From Pseudofabraea citricarpa (taxonomy: Eukaryota; Ascomycota; Leotiomycetes; Helotiales; Dermateaceae): 64,000 nucleotides of DNA. The notes beneath the pieces were generated by a model. It saw only the letters and a program-made list of their open reading frames with translations, was not told the origin of the DNA and searched no databases. The translations under genes were made by a program, and so were the position numbers. Shown in pieces: positions 1 through 64,000 of this stretch. Every line of letters begins with the position of its first letter. The stretch's first letter is position 1. The stretch lies in NCBI GenBank assembly GCA_029641185.1, contig JAPWGK010000013.1, positions 930,001 to 994,000 of the forward strand. The letters run 5' to 3'.

Positions 1-1607
1 CGAATCAGTCCAAACAGCACATTGTCACTGTACTTTACCACGCCGAATCGGGCACTATCATCCAGCGCTGTCGTGACTTCCTCGTCCGAACAGTGAGAAA
101 CATTGACAATGGTCTCGTAGAGTGGCTCTGATTGGCTGATTATTCTTCTGAGGCCTTCCTCCTGAAATACTGGTAGTCTCCAGTTTTTAAGGCGATCTCT
201 CAAGAGTCTTAATATTTCGATGAAAGCGATACATTTTAGTGCAGACTCTGTTCCTGGCGCAGGATTTTCTCCTACTAGTATTTCGATGCAACTGGCAATT
301 ATGTGAGGAATGAAGGGATCCGTGCAACCCTCGATTTTCTTTGAAATTGCCATCAAGATATCGAAGATCAGATGATTCATATCTGCTCCTATCCCATTGT
401 GCAGCAACAGGTACAAATGAGTGCATAGATTGAAGAGATTTGTAGTCGGAAGCAAAGTTCGTTCATAGGTGTTGTGATCGTTTTCTCCGCTTTTTCTGAT
501 ACGCCAAACCCGGCCTTCTACATTTTCCACGGGTCCATTATATACAGGAGTAGCTTCCAGTAGTTTAACTAGTTGGTCGAGACTTTGGGAGCTAGCAGAT
601 AGGGACGGTGTTAACTGCTGTATAAGTTTCCTGGTCACAGAAATCGGAGTTTCGTCATGTACTCCAAACACCTTCAGCTGTTCCTCGAGATTCTGGATGT
701 TTTGCGACTGTTCCTGGGCTTTATTGTTGGCGTTGTTGAGCTCTGATATCTTGTTTCGGAGCTTCTCGTCGAGAGTTGCAGTAGACGCCTCCAACGCTGC
801 AATATTTTCCATCGATTTCGCCTTTGCATCACCCAACAACCTTAGTTGTTCGTTGGCCACATCTCTTTCCCTGATTGTTTTAAGGCTATCTTCGAGAGCT
901 ATTGTCCGCTTAGATTCCGACTCTTGAACCTTCTCCTGGAGAGCAGACACCTTTTTCTCGAGTTCCGCGATCCGCTCATCTTTTTGCTGTGAAGATTCCT
1001 CCAGTATCTTGACCTTTTCAGAGACAATTTGTGAATTTTCTCTTCTGAGTACTTCAAGTGATTCTTCAGTCGAATTGAGTTTTGTTTGAAGACTTCTAAA
1101 TGATTCCTCGAGTTTTCGATATGCTTCCCGAGCCACTTCCAGTTCGTGGTTGAATAAAAGACGCTTGAAGTTGCCATTGTCAAGGTTACCTATCGCATCG
1201 ATTGAACCATCTAGGGCCGTGATGATAGAAAGGCATCTTCTGTAAGTATGGTGTGATGGCTTCATCTCTGATTGAAGGATATGAGTGATTTGGGGACTCT
1301 CGGTATCACACTCTTCATTCTTTCTATTAAGTTCCTGCTCGATTGGCAGGAGCTGCTGACGCACGGAATCAAGCTTCGCCTTCAACGCCTGGTATTGAGC
1401 AAAGGTTTGCTGGGATACTTCCCATTCGGGTACTGATAAGTCCTCGATTCCCAGCCGTAGAGTTACCGCGGCTTGCAGTGCCTTAATAGCAGCCTCGTAG
1501 TCGTTTAGGCGTCTCTTGTACCTTCTGTATGCAACTCGCACAATCTCTTCTACATCAGGAGAAGCTCCCCTAGCACCGGAGACTTGTGTTTCCTGTGAAT
1601 CTTCCAT
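1..1607 (-). CDS. Coiled-coil protein of unknown function, C-terminus cut by window edge
   Basis: One uninterrupted minus-strand reading frame of about 535 codons runs from an ATG at 1607-1605 to the window edge, so the C-terminus is missing. The first ~150 residues are mixed and charged. Residues ~150-330 are rich in Glu, Lys, Gln, Leu and Ser with heptad-like spacing, which predicts a long coiled coil. After that the sequence becomes more globular and helical, with leucine-rich stretches around residues 390-480. There is no signal peptide or membrane segment, and no intron is needed. I do not recognise the family; a structural or scaffold role is only a guess from the coiled coil. The nearest neighbour is a permease that ends 437 bp upstream of its start on the same strand. 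Confidence 0.75.
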   Translation of the reverse strand, partial: MEDSQETQVSGARGASPDVEEIVRVAYRRYKRRLNDYEAAIKALQAAVTLRLGIEDLSVPEWEVSQQTFAQYQALKAKLDSVRQQLLPIEQELNRKNEECDTESPQITHILQSEMKPSHHTYRRCLSIITALDGSIDAIGNLDNGNFKRLLFNHELEVAREAYRKLEESFRSLQTKLNSTEESLEVLRRENSQIVSEKVKILEESSQQKDERIAELEKKVSALQEKVQESESKRTIALEDSLKTIRERDVANEQLRLLGDAKAKSMENIAALEASTATLDEKLRNKISELNNANNKAQEQSQNIQNLEEQLKVFGVHDETPISVTRKLIQQLTPSLSASSQSLDQLVKLLEATPVYNGPVENVEGRVWRIRKSGENDHNTYERTLLPTTNLFNLCTHLYLLLHNGIGADMNHLIFDILMAISKKIEGCTDPFIPHIIASCIEILVGENPAPGTESALKCIAFIEILRLLRDRLKNWRLPVFQEEGLRRIISQSEPLYETIVNVSHCSDEEVTTALDDSARFGVVKYSDNVLFGLI

Positions 1608-2043
1608 TTTGGAGGCGCTTGTCGTCTATATGGTCGGTGTTTGGGTGTTGTTGGTACGGAGTAGTAAAGTGTTACAACGACGCGTACTCTACAAGAGTTG
1701 CGCGTCGAGCGGTGAGCAGTGAGCAGTGATCGGCAGAATTTGGTGGATAGATTCACGACACGTCTTTTATTTTCAGCTAGCCTACTCATCGCTTGTGAAT
1801 AGACACAAGCATCTGTAACAAATCAAATGTACGGGTTACACACTATCACGCACCGACCTTAGATTAGTGCTATACCAACGACTAGAAACCCTGAATCAAT
1901 TCTGACCTCTCGCTATAGATTTTGAATTTTGAATCATAAATAATTTGTATTTGTAACTACATTATGCCTTGCATAGTCTAAGATAAGCGGGCGACCTGTC
2001 ACATATCATTTAACCCTCAAACCCGTGCTATCATCAGCTGCCC
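1608..2043. other. Intergenic region between coiled-coil gene and permease
   Basis: This holds the 5' flank of the minus-strand coiled-coil gene and the 3' flank of the permease gene. It is moderately AT-rich near 1920-1970. I see no gene or clear motif. Confidence 0.6.
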
Positions 2044-3775
2044 TTACTTCTGGGCTACCTCAACCTGCTCCGAGGTCTGAATGGCCTTTGGAGTGTCAGG
2101 TCTGTCATCTCCGGCCTCCAAGTCCTTCTCTGTAACAACACCTGCACCGGCTACAGCAGTCTCGAATTTTCTTCCTCTCTTCTCAGGTCCGAGAGCGGTT
2201 GTGACTGCGATTCCAAGAGCGATGATAGCCGTAGCAACTCCCATAACAGGCTAGTTCATGTTAGTTTTGTTTAATTGGAATGGGATGAGACAACTTACTC
2301 CGTAACCATCAACTTTCTTTCCGTGGGCACCAGTGACAAGCATGTTCTCGGCCAGAGCGTTGACAATTTGCGCAGATGGGGATGAGATCATGTTACCAAG
2401 TTGGTAGGTGATACCTGGGAAGGAAGATCGGAAAGCGGGTGGGGAAAGCTCGTTAAGATGGATTGGGATAACACCCCAAGCACCCTGAACGAAGAATTGC
2501 ATGAAGAATCCGGAGGCTGAGAGGCTGCGCTCACCCTCGGGAAGGATCCAAGCTGGGATCATGCATCCAGAGATAAGAGCGGCGACAACGATAGCACGGC
2601 GACGACCAACAAATTGTGATAGATAACCAATGATGGTACCACCAACACAAGCTCCGGTCTTCATGAGAATACTAGCTCTGCTGGCTGCGGCATTGTTCAT
2701 TCCCTTAGCAGTTCGCATGAAGGTGGTGTAAGAATCTACAGGAGTCAGTACTGAAGGAGCTGTGGGCAAGAAAAACTTACCTTGAGAGGTGTGGGAATAG
2801 TAGTTGAACCAGGTCATAAGAATGATGCAGTAGATGCACATGCGCCACTCTTTCTTGAGCATGACCTTGGTCTCTTGCCAGAAGGCACCGGCTCCTCCGC
2901 TCTTCTTGCCCTCTTTCTTAGCTGCAATAAATTGCTTGGACTCAGGGAAGAGCATGCGAACTATGCCAACACCGATAGACAAACCGGCGGCAATCCAGAA
3001 GACAGTCTTCCATGTGTCAACCTCACCTCCAACACCAAGATTGGCACAAGCAGCAAGAACGTAACCAAACGAGTAACCCTGTTGCAGAATACCGGACATC
3101 AAGCCACGGGCATTCACTGGGCAGTTCTCAAGAGCCCTAAAACTCATTAGCGACGAACTCAAACTTTGTAGATGCTTTTCTTACATTGCAATGGCATTAC
3201 CATAAACACCACCCATGAAAAGACCAAACAGACTTCTGACTGCGAGGAATTGCTGGAAGGTCTTGCTGTAAATGGTGGCGATCTGAAGAAGTCCGAGAAC
3301 AATCTGATCTTGAATTAGCTTCCATATTTCATCATTCAAGAGCTAGACTTACCATGTTGATAACCATGGGCCATTTTCTACCATACTTGTCTCCAGCCAA
3401 ACCAAAGAATGCAGCTCCAACTGATCTGAGTAGAAGGGTGAGGGTGATGGCAGTTGTGATGTCGGTGTTGCTTCGCTCGTAGTAGGATGCAAGCTTTACT
3501 GTCTGGATGGAGAGGGCGTGGAAGTCGAAAGCATCTGCAGTCCAAGCACAGAAACCAACAATAAAGAAGAGCCAGTCCCGAGCTGATAGCTGTGCCATCA
3601 ACGAGAATGGGTTCTTTAGAGGCTCGGGGCTCTGCCACTCAGTGGTAGTCTCGCCATACTCGTTTTCCAGAGTTACACGTTGCTTCCACTTGAAGAGATC
3701 CCCAAGAGATTGCTTCGCGACGGGGATGATGCCGCTGGCAATAGGCTCTGCGGGCTCATTGATGGTGGTGGACAT
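2044..3775 (-). CDS. JEN1: Jen1-type monocarboxylate/proton symporter (MFS)
   Basis: Predicted plasma-membrane permease for lactate, pyruvate or related short carboxylates. Five exons join in frame: 3775-3353, 3303-3185, 3136-2781, 2735-2299 and 2250-2044, giving 513 residues. Introns are 45-51 bp with GTAAG donors. Residues ~80-140 carry the MFS loop with GDKYGRKWPM. The Jen-family signature N-x-x-S-H-x-S-Q-D-x-x-x-T is exact (NYYSHTSQDSYTT) but appears only after splicing, because intron 3 falls between its Gln and Asp codons. The hydrophilic N- and C-tails are cytoplasmic-like, and the last exon encodes an acidic tail. In known fungi this family is repressed by glucose and induced by carboxylates; that was not tested here. 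A TATA-like box lies at 3917-3911. The specific substrate is inferred from the family. Confidence 0.92.
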
Positions 3776-6700
3776 GATTGAGTGGTTGCGGATTAGATTA
3801 CTGTGCAGACCTGCTGTGACAGATGGCCAGCCAATTGCGGACTTGAGAGTAAGAGAAGAGGGGTAGTGAGGGGTGCTTCCAAAACCATCCAGAGCGAGGG
3901 AGACGAGGGATTATATAGGTCTTTGGAATGACCACCCTCCTGTATACCGGCACACATAATGGTCACAGGAATCCCCAATACTCCACACCAAGACGTCCTC
4001 GGTCCAGTGCCTGCCAATCTTCCTGGCGACGTTGACAAGCTATGTTCCGTTTCAACAGAGAAACTTCCAAGCCAGCCCAAGGCAACTTGAGAACGGGGAT
4101 GGCTGCATGGTGGCGTTTATTGAGCTTGTTGTTTTAGGCGACGATAACAAGAGCCAAGAGAACCAAGACAACAAGCTGCAAGATCTTAGCCAAGGCCACG
4201 TTTGACAGGCCGCAGGAATTTCTCGTGATCCAAGTGCAACTTGGCTCAAAGGGCGGTCAAAGTGTTGGGCGATAGAACACAGTCCATCGGAGGCGATAGC
4301 AGTTGCGACTGAGTGGATATATTGTTTCGAGGAGTGCTGAAGAACGACGAGAATAGCAGAGCTGCCTCCAGCTCGCGTCGCGAGTCGTTGGGTGACATGC
4401 TGCCCAGGTATTCCGTACTTGGGCGACACAATCTCACGTAAAGCAGCAGCAGCGTCCCCCCGGTCTGCGAGAGCCCAGATCTTCATTTGAAATTTCGTAA
4501 TTGAGTTATTGCTGCATTGTGGGGGGTGGTTGGGGTCGGGGAAGCCAGGGTTTCTCCATTCTCCATGTCGCACTCCAACTCCCAGCGCCGAGATACACCC
4601 ACTCGCCCACAGCACCCAGCACGCACGATTCACGATTCACGATATTTTTGCGCGTCAGATCAAGCGACAAGTTACCGAAGGTGCATGTACTCTCAGTAGC
4701 TCCTGGGCACTTTGAATAATCCCCCGAACGCGCTGTGCCGTACCAAGATGCCGGCCCGGAGAGCAAAAAATCTCTTGTTCGTCTTGGGCGTCTTGTCGAG
4801 CTGGTGATGGGCTTGCCACGACAACGCCTCTGATCGGCTGGCAGATTGGCAAGAGCTTACTCGCGGGTAAGCTCTATGTGGAAAGCTTCAATAGCAGCGA
4901 ACAAGAGTCGCCGAGCTGCGGGCAATATCGGATCGCTCAACGACCTCGAGGCTCGATGGTTGCTTGTCGTCCTCCTGAGCCCGAACCTTCGCGCCTCATA
5001 CGTGATTGACTCAGCGATGTGCAGTCTTGCCAATGTCCGGCCTCTGATGAGAGAATGCTCGAGAGTCGCTGGATGACGAGGCACGAGGTGCGCACACTGG
5101 TGGAGCCGCGCTGAATGATACTGTAGGGCACGATGACTCGACGCGGAGGGATCGATGCTCCCTGTCGACTCCTCGGGCCATTTCGTCAATTGACTCTCTT
5201 CCTCCGGCACGCGAGCAAATAGCATGCCTCCAAGCAATTTATCTCCAACCTGGGGCATTTGTCGCACAGCTCCATTACCCCATTCCGTCGTTGCGAAGCC
5301 AGTAGAAATCCTGCCGCGAATGTTTATCGCACCATTGATGCTTCTAATTTCCCCTCTTTGGAACTGCCCAGAGACGCCTGTGCTGCATCTTGGTGTACTT
5401 GGCCTGTGACAGAATCCATTACCACACATCCAAGAAATCCAACCCCAGGAATGTTCTTATTTTTGTAACTTACTTGCCTTTCGACCTCGGCCTTATCGCT
5501 CTCTAACTCCTGCCACTTGGTTCTTGGGCAGTCAAGAGTGGGAACGTGTAGCGTGGAAGAGTAGCTCCAGGTACAGTCTCACGCCTTCCCGTGCCGCCAT
5601 GAATGATACGAATATTTCCCGGTGCTCACCGCATCCTGACCAAGATAATTATCAAGCATCGGTACTGCAGAGATCTCCAAAACCCAAGATATTGTGGCGT
5701 GTAAATGCCTTTAACAAGAGTGCTGATTTTCACCTCGCATGGCACTAACCGCGAAGCTCTTTTCCGGTGCCGTCTCCAAGACCAGCTATTGATCTGGTGA
5801 TAAGGCTCTCAAGTCAAGCGTTAAAGTCTTCGGCAATCCGCTATACCGTTGAAGCCATCTTTCGTGAAGAAATGCCTCATAACGATCGCGACAGAGTGGG
5901 AAAAAATGGACGACCGACGGCGACTCGAACGACAGACTCGTGCATCTGATTCTTTTGCTGGGCATTCAAAGTACGCACTGGCACCGAGTAATGGCGACAA
6001 GCCAATGTCACCACATCCTCTTTGACTTTGGATCCACAGCATCCACAACAACTTCTTGTGAACCATAACAGAGCTTGCAAGGCATCTGGTCGAAAGCTTA
6101 AGCCAGGAAGACAGGACGACAAGAGCTTGCGCTCCCAAGACGCCCAAGGGGTAGCAATCGCCCAGAATAAATCAAGACGACAAGAAGGAAAACCAGAAGC
6201 AAAGAGATCCAATGCCCGATTCAGGCCATCAAGACCAAAAATAAGACGTCGAGCTCCACCAGTTTTAAAGACGACAAGGCCGTGAATCTTCAATATCAGA
6301 CCATCATCACTTGGATTTCAGCAACTTTGCCTTTCTGTTCTGTTCGATCGCCATTTTCCGTATCTTGGAATCCTTCAAATCCCAGCTACGATCGAAACAC
6401 TCTTTCTCCGTACGGGGTACAATCCACTTATACGCGTAGCAATTTCTGAATGAGACAGAGGCCAGTTGCCTCGTTGACGTGCTGTGACTGCCGTCACATC
6501 GTTGCTCCTCCAAACTGCTTGGCTTTCAATGTTGAAATATTGAAGTTGATTGAAGTTTGTTGATCCCCCAAGCCACCTGTTCTCGGACACAGACTTCTTT
6601 TTCTTCCAAGAGCAGGCCTGCCCCGTTGCTCGTTTCAAATCCGGGGACAACGTGCGTCGGGTTGCCGAAGACGGCTGGCCAAGTCGAGGCCAAAGGTGGA

Positions 6701-7311
6701 GGGCATTGTTGGTGGCTCGTCCCGCTCTTTTTCTCTTCAAAAAATACGGCTCGCCTAGCCATTGAGACTCTATTTGCAGATGCGGCGTAGTAGATGCCTC
6801 CTGCTGTGTTCGAGGAGCAATTGATGGGTTTTATCATGGAGGTGAGGTGGCATTGGGAATGTCCTGTGCTCACCGTTCGGTACATTTTTTTTTTATTTAC
6901 CTAGGTACCTAGAGCAGGTGCACGTCTCGCTCCGCTTGGTTTCTCCGAACCCGTCGCGCCGTCTGTTTTTGGGAGCAGAACCGACATTAATGCTCGCATA
7001 GCAACCAACAAGAACAACGCATTACCATCATCCATGGTGAACCAGTCGTGAACTGGGCCAGATAATCTCATCGTGCAGCTGGTCCTTGACTACTTGTTCT
7101 AATCAGGATGCGATTAAGCTCATTGCAGCCATGCCTCAATCTTTTATGAAGCCATCGTCCCCATCGTAGGTACCAAATGGGCACAGGGAGGCGGCGCATT
7201 GGAGCCGAAAACCATTATTTCTGGTAAGTAGGCAGGCAATTGAGTGTATCGTAAGTTGTGTTCTTGTTCTATTTCTCTTCTACCCCTCTCTCTGCTTCTC
7301 TACAGCTCAAG
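3776..7311. other. 3.5 kb region without a supported gene
   Basis: This holds the promoter side of the permease and the 5' flank of the small secreted-protein gene. Several open stretches exist, the longest being minus 4857-5429 (190 codons), minus 4052-4633 and minus 5877-6293. None has a recognisable domain or a convincing start context, and splicing does not extend them plausibly. A G-rich run sits at about 4516-4537. A decayed gene in 4.8-6.3 kb cannot be excluded. Confidence 0.5.
3911..3917 (-). promoter_or_regulatory. TATA-like box upstream of Jen1-type permease
   Basis: TATATAA on the minus strand lies about 136 bp upstream of the permease ATG. Position and orientation fit a core promoter element; there is no transcript evidence. 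Confidence 0.4.
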
Positions 7312-8068
7312 ATGCACAAGTACTCGATCGCAGTTCTTGCTGTTTTGGCGTGTGTAGCCTGGGCGCAAACCACCACTGATCTTCTCCTGTTTGGTATTGT
7401 AACTTGGGAAATCGATGGGTCTATAATAGGATCGGTGAGTACGGCTAGATTTCTCTGCTACCAAAAACTGACTTCCGAAATAGGATGCGACGGCGACCAC
7501 ATACTCCCTGTCGTGCCCAACGGCTGTGAATGGTGAACCAAAGAATATCAATTGCTATCTCGGTGTCAATTTTTTATTAACCCAAGGACCATCAACCGTA
7601 CACTACAAAGCTAGTGTCACTCCATACGACAGTGCCGAAACATCTTACAGAGTTTACGAGGAAGCATGTGTTCTAACTGGTACAAGCTCCGCTGTGTGTA
7701 GCCAAACTGTCAGCCGAAAAGACGGTGCTTCGACTTACGGACCTATGCATATCGAAGTCGACAATATTGCGACAAATACAGATGGATTGGGAGCGATTCC
7801 AGTTACAATAACTGCAGGCGCAACAACTAGTGCAACAAACATTGCGGCCTCGACCACAATCGCCACTTCTGGATTGCCGGGTAGCAGCAGCGCATCTTCT
7901 GGAAGCACGTCTATCACATCCTCGAGTACAACACCAACTGCGACTTCAAGTGGCACAGCAGCGGCTGTTACAAACACGAGCACGAGTACTGGTGGTGTTG
8001 CTATGATTACAGGGAATGCTAAGTGGATGGTTGGAGCTGCTGCTGGGTTGGCTTTGGCTGGAATGTGA
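7312..8068 (+). CDS. Small secreted, probably GPI-anchored protein
   Basis: Two exons, 7312-7434 and 7484-8068, joined across a 49-bp intron, give 235 residues. The first ~18 residues (MHKYSIAVLAVLACVAWA) are a clear signal peptide. The central domain (~25-150) contains five cysteines after the signal peptide and could form disulfides. Residues ~155-215 are rich in Ser, Thr and Ala, typical of an O-mannosylated stalk. The C-terminus ends in a hydrophobic tail after small residues (Gly-Asn-Ala), matching a GPI-attachment signal. No enzymatic motif is visible. It is probably a cell-wall or plasma-membrane surface protein; its specific function is unknown. The long Ser/Thr tract and single short intron are usual for fungal surface proteins. 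Confidence 0.8.
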
Positions 8069-8675
8069 GAAGCGCAAGTACCCGATAAGTTAGGGATCAC
8101 GGGCCATTCAAGGGCTGCAAAGGAGACTCATTGTAGAATTACTTTGGACTAGATTCTATAGAGGTTAAAGTAGCGAGAGCCAATTGAACACCTTTTTCTA
8201 CATCTATTACCATCACAACTCCAAGGGCTGGAAACTACTTTTGGGTAGGACCAGGGCCTTGAATTGACGGAGTAAAACGGAACAAATGGAACATCAGCTG
8301 AGCGGGTAAGTACTATGACAACGCAGTACTAGTATCGTAAGACCTAAAAGACACCGAATAAAGATCATCTGGATCAGAATTCCTTGTTTCGGAAAGCTAG
8401 TCTGCTTTGGTTGATTTGACTTTATCAGGCACCATTAATACTCTGATATAGGTAGAGCCGGTGACAGGCTTGGTGAGTTGTCTTCCTCGGCTATTCTTCG
8501 AAATATGGGCACCTGAGTTAGGTACCTATACTTACCTAGGTAGGTATCTTATCACTTGGCAATTTATAGGTCACGAGTCAAAGGAAGAACCGGATGCAAG
8601 TCACAATTAATGAAGTCCAATATATTCAAGCATAGTATAAACTGATGTATTAGCACTATAAACGCTTTAATTCAT
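8069..8675. other. Intergenic region before minisatellite
   Basis: This is the 3' flank of the GPI-type gene. It contains TACCTA/TAGGTA short repeats around 8520-8548. I see no gene. Confidence 0.6.
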
Positions 8676-8964
8676 AGTAAATGGACTGGTTCCATTATAC
8701 GATTCATAGTAAAGCGGACTGGCACCGCAACTAGTAAATGGACTGGTTCCATTATACGATTCATAGTAAAGCGGACTGGCACCGCAACTAGTAAATGGAC
8801 TGGTTCCATTATACGATTCATAATAAAGCGGACTGGCACCGCAACTAGTAAAATGAACTGGTTCCATTCAACTTTTGATTCAAGGTATAGCGGACTGGCA
8901 CCGCAACTAGTAAAATGAACTGGTTCCATTCAACTTTTGATTCAAGGTATAGCGGACTGGCACC
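8676..8964. repeat. Minisatellite: three 57-bp and two ~62-bp units
   Basis: Three head-to-tail 57-bp units start at 8676, 8733 and 8790 and are almost identical. Two related units of 62 and ~56 bp start at 8847 and 8909. Each unit carries two copies of a GGNNCCAGTCC core on the minus strand (GGAACCAGTCCATTTAC and GGTGCCAGTCCGCTTTAC). The array begins 132 bp past the stop codon of the RGG/zinc-knuckle gene, so it probably lies in its 3' UTR or terminator. A related array lies at 11066-11333. Confidence 0.9.
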
Positions 8965-9096
8965 ATAAGCCCCTAGGTATAGATAAAGTCTAATAACTTT
9001 CAAGCCAACTTTATTTAATACGAGGCGACATCATAATAAATAGTGGCCTATTCGAACTCAAACCCTGCCTTTGTTAGTGGACCACTTGTGAAGTTC

Positions 9097-10646
9097 TTAC
9101 TGCGAGATTGAATCTCCTCCGTCTTCTGCTGAGCGCGCACGCAACATCTGCTGAAGCAGAAAATTTGACGCATTATTTTGGCGAATCTGCTCCTCTATTT
9201 GAGCCGACGTCATCATACCCTCCAAATATGAGGGAACTCCAGGAGGGGCCACGGCAGGAGAATTATTAGCAGCCTGATATTGAGTGCTGGCTTTGGACGT
9301 TATCTGGTCGGTGATACCTTCAACAATCTGCTCCTGCTCGGTATTGGCAGAATCTGCGGACAAACCAAGAGCCGCAAGAACTTTTGGTGTGAACTGTGCT
9401 GCATTAGGATGTCTGAATAGACCTAGTTCAGGGGGGTTATTGCGCTCCCAATATGCATCACTGATGAGACCCTTTCTGGTATTGGTTGACGGATCGATGT
9501 TTTTCTTTTCTAAGCCGTAGTTGTACTTCTTAAGACCTTCGTCCTCCAAATTCTGCTTCCATGAAAAGCCCGGGCTCCAACTGCGCACTCTTGACAAATC
9601 CAAATTTGGAATTTGTCTGTAGTCGACCGGAAGGCAAGCTGCAGGTCTATTATGTCTTCTCTTAATTGCATAAGACATTCGATCCAGAATAGCCCGAGAT
9701 GAAAGACCTGGATCTGTGATTCTAGGGCACTGAGACAGTTCATGGTCTTTGGAGTGACACGAAGGGCATCCTATAAGAAAGCCTTCGACGCTAATGGTGC
9801 TGAGGCACTCTCCAAGTTGATGATCATCGCGAAGGCAGCCAGCGCAGCCAGCCTCTCCGACATGCCGATGAGTCTGCTGTCTCCTCTCCTTCTTTTGTCT
9901 TTTGACTCGGAATCTAGCGGACTCTGTGTTGACCTCAATCCCTAGAGCTTGCTCTTGCTCTTGCTCGGGGAGCTGAGTACTGATGGACTGTGTGTTGTTA
10001 GGATAAGTGCTGCCTTGATAACCGCCTCGATATCCTGCTTGGTATCCTCCTCGGTATCCACCACGACCACGACCGCTATAGTCATAGGATGGCTGAAATG
10101 GCTGAAATGGCTGGAATGGCTGAGCTGGCTGGGATGCAGGCTGACTAGAATTGTATGTCAGCATCTGATACACATAGTATGGAATTATCATTCTTACCCC
10201 AATCCTTGATTTTGCTTTGACATGATATTAAGCTGAGCGAGGAAGACATTTTCTGTCAATCTGAGACGTTCCATTCTCTCCTTTGCTGTTTGTGACTGCC
10301 ACTGAGCGTTCATCTCCCCCATTTCATAGCATTGTGCATAAGGGGTCTGTGGCCGGTTTGGAACTGCGAACTGACTATTGCCACCGTGGTTTCCTTGCTG
10401 GTAGCCTGAGAAACCTCCGCGCTGGCTTCCACGGAATCCACCACGTTGTCCACGGTAGCCTCGTCCACGGTAGCCTCCGCCTGGCTGATACTGCTGTTGT
10501 TGTTGCTGATGCTGAGCATGCAACTCTTGATTTCGTTGATGATTAGAAACGATCAACTGGCGATCACCTTGATCTTGCGAAGGCTGCTGATGATTGGGTT
10601 CGCCCCTATTGCTGTTGCCCCAAGGGCCTTGATTCTCCTGAGACAT
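9097..10646 (-). CDS. RGG-box protein with two CCHC zinc knuckles, putative RNA-binding
   Basis: Two exons (10646-10198 and 10144-9097, 53-bp intron) encode 498 residues starting MSQENQ. The N-terminal third is rich in Gln, Asn and Gly with a polyglutamine run and many RGG/RGY repeats (about residues 60-90). After the splice come three PFQ repeats and a second Arg/Gly/Tyr cluster (~170-195). Two zinc knuckles of the exact form C-x2-C-x4-H-x4-C follow: CAGCLRDDHQLGEC and CPSCHSKDHELSQC. The C-terminal ~230 residues have no recognised domain. RGG boxes and CCHC knuckles both bind single-stranded nucleic acid, so an RNA-binding role is inferred. The knuckle pair recalls retroelement Gag proteins, but no protease, reverse transcriptase or long terminal repeat is present. 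Related minisatellites lie on both sides. Confidence 0.78.
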
Positions 10647-11065
10647 GTTGTATAATTGCTTGTCAGGCAAATGTATAGGTCAAGAATGTGTGCAAGGAGA
10701 GAAGAAAGAGTTGTGCGCGCGAAATGACCTTTATCAACAAGTTGCTCGCGTATTCCGGTCACGTGTATTTAGCGACGAGCGACACTCCTTATTCCACAGC
10801 CACACATCAAGACCGTCCGCTGCTCCTGTATCATAATTTGTTGTAAGGTTTATCACTTGATGCACTGCCGATTTCTAATAACCTATTTCACCTGCGAGCA
10901 CAAAACAATATTTGAAGTGGTTACGAGTCAAAAGAGGCAATTGTGCATTCACGACATGACATTTATTTCCGAGTAAACTAGTAATTGTGAATCTAAGAAA
11001 GAATTATGCCAAGACCGTAGGTAGGATTTGGTAAGTAGATTGGTTCTAGTTGAAATATATACTAC
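10647..11065. other. Promoter region of the RGG/zinc-knuckle gene
   Basis: This 5' flank lies between the RGG-protein start and the second minisatellite. I see no open frame of note and no clear TATA box. Confidence 0.5.
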
Positions 11066-11333
11066 AGAGTGTAGATTGGTTCCAACTCTCGAATAAGTAG
11101 TATTATAGCGTAGAGTGAAGTGGTTCCAACTCTCGAATATGTAGCATTATAGCGCAGAGTGGAGTGGTCCCAACTCTCGAATATAGCGTAGAGTGAAGTG
11201 GTCCCAACTCTCGAATATGTAGCATTATAGCGCAGAGTGGAGTGGTCCCAACTCTCGAATATAGCGTAGAGTGAAGTGGTCCCAACTCTCGAATATGTAG
11301 TATTATAGCGCAGAGTGGAGTGGTCCCAACTCA
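11066..11333. repeat. Minisatellite with alternating 34- and 44-bp units
   Basis: Six complete copies of ACTCTCGAATA are spaced alternately so that a 34-bp and a 44-bp unit form a 78-bp composite; a seventh copy is degraded at the right end. On the minus strand the units read GGGACCACTCCACTCTGC or GGGACCACTTCACTCTAC, resembling the core of the 8676-8964 array. It begins about 90 bp past the stop of the next gene (11424), and its other end is ~420 bp upstream of the RGG gene start. Confidence 0.9.
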
Positions 11334-11423
11334 AATATATGCAGCATTGTACCGCATAGTGAAAAACTAAAACCAATCAATAATAAAGTATTGAGAGTCA
11401 CTTGACCTCAGGTATGAGTAGCT

Positions 11424-12821
11424 CTATTTATCACCCAACCCAGCTAACCAAGCATCAATTTCCTCGTCAACTTCGAGAAGCTCTTGGCAATGAGCTAGTC
11501 TCTTTCTGAGCTTTTGCTCTTGCTCCTGTAATATTTGTGTCTCCTGCCTTAAGATTCTATTACGTTCAGAAAGTTTCTCGGACAATGCCTTACTCTTATC
11601 TGCCACTCTCTTTAAAGTTTGCTCCAGATCTTCAATTTCTTTGGCTGGCATGAGCTCTCCGTTCAACACTTTCCCCATGATCTCGAATTGCTCGAAGCGC
11701 TCGTTCGTAACCTTTATTGACTCTTCGAGGTTCGCCATGGCAGTATCTTTTATTACGAAGTTTTGCTTTTTCTCCGAGTAATATTCGCGCTCGCTCTTGA
11801 AATAGTTAGTCCCTGGAGGGTGTGAGTTCATTCCACCATGTTCAATCATTGTACTGCCGAGAAAGGTAATAAGAATCTCTGCGAGATGAAAATGACTGTT
11901 CTTCCAGGTCTTCACAATTGGAATGCAGATAGTCTCGGTTCGTAACTTCATAGAAGAGAGACAGCTGATTATCAATCCCCATATCTTCTGAGAATTACTC
12001 ATACCACCTCTAGGGTCATAGGTGGTCGCACGCGTGCTCATCTTGATTGAACAGCCAACCTGACACATTGCTTGATGTTGCCTCAGTTCATTTCGAGGAT
12101 CCAGGTCCAATCGAATTCTCTGATCCATCATGTTGCAAATTGTCTCTATTGAGGATTCTGCAACATCGTTGTTGACGAACTCGCGATTGCCAGCGTTTAC
12201 TGAGGTTCGTATCTCGTCGGCTCTGGCTTGTGACTTAAGTGCTAGCTCAATCTGAAAAGCAATTTCGGCATCTTCGATCTGTTCTTCGGACGAGATAGGG
12301 CTTATGACATGACCTCGTCCTCTAGTGTACCTATCTTACATCAGTATCTAATGTCCAATAGGCAGACAGGAAACATACCGTCTTAGCATAGACTGCAACG
12401 TCTTCCATTCAGTAGATTTGAGGCCTAATCCATCCTTGTCATCGAGGACCCAGGTATTCAGGTAAGTGCCCGCACAACCATCCATTGGATGAAAATGCTC
12501 TCGAAACTCAGGCTTCCGCTTGTACTGGTACCCAATTGTGCCATCTATGACAGCTCTGATGACGTCCTTGTGCATAGCACGCAGAAGTTCTGCCATTTCG
12601 CGATCTTCGATTGCGTCAGTTCGGATCTTGTCCAGGTATGACAAGTCTTTGTTCTTGTTCGACGCTTCATACTCGTCATTGGCTAGATCGTATATCTCGT
12701 CCATGAGGTCATCGATGATTGTTGCTGGCGAGTCGAGGACGCGTAGTAATCTTTGCTGGCGCTTGGTGACAAAAGGCCGCTTTGCTGTAGGCTCAACGCG
12801 CCTGACTGTTGTTTCTGACAT
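11424..12821 (-). CDS. Unknown protein with C-terminal coiled coil
   Basis: Exons 12821-12379 and 12330-11424 join across a 48-bp intron (donor GTATGT) to give 449 residues. The N-terminal ~150 residues are charged and helical, with a His/Asp-containing segment near residue 110. Residues ~330-430 are strongly helical with Leu, Glu and Lys in heptads, predicting a coiled coil. There is no signal peptide, membrane segment or catalytic motif. I do not recognise the family. It lies head-to-tail with the RGG/zinc-knuckle gene, and both have a related tandem repeat just downstream, suggesting shared local history. Codon use and intron structure look normal for the window, so I regard it as a real gene. 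Confidence 0.72.
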
Positions 12822-13440
12822 ATTGAAATGTCTATTGCTTCGTAGATTTGATTAAAAAGATCTACGGGTGGTTGAGTGCGCGGGAAGATGAAGTTAGGGT
12901 ATGGTTGGTTGAAGTGGTGGTGGCGCAGAGTTCGCAGGATCGTGAGCGTTCAGGTCTTTATACACGGCACGCTCTTAAAAATTCCGCCAAATTTCAGCTC
13001 GCGAATGGCACAAACTACCCCTAAATAAGTACCTGAGTGAAAATATGGTACTTATGTACCTCAAGGTCTCAAGTTTACATATCACTCAGATCGGGGAGTA
13101 AATAATGACTATCAACAGTAGGACAGCATGTGGATAGGCTTCATCTTGACAACCATGTTTCCCACAAGCATACAATCAAAGATTTGAAGCTATATCTCAA
13201 GTGAAATATCCTAATCCAGTGAAAGCAGCAAGAAGTATAAGAGAAAACTTGGGGGTCAACTCTTACATTTACCTCTACGCTAGGCTTTCATCGTGGGCTA
13301 CCTAAGGGTTAAGCCCCGATAGGAGATTATAATACAAAACAAGGTCGTGCAACAAGTCATACTTGAATTGGAGACGATGAGTAGGCAGGGATAACAATAT
13401 AAGAATGACGATAGTAAGAAGCAATTACATAGATTAGCTA

Positions 13441-13575
13441 ACTGTAGACATCCGTGACATCTTCCTCTTAGATTTTGCAGCAAAAGGTCTTCAAGCTTAA
13501 CACCAGCTGTAGACATCCAAAACATCTTCTTCCTCTTGGGGCTGTAGCAAAAGATCTCCAAGCTCAACGCTAGCT
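13441..13575. repeat. Imperfect ~65-bp tandem duplication
   Basis: Two adjacent copies begin CTGTAGACATCC (13442 and 13507) and end near AAGCT. They differ by several substitutions and small indels. On the minus strand the left-hand boundary copy translates to an acidic segment with the pattern DLLLQPQEEED, and the other copy is frameshifted. It could be the remnant of a coding repeat or plain noncoding sequence. Confidence 0.55.
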
Positions 13576-14282
13576 AAGGTATACAAGGCAACTTGAGTTG
13601 GAAAAATGCAAACCAACGACAGCGACTCATGTAATAGAGAGGCGTGGCTTGAAGAATCAAGTACGGTAATATTTTGCCCCAATCAGAACTATCTGCTGTC
13701 CCAATATTTTTGTTTTGTAGTCCTTATACTTGAGCAACTTCAAATCAAGAACCTCAATGATCTCTGGCTCTTGCTCTTGGTAGAAAAGTATGCCTGATTC
13801 CCAAGAACTGCCGAAGACCTGTCCTTATGAGATATGGCGGCAGTTACCCCAGTTTATCGTACGTGGCTATGATAGGCGGGGCGATATAGGCTATACCTGG
13901 TAAGTACTTATCATCAAGCTGTCGGAACTCCGGGAGCTTAAACGTGAACTTCGTAAGTTCGAGGGGACGAGAAGAGAGTATCAAATAGAGTCGTGTGAAA
14001 GGCTAAAGTCGAGGGGGAGACGTGTACAGTGTAGATGCAACTGAAGCTGTAGACGTCTTTCACTTCATCGAGCCAAGCTCAAAGACATCTCTTGCGCGTA
14101 CGGTACAAGCCATCTCAAGCCAGGCTCACACCGTCGTATTCCTTTACAGATAGATGCAGTAATGAATGACCAAAAGTACGAAAGCACTTGGCTGTTTTGG
14201 CTTTCTGCATGGGGGCTAGTCATGGTCCAGGTGTATGTCAGCATGTTCGGCCAATCATCAACGCGGCAATTTTAGTGACCCT

Positions 14283-14292
14283 CCGGTCTCGG
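14283..14292. promoter_or_regulatory. Leu3-type site CCG-N4-CGG upstream of isopropylmalate dehydratase
   Basis: CCGGTCTCGG matches the palindromic zinc-cluster site CCG-N4-CGG that Leu3 proteins bind in leucine-pathway promoters. It lies 173 bp upstream of the ATG at 14465. One base differs from the fuller CCGGNNCCGG form. The assignment rests on motif plus target gene; binding is not shown. Confidence 0.5.
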
Positions 14293-14464
14293 CGTGCGAG
14301 TCCACCCCGCAAAATGCATACAAATACACAAAATCCCAAGCTCTGAATCTTCTCAACAATTCCTGCAGAATCTACTTCCTTCTTCTCTTCCTCTTCATTT
14401 ATCAATCTCCATCCCCATTTGTTTCTGTTCTATACCCATTTCTCGAGATTCGAGAAGCTTCAAA

Positions 14465-16964
14465 ATGCCAACTGCTGAAGGCGGTCCAAGAACTCTCTAC
14501 GATAAGGTCTTCCAGGCCCACATCGTAGATGAGAGACTCGATGGCACAATTTTACTTTATATTGGTAAGTCTGTTGCTAGTATCTGAAGAAGATGGAGCT
14601 GACTTTTTCCTACAGACAGACATTTGGTTCACGAAGTCACAAGTCCTGTAAGTTTTTTTGTTTTCCGATGAGGGGTCGGAGGATCTAGCACTGACGTAGA
14701 GGAACAGCAAGCTTTTGAGGGATTGAAGAACGCCGGACGCAAAGTTCGAAGACCAGACTGCACCCTTGCCACCACCGATCATGTATGTATAAAAATGGCT
14801 CTGATTCACTGCGAAGCGATGCTAACAACTGCTTTAGAATGTCCCTACCACCTCGCGGAAATCTCTCAAGAATATTGAAACCTTCGTCGAGGAGGAAGAT
14901 TCAAGACTCCAATGTATGACACTCGAAGACAATGTCAAGGACTTTGGTATCACATACTTTGGTCTCGGTGATAAGCGTCAAGGAATTGTCCACATCATCG
15001 GCCCTGAACAGGGCTTCACTCTTCCTGGCACAACTGTTGTTTGTGGCGATAGTCATACCTCTACACATGGAGCCTTTGGAGCGTTGGCTTTTGGTATCGG
15101 AACGAGTGAGGTAGAGCACGTCCTTGCGACACAAACAATCATCACAAAACGCAGCAAGAATATGCGGATCCAAGTGGATGGAGATCTCGCTCCAGGTGTC
15201 AGCTCAAAAGATATTGTTCTCCACGCCATCGGACAAATCGGAACTGCTGGTGGAACTGGTGCTGTCATTGAGTTCTGCGGTTCTGCCATCCGTAGTTTGA
15301 GTATGGAGGCTAGAATGTCGATTTGTAACATGTCGATTGAGGGTGGTGCCAGAGCTGGTATGGTTGCTCCAGACGAGATTACCTTCGCCTATCTCAAAGA
15401 TCGTCCACTTGCACCAACATACGACTCAGATGAGTGGAAGAAGGCCGTCAAATACTGGACAAGTCTTCAGTCAGATGAGGGTGCGAAATACGACATTGAT
15501 GTCTTTATAGATGCAAAGGATATCTCACCAACTGTTACGTGGGGAACAAGTCCAGAAGATGTCGTCCCAATCACTGCCAATGTTCCTGACCCCGAGACAT
15601 TTGACACCGAGGAGAAGAAAGCTTCTGGACGAAGAATGCTTGAGTACATGGGTCTCACTGCCAACACACCAATGGAGGATGTCGTCCTTGATAAGATCTT
15701 CATCGGATCTTGCACAAATGCGCGGATTGAGGATTTAAGAGCTGCTGCGAGTATCGTCAAGGGCCGAAAGGTCGCGCCGAACATCAAGCGAGCTCTGATC
15801 GTCCCAGGTTCTGGTCTCGTTAAGGACCGAGCAGAAGCTGAAGGTCTTGACAAGATCTTCATTGATGCAGGATTCGAATTCAGAGAGGCCGGTTGCAGTA
15901 TGTGTCTTGGTATGAACCCTGACATTTTGTCACCGAAAGAGCGATGTGCCAGTACCAGCAATCGTAATTTCGAGGGAAGACAGGGAGCTGGTGGACGCAC
16001 TCACTTGATGTCGCCAGCCATGGCTGCAGCTTGTGCTATCGTCGGAAAGCTCACTGATGTACGGAAACTCACCGCTAATAATGGAACTCCACGAAGAGCA
16101 ACACCAGAACCTGTGGAGATCGCTCCAGGAAAGGCATACGTTGACGAGAGAGTTCAGACCGACGATGACGAGCGTGAAGCTATTGGTGACCAACCAGAAG
16201 ATGCTGGCCCAAACACAAACACTATCGCACCGACATCTTCTGCTGGTCTTCCAAAATTCACAGTTCTCAAGGGCATTGCCGCACCCATGGAGCGAGCAAA
16301 TGCTGACACCGACGCGATTATTCCCAAACAATTTCTAAAGACAATTAAGCGAACCGGTCTCGGCACGGCTCTCTTCAACGCTTGGAGATATAACGATGAC
16401 GGTTCCGAGAAGCCAGAGTTTGTTCTCAACGAAGAGAAATATCGGAAATCCAAGATTCTTGTTGTTACTGGCCCTAACTTTGGCTGTGGAAGTTCTCGAG
16501 AGCACGCCCCATGGGCTCTCCTTGATTTCGGTATCAAGTGTGTGATCGCACCATCATATGCCGACATCTTCTTCAACAACACATTTAAGAACGGCATGTT
16601 GCCAATCGCAATCACCTCAAAGACAGATCTCGAGGCCATTGCAGACCGCGCACGTGCTGGTGAGGAAGTTGAGATTGACTTGCCAAACCAGACCATCAAC
16701 GATGCTTCAGGAAAGGAGATCTGCAAATTCGAGGTCGAGGAGTTCCGAAAGCATTGCTTGATCAACGGCTTGGACGATATTGGATTGACGATGCAGATGG
16801 AAGATAAGATCTTGTCTTTTGAGAAGAAGATGTCAAGAGAGACACCATGGTTAGATGGTAGTGGATACTTGAAGCGAGGCAAGGATGGTCGTCTTGCTGC
16901 AAAAGCCAAGCCAGTGCCGATCACTAATAGAGGGGAGGAGATCAAAGAGCCGCTCGACTGGTAG
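14465..16964 (+). CDS. LEU1: 3-isopropylmalate dehydratase (leucine biosynthesis)
   Basis: Catalyses isomerisation of 2-isopropylmalate to 3-isopropylmalate, the second step of leucine synthesis, using a [4Fe-4S] cluster. Four exons (14465-14564, 14616-14647, 14708-14782, 14838-16964) give 777 residues, close to the ~780 of yeast Leu1. The large-subunit part carries the aconitase-family segment [18 protein letters not shown], and cluster cysteines in IGSCTNAR (~360) and [11 protein letters not shown] (~422 and ~425). After a charged linker (~475-520) comes the fused swivel domain with [20 protein letters not shown]. Fusion of both domains is normal for fungi. The three introns crowd into the first 375 bp, including an exon of only 32 bp. 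A Leu3-type site lies upstream. Confidence 0.97.
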
Positions 16965-17728
16965 ATATTTCTTTATTCATGGGCATGGTAGATGGCGGGC
17001 GAGCGATCTGCAACCTCAAAAAAGTCTTCGTGCTTTTCTTCATCTATTCTTTATTCTTTGGCGGATTTGAAACGAATAATGGCTATGACTGCTATGATGG
17101 ACTACAATTTCTCGCAAGCATGGATTTGCTGCAATAAAAATGATTTTGCTCCTCTGTTACACTTGATATCAATCTGACGCGCATGAAATATTCTTTGGGT
17201 TGTCTATGCAGTGGCTAGTTGTGATGCAACACGCCTCAAATCTACCTGGAGGCACGCACTACTAACTGACTGAGTGAACTATGCACATACAACACAGTAA
17301 GTGGGTCCTTCTCTCCATGAATTAGTCGTCGCCCACTTCTATTTTTTTTATTGTTTGTTTTTCTTTTCTTTTCTTTTCTTGAGCTGAGAATCCTTCTATG
17401 TGAGTTACAAAAAGAGAGACAGATAAATAAAAAAGACGCCCTGTTGGTATATGTACACGATGAGCCGGTACTGCTACTGTACATACATGGTCGTGATGAG
17501 TACCCAAATCCTGCTGATAATCAACACCAATCTACCTTGAAGAATTCTTCAGAGGACGCCACACGCTCCACGCTCCATATGCCTTCTTTCTCCTTCTCTG
17601 ACACCGCTCCACCCCACGCTTATCTTACCGGACTTTAACTATGTAATACATGTGACGTGCTCCGCGCCCCAAAATGGTGATGTGACAAACTCAGCTCCCG
17701 CTATCATACATACATGCACCGCTCGCCC
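16965..17728. other. Convergent 3' flanks
   Basis: This region lies between two genes transcribed toward each other and so holds two 3' ends. A T-rich/TTTTC run lies at about 17341-17378. I see no gene. Confidence 0.6.
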
Positions 17729-19486
17729 TTATGAATCTCCGGTGGACGATGCTTTCTTGGACTTGTCATCCTTTTCTGACTTGGTATCCGGAGATGATGA
17801 GCTATCCTTGGTAGAGCTGGGCTTCTCAGAATCCTTAGAATGCGCCGGATGATCGGTGAGTTTATGCCAGACGGATTTCAAGAATCCTTCGTTCTTGTGC
17901 GAGTCTTCAGAAGAGTCGGTTGAGGAGCTACGAAGGTTAGCAAATGCCGGATCGGGAATCAGCGGATGGGGGACTTACGACGAACGGCCAACGTTCATAA
18001 TCCTTTTCGCCGTCTTGTCTCCCATCTCATCAGCGAGCATCTCGACAATGGTTCGCTGGTTGGCGCTGAGGTATTTCGGCATGGCAACCTTGAATTCTAC
18101 CTTCATATCTCCAAATCCTCCTCTTCTTCCTTGTAGCTTCTTCATGCCCTTGCCTCCAAGAGTGATCTTGTCTCCTGTACCGGTACCAGTGGCAACCTTC
18201 ACATTCACATCACCATCTAGAGTTGGAATCTTGACTTCGCCACCTAACACAGCAGTCGTTAGAGGGATAGAAGCCGTGTATAAAACATCGGATCCGGATC
18301 GACTGAACTTGGGATCTGTTGCAACCCTGATGAGAACGTAAAGATCTCCCTTCATCGTCTTGGCATTAGGGTTTGCTGCAGTCCCGCTAGCTGGAGCGTC
18401 ACCTTCACGATCCAACCGTAGGCGCATGCCATCTTCAATTCCTCCTGGGACATCGACCGTGACCGACTTCTTCTCCCTGACCACTCCATCTCCAGAACAT
18501 GTGCGACATTCGGATCCTTTGGGTATTGTGACTCCCTGACCACCACAAGCCGAACAGGTTGAAGCCATCTGGAATCCTCCAGACATGTAATGAACCCGGG
18601 TTCCAGTTCCACCGCATGATTTACATTCTGAGCGGCGGGTGCCTGTCTTCATTCCATTGCCCGAGCAAGTCTTACAGGTGGTTAAAGGAGTAATGTTGAT
18701 GGTTTTGCTTGTCCCTTTCGCCGCTTCCATGAACGAGATGTTCGCCTGGACCTCTATAGATTCGCCAACCAGAATGTCCTCCTGCTCGAAGGGGTTGTTA
18801 CTGCGTCCGGTACGAGTACGGCGTCCACCACCAGTAAATCCCCTAAATAGATCCTCAAAGTTGAAATCGGCACCAAATCCACCAGGGAAACCTCCTGCAC
18901 CAAACGGTCCGCCTCCTGCACCACCAAACGGATCGCCTCCAGGACTTGGTCCCCCTCCTGCTCCTTGGTCGAATGCTGCAGCGCCAAATTGATCGTAAGC
19001 AGCCTTCTTCTGCGGATCTGTCAAAAGTTCGTATGCAGATTGTGCTTCTGCGAACGTGTCTTTAGCTTTGGGATCTTTGTTGGTATCTGGGTGATATTTC
19101 TTGGCCATTCCGTAGTATGCCTTCTTAATATCTGCCGCCGAAGCGTTCTTGTCTACACCGAGAACATTGTAGGGGTTCTTCGTAGCCTGGAGATTACTTG
19201 AAGCATGGAATGCCTGATACATAGGTTAGCTGGACTGGGACATGACTGTTCATCTGCACTGCATGGTACATACCCGCTTCTGCGAGCTTCCGAGGATAGA
19301 GGCTCCGCCATTTGATGTCCTTGACCGTCGCAAGCTGTTGTTTGCAGAATAACTAAAGGCTCTATTCTGCGGTCGCTGTACTGGCTCGTCCCTAAATCGC
19401 TGATGTCGACATGCTTGAGCAGGACATAAAATTCGTGTCGGGGCAGCGGCGGCCCTCGTAAGTAGTCCTGTAGTCCCAGCTTTCAT
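17729..19486 (-). CDS. MDJ1: Mitochondrial DnaJ/Hsp40 co-chaperone (Mdj1-like)
   Basis: Stimulates mitochondrial Hsp70 and helps fold matrix proteins. Exons 19486-19274, 19213-17979 and 17927-17729 give 548 residues. The N-terminus is basic, Arg/Ala/Ser-rich and free of acidic residues for its first ~30 residues, as expected of a matrix-targeting sequence. A J domain follows (~83-145) with the HPD triad in [10 protein letters not shown], then a Gly/Phe-rich linker. Next is the zinc domain with four CxxCxGxG repeats: [24 protein letters not shown] and CRTCSGDG. The DnaJ C-terminal substrate-binding domain follows. The last exon encodes a Ser/Lys/Asp-rich tail. This is a type I J-protein; the targeting peptide points to Mdj1 rather than cytosolic Ydj1. 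Confidence 0.93.
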
Positions 19487-19950
19487 GGTCGAAAATTTAC
19501 GAATGCATCTGAAGATGGCGAATGGAATTGGGTTGTGTACAAAAAGGTCGATGGGTGCCCGGTGATGGTATCTGAAGCTTTGGAGATGGATGTCTTTAGA
19601 AGTTTAATGACTTTTCTCTTCGGAATATTTACCCGACAAATCGCCGATCCGACCGAAATTCACAGCCTTCAGCATCATCATCGACAGGTAGCCAATGCAT
19701 TATTCGGAATTAGAGAGCAAACACTTAATTACTTCGACAGATTATGTGTCTTTGGCTACTATCTAAAGAGCCTTTAAACCGCTGTACAGAATTGATCCAA
19801 CGCCTTGTAACACCACATGATGCCATCGTATCCATCTCTTCTGGAGGATATTTCTACCAGTGACCCAACGCCGAACATTGCCGCTGCTTAAAAAAAAGTT
19901 GATATATATCATTATTCGCCCTCACTCATATGTACGGCCACTTCTTCTGT
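19487..19950. other. MDJ1 promoter region
   Basis: This 464-bp gap lies between the Mdj1-like start and the Sap30 stop, both on the minus strand. I looked for a canonical heat-shock element (alternating GAA/TTC pentamers) and saw none that fit cleanly. Confidence 0.5.
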
Positions 19951-20574
19951 TTATCGAGGCTTTGGAGGAGCAAATCGCATGCGAAAATTCTTGTCTGAAA
20001 GGAGAAGTTAGCCTCGGTATTGTCTTGGGTGGGGGCGAGACAGAACTCACCTTGCCAGCGAACTTTGTACAAGAAGTCTACAACGACTTCATTCTCTGTG
20101 ATTCCCATGCTGTTGAAGTGCTTCCGCACAGCATTTGCCAACTGATCTTGGCCCTGTCTCCGCTGCTCTCTCCGCCTCGCCATTGTAGGACTCATGCGGC
20201 CAATGCTCGAATTGGCGAGTACGATTTGATTGTATCGACTATTGAAAGCGGCAGGAGTATTCAAGCGGTAGCTGTGTCGGTATGCGTGTAGGATCGCGGG
20301 ATCGAAAGAGGTCCATTGAAGCTGGAGAGCGGTTAGTAATGTGTCTGTAACCAGCAGAAAAGAACCGACTTACCCCAGGGTGGCTCTCGGGATTCGCAGT
20401 GGCAGACACACCTGCAGTGCCCGCCGTAACTACATCTCGTAAAGAGCTTCCTGCCGCAGCATTTGTCGTCACTCTCCGGTTCTTCCCAGTCGCCGCAGTC
20501 CCCGAATTGGTGCCCACTTTGTCACTCGATGCCTCTGATCTCGAGTCATCCGGCCGATTTTTTGCAGGAGGCAT
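19951..20574 (-). CDS. SAP30: Sap30-type subunit of the Sin3/Rpd3 histone deacetylase complex
   Basis: Nuclear corepressor subunit that bridges Sin3 and accessory factors. Three exons (20574-20374, 20321-20051, 19994-19951) encode 171 residues. The N-terminal ~65 residues are Ser/Thr/Ala-rich and disordered. The conserved part starts with WTSFDPAILHAYRHSYRLNTP and continues through the Sap30 Sin3-binding region, ending DKNFRMRFAPPKPR. The last exon codes for only the final ~14 residues, beginning inside the conserved WQDKNFR stretch, which supports that splice. The length fits fungal Sap30 homologues. Identification rests on recalled similarity to the Sap30 Sin3-binding domain. Confidence 0.85.
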
Positions 20575-23441
20575 GTGGGAAGTTGTGTGTAAGAGATGTT
20601 TGCTGCAGATTGTGTGTCGGTCAAGATTGATGATGGGAATCAACAGAGAAAGTCAGTCAAAAGCAGAATGAAGTTTGAAATGACGGCGTCCAAGAAGCAT
20701 AGTCTCACAAAGAGGCTGCATATCCTGACGCGACAAGCACGTCCGTCCACTTGGGCGGTGAAGACGACGCGGTGAAATTGGCGTCCGATGTGGGGAACGT
20801 CAGCCCGACATCCCCAGACTTTCTCAGCAACCCGTCCAGGATGTGCTCATAAGTCCATCAAATATTTTGGAGAATTGTGCCTTTAAGCTGAATTGGTGGA
20901 AGAAGAAATGCTGGTTGTCGAATGTTTCGAACAAGCCAAAACAGACGTCATATAAATAAAGTACCTTAAATAAGGTAGGAGCCTAATACACGTACTCCGT
21001 ACTGTAAGTAATCTTCGAGCATCTTTAGCCTTTAGACTTGACGAGAGAAAAAAGTCAACAGCTTCTCACCAAACCTTTGTCCTTTGCAACGACGTTTTGG
21101 TTTGAGAACTGTTGTGGAGATGATCCTTACAGTTGTTTGTATTCGAGTTCTGTCTCCTAATTGCTTTCTGTTTTCTGCTTTCAAAAACTCGGGTGCTCAC
21201 TTAGCTTTGTAAGTCTGACAGCCGTCAGTCAAGAGCAGATTGCTTCGACCAACCAAGTTTTGCTTCCCGGCGGCTTCAACCTTAAAAGGTTGTCCACCTC
21301 ATGTACTTGTCCACTAGGACGCATCGTTGATATGGTTCTTTGCGTGTTTGTGGTAGGAGTAATCTCCGTATTCCCATCTGAACTGGCTACTGCTTACCAT
21401 GCTCTTTTGAATTTAGACCTGACTAAAGACTGGCACGAAATAGTCATCCTAAAGCGGGCCTCCTTACCGACCATCTCTGGAATGTTTCTACAACTGCATC
21501 TGACCCTTTTGGAGCCAAGTGATTTGCTGGCTGTTGTGGTAATCATCACCAGAACCAAAGGCCTTCCTCGGACGTCTTGGCTTCCATAAGGAGTCAGATA
21601 TGCAGGTAGCAGGCCATGTGAGACAGTGGCCTTGATGCAAAAAAGTCTTCCCCAGTATTTGTTCTCAGGGCACAGTTGATCTCCCCAGATCTACTCCGGA
21701 GCACAGCAAATTTTGAGATGGGCAGTGCTAGACGGGCGAATGGCAGAGCAGGAGGTGCGCCAAAGCAGGGAAAAGATTGTCGCAAAAGCAATGGTTGCAT
21801 GAGGGGGGAGGAGGCTTCTTCAACAATGCCCCAGGGTTACAATTCACGGTTCTCCTCGGTCTTCGCCCCTCGCTCATCGCCCATCGCCGGCTTACTCTGG
21901 GATGGTCACCGGTAGGATCACCACCATTACCAACAGGATGATGACCGCAGGACAAGCAGAAGACTCATGTATCACTACTGAGAAGGTTGAGGTCCTGTGG
22001 AATGTACCAGATCATTCTCATATCAAAATACGTGTACGGGCCGTCAAGAGGGCGAGGCGACGCGGACGCGGATGTGCAGATGCAGATCTTCTGTCAGTGA
22101 GTGGCCAAGTGTATTCAAAGGTCAGCAAAGGCCATAAGGAGGGCAACGTACAAAAGACCGACAGGCATCAATCATGTACCTGGACGAAGATGCGCCAGAT
22201 GCGCTAAGGGTATCGCTGTCTCAACCATCTCATGGAGCCTGGAGGAGGTGCTGAACTGGGATAGGGGCTGCTGCCGTCGCCGACGAGGCTCGTGATGATG
22301 AAAGGACTTCCTTCTAGCCTCTTACTCTCAAGCCGCTCACTTCAGAGCCCCAGTGTTGATTATGCTTGTTGTTGCCTTCGTGTGCTGGCCCTCTGTCAGG
22401 ATGCCTGTGCCCAAGCCTGCGTTCTCTTCGCCTTTACCCGTTCTAGAAGCTGGCTTGGGGTTCGATAGGATTTGCGAGTCAAATTCTTCAGCTGCAAGCT
22501 GCAAGCCTGCAAGCCTGCAAGGCATAGTGGTATCCAGAGACCCTTGAGGGCGGGGGTGACAGCGACCTTATAAATCCGGCCGCGACAGACAGACAGACAA
22601 ACTGAAGTGGATTTCCGATTCTTCCACCCGAGAGGAAGAAGAGAGCGAAGAGAAGTCTCGAAGATAGAAGCAAAAGAGCTCCCCTCAGTCACTCAGCCAG
22701 CCAGCCCGCGCAGCCCGCCAACAAACTTGCAGCTGCCACTCTGCCACTCATCTCATACGGGACAACCTTGCGCCTTGGCAGTCTACCCACCTCCTCCCAT
22801 CACCAACCATCAACTACCACTACCTAGTACCACCACCTTGCGCTACTAAATACCCGTCTTTCCGCCGTGTGGGGGAGGGAATCAGTTCAAAGCTTCATCT
22901 CCACGGGCACGGTATTGCCACGAGCACCCTCGACCCGAGCCGACCCAGCGAGCATCATACAGTCGCACACGCCATTTGAATCTATACTGTCGACCACCGC
23001 CCAAAGTCGCATCTGCACGGGGAGCGGGCTTGCTGTCGTGCTGTATCGCCTTCTCGTTGCATCGCTTCCTGCGCCTGTTGCCTCCATCGCGCATCACTGG
23101 TTCACGCGGAAGATGATCCAGGGTCCATTCTGACCAGCCTCTACAGACATCGCACAATGTTGGCCTTCAACTTGTCTCTCTGAAATAGGCTTTCTCAGCT
23201 GAAGTGTTGACCAGCAGTATGTCCAATCCGTTGACTTTCTTGAACTATGCTCGTCCTCTTCCATAAGCAGTACTCGACGCCAATTCTCTTCTCCTCAATC
23301 CATGCGCTCTCAAGTCTGACCTCGGTGCAGTAGATGTAACCCATGCAACCACCATCTCGCTGTTTAAGGCGCAGGACGTACGCAGATATCGCTGCTGAGC
23401 TCTCTTTCTCCTAGCTGTGAATTTGAGCCTCCCTTTGGACT
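20575..23441. other. 2.9 kb divergent intergenic region
   Basis: This separates the minus-strand SAP30 gene from the plus-strand C2H2 regulator. Open stretches of 60-142 codons occur (for example plus 21161-21589), but none has a domain or good start context. About 900 bp before the regulator's ATG the sequence becomes C/T-rich (22690-22860), which suggests a long transcribed leader. Short open frames there (such as 22867-23133) could act as uORFs. Confidence 0.5.
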
Positions 23442-26400
23442 ATGACTTCGGTATTGACAGCACAGTCCCTCCCTCTCCCTCCGAGTGCCGTCATAGGACA
23501 GTTGGACGCACATGCGATGACCCATATACAAGATCCTGCCCTTCAACGCCGTCCGAAACCTGAGATGGATGATAAGAATCGTGGCAGACGGAGGAGCCGG
23601 GCCAAAGAAGAAATGGAAGGGGTGGTTGAAGACGTATCTGCGGACGAGGGCGTGGAGGGGCATTCCTCCGGCACCGAGGGTCCGTCAAGAAAACGAAGAC
23701 GCAGTCGCAAAGGCCTTGATAAAAAATTCGAATGTCCGACGGTAGGATGTGGCAAGAGCTACTCTAGGGCAGAGCATCTGTAAGTTAGAACCGTACATGA
23801 ATTGTACACTGACTAACTCTGGCGCAAAGCTATCGCCATCAATTAAACCATACGCCGAAACAGATATACAATTGTGATTTCCCTGATTGTACACGCACCT
23901 TTGTCCGGCAGGATTTATGCGCGAGACATAGAGAGAGGCATGTTGCTAAGGGATCGCAGTTAAATAGAAAGGATTCTATGAACCGCCATGGCTCTCCAGC
24001 ACATGAAAACGGTAAACCTTTATCGCATCATGATTCTACATCTCCAGAATTGGTCCGGCCCTCTCCTGCTGCAGTAAAGTCTAGGACTACTCCGATGCAG
24101 TATCAGTCACCTCGGGAGGCAAAAATCTACTCACCTGTTCACAATCCCTCCCCAGGTACCTTTCCTACTCCATCCATTACTACGAATGGAGCGGACAATG
24201 TTAGCCAGGGTCATTTTAAGCGGTCCAACAGTGATAGTATTCCCAGATCGCACGATCCATCTCAGTCAATTCATCTTAACAGACCACAGCGGCATTCAAG
24301 CTTTGGGGTTTCAGATACCAAGTCGACCGAGTTCATACGTCCACCACTGCAGACACCAACTAGCCAGTATGGCTTACATACGTCTGCCCCAGCGAGTCAA
24401 AGCTACCAAGGGAATCATTCAAGCCCACAACAACTCTTTGTAAATCAGCACAACTTTCCGCCGTTCTCATTGCCGCCCCCAAATTATACCTCTGCTCCAG
24501 CAACCACAGCTGTATCAAGAGATCTCGAACCAGCATATCCTACTTCGATGTCACTAGACTATCCGAGTCAGCAGTCGGGTCCGGACATGATGCTACTAGA
24601 CCAGATGACGGCTCCCAACACCATGCCAGTGTTTGGTGGCGAAGGCTATAGTCGTTCCCCGTTTGCAATCCCAGAGGACTTTGTCGCATATCTATTCAGT
24701 GGTCAGCAAGTAGATACGTCAGCTTCGATGGGACAGATGGGACAACCAGGATATGCCAAGTAAGTACAAGCTTCCAAGGCCAAGTTGACAAAATGGTATT
24801 GACAAGTTCAGTAGCTACCCCGATGCTGCAAACCAATACATGCCTTACTTTACTAACGACATGAACCTCGGTGGATTTTTCCCTCCGAATCACATCCAGC
24901 AACCTCATCCTATGGCTGTTACAAGTCTTCTTGATACTAGCCTTCCAGAGACTGTTATCTCTGAAGAAAAGAGCCAAGCTATCGTGGATCTCATCAAAGA
25001 GCGCTTCAACGAGACTGACCACGCACCCGTTGCTCGACAAAAAGAAGCACTTCTCGAGGGGGATCGCAGCAATGATACTCATATGATGAGCAGGAAGATG
25101 ATGCAGACATACATAGGCAGCTATTGGTATCACTTCAGTGAGCAAGTACCGATTTGTAAGTTGTGTAAGTTCATCACCTTAGATTTTAGCACTGACTTGC
25201 AACTTAGTACATAAGCCTACCTTCTCACCGGATAAAACTCCGAACCTCCTCCTCATTGCCATGATGGCCATTGGAGCTTCTTGTCTTGATAAGATGCATG
25301 GTCATGAAGTTACTCAAGCTGGAGCCGAACTTTCGAACTTTCTTGCTTGGCATTTAAGATGGGAAATCTTCAGTGACTACCATTTCCGGCCACCTGCGAA
25401 ATTGTGGGTTTTCCAAGCTCTATTGTTGTTGGAGCTATATGAAAAAATGTACTCTACAAGAGCTTTGCATGAAAGATCGCATATCCATCATGCTACAACT
25501 ATTACCTTGATGCGTCGTGGCAGCTCGCTCATTGGAAGGTCTGCGTTGGATTCACCTCCTAGCGTAAGGGACGACAGACAAGGTCCAAACGGATCTCGAC
25601 ACTCCTCAGCTTCGGGGGCCAACACGCCAGACGAGTGGTGGAATCACTGGATTACCAACGAAGCAACGCGTCGAGCAGCTTTTGCTGCATTTGTAATCGA
25701 TTCTACCCATGCGACAATGTTTGGTCACTCTACTGTGATGGTCGCCCATGAGATGCGACTACCGTTGCCCTGTGATGAGGCCTTGTGGACGGCTACAAAC
25801 AGCGCTGAAGTGGGTAGAATTGAGGCTAGCCTCAACGCAAACGGAGTAAAGCCGATATCGTTCTTGGAGGGCTTGAAACGTACGCTCAATGCCCAAGAAG
25901 TGCGCACAAACTCTTTTGGGAGAACAATATTGATGGCAGGTTTACTCAGTGTCAGTTGGCACATGAATCAACGTGATCTTCAAGTCAATTCCCTTGGAGT
26001 TTCACAAGCCTTGGGTGGCCGAGACAAATGGAGGGGTTCTTTAACAAGAGCTTTTGATTTGTGGAAACAAGATTTCGATAGGTCATTGAAGCGAAATTCA
26101 GAAAGCACATCTGGTCCCTACATGTATTCGAAGGAGAGGGAAGAAAACGTCGTCTTCGAAAGTCGCACTGTGCTACATCATCTTGCGCACATGGCTATGC
26201 ATGTCGACATTGTCGATTGCCAGATATTTGCTAGGGCCAAACGACTTTTAGGACGGACAATCGGAGCTCAAGATCTGAACAGCGCACAAAGGCGTATGAA
26301 GGATACATGGGCACCAACAGCAAAGGCTCGAGATGCAACCTATTATGCTCTACGATTCTTGTGTACAACACTACTTCCTGAAGGGGCAGAGCCGTCCGAA

Positions 26401-26781
26401 CCTCGACACTACGAGTTAGCAGATCCACCTTTCGATTATTCTGCTCGTGATGATGTTTTGCTAAACCGGCCATGGGTCATGTATTTTGCCGCTCTTATCG
26501 TTTGGTCCTACGGCTACGCTCTTGAAGGGCCAACTACTGGGCCTGTGCCCGCAGAGTATGATTTTGATGTCCAAGTACGTGATATGCGAGCCTATCTGAG
26601 GAAACTAGGTGGTGTCCGGTCCCCAGAAGATCTCAAGCAAATGCGAGGATTCAACGGCTGCACGGGGATGCTGATGGTGTTACGAACCGTGTTTGAGAAG
26701 ACACGATGGGAGCTGTTGCATGAAGCTGCCCTCCTGCTGACGAATTGTATTCAACTCTTGGGTAGCCCATCTACAGGATGA
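23442..26781 (+). CDS. C2H2 zinc-finger transcription factor with fungal-specific domain (Klf1-like)
   Basis: Sequence-specific nuclear regulator. Exons 23442-23779, 23830-24759, 24812-25155 and 25208-26781 give 1061 residues. A basic stretch (RKRRRSRKG) precedes two fingers of the form C-x4-C-x12-H-x3-H: one starting FECPTVGC (~97-121) and one starting YNCDFPDC (~126-150). Intron 1 splits the first finger. Residues ~165-425 are Ser/Pro/Gln-rich and disordered. The C-terminal half (~540-1040) is the helical fungal-specific transcription factor domain, with the segment LSNFLAWHLRWEIFSDY. This layout matches fission yeast Klf1 and Aspergillus AmdX-type regulators; which orthologue it is cannot be settled here. 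A long leader precedes it. Confidence 0.88.
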
Positions 26782-27934
26782 TGTGCTTTAAACCGCCCCG
26801 TACATTAACGAAGTCTGTAATTTATTATAACGTGTTCATATTTAGTCTCCAAAGGAGCTCAGATATATTTATTATTTATGACATTTTGTTTACTGTTTAC
26901 ACGCAACCTGCCAGAGTAGTTCGACGAGAACTTGAAGTTGCCATGGTGACAAAGAATAGCCACTGGAAAGGCATGCTTAGAATTCAGGCTAAATATTCTT
27001 TGCTGCCATTGCTCGTCGCTTAGGAGAGACAATTGGTGGGTAGATCGCTAAACTAAAGTATATTTTGCAGACTAATTCTATACCTAGGATCAATTCAGGT
27101 CTCTTCTCGCCTAGGGCAGGAGACTGGACGAAGGTGGACGGCTGGAGCTTACTTGCAAGCAATATTATGGTTTACTGGATTCAGCATATATCCTGATTTT
27201 GTTGGCTTTAAACTTGCTTGCCTTACGAACGAGAAACTCTTTGGAGCACTCTGTACAATAAGGGATCTGATACTAAAAGCATTCGGTGAGATGAGGTGTA
27301 AACTGCTTTCCATCTCCAGGTATTTTGAGGCCGTACTAGAAGTACAAAAGAAAGATCCCTTGTTATACATTAAACATATTTGCAATAAATACTGATACGA
27401 AGCCCTCTTCATGACAGATCAGATTACTATTTTCCACAGATCCAACCCAAGGCTACGATATCTACCTGGTAACGCAAGAAATCCCCAAGCTCCCAAGCTA
27501 CCTAGCTCGCTAAGCAGCAAACCAGTCGCCCTCTCGTAAGATGATGCAGGCTCAGCCCCTTACCCGAATTCAAAAACTGTAGAAAGTGACTCGACTTACA
27601 TGGAGCACGATAAAGCAGCAGATCGGATTGGCCAGCTTTGCCAAGTCGGAAAACACATGCCAGATAGGGACGCCTTAACTTGCTCAATTGATCTCATACA
27701 CTAAACCGAATGGCTTGTACTGGGCAAACAAACACGCCGCCGTGCCACACCACATGTATGAGAGGTAAATATCTCGTGTTTTCTCCTTGGATACTTATAG
27801 GTGTGCGGCCTCCTCGCAGCGAGTAAACTAGTATCAGTACCTGCTGCGGCTGCATCGTACCATATTTCTTTCTCTTCGGTCTTTGCACAGCACTTCTCTT
27901 GACGATATATACTTGATTGTCTATCACCATCATC
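26782..27934. other. Intergenic region before the copper transporter
   Basis: This holds the 3' flank of the regulator and the promoter of the Ctr gene. An 80-codon open stretch at 27153-27395 lacks an ATG. I found no clear copper-response element. Confidence 0.5.
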
Positions 27935-28811
27935 ATGGACATGGGAACAAGCACTATGGCCGGTATGGCTACAACTACAGCTACCGGCATCTCATCAGCT
28001 ACCTCAACAGCCGGAGGAGGTATGAGCATGGGCGGCAGTGGATCTCGATGCAAGATCTCCATGTTATGGAACTGGTATACCATCGACAGCTGTAAGCTTT
28101 CTCCCACATCACCTGAATGACTTACCTATATCCGCATAATAAACCACATCCGACCAGTCCTAATATTCTTCTCTTTTTCCTCTTCCTACAGGTTTCATCG
28201 CCCGGACATGGCATATCCGATCAACGGGCATGTTCGCCGGCTCTTGTATTGGCGTCATCCTCCTCGTTATGTCTCTCGAGTTCCTCCGTCGCGCAAGCAA
28301 GGAGTATGACCGTGCTATCCGACAACAATGGGTTGCTTCGACTTCTTCCAACTCCACCTCTACCGGCACATCAGCTCTTGAATCCGGAGCCAATGCCGGG
28401 GCAGAAGGAGAAGGAGAAGTATCGTCCAGCCACTCCTCTAAGATGGTACAATCCAAGAATACCAACAACAATACACACACCCGGTTATCGACCTTCCCCT
28501 CCCCCAATCTTCGCTCCCGCTCTCGGCTTTTCAGACCGACTCTCGTTCAGCAAGTGATTCGTGCTACCTTCCACATGGTCCAGTTCGCCGTGGCGTATTT
28601 CGTCATGTTGCTCGCTATGTATTATAATGGATATATCATAATAAGTATTTTTATCGGTGCGTGGTTAGGCGCTTTTGTGTTTTCGTGGGAGGCGGTTGGT
28701 GGAAGGTGAGTTTCCTTCTCTCTCTTTGTGTGGCCATTGGCATGAGATTGAACTGACTGATGGGTTGCTAGCAGCGAGGAGAAGGAGGAGGTTACTTATT
28801 GCTGTGGCTAG
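27935..28811 (+). CDS. Ctr-family copper transporter
   Basis: Trimeric Cu(I) importer of the plasma or vacuolar membrane. Exons 27935-28091 and 28192-28705 join a last exon starting at 28772 or 28775, giving 236 or 235 residues. The N-terminus is Met/Gly-rich (MDMGTSTMAGM, GGGMSMGG), as in Ctr proteins that collect copper. Three membrane segments lie near residues 60-85, 175-200 and 205-222. The second holds the M-x3-M copper filter (MLLAM), the third the G-x3-G packing motif (GAWLG). The loop between segments 1 and 2 is long and Ser/Thr-rich (~75 residues). The C-terminus has a Cys-Cys pair (TYCCG). The last acceptor is a tandem TAGCAG site. Confidence 0.93.
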
Positions 28812-29714
28812 AGAGAAAGGTGGATGAAAGGGTTTGGTTGTAGGCCTGCTCGCTTGTTTGACGTGTGGTGAGGTTTTTTGTTTGTACCTACCTTCCTTCT
28901 CTCTCTTTGGGTTTTAAATCACATGATACTCAAGTTTACCAAGAGCACAGTCCATCCCAGTGATGTTACACAGATCGAGCACGGGGATACGCACGCTGTA
29001 TCGGATTATACGCAATCCAGATGACAGATATCGTCGTAGCATCGAATCTGCAACCGCAAATGCAAGTCAGGCCAAGCCAAGCTTCAAGATAACCGAACAC
29101 GACCCAAGAAACCCGCCGCCTTCACTCACTGTGCCGCAATATATATCCAGAAGACCACCTGAGCAAATCTCGTGTGGTACCTACCTACCTACCAACTGTA
29201 AGCCCAAGGGAAATAATACCTCTTTAGCCAAAACACCTAAACCTGCCCACCTGCCTGCGTGCAGCCAAGCGAGCGGACGAACGAGCAGATTTGCGCACGA
29301 TTTCCCTATTTCTACTCTATACTTGCGAGTTTGAATTCGTTTACTTAGCTCCCTGTTTGCAAACGTCTGTTGATTTGATTTGATTTGATTTGAGTGATTC
29401 GACGGGGTAGGGGATTGGCTTGGGTATTTAAAATGGGACGATAGTGCGTGATTCATTTATCTGCTATTATGCGTCTTCGATTGATTGACGTGGTATTGTG
29501 CCTCATCCATTCATACTCTAGACTCTTACCATTGTGCTTGCCGTTAATAACAGAGAGTGAACTTTCATATAAGACGCCGTCCGTCATGCATCGGTTTCTC
29601 TTTTCTATTCACAAGTAAACAAACGCACTACGACTTTGAGCGATTACTTACTCACATACGTTTTCATTTTACCTTTGATATCTGGAATATCAACAACAGC
29701 TAACTGAACTCACC
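28812..29714. other. Intergenic region between copper transporter and DJ-1-like gene
   Basis: A TTGAT/TTTGA microsatellite lies near 29371-29395, and TACCTACCTACC occurs near 29180. I see no gene. Confidence 0.6.
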
Positions 29715-30515
29715 ATGAATCTGCATACTCTACACTGGGCAATAAGCCTCTTCCTCACCTTCGCTTCTATCAACCTAGCCAGCGCAGTCGACACAACTCG
29801 TAAGTCCCCCACACCTCCAACCCACGAGCGATCTAACCAAGCAAAAGTACCCAGCAAGATCGGCATGATCGTGTACCCATCCTTCCAAGCAATCGACGTC
29901 TTCGGGCCACTAGACGCGCTCAACATGCTGTCCTGGGAGCAGCAGCTCAACCTATCGCTCATCGCATCGACGCTGGATCCCGTGTCGACCAAAGCACGCT
30001 CGGCCGGGATGAACAAGTTCAACTCGAGCTTCGGCGAGAGCATCCTGCCCACGCACACCTTCGCCAGCGCGCCAGGCGATCTGGAAGTGCTCTTCGTGCC
30101 GGGCGGCATCGGCTCGCGGTCTCCAGACCAGAACGAGACGGTCGCTTATATCCGACACGTCTTCCCGTCGCTCAGGTACTTGATCACCGTGTGTACGGGC
30201 GCGCACCTGGCTGCGAGGGCGGGCGTCCTGGATGGGAGGAATGCAACGTCTAACAAGGCTTCCTGGGCTGCGACGAAGCTGTACCCCGACGTCAACTGGA
30301 TCGCGCAGGCGCGGTGGGTGGACGATGGCAAGGTCTGGACCTCGTCTGGTGTGAGTGCCGGTATCGATGTTACGTTTGCTTGGATTGCTGCCGTCTATGG
30401 TGAAAGTGTCGCCGACCATTTGGCCTTGGGCATGGAGTATGTGAGACAGCTTGATCCGTCGTCAGATCCGTTTGCCGACCATTATAACTTGACGACGAGC
30501 AGGAAGAGATGTTAA
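29715..30515 (+). CDS. Secreted DJ-1/PfpI-superfamily protein
   Basis: The N-terminal ~24 residues (MNLHTLHWAISLFLTFASIN...) form a signal peptide ending at ALASA-like small residues. The rest is a DJ-1/PfpI (glutamine amidotransferase-like) domain: it starts KIGMIVYPSFQAIDVFGPLD, has FVPGGIG, and carries the nucleophile-elbow cysteine in TVCTGAHLAARAGVLDG, a layout shared with isonitrile hydratases and AraC-type regulators. A probable 48-bp intron (29800-29847; GTAAGT donor, CTAAC branch, AAAAG acceptor) gives 250 residues. The frame is also open if it is retained, giving 266. The central part (29880-30360) is GC-rich relative to its flanks. The substrate is unknown; an extracellular role is inferred from the signal peptide. 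Confidence 0.82.
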   Translation: MNLHTLHWAISLFLTFASINLASAVDTTRKSPTPPTHERSNQAKVPSKIGMIVYPSFQAIDVFGPLDALNMLSWEQQLNLSLIASTLDPVSTKARSAGMNKFNSSFGESILPTHTFASAPGDLEVLFVPGGIGSRSPDQNETVAYIRHVFPSLRYLITVCTGAHLAARAGVLDGRNATSNKASWAATKLYPDVNWIAQARWVDDGKVWTSSGVSAGIDVTFAWIAAVYGESVADHLALGMEYVRQLDPSSDPFADHYNLTTSRKRC

Positions 30516-31547
30516 TTGGAGAGGTCAGTTTTGCATTCCTTGAATTCCCTACTGAGCCGTGTTGACTTGGGTTGATATTTATAGTACTCTTCATTCTTTT
30601 GATCTTGAGATTGTGCTGCGTTGGGTTCTGTTGTTAAACCGTTAGCGAGGCGAGCTGGAAGCGTTCAATAGCCAGACAGGCTTATTATGGAGATGAAGAC
30701 TTTTCAGGGCATCCTACCTTGAAGGAGGGATGAAGAGACCTTGATGGTTATCTTGTACATAGGCATAAAAAATGAATTTCCATCTCCCAACAAAGTACAA
30801 CATACAACACATGTTATCAAACACTTTTTTAATATGTATTCTCATTATAATCTTCGCATCGTTCACTTCTATATTAAAATGTGAGCGCCGAAGTACGTAC
30901 TAACTACAGAGGTCTTGGTCTTATCCCTTTCCATCATGCATGTTTCGCAAACCCCATGTCCTCCGTCCTCCACTCTACCTCTCCCAAAATGGAGACCCCT
31001 TCCGCAAATTCAAGAGGAGAGTAAAAATTGAACTAGCGCCTCGCAGTTATTTCCTCCCTAGCTGCTGCAAAATCCAAGCAAATTGTTCAGAAGTGAAAGA
31101 TTCAACTCGTCTTCCCTGTAGTCAGGTCAGAGTTAAATCTGTATGCTGTATGTGTAGCAGCCAAAGCAAAAAAAATTCCACAAATTCATCTTCGTTGCCA
31201 CTCAAGGTCCATCCCATCCTGTCATTAAAATGTGAGAATATAAAATCTCGAAAATCAATCAATCGCGCCTCGCCCTAGATTCAAGACATCTTTCCAAATG
31301 AGGAGAGTGACTTGATATGCATATGCAGAGTGATGCCCATACCGTTGCAAAGCAAAATGCCAATGCCGGAAGAATCGCTCTAATCGCGCAGCAGAAAAAT
31401 CAAATAAATCATGTAAAAGGACGCAACCCTCGGTGTAAGATGATCCCAAAGGAATATGCACAGATCCCATCCACCCGTCATATAATCATTGCAATGAGAT
31501 GTAGTTGTGTTGGTGCCTGAACGAGTTGATGTGGTGACGTTGGAGTC
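30516..31547. other. Convergent 3' flanks, ~1 kb
   Basis: This lies between the DJ-1-like gene and the 3' end of the minus-strand Ser/Pro-rich gene. It is AT-rich near 30770-30900. I see no gene. Confidence 0.6.
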
Positions 31548-34379
31548 TCAGGTTGAATCCTTTGGCTTCCAGAATTGCATCATGCGGCTGATACGCTTTC
31601 CCTTGCTCTCCTTTTCCTTTTTGTCAACCTCGATAGTGCTGTGTGGCCGAGACTCTATCGACAACTTGCTCTTCTCACCGTGGGAGCTGCTTATCAAACG
31701 TGATAAGCTGGCCATGCTTGAGCGTTTACGCGTAACAGCGGCAGAAGAGAGCGAAGCAGAACGTTGTCCATCACGGAATTGAGGTTGCGCCGCTCCAGGA
31801 GGGTTGAATACAGTCTCTCTGGTCAATGTAGATACGCTGCTTCCCAAGGATGGGGTTTCATCAACTGACATCCTATATTCTGGACCAGGTTCTCCAAGTA
31901 GCAGGGACTCAAAGTTTTGTTCGTCCATGATCGAAGATGGTGCTGTAGAGATTCGCTGTGCATCATATGAGTATGGCGATCGAGGAGATGGGAAAGGCGA
32001 AGCGACTGTAGAGTTTGGGCTGGTTGGAGTGAGGAAAGATGGTGAAAATAGTGCGGGTTGAACGTCCACAGGAGCAAGATCCTTAGCAATACGAGGATGT
32101 AAAGATGGAGTTGCTGTAGAGTCAGAAGATTGCGCTCTGCTTGAGATGGGTCTGGTAGATAGAGGATCCTCGGGTTCGAGAGTATCTGGTGTCTCGGAAA
32201 TAGGCGACTCCTCCAATATTGGCTCGTCCTTCAAAGAGGTGGTAGAGTGTTCCGATTTCATGCTGGAGCTTACTTGACGGCGTTCTCCCTCACTCAATCC
32301 GCTACCCTTACGCTTCACCCCTCTTTGCACGGAACCGTCGTCCTCAAGTGTCCAGTCCATAACCTTATTTGGGTTCGTGTTCTCAGCATCAACAACTTTA
32401 ATGTCAATTCCTAATCCAGATTCATCATCGTCATCTTCCTTGCTGCTATTGTCACCCTTGTCAGAAGCAGCCTTGGCATCTTCCCAGTCAGCATCTTCCT
32501 CGTCTTCTTCGAATACATCGGCCATCGTAGAGCTGCTACCAAGGCGGTGCAATCCAAATCGAGGATTATCGAACGGAACCATCTCTGGAGCACTCTCTGC
32601 TCGTCTATGATAGTGCATACCAGGGCCCATGAAACCTCCCATTCCAGCCGCGCTATGCATTCTTCTCTTGCTGGAAGCAGATCCTCTTTGTGAAGCATCC
32701 CACTCCGCATCATAAGCAGATGGTGTATTGAAAGGTCCTAGAGCTGCGTCAAGATCGATGATCGGGCTCATGGTCTCTTCATCTTGTGGGCGGACTTGAC
32801 GTGGTTTCCAGTTTGCAAAATCAGTCTGTATCTCAGGCTTAGGGGTTGAAACGACATCGGATACAGCAGCCTGGTTAAAGTTGAATGGATCAGTTCCCTC
32901 ACGCATGTGGGCGTATGCCCGAAGTGGAGGTGTGGGTGAACGACGGCTTAAACCTTTCTGTTTCTGACTACGAGGGCGAGACTTGCGAGAAAGTATCGAA
33001 CCTGCCCATGACTTGACCTTCTTCTGTTTCTTTGCCGATTTGCGAGATGAAACAGATGCTCTCCGTACTGTTGTATGTGGCTCGACGGTTGGCATTGGTG
33101 GGTCCGTACTCAGGTGTCCAGGTGAACATGGTGCAGAAGATGGTTGAACGGCCTGAGTGGGTTTTTCTGTGGATGCTGCAGATACTGGTCGTGATCGAAT
33201 GGGTGATGATTCTCCTGAACGGCTAAAGAAACCCCACTTTGGAGTAGAAGGAGCTGGAGTGCTTGGAAGACTAGCAGAAAGATCCAAGATCATTGGAGTG
33301 GAAATGCTTCGTTTTGGGCTCAAAGGCTCTACGGTACTTCTGCTACCATCAAGAACGGATCCGGCTGTGCGTGGTCGAGTGACAATTTCAGCCGAGCATC
33401 GTTGATCTCTTGGTATAGGGCTCGAAGTTCCAGCAGAAATTATTGAGGATAAGCTTCCAGACACCGAATGGCCACGGACAGTTGACGAAGTGTCACTTGA
33501 GACCAAAGATAAAGGACGAGGTATAAATTCGAGCGTGTCACTGAAACCTACTCGATTACGGTTCGTATTCTTGGCTGCGGTTGGGCTTCCAGATGGGCTT
33601 GGTGCTGAGCTAGAGTCTGTCGACCTATCTGGGATTATCGTCGTAGGTACAGTGACAGTATCCTCAATCGATGGAAAAGGTGTCTTGTGCTCGAATTCCG
33701 ACGGGCTTGTCGGCGCAGATCCCCCAATCTTCATGGCATTGGCATTGCTTGGTTTTAGTATGAATGATAGATCGTGAGATGAGATTGCTGCACTACGTCG
33801 ATGGCTGTGGCCTTTTCTGCCAGCAGATGGACCTAATGAGGATGTAGCTGTTGGCTTTGGCGGCGACGAGCTTAATAGACCTGCACCAGCTGCAGCATCT
33901 CCACCGTGCAATTCGCTGATGCCCCGTCGATGACCGCCTGCTCGTGAAGGAATAGACTGGTATGGAGACTGAGGAGAATGCGGGGATTGAGGAGGGGACA
34001 CGAGACCGCCAGGAGCATTGGTAGGATTAAATGAGAAGTCGGGCAGAGGTGTTGGTCGCGAACGTCTCGTATCAACTTCCTCGCCCGTAATGCCTCCTCC
34101 CAACTCGTAGGCTGACATGGGACGTCGACCGGTGGCACGAGAGAATGAAGAGGGCGCCGAATTTGGTGGGGCTCGAGATGGAAATACGAAATCAGGGAGT
34201 GTTGCAGACGGGCTGTTCAATCGAGATGATGGCTGCTCTGGGAACTGAGATGATGCTGGCGACATTGATTTTGTTTGATTCGAGTGATAAGCTGTCGCGT
34301 TCATCGTCGTGGCATCATCAGGGTTGAAAGTCATACTCCCCAAGCTGTGATGACCTGTTGTCGAGATAGCGGTGGCCAT
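31548..34379 (-). CDS. Long Ser/Pro-rich disordered protein
   Basis: One intronless frame of 943 residues starts at the ATG at 34379-34377 (MATAISTTGHHSLGSM). It is dominated by Ser, Pro and Thr with many SP/TP sites and RRxS-type motifs, so it is probably heavily phosphorylated and disordered. A basic Lys-rich block (RKSAKKQKKVKSW) lies near residue 465. An acidic block (EDEEDADWEDAKAASDK) lies near residue 650. The C-terminus ends in a basic helix (GKRISRMMQFWKPKDS). There is no signal peptide. Homologues in filamentous fungi are often labelled cell wall proline-rich protein, but the sequence looks cytoplasmic or nuclear. Function is unknown; a signalling or regulatory substrate is a guess. 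Confidence 0.8.
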   Translation of the reverse strand: MATAISTTGHHSLGSMTFNPDDATTMNATAYHSNQTKSMSPASSQFPEQPSSRLNSPSATLPDFVFPSRAPPNSAPSSFSRATGRRPMSAYELGGGITGEEVDTRRSRPTPLPDFSFNPTNAPGGLVSPPQSPHSPQSPYQSIPSRAGGHRRGISELHGGDAAAGAGLLSSSPPKPTATSSLGPSAGRKGHSHRRSAAISSHDLSFILKPSNANAMKIGGSAPTSPSEFEHKTPFPSIEDTVTVPTTIIPDRSTDSSSAPSPSGSPTAAKNTNRNRVGFSDTLEFIPRPLSLVSSDTSSTVRGHSVSGSLSSIISAGTSSPIPRDQRCSAEIVTRPRTAGSVLDGSRSTVEPLSPKRSISTPMILDLSASLPSTPAPSTPKWGFFSRSGESSPIRSRPVSAASTEKPTQAVQPSSAPCSPGHLSTDPPMPTVEPHTTVRRASVSSRKSAKKQKKVKSWAGSILSRKSRPRSQKQKGLSRRSPTPPLRAYAHMREGTDPFNFNQAAVSDVVSTPKPEIQTDFANWKPRQVRPQDEETMSPIIDLDAALGPFNTPSAYDAEWDASQRGSASSKRRMHSAAGMGGFMGPGMHYHRRAESAPEMVPFDNPRFGLHRLGSSSTMADVFEEDEEDADWEDAKAASDKGDNSSKEDDDDESGLGIDIKVVDAENTNPNKVMDWTLEDDGSVQRGVKRKGSGLSEGERRQVSSSMKSEHSTTSLKDEPILEESPISETPDTLEPEDPLSTRPISSRAQSSDSTATPSLHPRIAKDLAPVDVQPALFSPSFLTPTSPNSTVASPFPSPRSPYSYDAQRISTAPSSIMDEQNFESLLLGEPGPEYRMSVDETPSLGSSVSTLTRETVFNPPGAAQPQFRDGQRSASLSSAAVTRKRSSMASLSRLISSSHGEKSKLSIESRPHSTIEVDKKEKESKGKRISRMMQFWKPKDST

Positions 34380-35072
34380 GATGAAGTTGAAGTCGCACGG
34401 CGACCAGCGGATGCACACTCAAAGCGATATCATAGAGACACAATGAATGATTGCAATTCAAGTCCAATTTGTTCGACACTTTGTCCAGTAACACTGCTGA
34501 AGGCCAGGTCGAATGTGTTGTATCGATGAGAGCGCAGGTAGGCCAGGCAACAGCAGAGATGCTGTCACAGCAGGAATATAAAACGAGTCGAGAATGTTGA
34601 CAGGGACGGCCAGACCAGACAAGATCGAAGATCGGGACTCGATTTAAGAATTCTCCAAGGTGGCCGGGTGGTGTTCAGGTAGGGGAGGTTTTGAAGGGTA
34701 TGGTTGACGGGTAGTAGATCGGAAGGGAGTAAATGGTTGGATATCGGGATGATTGATGGATGATTGATTAATTGATCGATTGTAAAGGAGTGGACGGTCT
34801 ACGATAGACCAAAGAGAGCGCGGGTGGTGTGCGGTGTGCGTGGGTGAGAGGGCAGCAGTCTGGGAGTTGCGGGACGACGAGCGACGACGAGGTGGAATAT
34901 GTTTCTTCAAGAGTTGTTGTAGTATGGGGATGGGAGGAGAGAGTATGATTTGCTAGGCCCAGTTGGAAATTGAGACTATGCCTGTCGCGGCCTTAGTTGC
35001 GGTGGGACCAAGCCTATTTCAGAAGCAGATGCAGGGGCCAGCGAGCACGAGTACAGCACAGCGAGGGAAGTT

Positions 35073-35146
35073 GTCAGGGCAAGTTGTCAGGGCAGGTCAG
35101 GGCCGGTCAGGGCTGTCAGGGCTGTTGTCAGGGCAGTGGTCAGGGC
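35073..35146 (+). repeat. GTCAGGGC short repeat, seven copies
   Basis: Seven exact copies of GTCAGGGC are separated by 1-5 bp. It reads as an unstable minisatellite in noncoding sequence. Confidence 0.8.
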
Positions 35147-35699
35147 AGTGTGCCTATAATTGTACCTATAATGGTCCCTATACGCCGGGCTTGTTTACCA
35201 GAGTGGGCGACTGGGAGACGGACACCACACTACACTACCATACACACCACACCACACACCACACTTCACACTGCCTAACACTACAACCAACACACACACC
35301 CACCCGCCTACCCTACAGGCGACAGGCTACAGGCTACAGGCCACAAACTACAGCCTACAGCCTACTGGCAGTCTGGCACCCACTTACCACTGGTAACCGG
35401 CATCACCCCCTCCACCTCCCTCTCCACCCAAGTACGCCAAAGATGACCACCTCCTCCTAGCAATCCGTGCTTGTGCCGTACCTGGAATCCTGGCACCTGG
35501 CACTGGCTTTGGCGCTGGCACTGGCTCTGGTTGTTGGCGTCGCCCTGGATCCAGGTACAAAGTTACTTTACTTGACTGTACAGTACAGGCGATTCAGGTA
35601 CTCACTACTCTCAAGGCAGACGAGAGAGACCGTTTTATCAAGCAAACTCAGTGTTTCCATTGACTAAGATTAGACCCAGAGTCGCATCGCAACCAGATT

Positions 35700-35730
35700 C
35701 AGTCTCCAGTCTCCAGTCTCCAGTCTCCAG
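35700..35730 (+). repeat. CAGTCTC heptanucleotide microsatellite
   Basis: About four tandem copies of a 7-bp unit lie in a pyrimidine/purine-biased noncoding stretch. Confidence 0.8.
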
Positions 35731-38075
35731 CTGACAGACGCCCGCCCGCCTTTCTCTTCGCTCGCTCGCTCAATATTCCCCCATCTCATCCCACCGCCTC
35801 TTGAGTCCAAGTCTTGGAGTCGTCGGCCCTTACTGCGGTAATTGCCTCGCGAGCAGGGAAGGGAGGGCCCTTAATTGTTTGTCCATTATTGTTATTGATC
35901 ATTTCTTTTTTTCTGCTGAATCTCGGCTACCGCTCTGGAATAATTACTCGACATGGATACCTATGCTGGGCTAATGCACACCACATCTCTCAAAAGCACG
36001 GGCAGCAATACTCTCTTTCTCTGAACTTGCTTGTGTGCTGTGCTGCGCTGCGCTGTGCTGTACGACCCTGGCCATCGCAGGCACGCAGCAAGTAAGGGGA
36101 GCCAGTCCCAAGCACCCTCTACCATACCGACTTGGGAACCTCTTGCAGTCGCACAGATTGCTTGCCCAGTTGCCACGGTGCCACACAAACGACTCAACGA
36201 CACGTACATGGAGTAGCTCTCACACGCACATCTCGTCACATCAAACAAAAGCCATCTGGAGATAAAAGACGGGGACACGTACCAACGAGGTATCTTTGTT
36301 GCCAATCCGTGCGGGGCCGTGGCGGGTTGTTTTTCATCCCTTCCAAAACACCACAAACGTGCTGCCATGATCTCATCTGTCCTCACTCCCCAGCCGCGTC
36401 AGACAATTATAGATCAACATTGCAGTCCTTGCTCATCATCTGTATATCAGACGGTGGCTAACCGACATTGTTATCTCGAAAATCCCCTTCTGTCACCGGG
36501 CTTTCCGTTGGCGCTGGTCATGTATGGTAGCCGTCTGTGTGTACTGTGTGGGTGTGAAAAGTATGCGGATTTCTCGGCACCGAAATGGTGATGGTTGTGG
36601 TCGTGGTCGTAATCTTGGTCTTGGTCTTGACTCTCTTGACTCTTGAGCCTCTGGAGCGAAGTGACTTCCGAATGATAATACGAACAAACGGGTCCGTATC
36701 GTCGCACTGTACCATATCTTGACCAGGTTTGTTTCGATACAAGAAGCAAAAGCTCAGCAGAAAGTGGACCCCCCCGACGCCCCCCAAGCCATAGATCTGC
36801 CAACCGATGCAAAATGTACGAAATATCCTTTTCTTCTCCACTACTCGGTGTCAGCGCAAGGTAGTTGAGTCGAGCAGCTGAGCAGCTCAGCCACGAACAA
36901 GTGCGAAGAAGTGCCTGTTAGAGAATTAGAGTATAGACAGACCAGCAGAAGTCAACAGAGAAGAGAGGTCAACGTTACAGTGGCCGACGACCTTCTCCGT
37001 ACACCACACACTGGCGGCGGCCTCGGAGTCTCACAACCTCACGAGATAGTGTACGTCGACCCCTCCATCAAAGCCTAGGCCATTTGATAAGTGAGTGATG
37101 GCTGACATGGCCATGTGAAATCGTGAATCTACGATGCAGTCCGCTGAGCAGGCTAATGCAGCCATCACAGGAAAGCTGGGATGTGCTAACTGGAAGGGTC
37201 AGGTAGTGTTTGGGATCTTGAGCCAGACGGTGTGCCGTGCAGCTTCATTGGCTGCTCACGTTATCAGGTGTGCTTGGTTTTTGCGGAGGGCATTTTCATC
37301 GTCAGCCTCTTGGTTCTACCTTCTCGAGTCTGGAATCTGGATGCCATTACGCGGTAAGTTGGCGTAAGTTGGCAGCGTGTGCCACTCGGTGAGGCCGCTA
37401 GAGCGAGGAGGAAGCCGGCAGGTCTTGTGCAGTCGAGAGTCAATAATGGTGAACAATAGTTTGCGAGTCGTCATGGAACTGAATCCTCGTCGCAACTTTC
37501 GAGGCCAAGTGCTCTCCTATTCAGGGGCTGCAGGGCAGTGCCTTATGGTGTACTGGATATTCACATTGGCGTTGATATTGATACAGGGCCAGCATTCTCT
37601 TCCTTGGGACCTGACAGTAGTAGATGTACCTTGATGCACCAGATAGGGACACAGAAATGCAACTGCCGATGGGTTGTGTAGCCATAACTCTGGATAATAT
37701 TCTCATCACGTGTACTAAACCAGATCAGGATATCACGACCACGTGATGTATCATGAACCATTCACTCTTCCAACTAGAACCAAGTTACAGATCACCCACT
37801 ACCGTAGATCTCAGTTACAAGCTGGCCGCTTTGCAGGTAAATCACTGTACCAGGTAAGCTATTCAGTACTAAGTGTTCGTCTCTGGTGCAGGCGCATGAA
37901 CTCGCTTAAAATTCAAACCCAATGAAGACAAGCTGAGCCAGCGGATTCCTCATCACAACCACAGAGACGTACCATTAGATCTTGATCGACATCCTCGGAC
38001 AATGCCGCATCGTGCCAATAGGTAAGCATTGACAGGTGTGACCAGCACTTCTGGGATACAGGAGGTCGAGGAAGG

Positions 38076-40749
38076 ATGCTGTCTCGAGTGGCGTCTTGTA
38101 GGCCATCTTCCAACTCTCTCTGCTCCCCCTATCGACACGTGACGACACAGTTGCTCTCATTACAATGGCAGCGCTTCAAACACGAGGCAAAATACAGAAA
38201 CTTCCCTAAAATATCACCCCACAATCCTAGCAGCTTCAAAGATAACTACAATTCTAAGAATCGAAAAATAATCTCAAAACTCTTTGCAACGCGGCAATTC
38301 ACAATTTTAGATGTTGCTCCAGGTACAACTGTAAGTATCACCTCTTCGGCCTTGCCAGTAAAGCGCTTATTTATACTCTGTTAGACAAAGGAAGAGATTC
38401 TAGACAGAGTGCAAAAGACGTTCGACATAGACCATAAGAACAGAGCTTTGGTAGTACTAGCAACCCCTCGATATGCATCATGGCTGGAAGACGATGTGTT
38501 CATGGCCCGATTGGTTGCCAAGACATTGAGCACAATGGATGAACGAACATCATTTGAAGCATCGGTACTTGTGGCTGTAGTTGATGGTTTGGCACCTTCT
38601 TTTGACAACATACCCTACTCAAACAACCGTACACCAAAGGAGGGCTTCTCTCTGCTAGAGGGCCGTACCGGTCACATTCTTCCGGGTTTTTGGGATCCTC
38701 CAAATGAAACAGAGGACAGCTCGAACAACACACAGTCCTGTATAACGTTTGGATGGCAAAGGGATACTGGTACTGTGGTCGAGTTCAACCATATCCAAGC
38801 CTGTGTACGAGCCTTCAATGCTATCAAAGACGAAACGGCATACCCAGATTTAGAGGCTAACTACGAGAGGCCTTGGTATGAATACGCACTCTCGTCAGAG
38901 TGGACTTCAGATCGAGCTGAAGTAAATCCAGACAAAGAAAAAGAGGTAATGAGAGCCGTTATCTTGGAAGGGCTACCAACAAACACACCCATCTCAGATA
39001 GAGACATTGCTCATATCGCGAGAGGAGCTCTGCTAGAGAAAATTGTATATGAACCTGGCAGTATATATGCTTTTCTCAGGTTTGCTCGTCATAAAGATGC
39101 AGCTGATTTCGTTGCTTGGAGCAAACAGCATCCAGAGAAAATCAACATCGGCGGGAAACTACTGGTGGCCCACCTAAGAGCTGCTCCGCAACAAAATGCC
39201 TCAGCCACACATATCCTCGAACATGGAGCGAGTCGAGGCCTTCGAATCACAAAGATGCCAGCTTCTTGGAGCACCAAAGATCTAATGGATTATCTATCAA
39301 AGTTCGGAAGGATTTGCGATGATACAACAAGCGTTGAAACCGGGGCAGGCGTTCAAAATTCCCCAGGTGGGTTACATGATCTGAGTGTTACCATGCCACT
39401 TGCGAATACGCTCTTCATCAATGGTCGATATTCAACACTGCTAGCAACAAGATGGGAAGTCAAAGGGTATACCGCGAAAAAGCTAAAGGGCATTGAGAAG
39501 AAGCACCAAGTCGTTTCCGTCAACATACCTGCGACGAGAAATCTCCCTCAGCTCATCGAGAGTCACCGTGCAATCCCTCTGACTATACCGCGTCGTATCG
39601 TGTCTGGTCTGGGTAATATTATTCGTGAACTCGACTTTGATGGCGAAGGCCATGGTCCTGCTTCTCGGGAATTGGAGACAAATGTGGCTGCCTACTTGAA
39701 AGCAGATTCAAAGCCCCCTCGCCCTGAAAACAGAAAAGCCCCGCCGAATGGAACTATTCGGATCTGGGCCTTGATTGTGCCACCATCTCTGCAGCAAGAG
39801 TTCTTTCGCTCAAGTCCTGAAAAGCTCAGGTTCGCTAGTAAGGATTTTTGGCGCTCAACCGCTTTTTACAAAGAAAACAAGCCTCGCGCGCTTCTTACGT
39901 CTGCAGTAGATGGCAAACCACTTGGCTATTGGATAAGCCGTGGTGCTAGATTTTGTCGTGTTCGTAAGTTTTGCAACCTCGCATGAATTTTGTCAATCCT
40001 TTCCAGCCAACTGCTAACATTTTTCAGTTAGCGGAGGTGGTGGATGGGGTGCTAAGCAAGGTCTACTCTCCTTGGACCCTCAAATCAGCCACACCGATAT
40101 CACTGAAGAAGCACGATACGATTATTCTTTAGGGACAACGGTGGAAGACCAGACCTCTGCTCTTGGAGAAGTTGCCCTTCCAGGATCCATTATTCAATTT
40201 TTCACCTCGTCTCCGATCGTCGCTAGAAGGAAAGATGTATGGGGGTCGCCTCGTTCTTTGTTCTCCAAAACAACAGTTTTTGGGACAGTCCCAAGCACGA
40301 TTGATAATATGCCAACCGAAAGCAAGCCCCAGAACGCAAAGAAACATCAGCTCATCTTACTACCTGGATTGTTTGGGGCTGTATCAGAGTCAGGCTTGTT
40401 TCTAAACCACAAAACGAAGCATAATACACTCACTAAATTCGACCTGCCATATACTTATGTTGCCCAAGAAAGCATAAGCAACTTTGGTGTTGCTTTCACT
40501 CCCAGCAAATACGAAGCAAGGTCTATCAAATCCAAACCCCAACTTGTACGGAAAATCATTCAAGACCTAAAAAATGGCGAGGGTCCGAGCAGTGTACCTC
40601 CTACCAGAAAGTCCCCAAGATTTGTCTATAAGCCAGAAACTAATCTACACAATGTTCGACGCCGCGCAGCCCGCAGCCTGGAAGGTCTAGAAAAGAAAGA
40701 TGGTAGCTGGACAAAGGGCGAACCTAGATCTGGGCAAGATCAATTTTAA
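38076..40749 (+). CDS. Predicted mitochondrial protein with RRM-like segments
   Basis: Three exons (38076-38330, 38385-39963, 40028-40749) give 851 residues. The N-terminus is rich in Ser, Arg and Leu and lacks acidic residues for ~35 positions, consistent with a mitochondrial presequence. Residues ~100-150 form an alpha/beta segment (VVLATPRYASWLEDDVF) loosely like a FIST N-terminal region. Two RRM-like segments follow: ~274-346 with MRAVILEGLPTNTP, and ~371-450 with LRITKMPASWSTKDLMDYL. A C-terminal domain opens with the Gly-rich SGGGGWGAKQGLLSLDPQ, which is spliced across intron 2. The tail is basic. An RNA-related role inside mitochondria is inferred; I cannot name the family. Confidence 0.75.
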
Positions 40750-41187
40750 ACTTGAGACTTGACCTTTGAGAGTAACTCGAACTTTCTGGTCAGGGCTACA
40801 GAGATCACAATGGTTTAGGGAGGGTACCAGGTTGAGTGCCTCTTTCATTGTATAGTTAATGCCTAGAAACAGGTGATAATACGTAGAACATTAATAGTGT
40901 TGGTTATAGGGGTCTAAAGTGGCAGATTGATCATATATTTTATTGTACCAACAGTATAAATTCACAGAGTTCAACTGTGAAAGTATCAGCAACTCTTAAC
41001 ACTAACAAGTATAGTACCAAACATGGGGGTTCTACTGATGACGCGATGCGGCTCGGCTATTGGATATCCGATCTCACTTCATCCTCCCCTCCCTACCCCT
41101 CTCTCTCCTCTTGTTTCTATCACAAGCAATAGCTGACTTGTTACTACATAAAATACAGATCTTTGCATCGTAGAGCAAGAGTAAAAC
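40750..41187. other. Intergenic region before the DUF1932-type dehydrogenase
   Basis: This 438-bp gap holds a CT-rich promoter stretch (41081-41120) and no gene. Confidence 0.6.
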
Positions 41188-42323
41188 ATGTCACCTCTAG
41201 CTACTGTGGGCATCTTGTCTATTGGGGAGATGGGGATGGGTATTGCAAAGCTACTTGTTGCTCACAACTATCATGTCGTAACAAATATTGAAGGTCGAAG
41301 GTATGGAATTTCTCTTCTGATCGCATACTCATTCCATTTACTCTTCTATCTTCTCGTGTTAGGAAGTACATGTCAATCATGTGACGTGGATAATGTCTTG
41401 TATATCTCTAGTCGATGAGGACTAATCATACATATAGTGAAGATACACACGCACGCGCTCTCCAAAGCAAAATCGAAACCCTAACCACAGACACAGAGTT
41501 GATCCAGAAAGCAGATTACATTCTCTCTATCGTACCACCTCGTGATGCCCTCGCAACAGCGAAACGCATCACCACAGCATGGCAAGCACTCGAGGATAAA
41601 ACCAGAAAGGCAGCACTCTACTACGTAGACCTAAACGCCATCTCACCACGCAGCGCACGAGAAATCAGCTCTCTCTTCACGACTTCGGCACCAGAGATCC
41701 GCTTCCTGGATGGCGGCATCATCGGCGGTCCCCCATCACTCGCCGCCGCAGACGTGAAAGAGAACACGGGCTCTTCGCACCCGCCAACGAGCCACGCATG
41801 GAAAAGACCCAGCATCCACGTCTCGGGCGCGTCGCCCTTGGCAGAAGCACCCCTCTCTGGCGCAGACCTGCACGAGGTTCTGAATATGAAGCACATCGCG
41901 TCCGAGATCGGGCCTGCGTCAGGCCTTAAATGCTGCTTCGCTTCTACCTCCAAGGGCTTCGCGGCTATCTGCATCCAAGCTTTTACGACGGCTGCGCAGA
42001 TGGGCGTCCTTGCTGAGCTCCAGGAGGAGATGAGCACGCGTGCCCCAGGACTGTTCAAGTTTGCTCAGGGTGCCGTCACGGGTATGCCGCCTAAAGCGTA
42101 CCGTTGGGTCAAGGAGATGCAGGAGATTGGTGATACGCATGCTGAGGAGGCTGGGTTCGAGAATGGCATTTTTAAGGAGGTTGCTGAGGTTTATAGACAG
42201 GTTGCTCATGAGACGGTTCTGGGCCAGGAGAAGACGGAGAGGAGGAAGAGGGGGAGGGATATCCAGGATGTGGCGGTTGCTATGGCGGAGGGACTGGAGG
42301 CCAAGAGGAAGAAGGTTGATTAG
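41188..42323 (+). CDS. NAD(P)-binding 6-phosphogluconate dehydrogenase-like protein (DUF1932)
   Basis: Exons 41188-41300 and 41438-42323 (137-bp intron) give 332 residues. The N-terminal Rossmann fold opens with VGILSIGEMGMGIAKLLVAH, a G-x-G-x-x-G-like dinucleotide site in which the first Gly is a Ser (SIGEMGMG). The 6PGDH/3-hydroxyisobutyrate-type segment YYVDLNAISPRSA follows, then FLDGGIIGGPP. The C-terminal part matches the DUF1932 helical domain (GLKCCFASTSKGFAAICIQA, AQMGVLAEL). The C-terminus is Lys/Arg-rich. Members are beta-hydroxyacid dehydrogenase relatives; the substrate here is unknown. The intron is longer than most in the window. Confidence 0.85.
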
Positions 42324-42681
42324 ATTATCGCAAGAGCAAAGGGTGGGGAATCAAGACTTCATAGATCATTCTTCATCTATTGTGGTGGTGGATAAACGAC
42401 GAGGTAAAGTTAAGACTACCATCGAAGCAGCTACTTTAATTTCACTAATTCCTACCGCTTAGATGTCCTTTCAGCTCACAGTGTTTCTAGGTTGGCTGAT
42501 GTTCAGTACGACAGATTTAATAGACAATGGATTCAATATATACAAATTCCAAATCCCCTTACCACCCGCTCACCTCGCCTTACTACACCACAACACTAAC
42601 GCACTACTCACTCACAACTTCAAAAAGGAGCGTCCTATATACAAGAAATCCCCACCCGCACACACCAGCTCAAATCTTCTC
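42324..42681. other. Convergent 3' flanks
   Basis: This short region lies between the dehydrogenase and the pectate lyase, which converge. Nothing else is seen. Confidence 0.6.
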
Positions 42682-43686
42682 TTAACAGCCACTGGTAGTA
42701 ATACCCGAAGTAATGCAGTAAGTGCCATCAGCACCACTTCCCGTCTTGGGCGGCTCATCACCATCGTCATTCCCAGTATACTTGTAGCAGATATCGGTAT
42801 CGAGGATACACGAGTTAGTGATGGTAACTTTATCGCCGTAGTTCGTGTTGATGCCTGCGACGACGCTACCGTCGGTGACTTTAATGTTGGTGAAGGTCGA
42901 GGTGCGCTGGTACTGCGTGCCGCAGTTTCCACAGGATCGGTAGACTCTAGACAGGAGAAACCCCATCAGTGGTTGATCTTACTTTGAGGGTGAGCTTGGG
43001 GAGAAGATTCTTACTTTCCAAATGTCTCAGCGTAGAAGTTCTTGACGGCGACCGTTCCGCCTCCATTGTGCTGCAGGATCTTGTCCGACGCTGACTTGGC
43101 TCCGCCGCCGTTCACATATGATGTTCCGGAGCTCTGCTTGAAGGTCGCTGCGTCTTCGCAGACGTCAACCCACCAGACGTTGTTCAAGGTACAGGTGCCC
43201 AAGCACTAAACGCGCGAAGGCCGTGTCAGTTCGCATTTGAAATTCTCGAGCGCCAGGAGGATGCTCGGAAGCTGGGAAATTCTCGAGCGCCAGAGATGCT
43301 TAGAAGCTGGAGAACTTACGTGCACACCTTCACCATTGTTCGGGCCAATGATGACGTTGGACAAGACGGCACCGGATTGCAGAACAAATACTGCATCGGC
43401 ATCACCTCCCTCGGCTTGATCGTTGCAGGTTGACACTAAGAAGCAGGAAGTCAGTATATTTAAGCTGTCAAGCGAGTGAGTGAGACTTACCACTGCGATC
43501 GAATTTCTTCATCGCACCATCGAAAGTCGCTGAAGCTGCAATTGTCATGGCTGCTGAGAGAGCAGAAGTACCTGTCGAAGCTGGGAAGGTAGTTTGCAGA
43601 TTGGTGTTTGTAGCGCGAGCCTCGAGGACGGCGGCATCGATACCTGCGGCCACGGCCGAGACAACAAGGAGGGTAGAGAACAACAT
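42682..43686 (-). CDS. Secreted pectate lyase, polysaccharide lyase family 3
   Basis: Cleaves de-esterified pectin by beta-elimination outside the cell. Exons 43686-43491, 43435-43320, 43205-43015 and 42946-42682 give 255 residues, normal for PL3. A signal peptide (MLFSTLLVVSAVAAGIDA) is followed by a possible LEAR processing site. The family core is present: CNDQAEGGDADAVFVLQSGA, NVIIGPNNGEGVH, CTLNNVWWVDVCEDAATFK, YVNGGGAKSASDKILQHNGG, YRSCGNCGTQY and GINTNYGDKVTI. Conserved cysteines pair along the parallel beta-helix. Intron 2 (43319-43206) is 114 bp and contains an internal duplication. The gene points to growth on plant material. A TATA box lies at 43784-43778. Confidence 0.95.
43238..43311. 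repeat. Tandem duplication of ~37 bp inside a pectate lyase intron
   Basis: Two adjacent copies share AATTCTCGAGCGCCAG followed by GATGCT(C/T)(G/A)GAAGCTGG. They lie wholly within intron 2, which explains its greater length. Confidence 0.8.
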
Positions 43687-43777
43687 TTTTCTTTTGGTGT
43701 TTCTTGCTTCTGGGCTAACTATGGCTGTGTGAGAAGAGGAGCTTGTGGTGAAGCTTGGATCCAGCAAATCCAATCCA

Positions 43778-43784
43778 TTATATA
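43778..43784 (-). promoter_or_regulatory. TATA box of the pectate lyase gene
   Basis: TATATAA on the minus strand lies about 95 bp upstream of the ATG, a normal distance for a highly induced fungal gene. Confidence 0.5.
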
Positions 43785-45602
43785 CATGGCCAACGGAAAA
43801 TTTTCTTGCCTCGACGAGAGGGGATTAATCTGCACCATCATTTATCTCCAACCTCCACCGCAGTCCACTGGCCGGTGTCCGGGAATATGGGTAGTGGTAG
43901 GAGCTGCAGGAGAGAAGCTACCTAGCAAGTAAAAGCCAATTCCCAATGAGGGGGCGAGTATAATCTTGTCTAGGTGAAGCAGCAGGTGACCAGCTACGTA
44001 AGATAGGTAGGGTGAGGACCAAGTCAGTCAAGCAAACTAAGAGCTGTCATGTCGATCAACAGCATCTTGGCTCTTTGCAATTCCCTTTTCCGCCCACGGT
44101 AAAGGCATACAGGGCGTCCTCTACCGGCAGACTGCAGTACTTCATTGGCGGCATTAGCCAGAAGCTTAACCATTGAATTATTTCCAGCTCGCACCTGGCG
44201 CCTCGCAGCCGTACACCACCACAAGCAAGACAGAAAAGGGCCAAGAAGGCGAAGAGAATGCTTGGAGGGCAAATAAGCAATCGGTTAACGCATATAGGCA
44301 TGGATTCCGTACCTCGATACTGGTGGATTTCGTGCTTGGTTCTGCAGTGCGACCTTGCTGGAACCTCTTGGCTCTGCCCTCTGCCTCTGGGGATCCCTCT
44401 CTCCTATTTATCAATTTCCGCCTTGGCGTGTTCATGTCGTGGGAGGGTCGTCATGGTCGTCGTCCAGTGCTTGTCTTAATGAAGACTTATCGGATGCACC
44501 CCGCAAGGCACGTCGCCCGCTCGGCAAATCCTCCTGGGCCTTTTTCGTTTCCGCCAATTGTGAGGCTCTCGGTAGATGAAGGATCTCCTAATTATCCAGG
44601 CTGGGGAACGCTCTTCGCCGCTGCGGATTGGTGGATTGTTTTGCTTTCTGGATCCATGGCCTAGTCTGGTTCGAAAGACTCGCCTCTCCATACCTGAGCA
44701 TAACTTGAATCCTGGGGTCCGGGGTCCCCTTCTTCGGAGCCAGTTGACCCGTTCTCCTATCCAAGAGATATGGTTTTCTATACACGTGGGGTTCGATAAG
44801 TCAATTGCTATTGGATGAGAGAGACCTTACTTGCTGTGAGCATTGTGTAACCTGGACATCTGTACTGGATGCTGTATGTAGCTCTGATAAATGTTTCTCG
44901 CAAGCGACCAGTAATAGGACTTCGATCCCTCCAAGTTCTGCATCTTTAACGTTAAACTTTCCAACTAAGCTTATTTAACCGTTCCTTTTCAACGCTTATC
45001 TGGACGTAGATCATACGATTCTAAGATGCAGGGTCCTTGTCAGAAGACTAGGTCGTCGTGAACGTATCGAGCGCTTTACACAAACCAATACCTATTCTCG
45101 AGTCATCTGTTGCATATGATGAGTTTAATGGTCAGTCAAACAACCACCAAAAAGGGGGAAAGGGAGAAGAAGGAAAAAGAAAAAAGGCCTTCAGCCCAAC
45201 AGCTCCTACTACCAGCTTGGGCAGATATTGTTCAGAAACTGGTTGGTGGGTCCTTCCCCACGTTTGTCTGTCAACCAGTCTATCCAGTATCCACATTACC
45301 TTCACGGCCTTGCCCTTTCATCACACTATCCAAGGCAATTGCAGCAGAAAATGATCACGCATCCCGGCTAAGTTTCAGCCAGTGATCCTAGCAATCTATC
45401 AGATCTGGCGCCGGCATTAGGCGGTGCTACCGAGCAAGGTACGTAGGAAGGGGCGTTCAGCTTGGCGATTGGCGATTACGCGTACTCATTTAATGAGCTG
45501 CCCGAATGATGGCTGATGCGTTGTGTAACCTGTGTGTGACCTTGGGCCGGAAAGAAGTTATTGCGTGCATGCATGGAGAGATGAAGTTCGAGGACTGCAG
45601 AT

Positions 45603-45634
45603 TTGCAGGTTCGCAGGTTCGCAGGTTCGCAGGT
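45603..45634 (+). repeat. 8-bp TTCGCAGG microsatellite
   Basis: Four tandem copies, the first with one change, followed by a diverged copy. Noncoding. Confidence 0.8.
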
Positions 45635-45897
45635 CTACAGGTTTTGCAGATCTGCTCCTGATGAGGTCGGTCTCCAAGGGTTGCAGACGGAGCACCTTAT
45701 CTCAACAAGCAACTCCCTTTTAGAGGTTGTAGCAGAGAACAATCACAACAGTATGCACATGGGAAGTCACAGCAGAGTTGAGAGTTTGTATTCCATATCT
45801 AGCGAGACGAGTGCTAACGAAATACGTAGGTCCAATGCAGGTTGCTCTGTCAGGCATTCAGAGACCAAGGGCTCCTGTCAAACCCGAAAACAACTTC

Positions 45898-47256
45898 CTA
45901 GTCTTCCTTGGCAGAAGAGACCTCTTTCTTGGCAGAAGAGACCTTTTTCTTGACAGAAGGGATTCTGAATGGGTGCTGTGGGAGCGCAATGAGCTGCGGA
46001 ATTGGTCCAGGGACATGCAAAGTTGGGCGCTTGAGTCCAGATGGTAGTGCTGGTTCAAGTTCTTCGGCCTCGTTGTTTCCAGGAAAGGTGGCAGAAGAGA
46101 CCTCTTCCTTGGCAGAAGAGACCTCTTTCTTGGCAGAAGAGATTCTGAATGGGCGCTGTGGGAGCGCAATGAGCTGCGGAATTGGTCTAGGGACATGCAA
46201 AGTTGGGCGCTTGAGTCCAGATGGTAGTGCTGGTTCAAGTTCTTCGGCCTCGTTGTTTCCAGGAAAGGTGGCAGAAGAGACCTCGTCCTTGACAGAAGAG
46301 ACCTCGTCCTTGACAGAAGAGACCTCGTCCTTGACAGAAGAGATCAAGCGCATGCGACCAGAGACGGACGGGATTGGTGCTGGGACATACCAAGTTGGGC
46401 GCTTGAGTCCAGATGGTAGTGCTGGTTCAAGTTCTTCAGCCTCGTCGTTTCCAGGAACGGTGGCAGTATTGCTCTCTCCAGTGTCATTGCCAGCATCGCT
46501 GCTCTTGGACTCGCTATCTTTGATTGCTTTTGCAGCCGCACTCTTGAGGAAAGCTTGAGTAGGAACTCTCTCCCTATGATCTTGAGGAAGGACGAGGAAG
46601 TCATCGTCACTATCGGAACTGCTATCTTCAACCTTCCGACTTCCACCGGCAGTTACAGGTTTGGGATATCTGAGGGAGTTGTTGAGTGCAGCCACAGCAG
46701 CGGCAGTGGATGACGAAGCAGCAGTGCTCATAGCCGGAGCAATACTTGGAGCAACAAGAGCAAGACCAACACCATCCTCGGGGCCAACGGCATCATTACC
46801 CTCCGAAAACGGCAAGGGAAGCTTGCGAGAAGAGCAGGTAGTGGAAGAGCCCAAACCAGCGAAGAGCACATTGCGAAGCCAAGCGTAATAGTTTGGATGA
46901 CTTCTCAAAGTCTTCCTATCAAGGGGTGAGTCCCTAAGTGCCGCATTGCCACCATCCAATCTCATTCCCTGGATCGTGAGAACAAGTCCGTCTGGTCCCA
47001 AGAAAGGTTGGCCTTCATTCCATCTTGCCTCGCGGATCTTCATACCGCGTTTAACGACGTTCACGAACATCTCCACGGATCGATCGTTGACTGCTCCAAT
47101 TGCTGCGCCCTGGAAGAGTGCACCAACCCAGAGGTCAGAAAGGCGATTTTCCTTGCGGTTCACAAGAAGAACTAGATCCTTGATGTGGATCGATCCCAGT
47201 GGTGCGTCGAAGAGTGGCTGGGCCTTCAGGACAGCCTTGGTGAAGGTGCGTGGCAT
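45898..47256 (-). CDS. Unknown protein with repeated C-terminal modules
   Basis: The frame from the ATG at 47256-47254 codes for 452 residues starting MPRTFTK. Residues 1-130 look globular (SIHIKDLVLLVNRKENRL, FVNVVKRGMKIREARW) and belong to no family I recognise. Residues ~130-260 are Ser/Ala-rich with an acidic SSSDSDDDF run. Residues ~265-452 form three modules of 60-64 residues. Each starts PGN(D/N)EAEELEPALPSGLK, continues with a Pro-rich stretch, and ends in two or three heptapeptides of the type SSVKDEV or SSAKKEV. There is no signal peptide or membrane segment. The 5' leader appears to contain seven related introns, and a 50-bp repeat array lies upstream. Function is unknown; the N-terminal domain looks maintained while the tail expands. 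Confidence 0.75.
   Translation of the reverse strand: MPRTFTKAVLKAQPLFDAPLGSIHIKDLVLLVNRKENRLSDLWVGALFQGAAIGAVNDRSVEMFVNVVKRGMKIREARWNEGQPFLGPDGLVLTIQGMRLDGGNAALRDSPLDRKTLRSHPNYYAWLRNVLFAGLGSSTTCSSRKLPLPFSEGNDAVGPEDGVGLALVAPSIAPAMSTAASSSTAAAVAALNNSLRYPKPVTAGGSRKVEDSSSDSDDDFLVLPQDHRERVPTQAFLKSAAAKAIKDSESKSSDAGNDTGESNTATVPGNDEAEELEPALPSGLKRPTWYVPAPIPSVSGRMRLISSVKDEVSSVKDEVSSVKDEVSSATFPGNNEAEELEPALPSGLKRPTLHVPRPIPQLIALPQRPFRISSAKKEVSSAKEEVSSATFPGNNEAEELEPALPSGLKRPTLHVPGPIPQLIALPQHPFRIPSVKKKVSSAKKEVSSAKED
45901..46464 (-). repeat. Coding tandem repeat: three modules with nested 21-bp units
   Basis: Three near-identical modules of ~180-192 bp encode residues 265-328, 329-388 and 389-452. Within the first, a 21-bp unit (SSVKDEV) is repeated three times almost exactly at the DNA level. 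High DNA identity between modules indicates recent duplication or ongoing homogenisation. Confidence 0.9.
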
Positions 47257-47289
47257 CTTTGCTATTGTTGATTTGGTGGGACTGGAGGG

Positions 47290-48305
47290 CTATAGAGGGT
47301 AAGTCGTTAGTGACATATACAAGAAGGTGAAATGATGAAGCTTACATGGGTCTTTCTTGAACAGGAGAAGAAGAAGTAGACGACTTCCAAGTCTGCGTTC
47401 AAATGTCGATTTTCTGCGTTGAAGTTACGACTTTCTGCGTGGGAGTGACGATTCTCTGCGTTGAAGTAACGATTCAAGACTACAACGTCGTCAGTGGCAG
47501 GTACAAGAAGGTGAAGAGATATAACTTACATGTATACTTCTTGAGTATGAGAAGAAACTCCAAGTCTGCGTTCAAGTAACGATTCTCTGCGTTGAACGGT
47601 TCTCTGCGTTAAAGTACCGATTTGAGACTACAAAGTCGTTAGCAGAACGCACAAGGCTATGCCATACAACAAGGTGAAATGATCCGACCTACCTGAACGC
47701 TGCTTGGCTTGAACGAGAGAAGAAACTCCAAGGCCACGTTCAAGTAACGATTCTCTGCGTTGAGCAATTCTCTGCGTTGAACAATTCTCTGCGTTGAACA
47801 ATTCTCTGCGTTGAACGGTTCTCTGCGTTCAAGTAACGATTCAAGACTACAAAGTCGTTAGAAGAACGCACAAGAGTAGGATATACAAGGTGAAAAGACT
47901 GAGCCTACCTCAACGTTACTTGAAGAAAGAGAAGAGACCTCTCAAGTCCGCGTTGTCGAAGGAACGCTTTGAGACTACAAAGTCGTCAGCAGAACGCACA
48001 GGGCTATAATACCATACAACGAGGTGAAAAGATTGGGCATACCTCAACGTTGCTTGAACGAGAACAGAAGGAGAAGAGACCTTTCAAGTCCGCGTTGTCG
48101 AAGGAACGCTTTGAGACTGCAAAGTCGTCAGCAGAACGCACAATGCTACGCTATACAACAAGGGGGAAAGACTGAACATACCTTAAGGTTGCTTGAACGA
48201 GAGCAGAAGTAGAAGAGACCTTTCAAGCCCACGTTGTTGAAGGAGCGGTTTGAGACTCCAAAGTCGTTAGCAGAACACACAACGAGGCTGCACCTAAAGA
48301 CTTAC
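47290..48305 (-). repeat. Tandem array of seven duplicated exon-intron units in a 5' leader
   Basis: Read on the minus strand, seven introns are visible: 48305-48256, 48181-48117, 48042-47975, 47908-47847, 47692-47628, 47529-47480 and 47345-47290 (50, 65, 68, 62, 65, 50 and 56 bp). Donors are GTAAG, GTATG or GTAGG. All share a CTRACGAC branch-like motif close to the 3' end, and the first six end in TTGnAG. Introns 2-5 share TGTGCGTTCT (intron 1 has TGTGTGTTCT), and five share TTTCACCTT-like sequence. The exons between them also match; the first two are both 74 bp and differ at about nine positions. The array lies between a TATA-like box (48467) and the ATG (47256), so it is probably the 5' UTR. 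Confidence 0.8.
47530..47846 (-). repeat. Nested AACGCAGAGAATCGTT minisatellite within leader exons
   Basis: Units of ~17-18 bp (AACGCAGAGAATTGTTC and variants) are repeated five or six times in the 47846-47693 exon and two or three times in the 47627-47530 exon. Further copies continue in 47479-47346. It is a smaller repeat expanding inside the larger exon-intron repeat. Confidence 0.85.
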
Positions 48306-48459
48306 CTGCTCTTTGTATGGGACTTTCTGGTTTCTTCTTGTACACCGTCGTCCTCCGCGGTGAACAGGAATCAAGTTGTGTAGAGGTAGAGGTCTTGCTT
48401 GATGGGTAAGAGGAAGGAAGGGTTGAAGGTGGAAGAGTTCGTATGGAAAATTTCCCCTA

Positions 48460-48467
48460 TACTTATA
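48460..48467 (-). promoter_or_regulatory. TATA-like box for the repeat-leader gene
   Basis: TATAAGTA on the minus strand lies about 160 bp upstream of the first predicted leader donor and just downstream of the 50-bp repeat array. It suggests transcription starts near 48430. Confidence 0.45.
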
Positions 48468-48504
48468 GACCAACTAGCTCGCTTAATTCAATACGTGATA
48501 GTAT

Positions 48505-48754
48505 AGAATAAGTCAAGCGAGCAAACGACAAGCATGACTTCCTCGGAACAGCATGGAATAAGTCAAGCGAGCAAACGAGAAGCCTGACTTCCTCGGGACA
48601 GCATAGAATAAGTCAAGCAAGCAAACTACAATCCGGACTTGCTCGGAACAGTGTAGAATAAGTTAGGCGAGTAAACGACAAGCCTGACTTCCTCGGGATA
48701 GCATAGAATAAGTTACACGAGCAAACTACAAGCCTGACTTCCTCAGAACATAGC
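48505..48754. repeat. Five 50-bp promoter-proximal repeats
   Basis: Five head-to-tail units start at 48505, 48555, 48605, 48655 and 48705. Each begins (A/G)GAATAAGT and carries an AAGTCA...TGACTT inverted repeat, best kept in the first two copies. The array lies directly upstream of the TATA-like box and could act as a binding-site array. Confidence 0.9.
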
Positions 48755-49623
48755 GGAACTACCTCATTCAGTAGCCTAGCCACTTCTTTGATTGCCCGCC
48801 ATTATCTTGAACGCAAAATGATAGTGAAACGCAGAACATAGAAAGCATTGAAAAGGAATCAGACTTTGAAGTGAGTTGATTATGACCATGATTTCTCCAA
48901 GCCCAGCAGCTTTCCTGCAGCATCTTTGTACAGTCCAGCTATATGCAATTCCGAGAGGGTATATTATCATGTCTGCGTATGCAAAGGCTCCCAAAGTATT
49001 AACCGCTTCATATTGCGGAAAATGGCCGTTCTGTCAGGCTTGGGCAGATCCATCATCCACGGTCTGAGTGCTTGTCGGGCCCAATTGACTCCTCACCACT
49101 AGGTAATAGTTTTCAACATAATCTAGCAACACAATCTACGTAATGTCGTCGTATAGTTGTCTTTCAAAGAAACACTCCTTTGGATCACATCATCTTCACA
49201 GCTCGTCCGCATTTATACCAGTAGCAGCCATTGTGGTTACGTTCAATATAAGCCTTTCATGGAGATTTCTACAGTAACAGTAGGTTTCACTGCTCAGTTA
49301 TCAGAGAAGCAAGACGTCGTCAGAAGAAATAAGCGATGGCGGAGAATCCTTTCTTCCGCGCCGTACCTTCCTACTGAGGTACTTGCCTAGATGCTGAGAC
49401 GTGATTTGGGTACTTAGTTAGCTAGGTACCTATCTAGCAGTTAGTATCAAGTAGCCTCGGCCCTGCCCGTTTAGTTCAGCCTTCTCTACCTGACTCATAA
49501 ATTCTGCCTTGTACTAGCTCTTCGTCCTTCACCGACCAACAACCTCTACACGCCCACAAACCGTACACATCGATATCTGCATCCTCACGCACTGCACAAA
49601 GAGCCTTGACAGCTACCAAGACC
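48755..49623. other. Divergent promoter region
   Basis: This lies between the repeat-leader gene's promoter array and the start of the next plus-strand gene. TAGGTACCTA-type motifs occur near 49376-49440. I see no gene. Confidence 0.55.
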
Positions 49624-50649
49624 ATGGATTCACCCAAGCCAGAAGACTGCCCTGAAGAGCGCTCACCAGAAGGTCTGAAATACGGCGAGCCCTTACTGGA
49701 CGAGATAATCAACCTACAGCGCATAGCATACCACGCAAGATACGGCGATGCGTTTGAGGAGGCATGCAAGCGGCTTCGTCTAGAGGAGGAAGCAGAGAAA
49801 GTGATCAGCTGGGGAGTAAGATCCCAAGGAGGATGGGATTGGAGCAAGACGGATCAAGAGCTAACGCGAGAAAAAGAGACATGGAGACGAGTTCTCCGGG
49901 GCGAACAGCTGCATAAGAAATGCCCGACTCACATGGCGATCGCAGGAGTATGCGGCGCAGCGGGCTTCGACACAGAAGAGGTTCTCGCGCTCGTGCATCT
50001 GTACGCAACGAGGCACGAGATCGTGCAGGCTGATTTCCAGACGGTGATCAGAGACGGCTTTTTTCATGACCTCGCATATCGCTTACATGGCGATCTCTGC
50101 GATGTCCCTCGAGTCGTCTCTGCCACCGAGACTGTTCAGGCTAAGCTGATGTCGAGATTGCTGCGAGGCATGATCGATCGTTGGTATACCCATGCCAGCG
50201 AGGATTGCGATAATGTACAGTCGTGGATACGGACAGGAGACCTCACTGCTCTGCGACTTGAGTTGCGCGCCGAGGATGCCTCTCCAGAGGTATACAAGAG
50301 GATGATACGTGATATTGTTAAAGACGTCTGTAGAAAGATACGCAACGAGGCACGAGATACAAAGATGCGAGAGGAAAAGATACAGGAATTTCTTCAAGAA
50401 CATTCTCACATCGTAGCTGATCGTGTCCGACCCATCAAATTTGTCAGTCTAGATCAGTTTGAGGAGGAAAAGAAGAAAGCCGACCAGGCGAAGAGAGACT
50501 GGGACAGGCTGGTGGAATCGGTTGACGAGTTTAGGAAGGCAGCTCAGGAATTCCAAAGAGAGTATGGACCCTCGAATGACCCTCTATTCATGACTCATAA
50601 TCTATCGTGGGACTCGGAGTCGGAAGATGATGGAATTGTTGAACATTAG
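49624..50649 (+). CDS. Unknown charged helical protein
   Basis: An intronless frame of 341 residues starts at ATG 49624 in a good context (ACCATGG). The protein is rich in Glu, Arg, Lys and Asp. A conserved-looking middle (~90-190) contains CPTHMAIAGVCGAAGFDTEE and VLALVHLYATRHEIVQADF. Residues ~280-320 (FEEEKKKADQAKRDWDRL) should form a coiled coil. The tail is acidic (SESEDDGIVEH). No signal peptide, membrane segment or catalytic motif is visible, and I cannot assign a family. Its uniform codon pattern and full-length frame support it as a real gene, possibly lineage-specific. Confidence 0.7.
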   Translation: MDSPKPEDCPEERSPEGLKYGEPLLDEIINLQRIAYHARYGDAFEEACKRLRLEEEAEKVISWGVRSQGGWDWSKTDQELTREKETWRRVLRGEQLHKKCPTHMAIAGVCGAAGFDTEEVLALVHLYATRHEIVQADFQTVIRDGFFHDLAYRLHGDLCDVPRVVSATETVQAKLMSRLLRGMIDRWYTHASEDCDNVQSWIRTGDLTALRLELRAEDASPEVYKRMIRDIVKDVCRKIRNEARDTKMREEKIQEFLQEHSHIVADRVRPIKFVSLDQFEEEKKKADQAKRDWDRLVESVDEFRKAAQEFQREYGPSNDPLFMTHNLSWDSESEDDGIVEH

Positions 50650-50780
50650 ATTACACTCTCAGTTTGCATACGGAGACCTTGCAGTTAACCAACGTATACT
50701 TCTAGACGTCAACCGTGCTACCACTTGTTGTAAAATAATAGTCTCAAAAAAACAAGTTGTCAGGGCCTAATCACCACCAT

Positions 50781-52365
50781 TCAACCTCGAGCCTGTACCA
50801 CGAATGGATTTACTGATGCCATTCCACTCGCAGCGAACTCAATCCCATTCGAGGTGGCAATATCTGGATCAGGATAGAACCATGCAGCAATAGCAATTAT
50901 GAGGTAGACGATCTGGCCAGCGACAGATTAGCAAGCGTACCATACTGTGGCATGATGAAACATACAACTAATAATCCACCTTCCAAGATATTAGATTCCC
51001 CATCACGCAAGAAGTTGCCAACGACAATGATAGACAGTACGAGAAGCACAATCATGAAGATCTCGAAATTGAGGTCCATTGGTTTCCCGAGGAGCCAACC
51101 CACAATCACCACCAGCGGGGCGTTGAAGAGAGCAGTTTGGATCGAAGGGCCGAGACAATGGTACAGAGCGAAGTTCTGGCGTGGGTAAGCATACGTACAT
51201 GAGGGGAAGGGAGATCACACACGATTTGGCCATCCCAGGCTTCGTCAATGGCCGTCAAGTGCTCTGCCGCTTTCTCGACAAACGGAAGCAGGATCAAACC
51301 TAGGAATTGGTCGGGGATGCCTGCTTCAACAACATCCTCAATTCGTTCGACGAGGAAGACGGCTAAGAGAGTCACTAATATCACGGATCCGGTAATGGCA
51401 ATTATGCATTCTGTAAATGTGAACTTGGGCTTGGCTAGATCTGCATGGTGATCAAGATCGTTATGTTCGTCCTGCTCCAGAACCTCGTCGAAAATACTAT
51501 GGTTTGTCTTGGCATTATACCAGATGTACCTGAGAGGATTTAGCTTCAAGTTTTCAAGTCATGGAGAGGGAGCTAACATGACAAAAGCAATGATCAGTAG
51601 AATTGACGTAGCACGGCTAATGCCAAGTATATCGTGTTGCAGCTTGGCATCAGTAAAGCTGTGATGTCCATGAGGTTCTGATTTAGGGATGGCCGAGCCT
51701 TTCAAAGCCGAATAGAAAGCACTTGGGATCAACAAGCCGAAGCCTGCAACCAATAGAAGTCCATTGCCGACCTCGCTTACAGCAGCATGGAAAGTCTGGA
51801 CCTGCTGTCGAATTCCACCAACAACAAAACACAAACCCAAACATAAGAGCAGGTTGGTCAGGATAGAGCCCAGAACAGCTGCCTGTATGATTGGGATGAG
51901 GTTTCCATGCTCGGCAGCACCCTCGTCAGAACCAGACTTGTGCTTGATGATGAGAATGAGGAAGAGCACGATCTCGACAATCGATCCGAACGTCGTTTCG
52001 ATCAGGATCCCAGAGACCTTGGGCATTTTCCGTGCAAACTCCTGACCGGCGAATCCGAGTAGGTTTGCGGTTGGGATCATGCCGATATAGCTCACTGCAA
52101 ATACCCAAAGGTCGAGGTTCTCGGTCGCATAGTTCATGACGATTGCGACGGGTACGAAGGGCCAGAGCAGGTTCACGGCCATTGAGACCTGGTTGGAGCT
52201 CTTCCAGAGAACTTTGAAGAAGTGAATTGGGTGGAACCCACTTCTGTTGCTCTCGCCATCGGGGTGGATGGTGTGCGGTATGAAATTAGGGAGGAGGGCA
52301 TGGCCTTCTGTTGGGTGCCCGGATGAGTCCTGGTTGGAAACATGATGGCCATTGGAGTGAGACAT
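50781..52365 (-). CDS. Vacuolar Ca2+/H+ exchanger (CAX/Vcx1 family)
   Basis: Moves cytosolic Ca2+ into the vacuole in exchange for protons. Exons 52365-51578, 51529-51223, 51175-50966 and 50912-50781 give 478 residues. The N-terminal ~45 residues are hydrophilic and His-rich. About eleven membrane segments follow. The first CAX repeat has GILIETTFGSIVEIVLFLI, with the acidic GxxxE-type site. The second has FLGLILLPFVEKAAEHLTAI, the matching motif with Glu. An acidic His-containing loop (DEHNDLDHHADLAK) lies between the halves. Intron 1 has an uncommon GTTAGC donor, and intron 2 has GTGTGT. The C-terminal tail ends NPFVVQARG. Metal specificity beyond Ca2+ is not known. Confidence 0.92.
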
Positions 52366-52896
52366 GTTGTCTTATAGCATTAGAGTTGTATAGCACCAGA
52401 GAGGTCGTTTGGGCCCAGAGAATTGATGCGTGCATATGCTGAAAGAAAAAGGAGTCAGTTGTGACGTTGAGTTGTTTGTTGTTGCTAGTGCCAGCCAAGA
52501 AACGGCCCCGCGAGCCCAATCATATGACAGGGCATTTAGACTTTCGGACGTGTTTCTTGGAACCATCAGCCTTCTTGGTCCATTAACCACGTCCTTCATC
52601 ATCTAATCACTTTCGTTTCACATGTAGTCCCTCTCAAGTGTAGGGTTTGATCTTAACCTGAATGTTTTATTATTACTCTATCTTAAATTCTAAATCCTTA
52701 CTCTCCTCCTCGATTATTATCTCAAGCTCCATCTTGAGCCTGCTGTATTACGACATATGCCTCCATCTAAAACCAAAACCGAAAGCAAAAAAGAAACAGA
52801 ACTCCGTAGATGATGCATGCGACTTCTGTGCCACCCTCTTCCTCTTCCTCTTCTAGACTATGACTTTCCATCTCTCATCTGTGTAACTTTCCTCAT
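52366..52896. other. Intergenic region between exchanger and PAN-like gene
   Basis: This is the 5' flank of the Ca2+/H+ exchanger and the 3' end of the PAN-like gene. It is AT-rich around 52660-52760. I see no gene. Confidence 0.6.
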
Positions 52897-54063
52897 CTAG
52901 ACGACAGTAGGATCCCCACAAGCAAGATCATACCAAACATTCGGGACGTAGTTGTTGATAGAATCAAGACTCTGGGCGACACTGCCACCATAGAGATCGC
53001 ATCTCGGCGCACCAGTTCCCTCTTCGGGGTAGAAAGAGTAGGATTCACAGCCCATGGAGATTCCATAGACGCCCTAGTACTCATGTCAGCCAATTCATGC
53101 CACTAGAAAGAAGAGAAAACTTACCTCGCAGAATTGATAGCATCCCTTCAGGGTCACGGCCTCGTCGTCGCGGTTCTCCACAAACTCGGCGAGGAAGTAA
53201 TCACCGACGGGCAATCCGTGCAGTCCGCAATGGATGGCTTTGGGATCGGGCGTTCCGCTTGCGGCGTGGTCGGACGTCACGGTCGTCGTTGGCGTGAAGG
53301 ATGTTGTGGGATGGAGATCGGTTCCCGTATTGATCGTCACAGGAGTGACTGTCGAGGTGGTAACTGCACTATTGGTGGTTGAAGAGTTATAGCTGGTGCG
53401 CGTGTGCGTGTAAGTCAATGTCGTAGTCGTATTTGTGTACAAGGTCTTGATGATAGTCGATGCCGTGCCGTTGATCAGCGTCGTGAGCGTAGCTGTCGTC
53501 GTGCGATCGGCTTGGGTTTCTGTGCATGGCGTAGTAGTTGCGTTCTTACTAATAGTCGTGTGTAGTGCTGCATGGCCTGTTCCAGTCCCTGTGCCGGTTG
53601 CCCAGGTGGAAGAGGTTGAGTTCCATGACGGATGAGTATAGATGCCCGTATTGTTGGCCGAGGTACTAGTGGACAAGCCACTGCCAGTGCCAGTAAACAT
53701 GTAGATACTGGTACTGGTCACGCTAGCCGTAACAGTAACGTATCTTGTGCTGGCAGTGAGATTGGGGCAGGTGAAAGCCGAAGAAGAAGTCAAAGAGCTA
53801 GCTGCAGTACCAGTAGACCAGAAAGAAGAAGCAGTGGGATAACCGGTTGCCAGAGAAGTATAGACCGATGATGCGGTAGTGAGGAGGATGGGTTGGTTGG
53901 AAGAAGACGCTACAACGGGAGGGTAATCATAGTTGTGGTGTCGCTTCTCAGCCCATGGCCACGTGAAGCCTACATCGGGTTGCTTCTCGAGAAGCTGAGG
54001 GACTGCTGCAAGAGCAGAATCTGATAGTAGTGCCACAGCACCAATTAAATTAAGGTATTGCAT
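52897..54063 (-). CDS. Secreted Ser/Thr-rich protein with C-terminal PAN/Apple-like domain
   Basis: Exons 54063-53125 and 53073-52897 (51-bp intron) give 371 residues. A signal peptide (MQYLNLIGAVALLSDSALAA) starts the protein. Residues ~55-275 are a Ser/Thr stalk with many N-x-S/T sites and TGTGTG-type repeats, likely heavily glycosylated. The last ~95 residues carry six cysteines in a PAN/Apple-like arrangement: HCGLHGLPVGDYFLAEF, LKGCYQFCEG, CESYSFYPEEG, RCDLYGG and a final LACGDP. PAN modules bind protein or carbohydrate. An extracellular or cell-wall adhesive role is inferred. There is no GPI signal at the C-terminus. Confidence 0.82.
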
Positions 54064-54806
54064 CTTGAATAAACAAATCTTCTTGAATGAGAGACAGAAG
54101 CTGGTGAAGAGATCGATGTCCAAGAGCTGGAGAAATGAATGTGAGTTGGAAATGAGTGGATGATTCTTCTGTTAACCATTCTACAGACAACATCTTATAC
54201 TGATGTAAAACAGGCCCTGTTTCTCATTGTAACTATTGATGAGGCGAGGAGATGCATAGGGTTATTTAAAAAGGGGTCGCTAATCGCAAGGGATTTAGGG
54301 GTTTGTGGATTATACCGAGCTTAGCGAAGCAAGGTAAATATTGAACGAGTGATAACCCCAGCGGATTCACATGGCCCTTGAAGAGTTTCTTCCTTTCAAA
54401 ATGGATCAATTTCCATGTGTTTCTTTAATGTACAAGTTCCGTAAGCCCACAACCTTCGCCGTGTAATTTCAAAAACTCCTTCCCATGATGCATATGCCTC
54501 CTTGACATCAGTTGACGAAAAGGAAATGCTAGGGTATCATATTGAACATGAGCAAGGAAAACATAATGAGGGTAGTCGAAAGACTTCTGACTCCCTATCC
54601 ATCCCATTTACACCGAATAATGGACTTCATACGTCTGTTTAACGCAGCGAACATATCTTTTCATGGTTGTTCGGGTGTCTGCGATCGAGTTACTGACCGA
54701 CACGCTTTTCACGTAACAACTAGAGGTTGGTGTTCGCCCTTCCTGAACCTCGAGGATCTTCCAACTGCCTCTTCACGAAGCATTGGTGTGTCAACTTTGA
54801 CCCAAA
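54064..54806. other. Intergenic region
   Basis: This is the promoter of the PAN-like gene and the 3' flank of the next minus-strand gene. Open stretches (for example plus 54542-54823) have no domain. Confidence 0.55.
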
Positions 54807-55847
54807 CTAATCCTCCCAAATAGTATCGAGGTTTAAATCACCTCTTCTCTCAGCACCACATACACTCCAGCGCTTTCTCTTGTCCCGTGAACCAAAACCA
54901 ACACCCAGAGTTCGACCCCGACCACCAGACATGTCAATCCCCTTTGCCCCAGCATTCAATGCCTCCACCCCGTCCGCAGCATCAGCATCTGCTTTGAGCT
55001 GAGCAATTCTTTCCGCCTCAAGAGCAGCCTCCTCGGCATCTGGGGAATCAGGTATGGTTTCCAAGCTAGAAATACTTGGGCTTCGAGATCTCGCAGATGT
55101 CGGGGTCGAGGGTACGGAGGATGATGAAAACGAGCCCGGATAACTGTACGTGCCCAGCAAAGTATCATTGAATCTGGAGTTTTGGTATGAGGGTGAAGAA
55201 GCTATGGAGGAAGTAGAGGATGCAACAGATGATGGTGTCGTAGGAGTTGTTCCGCCAGATACATAGCGAAGTGGGGAAGCTGGCCGACGAATTCGGTAGT
55301 TTGCACTGGAGTTGAGACCCATGGTTGGAGAGCTGCTACGCTCAGGACCTTTAGGTGTCTGCTCGTCAGATGTAAGGGATAGAGGCGATACTGTTTCACT
55401 GCTATCACCGGATCGACGATTTGGTAGGCCGGGGAAAACCTCATCGGCCGGTTTCCTGGGCGTGCGGATGCGACTCGGAGAACCCGAGGGGCTTCCAGAT
55501 CGTTGCTTCGGAGATATTAGTAGGTGACCAGAAGCATTAAAGCCCGGCAGAGACTGAGCGCGCGACATCTGTGGTGCAAGGGCACTCGCAGAGGATTTTG
55601 ACCGCATATGACCTCGTGAATATGGGGATGTGTTGCGGACCCGGTAGGTCATGGGGGAAGACCATCCTGGGGATAGTGGGGAGGAGGGTACCGGGTCCGT
55701 CGACCGCCGAACTGTGGTAGGTCTGTTTGGTGTATCGCCGCAGTCTTTGGTGAGATTGTCATACAGCGCAGACTCTTGCAGACGTAGTGTGGGAAGTGGT
55801 GAGGCCTTGAACTCCTCCATTCTCTCTGTCTCTGGGACGGGCTCCAT
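54807..55847 (-). CDS. Ser/Pro-rich protein with conserved basic C-terminus
   Basis: An intronless frame of 346 residues starts at ATG 55847 (MEPVPETERMEEFKASPLPT). It has many Ser-Pro and Thr-Pro sites, RxxS motifs and Ser runs, so it is probably disordered and phosphorylated. Residues ~270-300 form an acidic Ala-rich helix (AEEAALEAERIAQLKADADA). The C-terminus holds the most conserved-looking part: GGRGRTLGVGFGSRDKRKRW, then LNLDTIWED. No signal peptide or membrane segment is present. Similar proteins occur across filamentous ascomycetes, to my knowledge without a defined function. The frame is open further upstream, but this ATG begins the conserved-looking sequence. Confidence 0.78.
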   Translation of the reverse strand: MEPVPETERMEEFKASPLPTLRLQESALYDNLTKDCGDTPNRPTTVRRSTDPVPSSPLSPGWSSPMTYRVRNTSPYSRGHMRSKSSASALAPQMSRAQSLPGFNASGHLLISPKQRSGSPSGSPSRIRTPRKPADEVFPGLPNRRSGDSSETVSPLSLTSDEQTPKGPERSSSPTMGLNSSANYRIRRPASPLRYVSGGTTPTTPSSVASSTSSIASSPSYQNSRFNDTLLGTYSYPGSFSSSSVPSTPTSARSRSPSISSLETIPDSPDAEEAALEAERIAQLKADADAADGVEALNAGAKGIDMSGGRGRTLGVGFGSRDKRKRWSVCGAERRGDLNLDTIWED

Positions 55848-57762
55848 GGTGCGTGCAGTTGCTATCGTAAGCTCGTCAAAGACATAGACTCGTGTGATAA
55901 AGACCGGTAATGGGATGGATGGCAGATTGCGGACGCGTGTGTATGTATGATGTGTGCGGACAGTAGTAGACTTTGATGCGGGCCCAAGGTGGTGTTGTTG
56001 TTTTTTCCCAAACAAGCTCAACCCAGGCACCTGCCAATGTCTACCAGTTTGTGTGACTCGGCATTCAGTCAACGTGCAGTGAAGCAGTTTCCAGGTACGA
56101 GCGGGCAGGATTACGAGCGGGCGAGGGCGAGGGCGAAGACGAAGGCGAAAGGGGCGAGGAGAGGGCAGTGGGCCATCTGTTTGTTGGGTTTTGGAGAAAG
56201 GGCAGAGGTCGAGAGGGCCAAAGGGCGCAGAAGGGACGATTTAAGGGACGAAGGAGGGACGAGGGACGAGACGAGAGACGAGGGACAAGGCACGAAGCAC
56301 GAAGCACGAGGCACAAGGCACAAGGCGTCAATAATAATAATAGCTGGGAAACTAGCAGTTGGGCGTGCACTGCGCAGGAGTCACTTCCGTATTCGGCCAG
56401 TCGTTCACCCCCAGCATTTGGCCCTCGTCTGGCCAATTAAACCCCCGAATTCGCATTAACCCTTTAACCACTCATCTGGACTTCCTCTGCATCTCCCTCA
56501 GCCTCTTCAGCACCAGCGCATCACCGCATCACCGCATCACCGCATCACCGCTATGCAATCTCCCAAATCTCCCAATCTCACTGCCAATTTGAAACATTCC
56601 ACCACAGGTACCGTCTGTCTTCCTACACTTTCCCCTTGCACCACCCCGCCCCCCGTGAGCCGTGACACGCCCTCTGCTACAGTGCTACGCCTGCTAACGC
56701 ATACCGAGATGTGTTTGTTTCATCCTTGTGTTCCCGCGCCTTTTTCGTGCCGGCTAATAAGCAGTAGTGAGTGGTATACTTAAACGGCTTCATGTGTTCA
56801 TGGCGGTCTTGTGACAAGGCTGAGAACTAGAGAGAGTTGGCCGTCGCCGTCTACCGTCCTAGCCGCTGGGAAAGCCTTCATGCATCCAGCGGTTCACCCG
56901 TTAAGGTTCGCATTTCATTCCATCAGGCGATATAGCTCATTATTCGGAGAGAGCGGTCTGCACCTGTTCCTGCTCCTGACTCCTGTACTATCGACGAGAG
57001 ATGAACTCAAATGGTGGAGATGCTCATGGCAGATCGGCCCACTGCAATTGTCCGGGATAGAGTGGTGGGCTCGCATTTGAATTTATGCTGATTGCAAGCG
57101 ACGAGGTTCCATGCTGAGGGTTGAGAGGTTATTTTGAGTCGGTAGAAGCCATCTCTCGGACTGAAGATACTCAAGTGTCAGTACAGTAGCAGTCCAGTCA
57201 AACGTGTAGCAGCCGGGTCGACTCACTCAGGCAATAATAGACCTGTACTCGGTCGCTGTACTCGGTCGCTGATGGTACTTGTTGAGCACCGTAGGGATTG
57301 TCCTGTACTGCACAGTACAGACTGGCGCTAATTATAGGCTGGGCAACCTTAAATCCCCTCTGTATGAGTCTGTGAGTTGTGTTCTGTACTGTAAGTCTGT
57401 AAGGTGTGCCGTAGCGAGGACAGAGAGAGAGAAAGATAGCTGACCTGATACCTTCTTGGCTTGGGTTGCGCGCTGGAAACTTAGCCTCTACTTACTCTAG
57501 CCTCTTTGTTCGTCTGGAAGCCACACATTTTATCGGGTCCCTATCTTCCTCCCACCCCCCAAGCCCCCTCCGAACCAAAACACAATTCTACAATCGCCGG
57601 TCGAGCTGTCCTGCCGCGGTGCATTGATGGGTTTGCTTGTTCGCGCACACGAGCTTCGCCCACGCAGATAACATCCAGTCTCAGCAGTCTCACCAATCAC
57701 TCAGCCTATGCGATCCCGAGAGCTCATCATCGATTGAGGACACGATTCAGCAAATCGCTGCC
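55848..57762. other. 1.9 kb divergent intergenic region with simple repeats
   Basis: This separates the Ser/Pro-rich gene and the mannosyltransferase gene, transcribed apart. It contains purine-rich GGGACGA/GCACGA tracts (~56220-56330), an 8-bp repeat (56517-56548), and CTCGGTCGCTGTACTCGGTCGCTG near 57248. I see no gene. Confidence 0.55.
56517..56548 (+). repeat. 8-bp CGCATCAC microsatellite
   Basis: Four perfect tandem copies in noncoding sequence. Confidence 0.85.
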
Positions 57763-58935
57763 ATGGGGCCAGTCCGGTCGCTGAGGCGCACAAACCCGCT
57801 CACCCTTCTCGTGGGCGCGGTATTATGTATTGTGATATTTGTCTTCATCCTCTCGCCCTCTGGGGAGGATGCCGCAGCCGCGAGAGCAAGAGAGGCCAAA
57901 GCCGCATCGAATCCTCTGTCACCACCGACTTCCGCATTTCGAAAAACGACCGAGAAGAATGGGAAGAGGATACCGCCTCCCGTCATACATTACCACATGA
58001 ACAATGTGACGACCACGAGCGATCCCTTGAAAAACCGAGAGACCATCCTCATCCTCACACCCCTCGCGCGATTCTATCAGGAATACTGGGACAATCTTCT
58101 CAAGCTCAACTACCCGCATGAGCTGATCACTCTAGCCTTCATTATTCCAAAGAACAAGGAGGGAAATGCTGCCACAACTGCATTGCAGGAGCAGGTCACG
58201 AAAACCCAAAAGACGGGGCCCGAGAAGAATCGATTTGCCAGCATAATCATTGAGCGACAAGATTTCGAACCACCGCTATCATCGCAGAGTGAAGGAGAAA
58301 GGCACAAGATGGAGAATCAGAAAGCGAGACGCGCTGCCATGTCAAGAGCCAGGAATTCTTTACTTTTCACCACCTTGGGACCCTCCACCTCTTGGGTTCT
58401 CTGGCTCGACGCCGATGTCATCGAAACACCCCCTACGCTGATTCAGGATTTGGCCTCACACGACAAGGCCATCATTGTACCCAATTGCTTCCAGCGATAC
58501 ACCGATACCAAGACAAAACAACTGGCCGAACGACCATATGATTTCAACAGCTGGCAAGATAGTGAGACGGCTAAGAAGCTGGGAGAGAGTTTGGGCCCAG
58601 ATGATATTCTTTTGGAGGGATATGCTGAGATGGCAACGTACCGGACTTTGATGGCATACATGTCAGACGCAAATGGAGACCCAACCCAGGAAATCCACCT
58701 CGATGGTGTTGGAGGTACTGCATTGCTGGTGAAGGCCGAGGTCCATCGTGACGGAGCCATGTTTCCACCGTTTCCATTCTACCATTTAATTGAGACTGAG
58801 GGATTTGCCAGGATGGCCAAAAGATTAGGGTGGAGTGCTACAGGATTGCCTAATTACAAGGTTTGTGTTTCAGGAGATACCTACAATCACCACACAAGCT
58901 AATCTCCATCTCAGGTATACCACTACAACGAGTGA
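57763..58935 (+). CDS. ANP1: Mannan polymerase subunit, Anp1/Mnn9/Van1 family
   Basis: Golgi alpha-mannosyltransferase that extends the N-glycan outer chain. Exons 57763-58860 and 58915-58935 give 372 residues. The start MGPVRSLRRTNP is followed by one membrane anchor (LTLLVGAVLCIVIFVFIL), a type II topology. The catalytic domain opens ILILTPLARFYQEYWDNLLK. The metal-binding D-x-D motif is in VLWLDADVIETPPT. GYAEMATYRTLMAYM and LDGVGGTALLVKA follow, then FPFYHLIETEGFARMAKRLG. A 21-bp last exon supplies VYHYNE and the stop, a conserved family ending. The Anp1 label rather than Mnn9 or Van1 is from memory of the family and less certain than the family itself. Confidence 0.92.
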
Positions 58936-59415
58936 GATGTCCGGGACAGTTCGCTCCCCCTTTGTGCTAGATGACCGAGTGATGATTCTGTCTTGACGAT
59001 AGCAACAGAGAGGCTGTAATTTAGATACCTACTACTTTCCACTCGGAGGCGTTGATTGCATAGCATTGAAGAAGATCTTCACCCAAAGTCTGGGTTCATG
59101 TATACCATAGAGGAGTTGATTATGAATATTGCATTTAAATAGTTTTTACTGATTATCTCGCTCTTCCGCCATGTGATTCTGGCCGTCTGATTATCAGGAC
59201 AGGGGGCGTTCGCTAATGATGTCGGCGCTTCGCAGCCTCGGCAACGTCACAATGTCGAAGCTCCAGCTTCCAAATAACTTTGGAGCACAAGCACCTTGTT
59301 TCCCTCACACCCACCGACGCAGCAACGGTCTGCAGAAACAAAGAAAAGAAGCTCGCAGCACCAATTCTTCCTAGGCCGCACACGTTCCTCCTCCTACCTC
59401 CCTCCAACCACAAGC
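58936..59415. other. Short intergenic region
   Basis: This is the 3' flank of the mannosyltransferase gene and the promoter of the ubiquitin-conjugating enzyme gene. Nothing specific is seen. Confidence 0.6.
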
Positions 59416-59949
59416 ATGTCCAGCCTCTCGAAGACGTCCAGCTCCTCGCGCTCCCCCACCAAAAGACTGCTCTCGGAACTCAACAGCAACAGCAGCAGTC
59501 CGCTACCACCGGGAATCCTCTCGCTGGCACCGGTGTCGTCGTCCAACCTGCACACGTGGCGGAGCATCATCAGCGGCAGCCAACTGCCGGCATCAACGGG
59601 GTACAACACGGGGCGCTGGCTGCTGTCCATCACGGTGCCGACGACGTACCCGCTCAACGCGCCGCACATCACCTTCGTCACCAAGATCTGCCACCCGAAC
59701 GTCAAGTGGGAGACGGGCGAAGTGTGTCTGGATCTCCTCAAGGACCGCTGGACCCCCGTCTTGACCCTGCGCATGTGCGTCGAGGCCGTCCTGAGATTGC
59801 TCGCTGAGCCGGGCCCCGAGAGCCCGTTGAACGTCGAGATGGGCGCTCTGTTGAGGCAGGGCGATACCGTGGGTGCCAGGGCCTTGACGGGCTTCTTTTG
59901 TGAGGAGGAGCGCTTCGACGGTGCCATTGAGGGCGAGTTTGCCGCCTAG
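59416..59949 (+). CDS. PEX4: Peroxisomal E2 ubiquitin-conjugating enzyme (Pex4-like)
   Basis: Mono-ubiquitinates the Pex5 import receptor so it can be recycled from the peroxisome. A single 177-residue frame starts at ATG 59416 (MSSLSKTSSSS), near the ~183 of yeast Pex4. The UBC fold is clear: LHTWRSIISG, TGRWLLSITVPTTYPLNAP, ITFVTKICHPNVKWETGE, then the active-site cysteine in GEVCLDLLKDRWTPVLTL. The ending EPGPESPLNVEMGALLRQGD fits the C-terminal helices. The W-x-P-V-x-T-L after the cysteine and the Ser-rich start favour Pex4 over other E2s. The coding part is GC-rich and has no intron. Confidence 0.85.
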   Translation: MSSLSKTSSSSRSPTKRLLSELNSNSSSPLPPGILSLAPVSSSNLHTWRSIISGSQLPASTGYNTGRWLLSITVPTTYPLNAPHITFVTKICHPNVKWETGEVCLDLLKDRWTPVLTLRMCVEAVLRLLAEPGPESPLNVEMGALLRQGDTVGARALTGFFCEEERFDGAIEGEFAA

Positions 59950-61157
59950 CCTTGCACAGGTTGAGCAATACGTGCCGTTGGTTTGGATCTACACGCTGTC
60001 TTTATTCATGGAAGGGGGCTTCGGAGTTGGCATAGCGCACACATTACGGAATATGGTTCTGGGCTGGGAAATTATAGATGAAAAATTGAACATGGATGAT
60101 TGAACGAGGCTGGGGAATCGATCGGGTATATAATGTACGTACGCATCCTATCTACACCATGCGCTGCGTATGGTCTTGCATGCTCCCGACCTCTTCGAAA
60201 TGAATGAACAATAGCCGTGACAGGTACCCTAGCTTTGTTCCCTTCTACGGGGCTGCTATTTTCAGCTTGGTTTTCAGTACAAGTCTGATTCATTGCAATG
60301 TCGTCAGTCAAGTTGTACTCGCGGGGATATGTATGTATGCTATAGAACCACTCAGGAACGGAGACAAAATACCCGTGTGAAAACAACATGTGTAATTCCC
60401 TGCCACACACTGGTAGCACCACAGCATGGCTTGTTTTCTCCACAGCATGCCTTCGCAGCCGTTGCCCTTTCCTTTCTAAGCCATCATAGCAGATTCTTCA
60501 TTCGACCCAGGCAGGTTGATTGATCACCAATACGTTATTTCTTTCCAAGAAGAAGGATGAAAAGAAACAATCTCGAGAAAAAGAAAGAGAGGAAAGTGTC
60601 GAAATAAGCGAGGAAGAAGACATGAGTCGCTCAAAGAGTATTTAGGTAAAGAGAGAGAGAGTTCTATCATGGGGAACAATCAACTCCATACCATGGGAGC
60701 GAGCGAGAATGGTCGCTTTAGATCTGCTCGGTATTTCCCTAAGACCAAGATCTGAGACAGGTCTTAGATTTATTTTCGGCGAGTTTGATTTCTGCTAATG
60801 ACACAGCGTGTTCAAAGAAACACCTCTTGTCTCGCAGCGAGTGAGTAAATCCGTGTCTATTCGGAGAGACAGTTGGCTTGAATGAACAGAAAATCCTCAT
60901 CGTACAGGTATAGATCACCATGATTGATTTCGCAAAACCCAAGAAAACCCCAAATTCCACAACGTGGTACCTCGAAATACCATTCCTCTTCCCCAAGCCA
61001 TCTCGATCGAAAACCCATCCCTTCGCATTCCCCAGGTCTTCTCCCATTCCAAACCAGCACACGTACCGCAGCAGTATATATAAACAAAGCTCACGCGCCT
61101 CTCTCTGATCATCGTTCTTGTTTTTCACTTCTCCACACTCGCTTGAAATATTCCACG
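59950..61157. other. 1.2 kb intergenic region
   Basis: This holds the 3' flank of the E2 gene and the promoter of the Cys-rich gene. A GAAAGAGA/GAGAGAG purine run lies near 60570-60662, and a TATA box at 61075-61084. No gene is supported. Confidence 0.55.
61075..61084 (+). promoter_or_regulatory. TATA box upstream of Cys-rich GPI-type gene
   Basis: TATATATAAA lies 74 bp upstream of the ATG at 61158, suitable for a core promoter. Confidence 0.55.
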
Positions 61158-62199
61158 ATGAAGTCTCTAACCTTCGCAGCAGCATGGCTACTGGTTCCTA
61201 TAGCTGAGGCGACCAATTACCAGCGCATGATTAACGTGCATATGGACGCTGCCGGACTCGTTCTCAAGAGAGATGATGAGGGATGCCAACAGACGTATGG
61301 TGGTGGCTCGGTCGTGTGTGGAGATCAGGACAGCGAGTTTTGTTATGATCCTTCAATTGGTGAGGTATGTAGGAATCACTGTCCCATCTGCTTCGAGAGA
61401 TTTTGCAACTAACAGTCCGTTGATAGAGCTGTTGTCCTTTGGATAGCAGTTACTGCAATGCCGGAGAATACTGTGCTACAATCCCTGGGTTGTGTTGCAA
61501 GGATGTAAGTCTTTGATAGTCCGTAGAAAAGTGGTGATGAGCTGACATGGGCAATAGGGCGAGGATCTGCTTTCCTGCGCTACGAGACAAGGCGTGTCTA
61601 TACCGGCATCCCTGCCTCCTGTTCCTGCGTCATTGCCTCCAATACCAGAATCTCTACTTCCTGGTATTGAAACTCTGCCTCCCCCAATCGCAACTCTGCC
61701 TCCCACAGTTGAAATTCTTTCTCCCGCTCTTGAGTCGCTGCCTCCATCTCTTCCCATTACGGCAGCAGGACTTCCAATGGCAGGCACTGAATTTCCACTC
61801 CCGACAATTACACCAGGTCCTGAAACCGTTGGTCTTCCACTCTTGCAAAGCGCAACAGAGCCAGTCGTTGATCCTGCTTCTTTGTTTGCTTCCTTAGAAA
61901 CATTGACAGCATCTGATATCTTACCGACTACTGGAGCTGTTAGCTTGCCAATCGTGGAATCTTCAGATATTGCTTCTACTTCGACAAGTGCTTCGGTTGA
62001 AGAGCCTCCGTACCCAATAGCTTCTACGTCGACAGTCACAATACCGATAGAAACTAAAGCACCACTGCCAACTGTGATTCCAATCAACACTACGACGAGC
62101 AGCCCTCCAGTAGTCACATACACTGGTGCAGCAAAGTCTCTTCAACCAATATTCCTTATCGCTATTGCTGGCTTTTTGGCCGGCTGGGTGGTAGGATAG
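61158..62199 (+). CDS. Cys-rich secreted protein with Pro/Ser/Thr stalk and GPI-type tail
   Basis: Exons 61158-61364, 61427-61504 and 61558-62199 give 308 residues. A signal peptide (MKSLTFAAAWLLVPIAEA) leads into a ~60-residue module with ten cysteines including two Cys-Cys pairs (CCPLDSSYC, LCCKD), loosely like hevein-type chitin-binding modules. Both introns fall inside this module. Residues ~105-160 are proline repeats of the type SLPPVPASLPPIPESL. A long Ser/Thr/Pro stalk follows. The C-terminus (PIFLIAIAGFLAGWVVG) is a hydrophobic GPI-type signal. It is probably a cell-surface protein; chitin binding is a possibility, not shown. Proximity to the HPP gene (122 bp, convergent) seems incidental. 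Confidence 0.82.
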
Positions 62200-62320
62200 G
62201 CGGTGGTATAATCAAATTCGATGCGATGATAGGATATGATTTAACGAGTCAGGTTGAAGAAGTAAAGAATCATTGGAGTAATTTAATGTGTATTTGGCGT
62301 TTGGTGAGTGGAGGATTCAG

Positions 62321-63253
62321 TTAGGTGTTTTCGTGCAGGCGTTCATCAACTTGTGTTTGATCACTGTCTATGGTATTCGAGGTTGCCAGGCCCTGTTGGA
62401 GTTTTGCTTGGATACCACAAAGTATTTCTTTCTCTTCGGCAGACAAGATTATCCAATCTGGGATAAGCATATGTTCTCTAGTAACAATTATTTCATCGTC
62501 GTCTTTCATCATTGTATTATCGACCCCGGAGACCTTCTCAATGTCTTCGATTGGTGGCTCTGATAGATCTCTTGCTGTCCACCAATATACTGGAAACGTG
62601 CGTTGGATATTGTTGACGACACATGCTGTTGCTAGCATCAGTACGTTACCCAGCAATATCGCCGGTACCAAGAACCAGCCCATCTTTGTTACTATGGGAT
62701 TTGTGGATGCAATGAGGGCCGTGGCGCCAGCAGGTGGGTAGACGACATTTGTGGCAGCCATGACAGCAGAAGATATACCAACAGATAACGCGCCCGCCAA
62801 CCATCGCAAGTCCTCGAAGTCAGAAGACAAAGCAAAGAGCTTGGTAATTCCCACGCCGATGACTGTCGAAAAAAGTTGTCCAAAGAATGCATTTCGAGGC
62901 TGTGCAAGTGCCGTATCGATTGTGTTGAATTCGAGGATTGCAGCAGCGCCCTAAGGAAGATAAGTAACCTTGTCAAACATCACAGAAAGAACACATACAA
63001 AGCTGGCGATAATGATTGGGGTTCCTTGAGATCTAATGGGTTCTGTATGAAAAACTCCCTCTATGATAGAAATACCAGCAAAAGCACCAAAAAAGGACCA
63101 AAAGCAGACAAATAAACGTCCAATCTGTGGCCGAGGGGTAGACCGATGGCCTAATAACCAAGAGACTGGTTTTGGAAGGAGGTGAAGCCTTGGCCGAGGC
63201 ACAAATTGGTTGAGATGATCATCTATGTCGAAATCCCAAGAAGAGCGAGGCAT
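62321..63253 (-). CDS. HPP-family membrane protein
   Basis: Exons 63253-62999 and 62950-62321 (48-bp intron) give 294 residues. After a hydrophilic start (MPRSSWDFDIDDHLNQFVPR), four or five membrane segments follow: FVCFWSFFGAFAGISIIEGV, a short segment across the splice, the region around LFSTVIGVGITKLFAL, VMAATNVVYPPAGATALIAS, and WFLVPAILLGNVLMLATACV. The segments ILEFNTIDTALAQPRNAFFG and PPAGATALIA are typical of the HPP family, named for its His-Pro-Pro motif, which in this protein is not seen exactly. Plant members move nitrite in chloroplasts; the role in fungi is not established. The last ~90 residues form an acidic cytosolic tail. Confidence 0.85.
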
Positions 63254-64000
63254 TATGTGGTAGATGAATAAAGAATTTTGGAAGCTATGAACTTTCAAAT
63301 ACTTCAATGTCGCTTGTAGAGTATACTCAATGCAACGAAAAGGATTGGAATGTAAGAAATGACTTGCTGGAACAAGTTATGTCAAGTGACGGAAAATCGA
63401 AGTCTTGAGATACGTCCTTGGAGTTTCTTCATGGTGACCTGCTTTCACCGAATAATTGCGACATGCATGTAGCTTGCGAGGCTAAACGTAAGTCATTACA
63501 GAAGGATATAACATCTCCGGAGGCTCAAGCTACCTCGTAACTAGCGACAGCATGGGTGAAGTTACCCCAGATCCGACAAGTGTCAATCAGGGTAAAGTCA
63601 AACGGTGGCTAGTCTCGGAATAGGTTGGAGGAGTCTGATCACTTGATCTAACCTCACCACTCACCTCGCAGTTTTTGATACGGCTCTGCTTAATTGGTAC
63701 CTTGCTGTTTAAGGATCGAGGGGTGACAAGTTTGTCGTTACCAATATAGGAACGCGATGACACATGGAAACGTAATTGGAAAGCTTGTCATCACGTGCAC
63801 TTCCACCGTCATTGCTGGTTGTTGTTGGACAATTTTGTACTGCCGCTAGATCCCGATAATTCCAGTGAATGAGGGGGTTTGGTCGTACTTGAGAGTGTTG
63901 AGGCAGTAGCAACTTTGATTTAATCCTGAGTTCTGATGATAATATGCCAAGCCACCGCTTCCTTTCCTCCTTGACCGAGTTTCATTCTTGTTGCCAACCT
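63254..64000. other. Right-edge 5' flank
   Basis: This is the promoter side of the HPP-family gene out to the window edge. Short open frames (for example minus 63709-63912) have no recognisable content. Confidence 0.55.

Follow-up and report, generated by a model that had tools for sequence, protein, structure and literature searches.

Seven similar introns in one leader are an unusual arrangement, and the locus described here, located in a 64,000-nucleotide window (the whole stretch of DNA that was analysed), raises the question of how such a series arose and why each member still looks spliceable. Judging from the sequence, the array was probably formed by serial multiplication of a pre-existing leader intron together with its exon, kept spliceable by selection, in front of an orphan open reading frame (ORF).

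All parts of the locus are read on the minus strand. Upstream lies a TATA-like box (TATAAG, 48462-48467), which presumably functions as its sequence suggests, followed by leader exon 1 (48306-48445), pyrimidine-rich near its 5' side, whose 5' end is assumed to lie about 20 nt below the box at a presumed transcription start. Predicted introns and leader exons then alternate as intron 1 (48256-48305, 50 nt, GTAAGT...CTAAC...TTGGAG with a GAG acceptor), exon 2 (48182-48255, 74 nt), intron 2 (48117-48181, 65 nt), exon 3 (48043-48116, 74 nt), intron 3 (47975-48042, 68 nt), exon 4 (47909-47974, 66 nt, exons 2 and 3 being longer by 8 nt), intron 4 (47847-47908, 62 nt), exon 5 (47693-47846, 154 nt, with an internal 17-bp tandem repeat), intron 5 (47628-47692, 65 nt), exon 6 (47530-47627, 98 nt), intron 6 (47480-47529, 50 nt), exon 7 (47346-47479, 134 nt, with an internal 21-bp tandem repeat) and intron 7 (47290-47345, 56 nt). 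Exon 8 contributes a last leader part (47257-47289) that runs up to the start codon, with A at -3, and is followed by a 452-codon ORF (45898-47256), the C-terminal part of which consists of tandem repeats and for which no homologues were detected outside this genome.

The original prediction had announced seven minus-strand introns of 50-68 bp downstream of a TATA-like box, each with a usable donor, a CTRACGAC motif and an AG acceptor, and all of these elements were recovered, the box at 48467-48462 and the introns, of the form GTANG...CTRACGAC...AG, between 48305 and 47290. The donor is GTAAG in introns 1, 6 and 7, GTATG in introns 2 and 3, and GTAGG in introns 4 and 5, and the branch motif is CTAACGAC or CTGACGAC in all seven. 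The common TTGNAG ending anticipated for the six upstream introns is present in each of them (GAG once, CAG once and TAG four times), intron 7 ending in CTATAG, and the distance from the branch A to the intron end, 17 nt in intron 7, is 11 nt in each of the other six. In the 64-kb window, CTRACGAC occurs 12 times against an expectation of 3.04, with seven of these occurrences within the array. A strict intron pattern (GTANG, CTRAC, NAG) matches exactly the seven introns in the leader, whereas the region resampled 2000 times under a first-order Markov model averaged 0.13 matches and never gave more than 3. The motifs for these tests were picked after the sequence had been seen. The densest 1.1 kb in the rest of the window holds three matches of the strict pattern, none of 20 resampled windows exceeded two per 1.1 kb, and scanning both strands of 16 other loci gave at most two at any of them. 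Since the seven introns are copies, they do not represent seven independent chance events, and the weight falls on the signals kept in every copy.

The proposed introns were also compared with those of conserved genes. Nine introns placed in chaperonin genes of the same genome, four of them by requiring CTRAY and some in gaps that allowed other splice-site pairs, are 47-55 nt long, all with a CTRAY branch and CAG or TAG ends, and with a GTAAG donor in five of nine; one further chaperonin gap (L033) yielded no such intron and may end in AAG. The leader intron signals resemble those of the nine placed introns, and five of the seven leader introns (56-68 nt) exceed all nine in length. GAG is a weak acceptor. 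Because intron 1 ends in GAG and exon 2 contains no CAG or TAG, splicing of intron 1 may be weak or may run to the next acceptor, so that its GAG would be bypassed in favour of the acceptor of intron 2.

Common descent of the copies is evident in introns and exons alike. All seven introns can be aligned, with pairwise identities of 60-86%, the 5' half of intron 1 aligning poorly, and intron 7, which adjoins the coding exon, belongs to the same repeat family (78% identical to intron 6). The six internal exons, which had been described as related, share pairwise identities of 65-95% and follow the same order as the introns, and the exon-intron units as a whole are 64-89% identical. The further claim that exon and intron were copied together in tandem is borne out by the fact that both align and that neighbours are most alike: the further apart two of the six units lie in the array, the less similar they are (Mantel r 0.89), a value reached by 2 of 720 orders, which is the minimum possible in this test because an order and its mirror image score equally. 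For the introns taken separately, the corresponding correlation is lower (Mantel r 0.59; 20 of 5040 orders), and the variant donor types, too, are shared by neighbours (introns 2 and 3; introns 4 and 5). Between neighbouring units, exons differ at 65 of 391 sites and introns at 66 of 289, a contrast that appears slight (p 0.049 summed; two of five pairs individually below 0.02). In 18 comparisons of exons 1 and 8 with the internal exons, the sole p value of 0.03 (uncorrected) belonged to a 12-nt match shared by the ends of exons 1 and 7. The copies seem too diverged for the array to be a duplicate introduced during assembly.

On these grounds, the claim of intron gain by segmental duplication holds in one part and has to be recast in another: serial duplication of exon plus intron is well matched by the similarity gradient, and the birth of introns is not, given that introns homologous to each other along their length point to the multiplication of an intron rather than its creation, a distinction drawn in PMC4974935. 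The array thus appears to have arisen by copying of an existing intron and not by de novo intron creation. The Rogers model, in which an intron is created from a duplicated exonic AGGT segment, was likewise set aside, the introns being homologous to one another as introns.

The history of the locus, including descent from a leader with one intron, the point at which transcription starts, splicing itself and the selective reason for it, is inferred as follows. The region would serve a lineage-specific gene as its 5' untranslated leader, and the ancestral leader would have carried one short intron. A unit of one intron plus one exon, today 124-216 bp in length, would then have been duplicated locally in tandem again and again until seven introns and six non-coding internal exons were present, while repeats of 17-21 bp, observed in exons 5-7, grew inside these exons. 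Each copy would be spliced as an ordinary short fungal intron, and splicing would remove all upstream ATGs, so that no ATG would precede the one at 47256 in the mature mRNA. The unspliced leader, with its upstream ATGs and extra length, would have been selected against, and this would have kept donor, branch and acceptor while the rest of the introns diverged.

The distribution of ATGs fits this proposed history. The spliced leader, 773 nt long if transcription starts near 48445, contains no ATG, the sole absentee among the 64 trinucleotides, and the unspliced leader contains seven, of which five lie inside introns and two span a donor, where the final AT of exon 6 or exon 7 is completed by the donor G. 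Dinucleotide shuffles lend this absence marginal support (258 of 5000 shuffles of the spliced leader were ATG-free, as were 984 of 5000 in a version restricted to one exon of each type). Across both strands of the window, 37 of 126,456 positions begin an ATG-free window of 773 nt, all in one stretch. No ATG-free stretch on either strand of the window is longer than the one of 809 nt at about 34433-35241 on the minus strand, which overlaps a 10-12 bp tandem repeat at 35064-35149. The predicted fold of the spliced leader RNA did not stand out in stability from those of 60 shuffles (z -0.95), and an Rfam search of 47000-48900 gave no match up to E 0.1.

Compatible with the preferred history is the tentative proposal that the number of leader introns acts as a tuning device, for expression or for splicing-dependent translation, and that changes in copy number were themselves selected. 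All 64 combinations of internal exons that skipping could generate remain ATG-free, whereas retention of intron 2, 3, 5, 6 or 7 adds upstream ATGs that open frames of 1-31 codons, all closed before the start codon. Exon skipping should therefore be harmless and retention costly, which under the preferred history would explain the persistence of the signals. It is conceivable, at a similarly low level of confidence, that the leader is modular and splice-gated, such that the number of units would set how strongly protein output depends on splicing; if so, unequal exchange could change that number in one step. Against a tuning role, introns 1 and 4 would add no ATG if retained, and the similarity gradient fits plain drift of a tandem array. 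Excerpts of PMC3744415 describe a cumulative effect of intron number on expression in Cryptococcus neoformans, where intron position matters as well, but also report that the two outermost CAS3 introns acted negatively, so more introns need not raise expression.

Somewhat less probable, and in our view unlikely, is that the region represents a non-coding minisatellite carrying fossil or chance intron-like copies, with transcription starting downstream and no splicing. The locus is indeed repeat-prone, with a 50-bp array of five copies (48503-48750, 83% matches) directly above the TATA-like box of the array gene and an array of about 180 bp by three within the ORF. However, the core signals are intact in all seven copies despite intron divergence of 14-40%: in the intron alignment, the signal columns (GTA.G, CT.AC, AG) are invariant in 10 of 10 cases, compared with 9 of 27 among the remaining columns that have a base in every intron (Fisher p 2.7e-4). 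Predicted introns and exons also differ in composition (T 38% and A 17.5% in introns; T 26% and A 28% in exons, which have 46% GC), and ATGs are confined to introns and donor junctions. Elsewhere in the window, minisatellites with 57-bp and 44/78-bp units (8670-8930 and 11077-11363) lie beside uncharacterised minus-strand ORFs within 9097-12851.

Far less credible is the idea that the internal exons are, or recently were, coding sequence, forming an N-terminal extension translated from a non-ATG start. The last stop in the ORF frame lies 249 nt before the start codon and is followed by the near-cognate codons TTG and ATA, with no ATG, and the 21-bp repeat of exon 7 corresponds to seven codons, both of which would suit such an extension. 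Nevertheless, only one of the six internal exon lengths is a multiple of 3, and the internal exons contain stops in all three frames, features that speak against coding exons; the 17-bp repeat and the 8-nt length change would break the frame, and the leader frames score below zero in coding potential (-0.04, -0.09 and -0.02 per codon). Coding internal exons are thus thought unlikely in view of these scores, lengths and stops and of the ATG-free spliced leader, and the expectation that the array is confined to an untranslated leader finds support in the same features.

The least likely alternative, that mobile introner-like elements inserted repeatedly into one leader, draws on the families of near-identical introns described in fungi (PMC4457414) and can be dismissed, as the intervening exons are duplicated too, whereas insertions into a unique leader would have left them single, and as no further copy was found elsewhere in the 44-Mb assembly of 43 contigs by one DNA search and three patterns (exact or with up to three mismatches). 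Counts from these searches are lower bounds and diverged copies could be missed; the sole match outside the locus, on contig C3 with one mismatch, lacks an acceptor AG. With copies found at this locus alone, the family is not a dispersed introner family.

With regard to the gene that the leader would serve, the first 165 codons of the ORF have a coding score of 0.047 in their own frame and scores below zero in the other five frames; the same score is 0.018-0.149 for the nine long ORFs of the window, on which it was trained. The 452-codon ORF gave no Pfam match up to E 1; of the 7,996 candidates scored from the protein collection, a capped list, none qualified as a homologue at E 0.001, and for residues 1-165 none of 1,218 did so at E 1, in a search that requires shared five-residue words and by which relatives can be missed. 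An AlphaFold2 model of the product, built from two aligned sequences, has a mean pLDDT of 38. The three-copy array of about 180 bp at 45909-46466 contains nested 21-bp repeats and keeps the frame, so that a 20-residue stretch, GN(N/D)EAEELEPALPSGLKRPT, appears three times. Between the last two 180-bp units, all six differing codons are non-synonymous and third positions are all alike. Given that six of six differing codons change the amino acid and that no homologue was detected outside the genome, the status of the ORF as a selected gene appears uncertain. A 218-codon open frame on the plus strand (45902-46558) lies antisense to the repetitive end of the ORF and is probably a by-product of the repeats. 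In the same window, the protein encoded by LEU1 (14838-16964) shares 95% identity with its counterpart in Phlyctema vagabunda, 88% with the one in Coleophoma crateriformis and 86% with that of Mollisia scopiformis, which places the source fungus near Phlyctema (Helotiales); a search of the assembly for 5.8S rRNA gave no match.

Within the genome, contig C34 carries a weak paralogue of the ORF, which matches residues 40-131 of the query at 32% identity (E 3.5e-4). Between the TATA-like box and the ATG of this paralogue, one intron-like sequence, not seven, was located by eye, 50 or 54 nt long depending on the acceptor. Further members of the paralogue's family are incomplete (one, on C7) or AT-rich and interrupted by stops (five, of which two are on C3 and one each on C12, C20 and C22). 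The stretches that hold these five copies (L021, L022, L023 and L025) have a GC content of 15-16% and a (CA+TG)/(AC+GT) ratio of 0.01-0.03, alike over kilobases, values that we take to be a signature of repeat-induced point mutation, of which the AT-rich copies look like an extreme case. The leader is not degraded in this manner, its exons having 46% GC. Over 47257-48445, its TA/AT ratio is 1.36 and its (CA+TG)/(AC+GT) ratio 0.86, compared with 0.72 and 1.27 for the window, which leans toward repeat-induced point mutation at normal GC; the TA/AT value may be explained by a scarcity of AT in this region.

Several known systems can be compared with the array, as far as the excerpts of the cited papers go. 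The closest is CNN00420 of Cryptococcus neoformans (Sharpton et al. 2008, PMC2395259), in which a repeat of about 107 nt containing a full intron and exon ends was expanded, raising intron number, and in which exonic repeats of about 39 nt also occur, repeat number differing between strains. Both are fungal genes in which an intron-containing repeat has multiplied and shorter exonic repeats are present as well. In CNN00420, however, the gained introns are identical or nearly so, recent and polymorphic, whereas the units here are 64-89% identical with core signals kept and, unlike those of CNN00420, lie in an apparent untranslated leader. The excerpted text of PMC4974935 treats Arabidopsis TOUCH3 and internal gene duplication (Knowles and McLysaght; Gao and Lynch) as cases in which pre-existing introns are multiplied, not created. 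TOUCH3 resembles the present locus in that an existing intron was duplicated with flanking exon sequence, but it involves two tandem duplications, in contrast to seven introns in a non-coding leader. In humans, variable internal tandem repeats at exon-intron boundaries likewise alter intron structure, with 8 of 27 intron modifications in untranslated regions (Table 2 of PMC2812944, seen in excerpt); activated cryptic splice sites are invoked there for some cases, while whole introns appear to have been copied here. Introner-like elements also form families of similar introns in one genome but are spread across many genes (PMC4457414, PMC9860276), whereas the present family was found at one locus. 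Introns in 5' untranslated regions are themselves documented in C. neoformans (1,632 of 40,946 introns; excerpt of PMC3990503). The word "tandem" is absent from the excerpted text of a fungal intron survey (PMC8476143), and searches of open-licence PMC papers listed no comparable fungal leader.

Intron multiplication by repeat expansion is therefore already known, and what appears to be new is the occurrence of seven diverged copies in one apparent untranslated leader, by which this process would be extended to a fungal leader. The array would offer a natural series in which a single intron is present in seven diverged versions within the same transcript, apparently unconstrained by protein coding. 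Such a series would allow the positions kept by selection to be read directly and the effect of leader intron number on expression to be tested.
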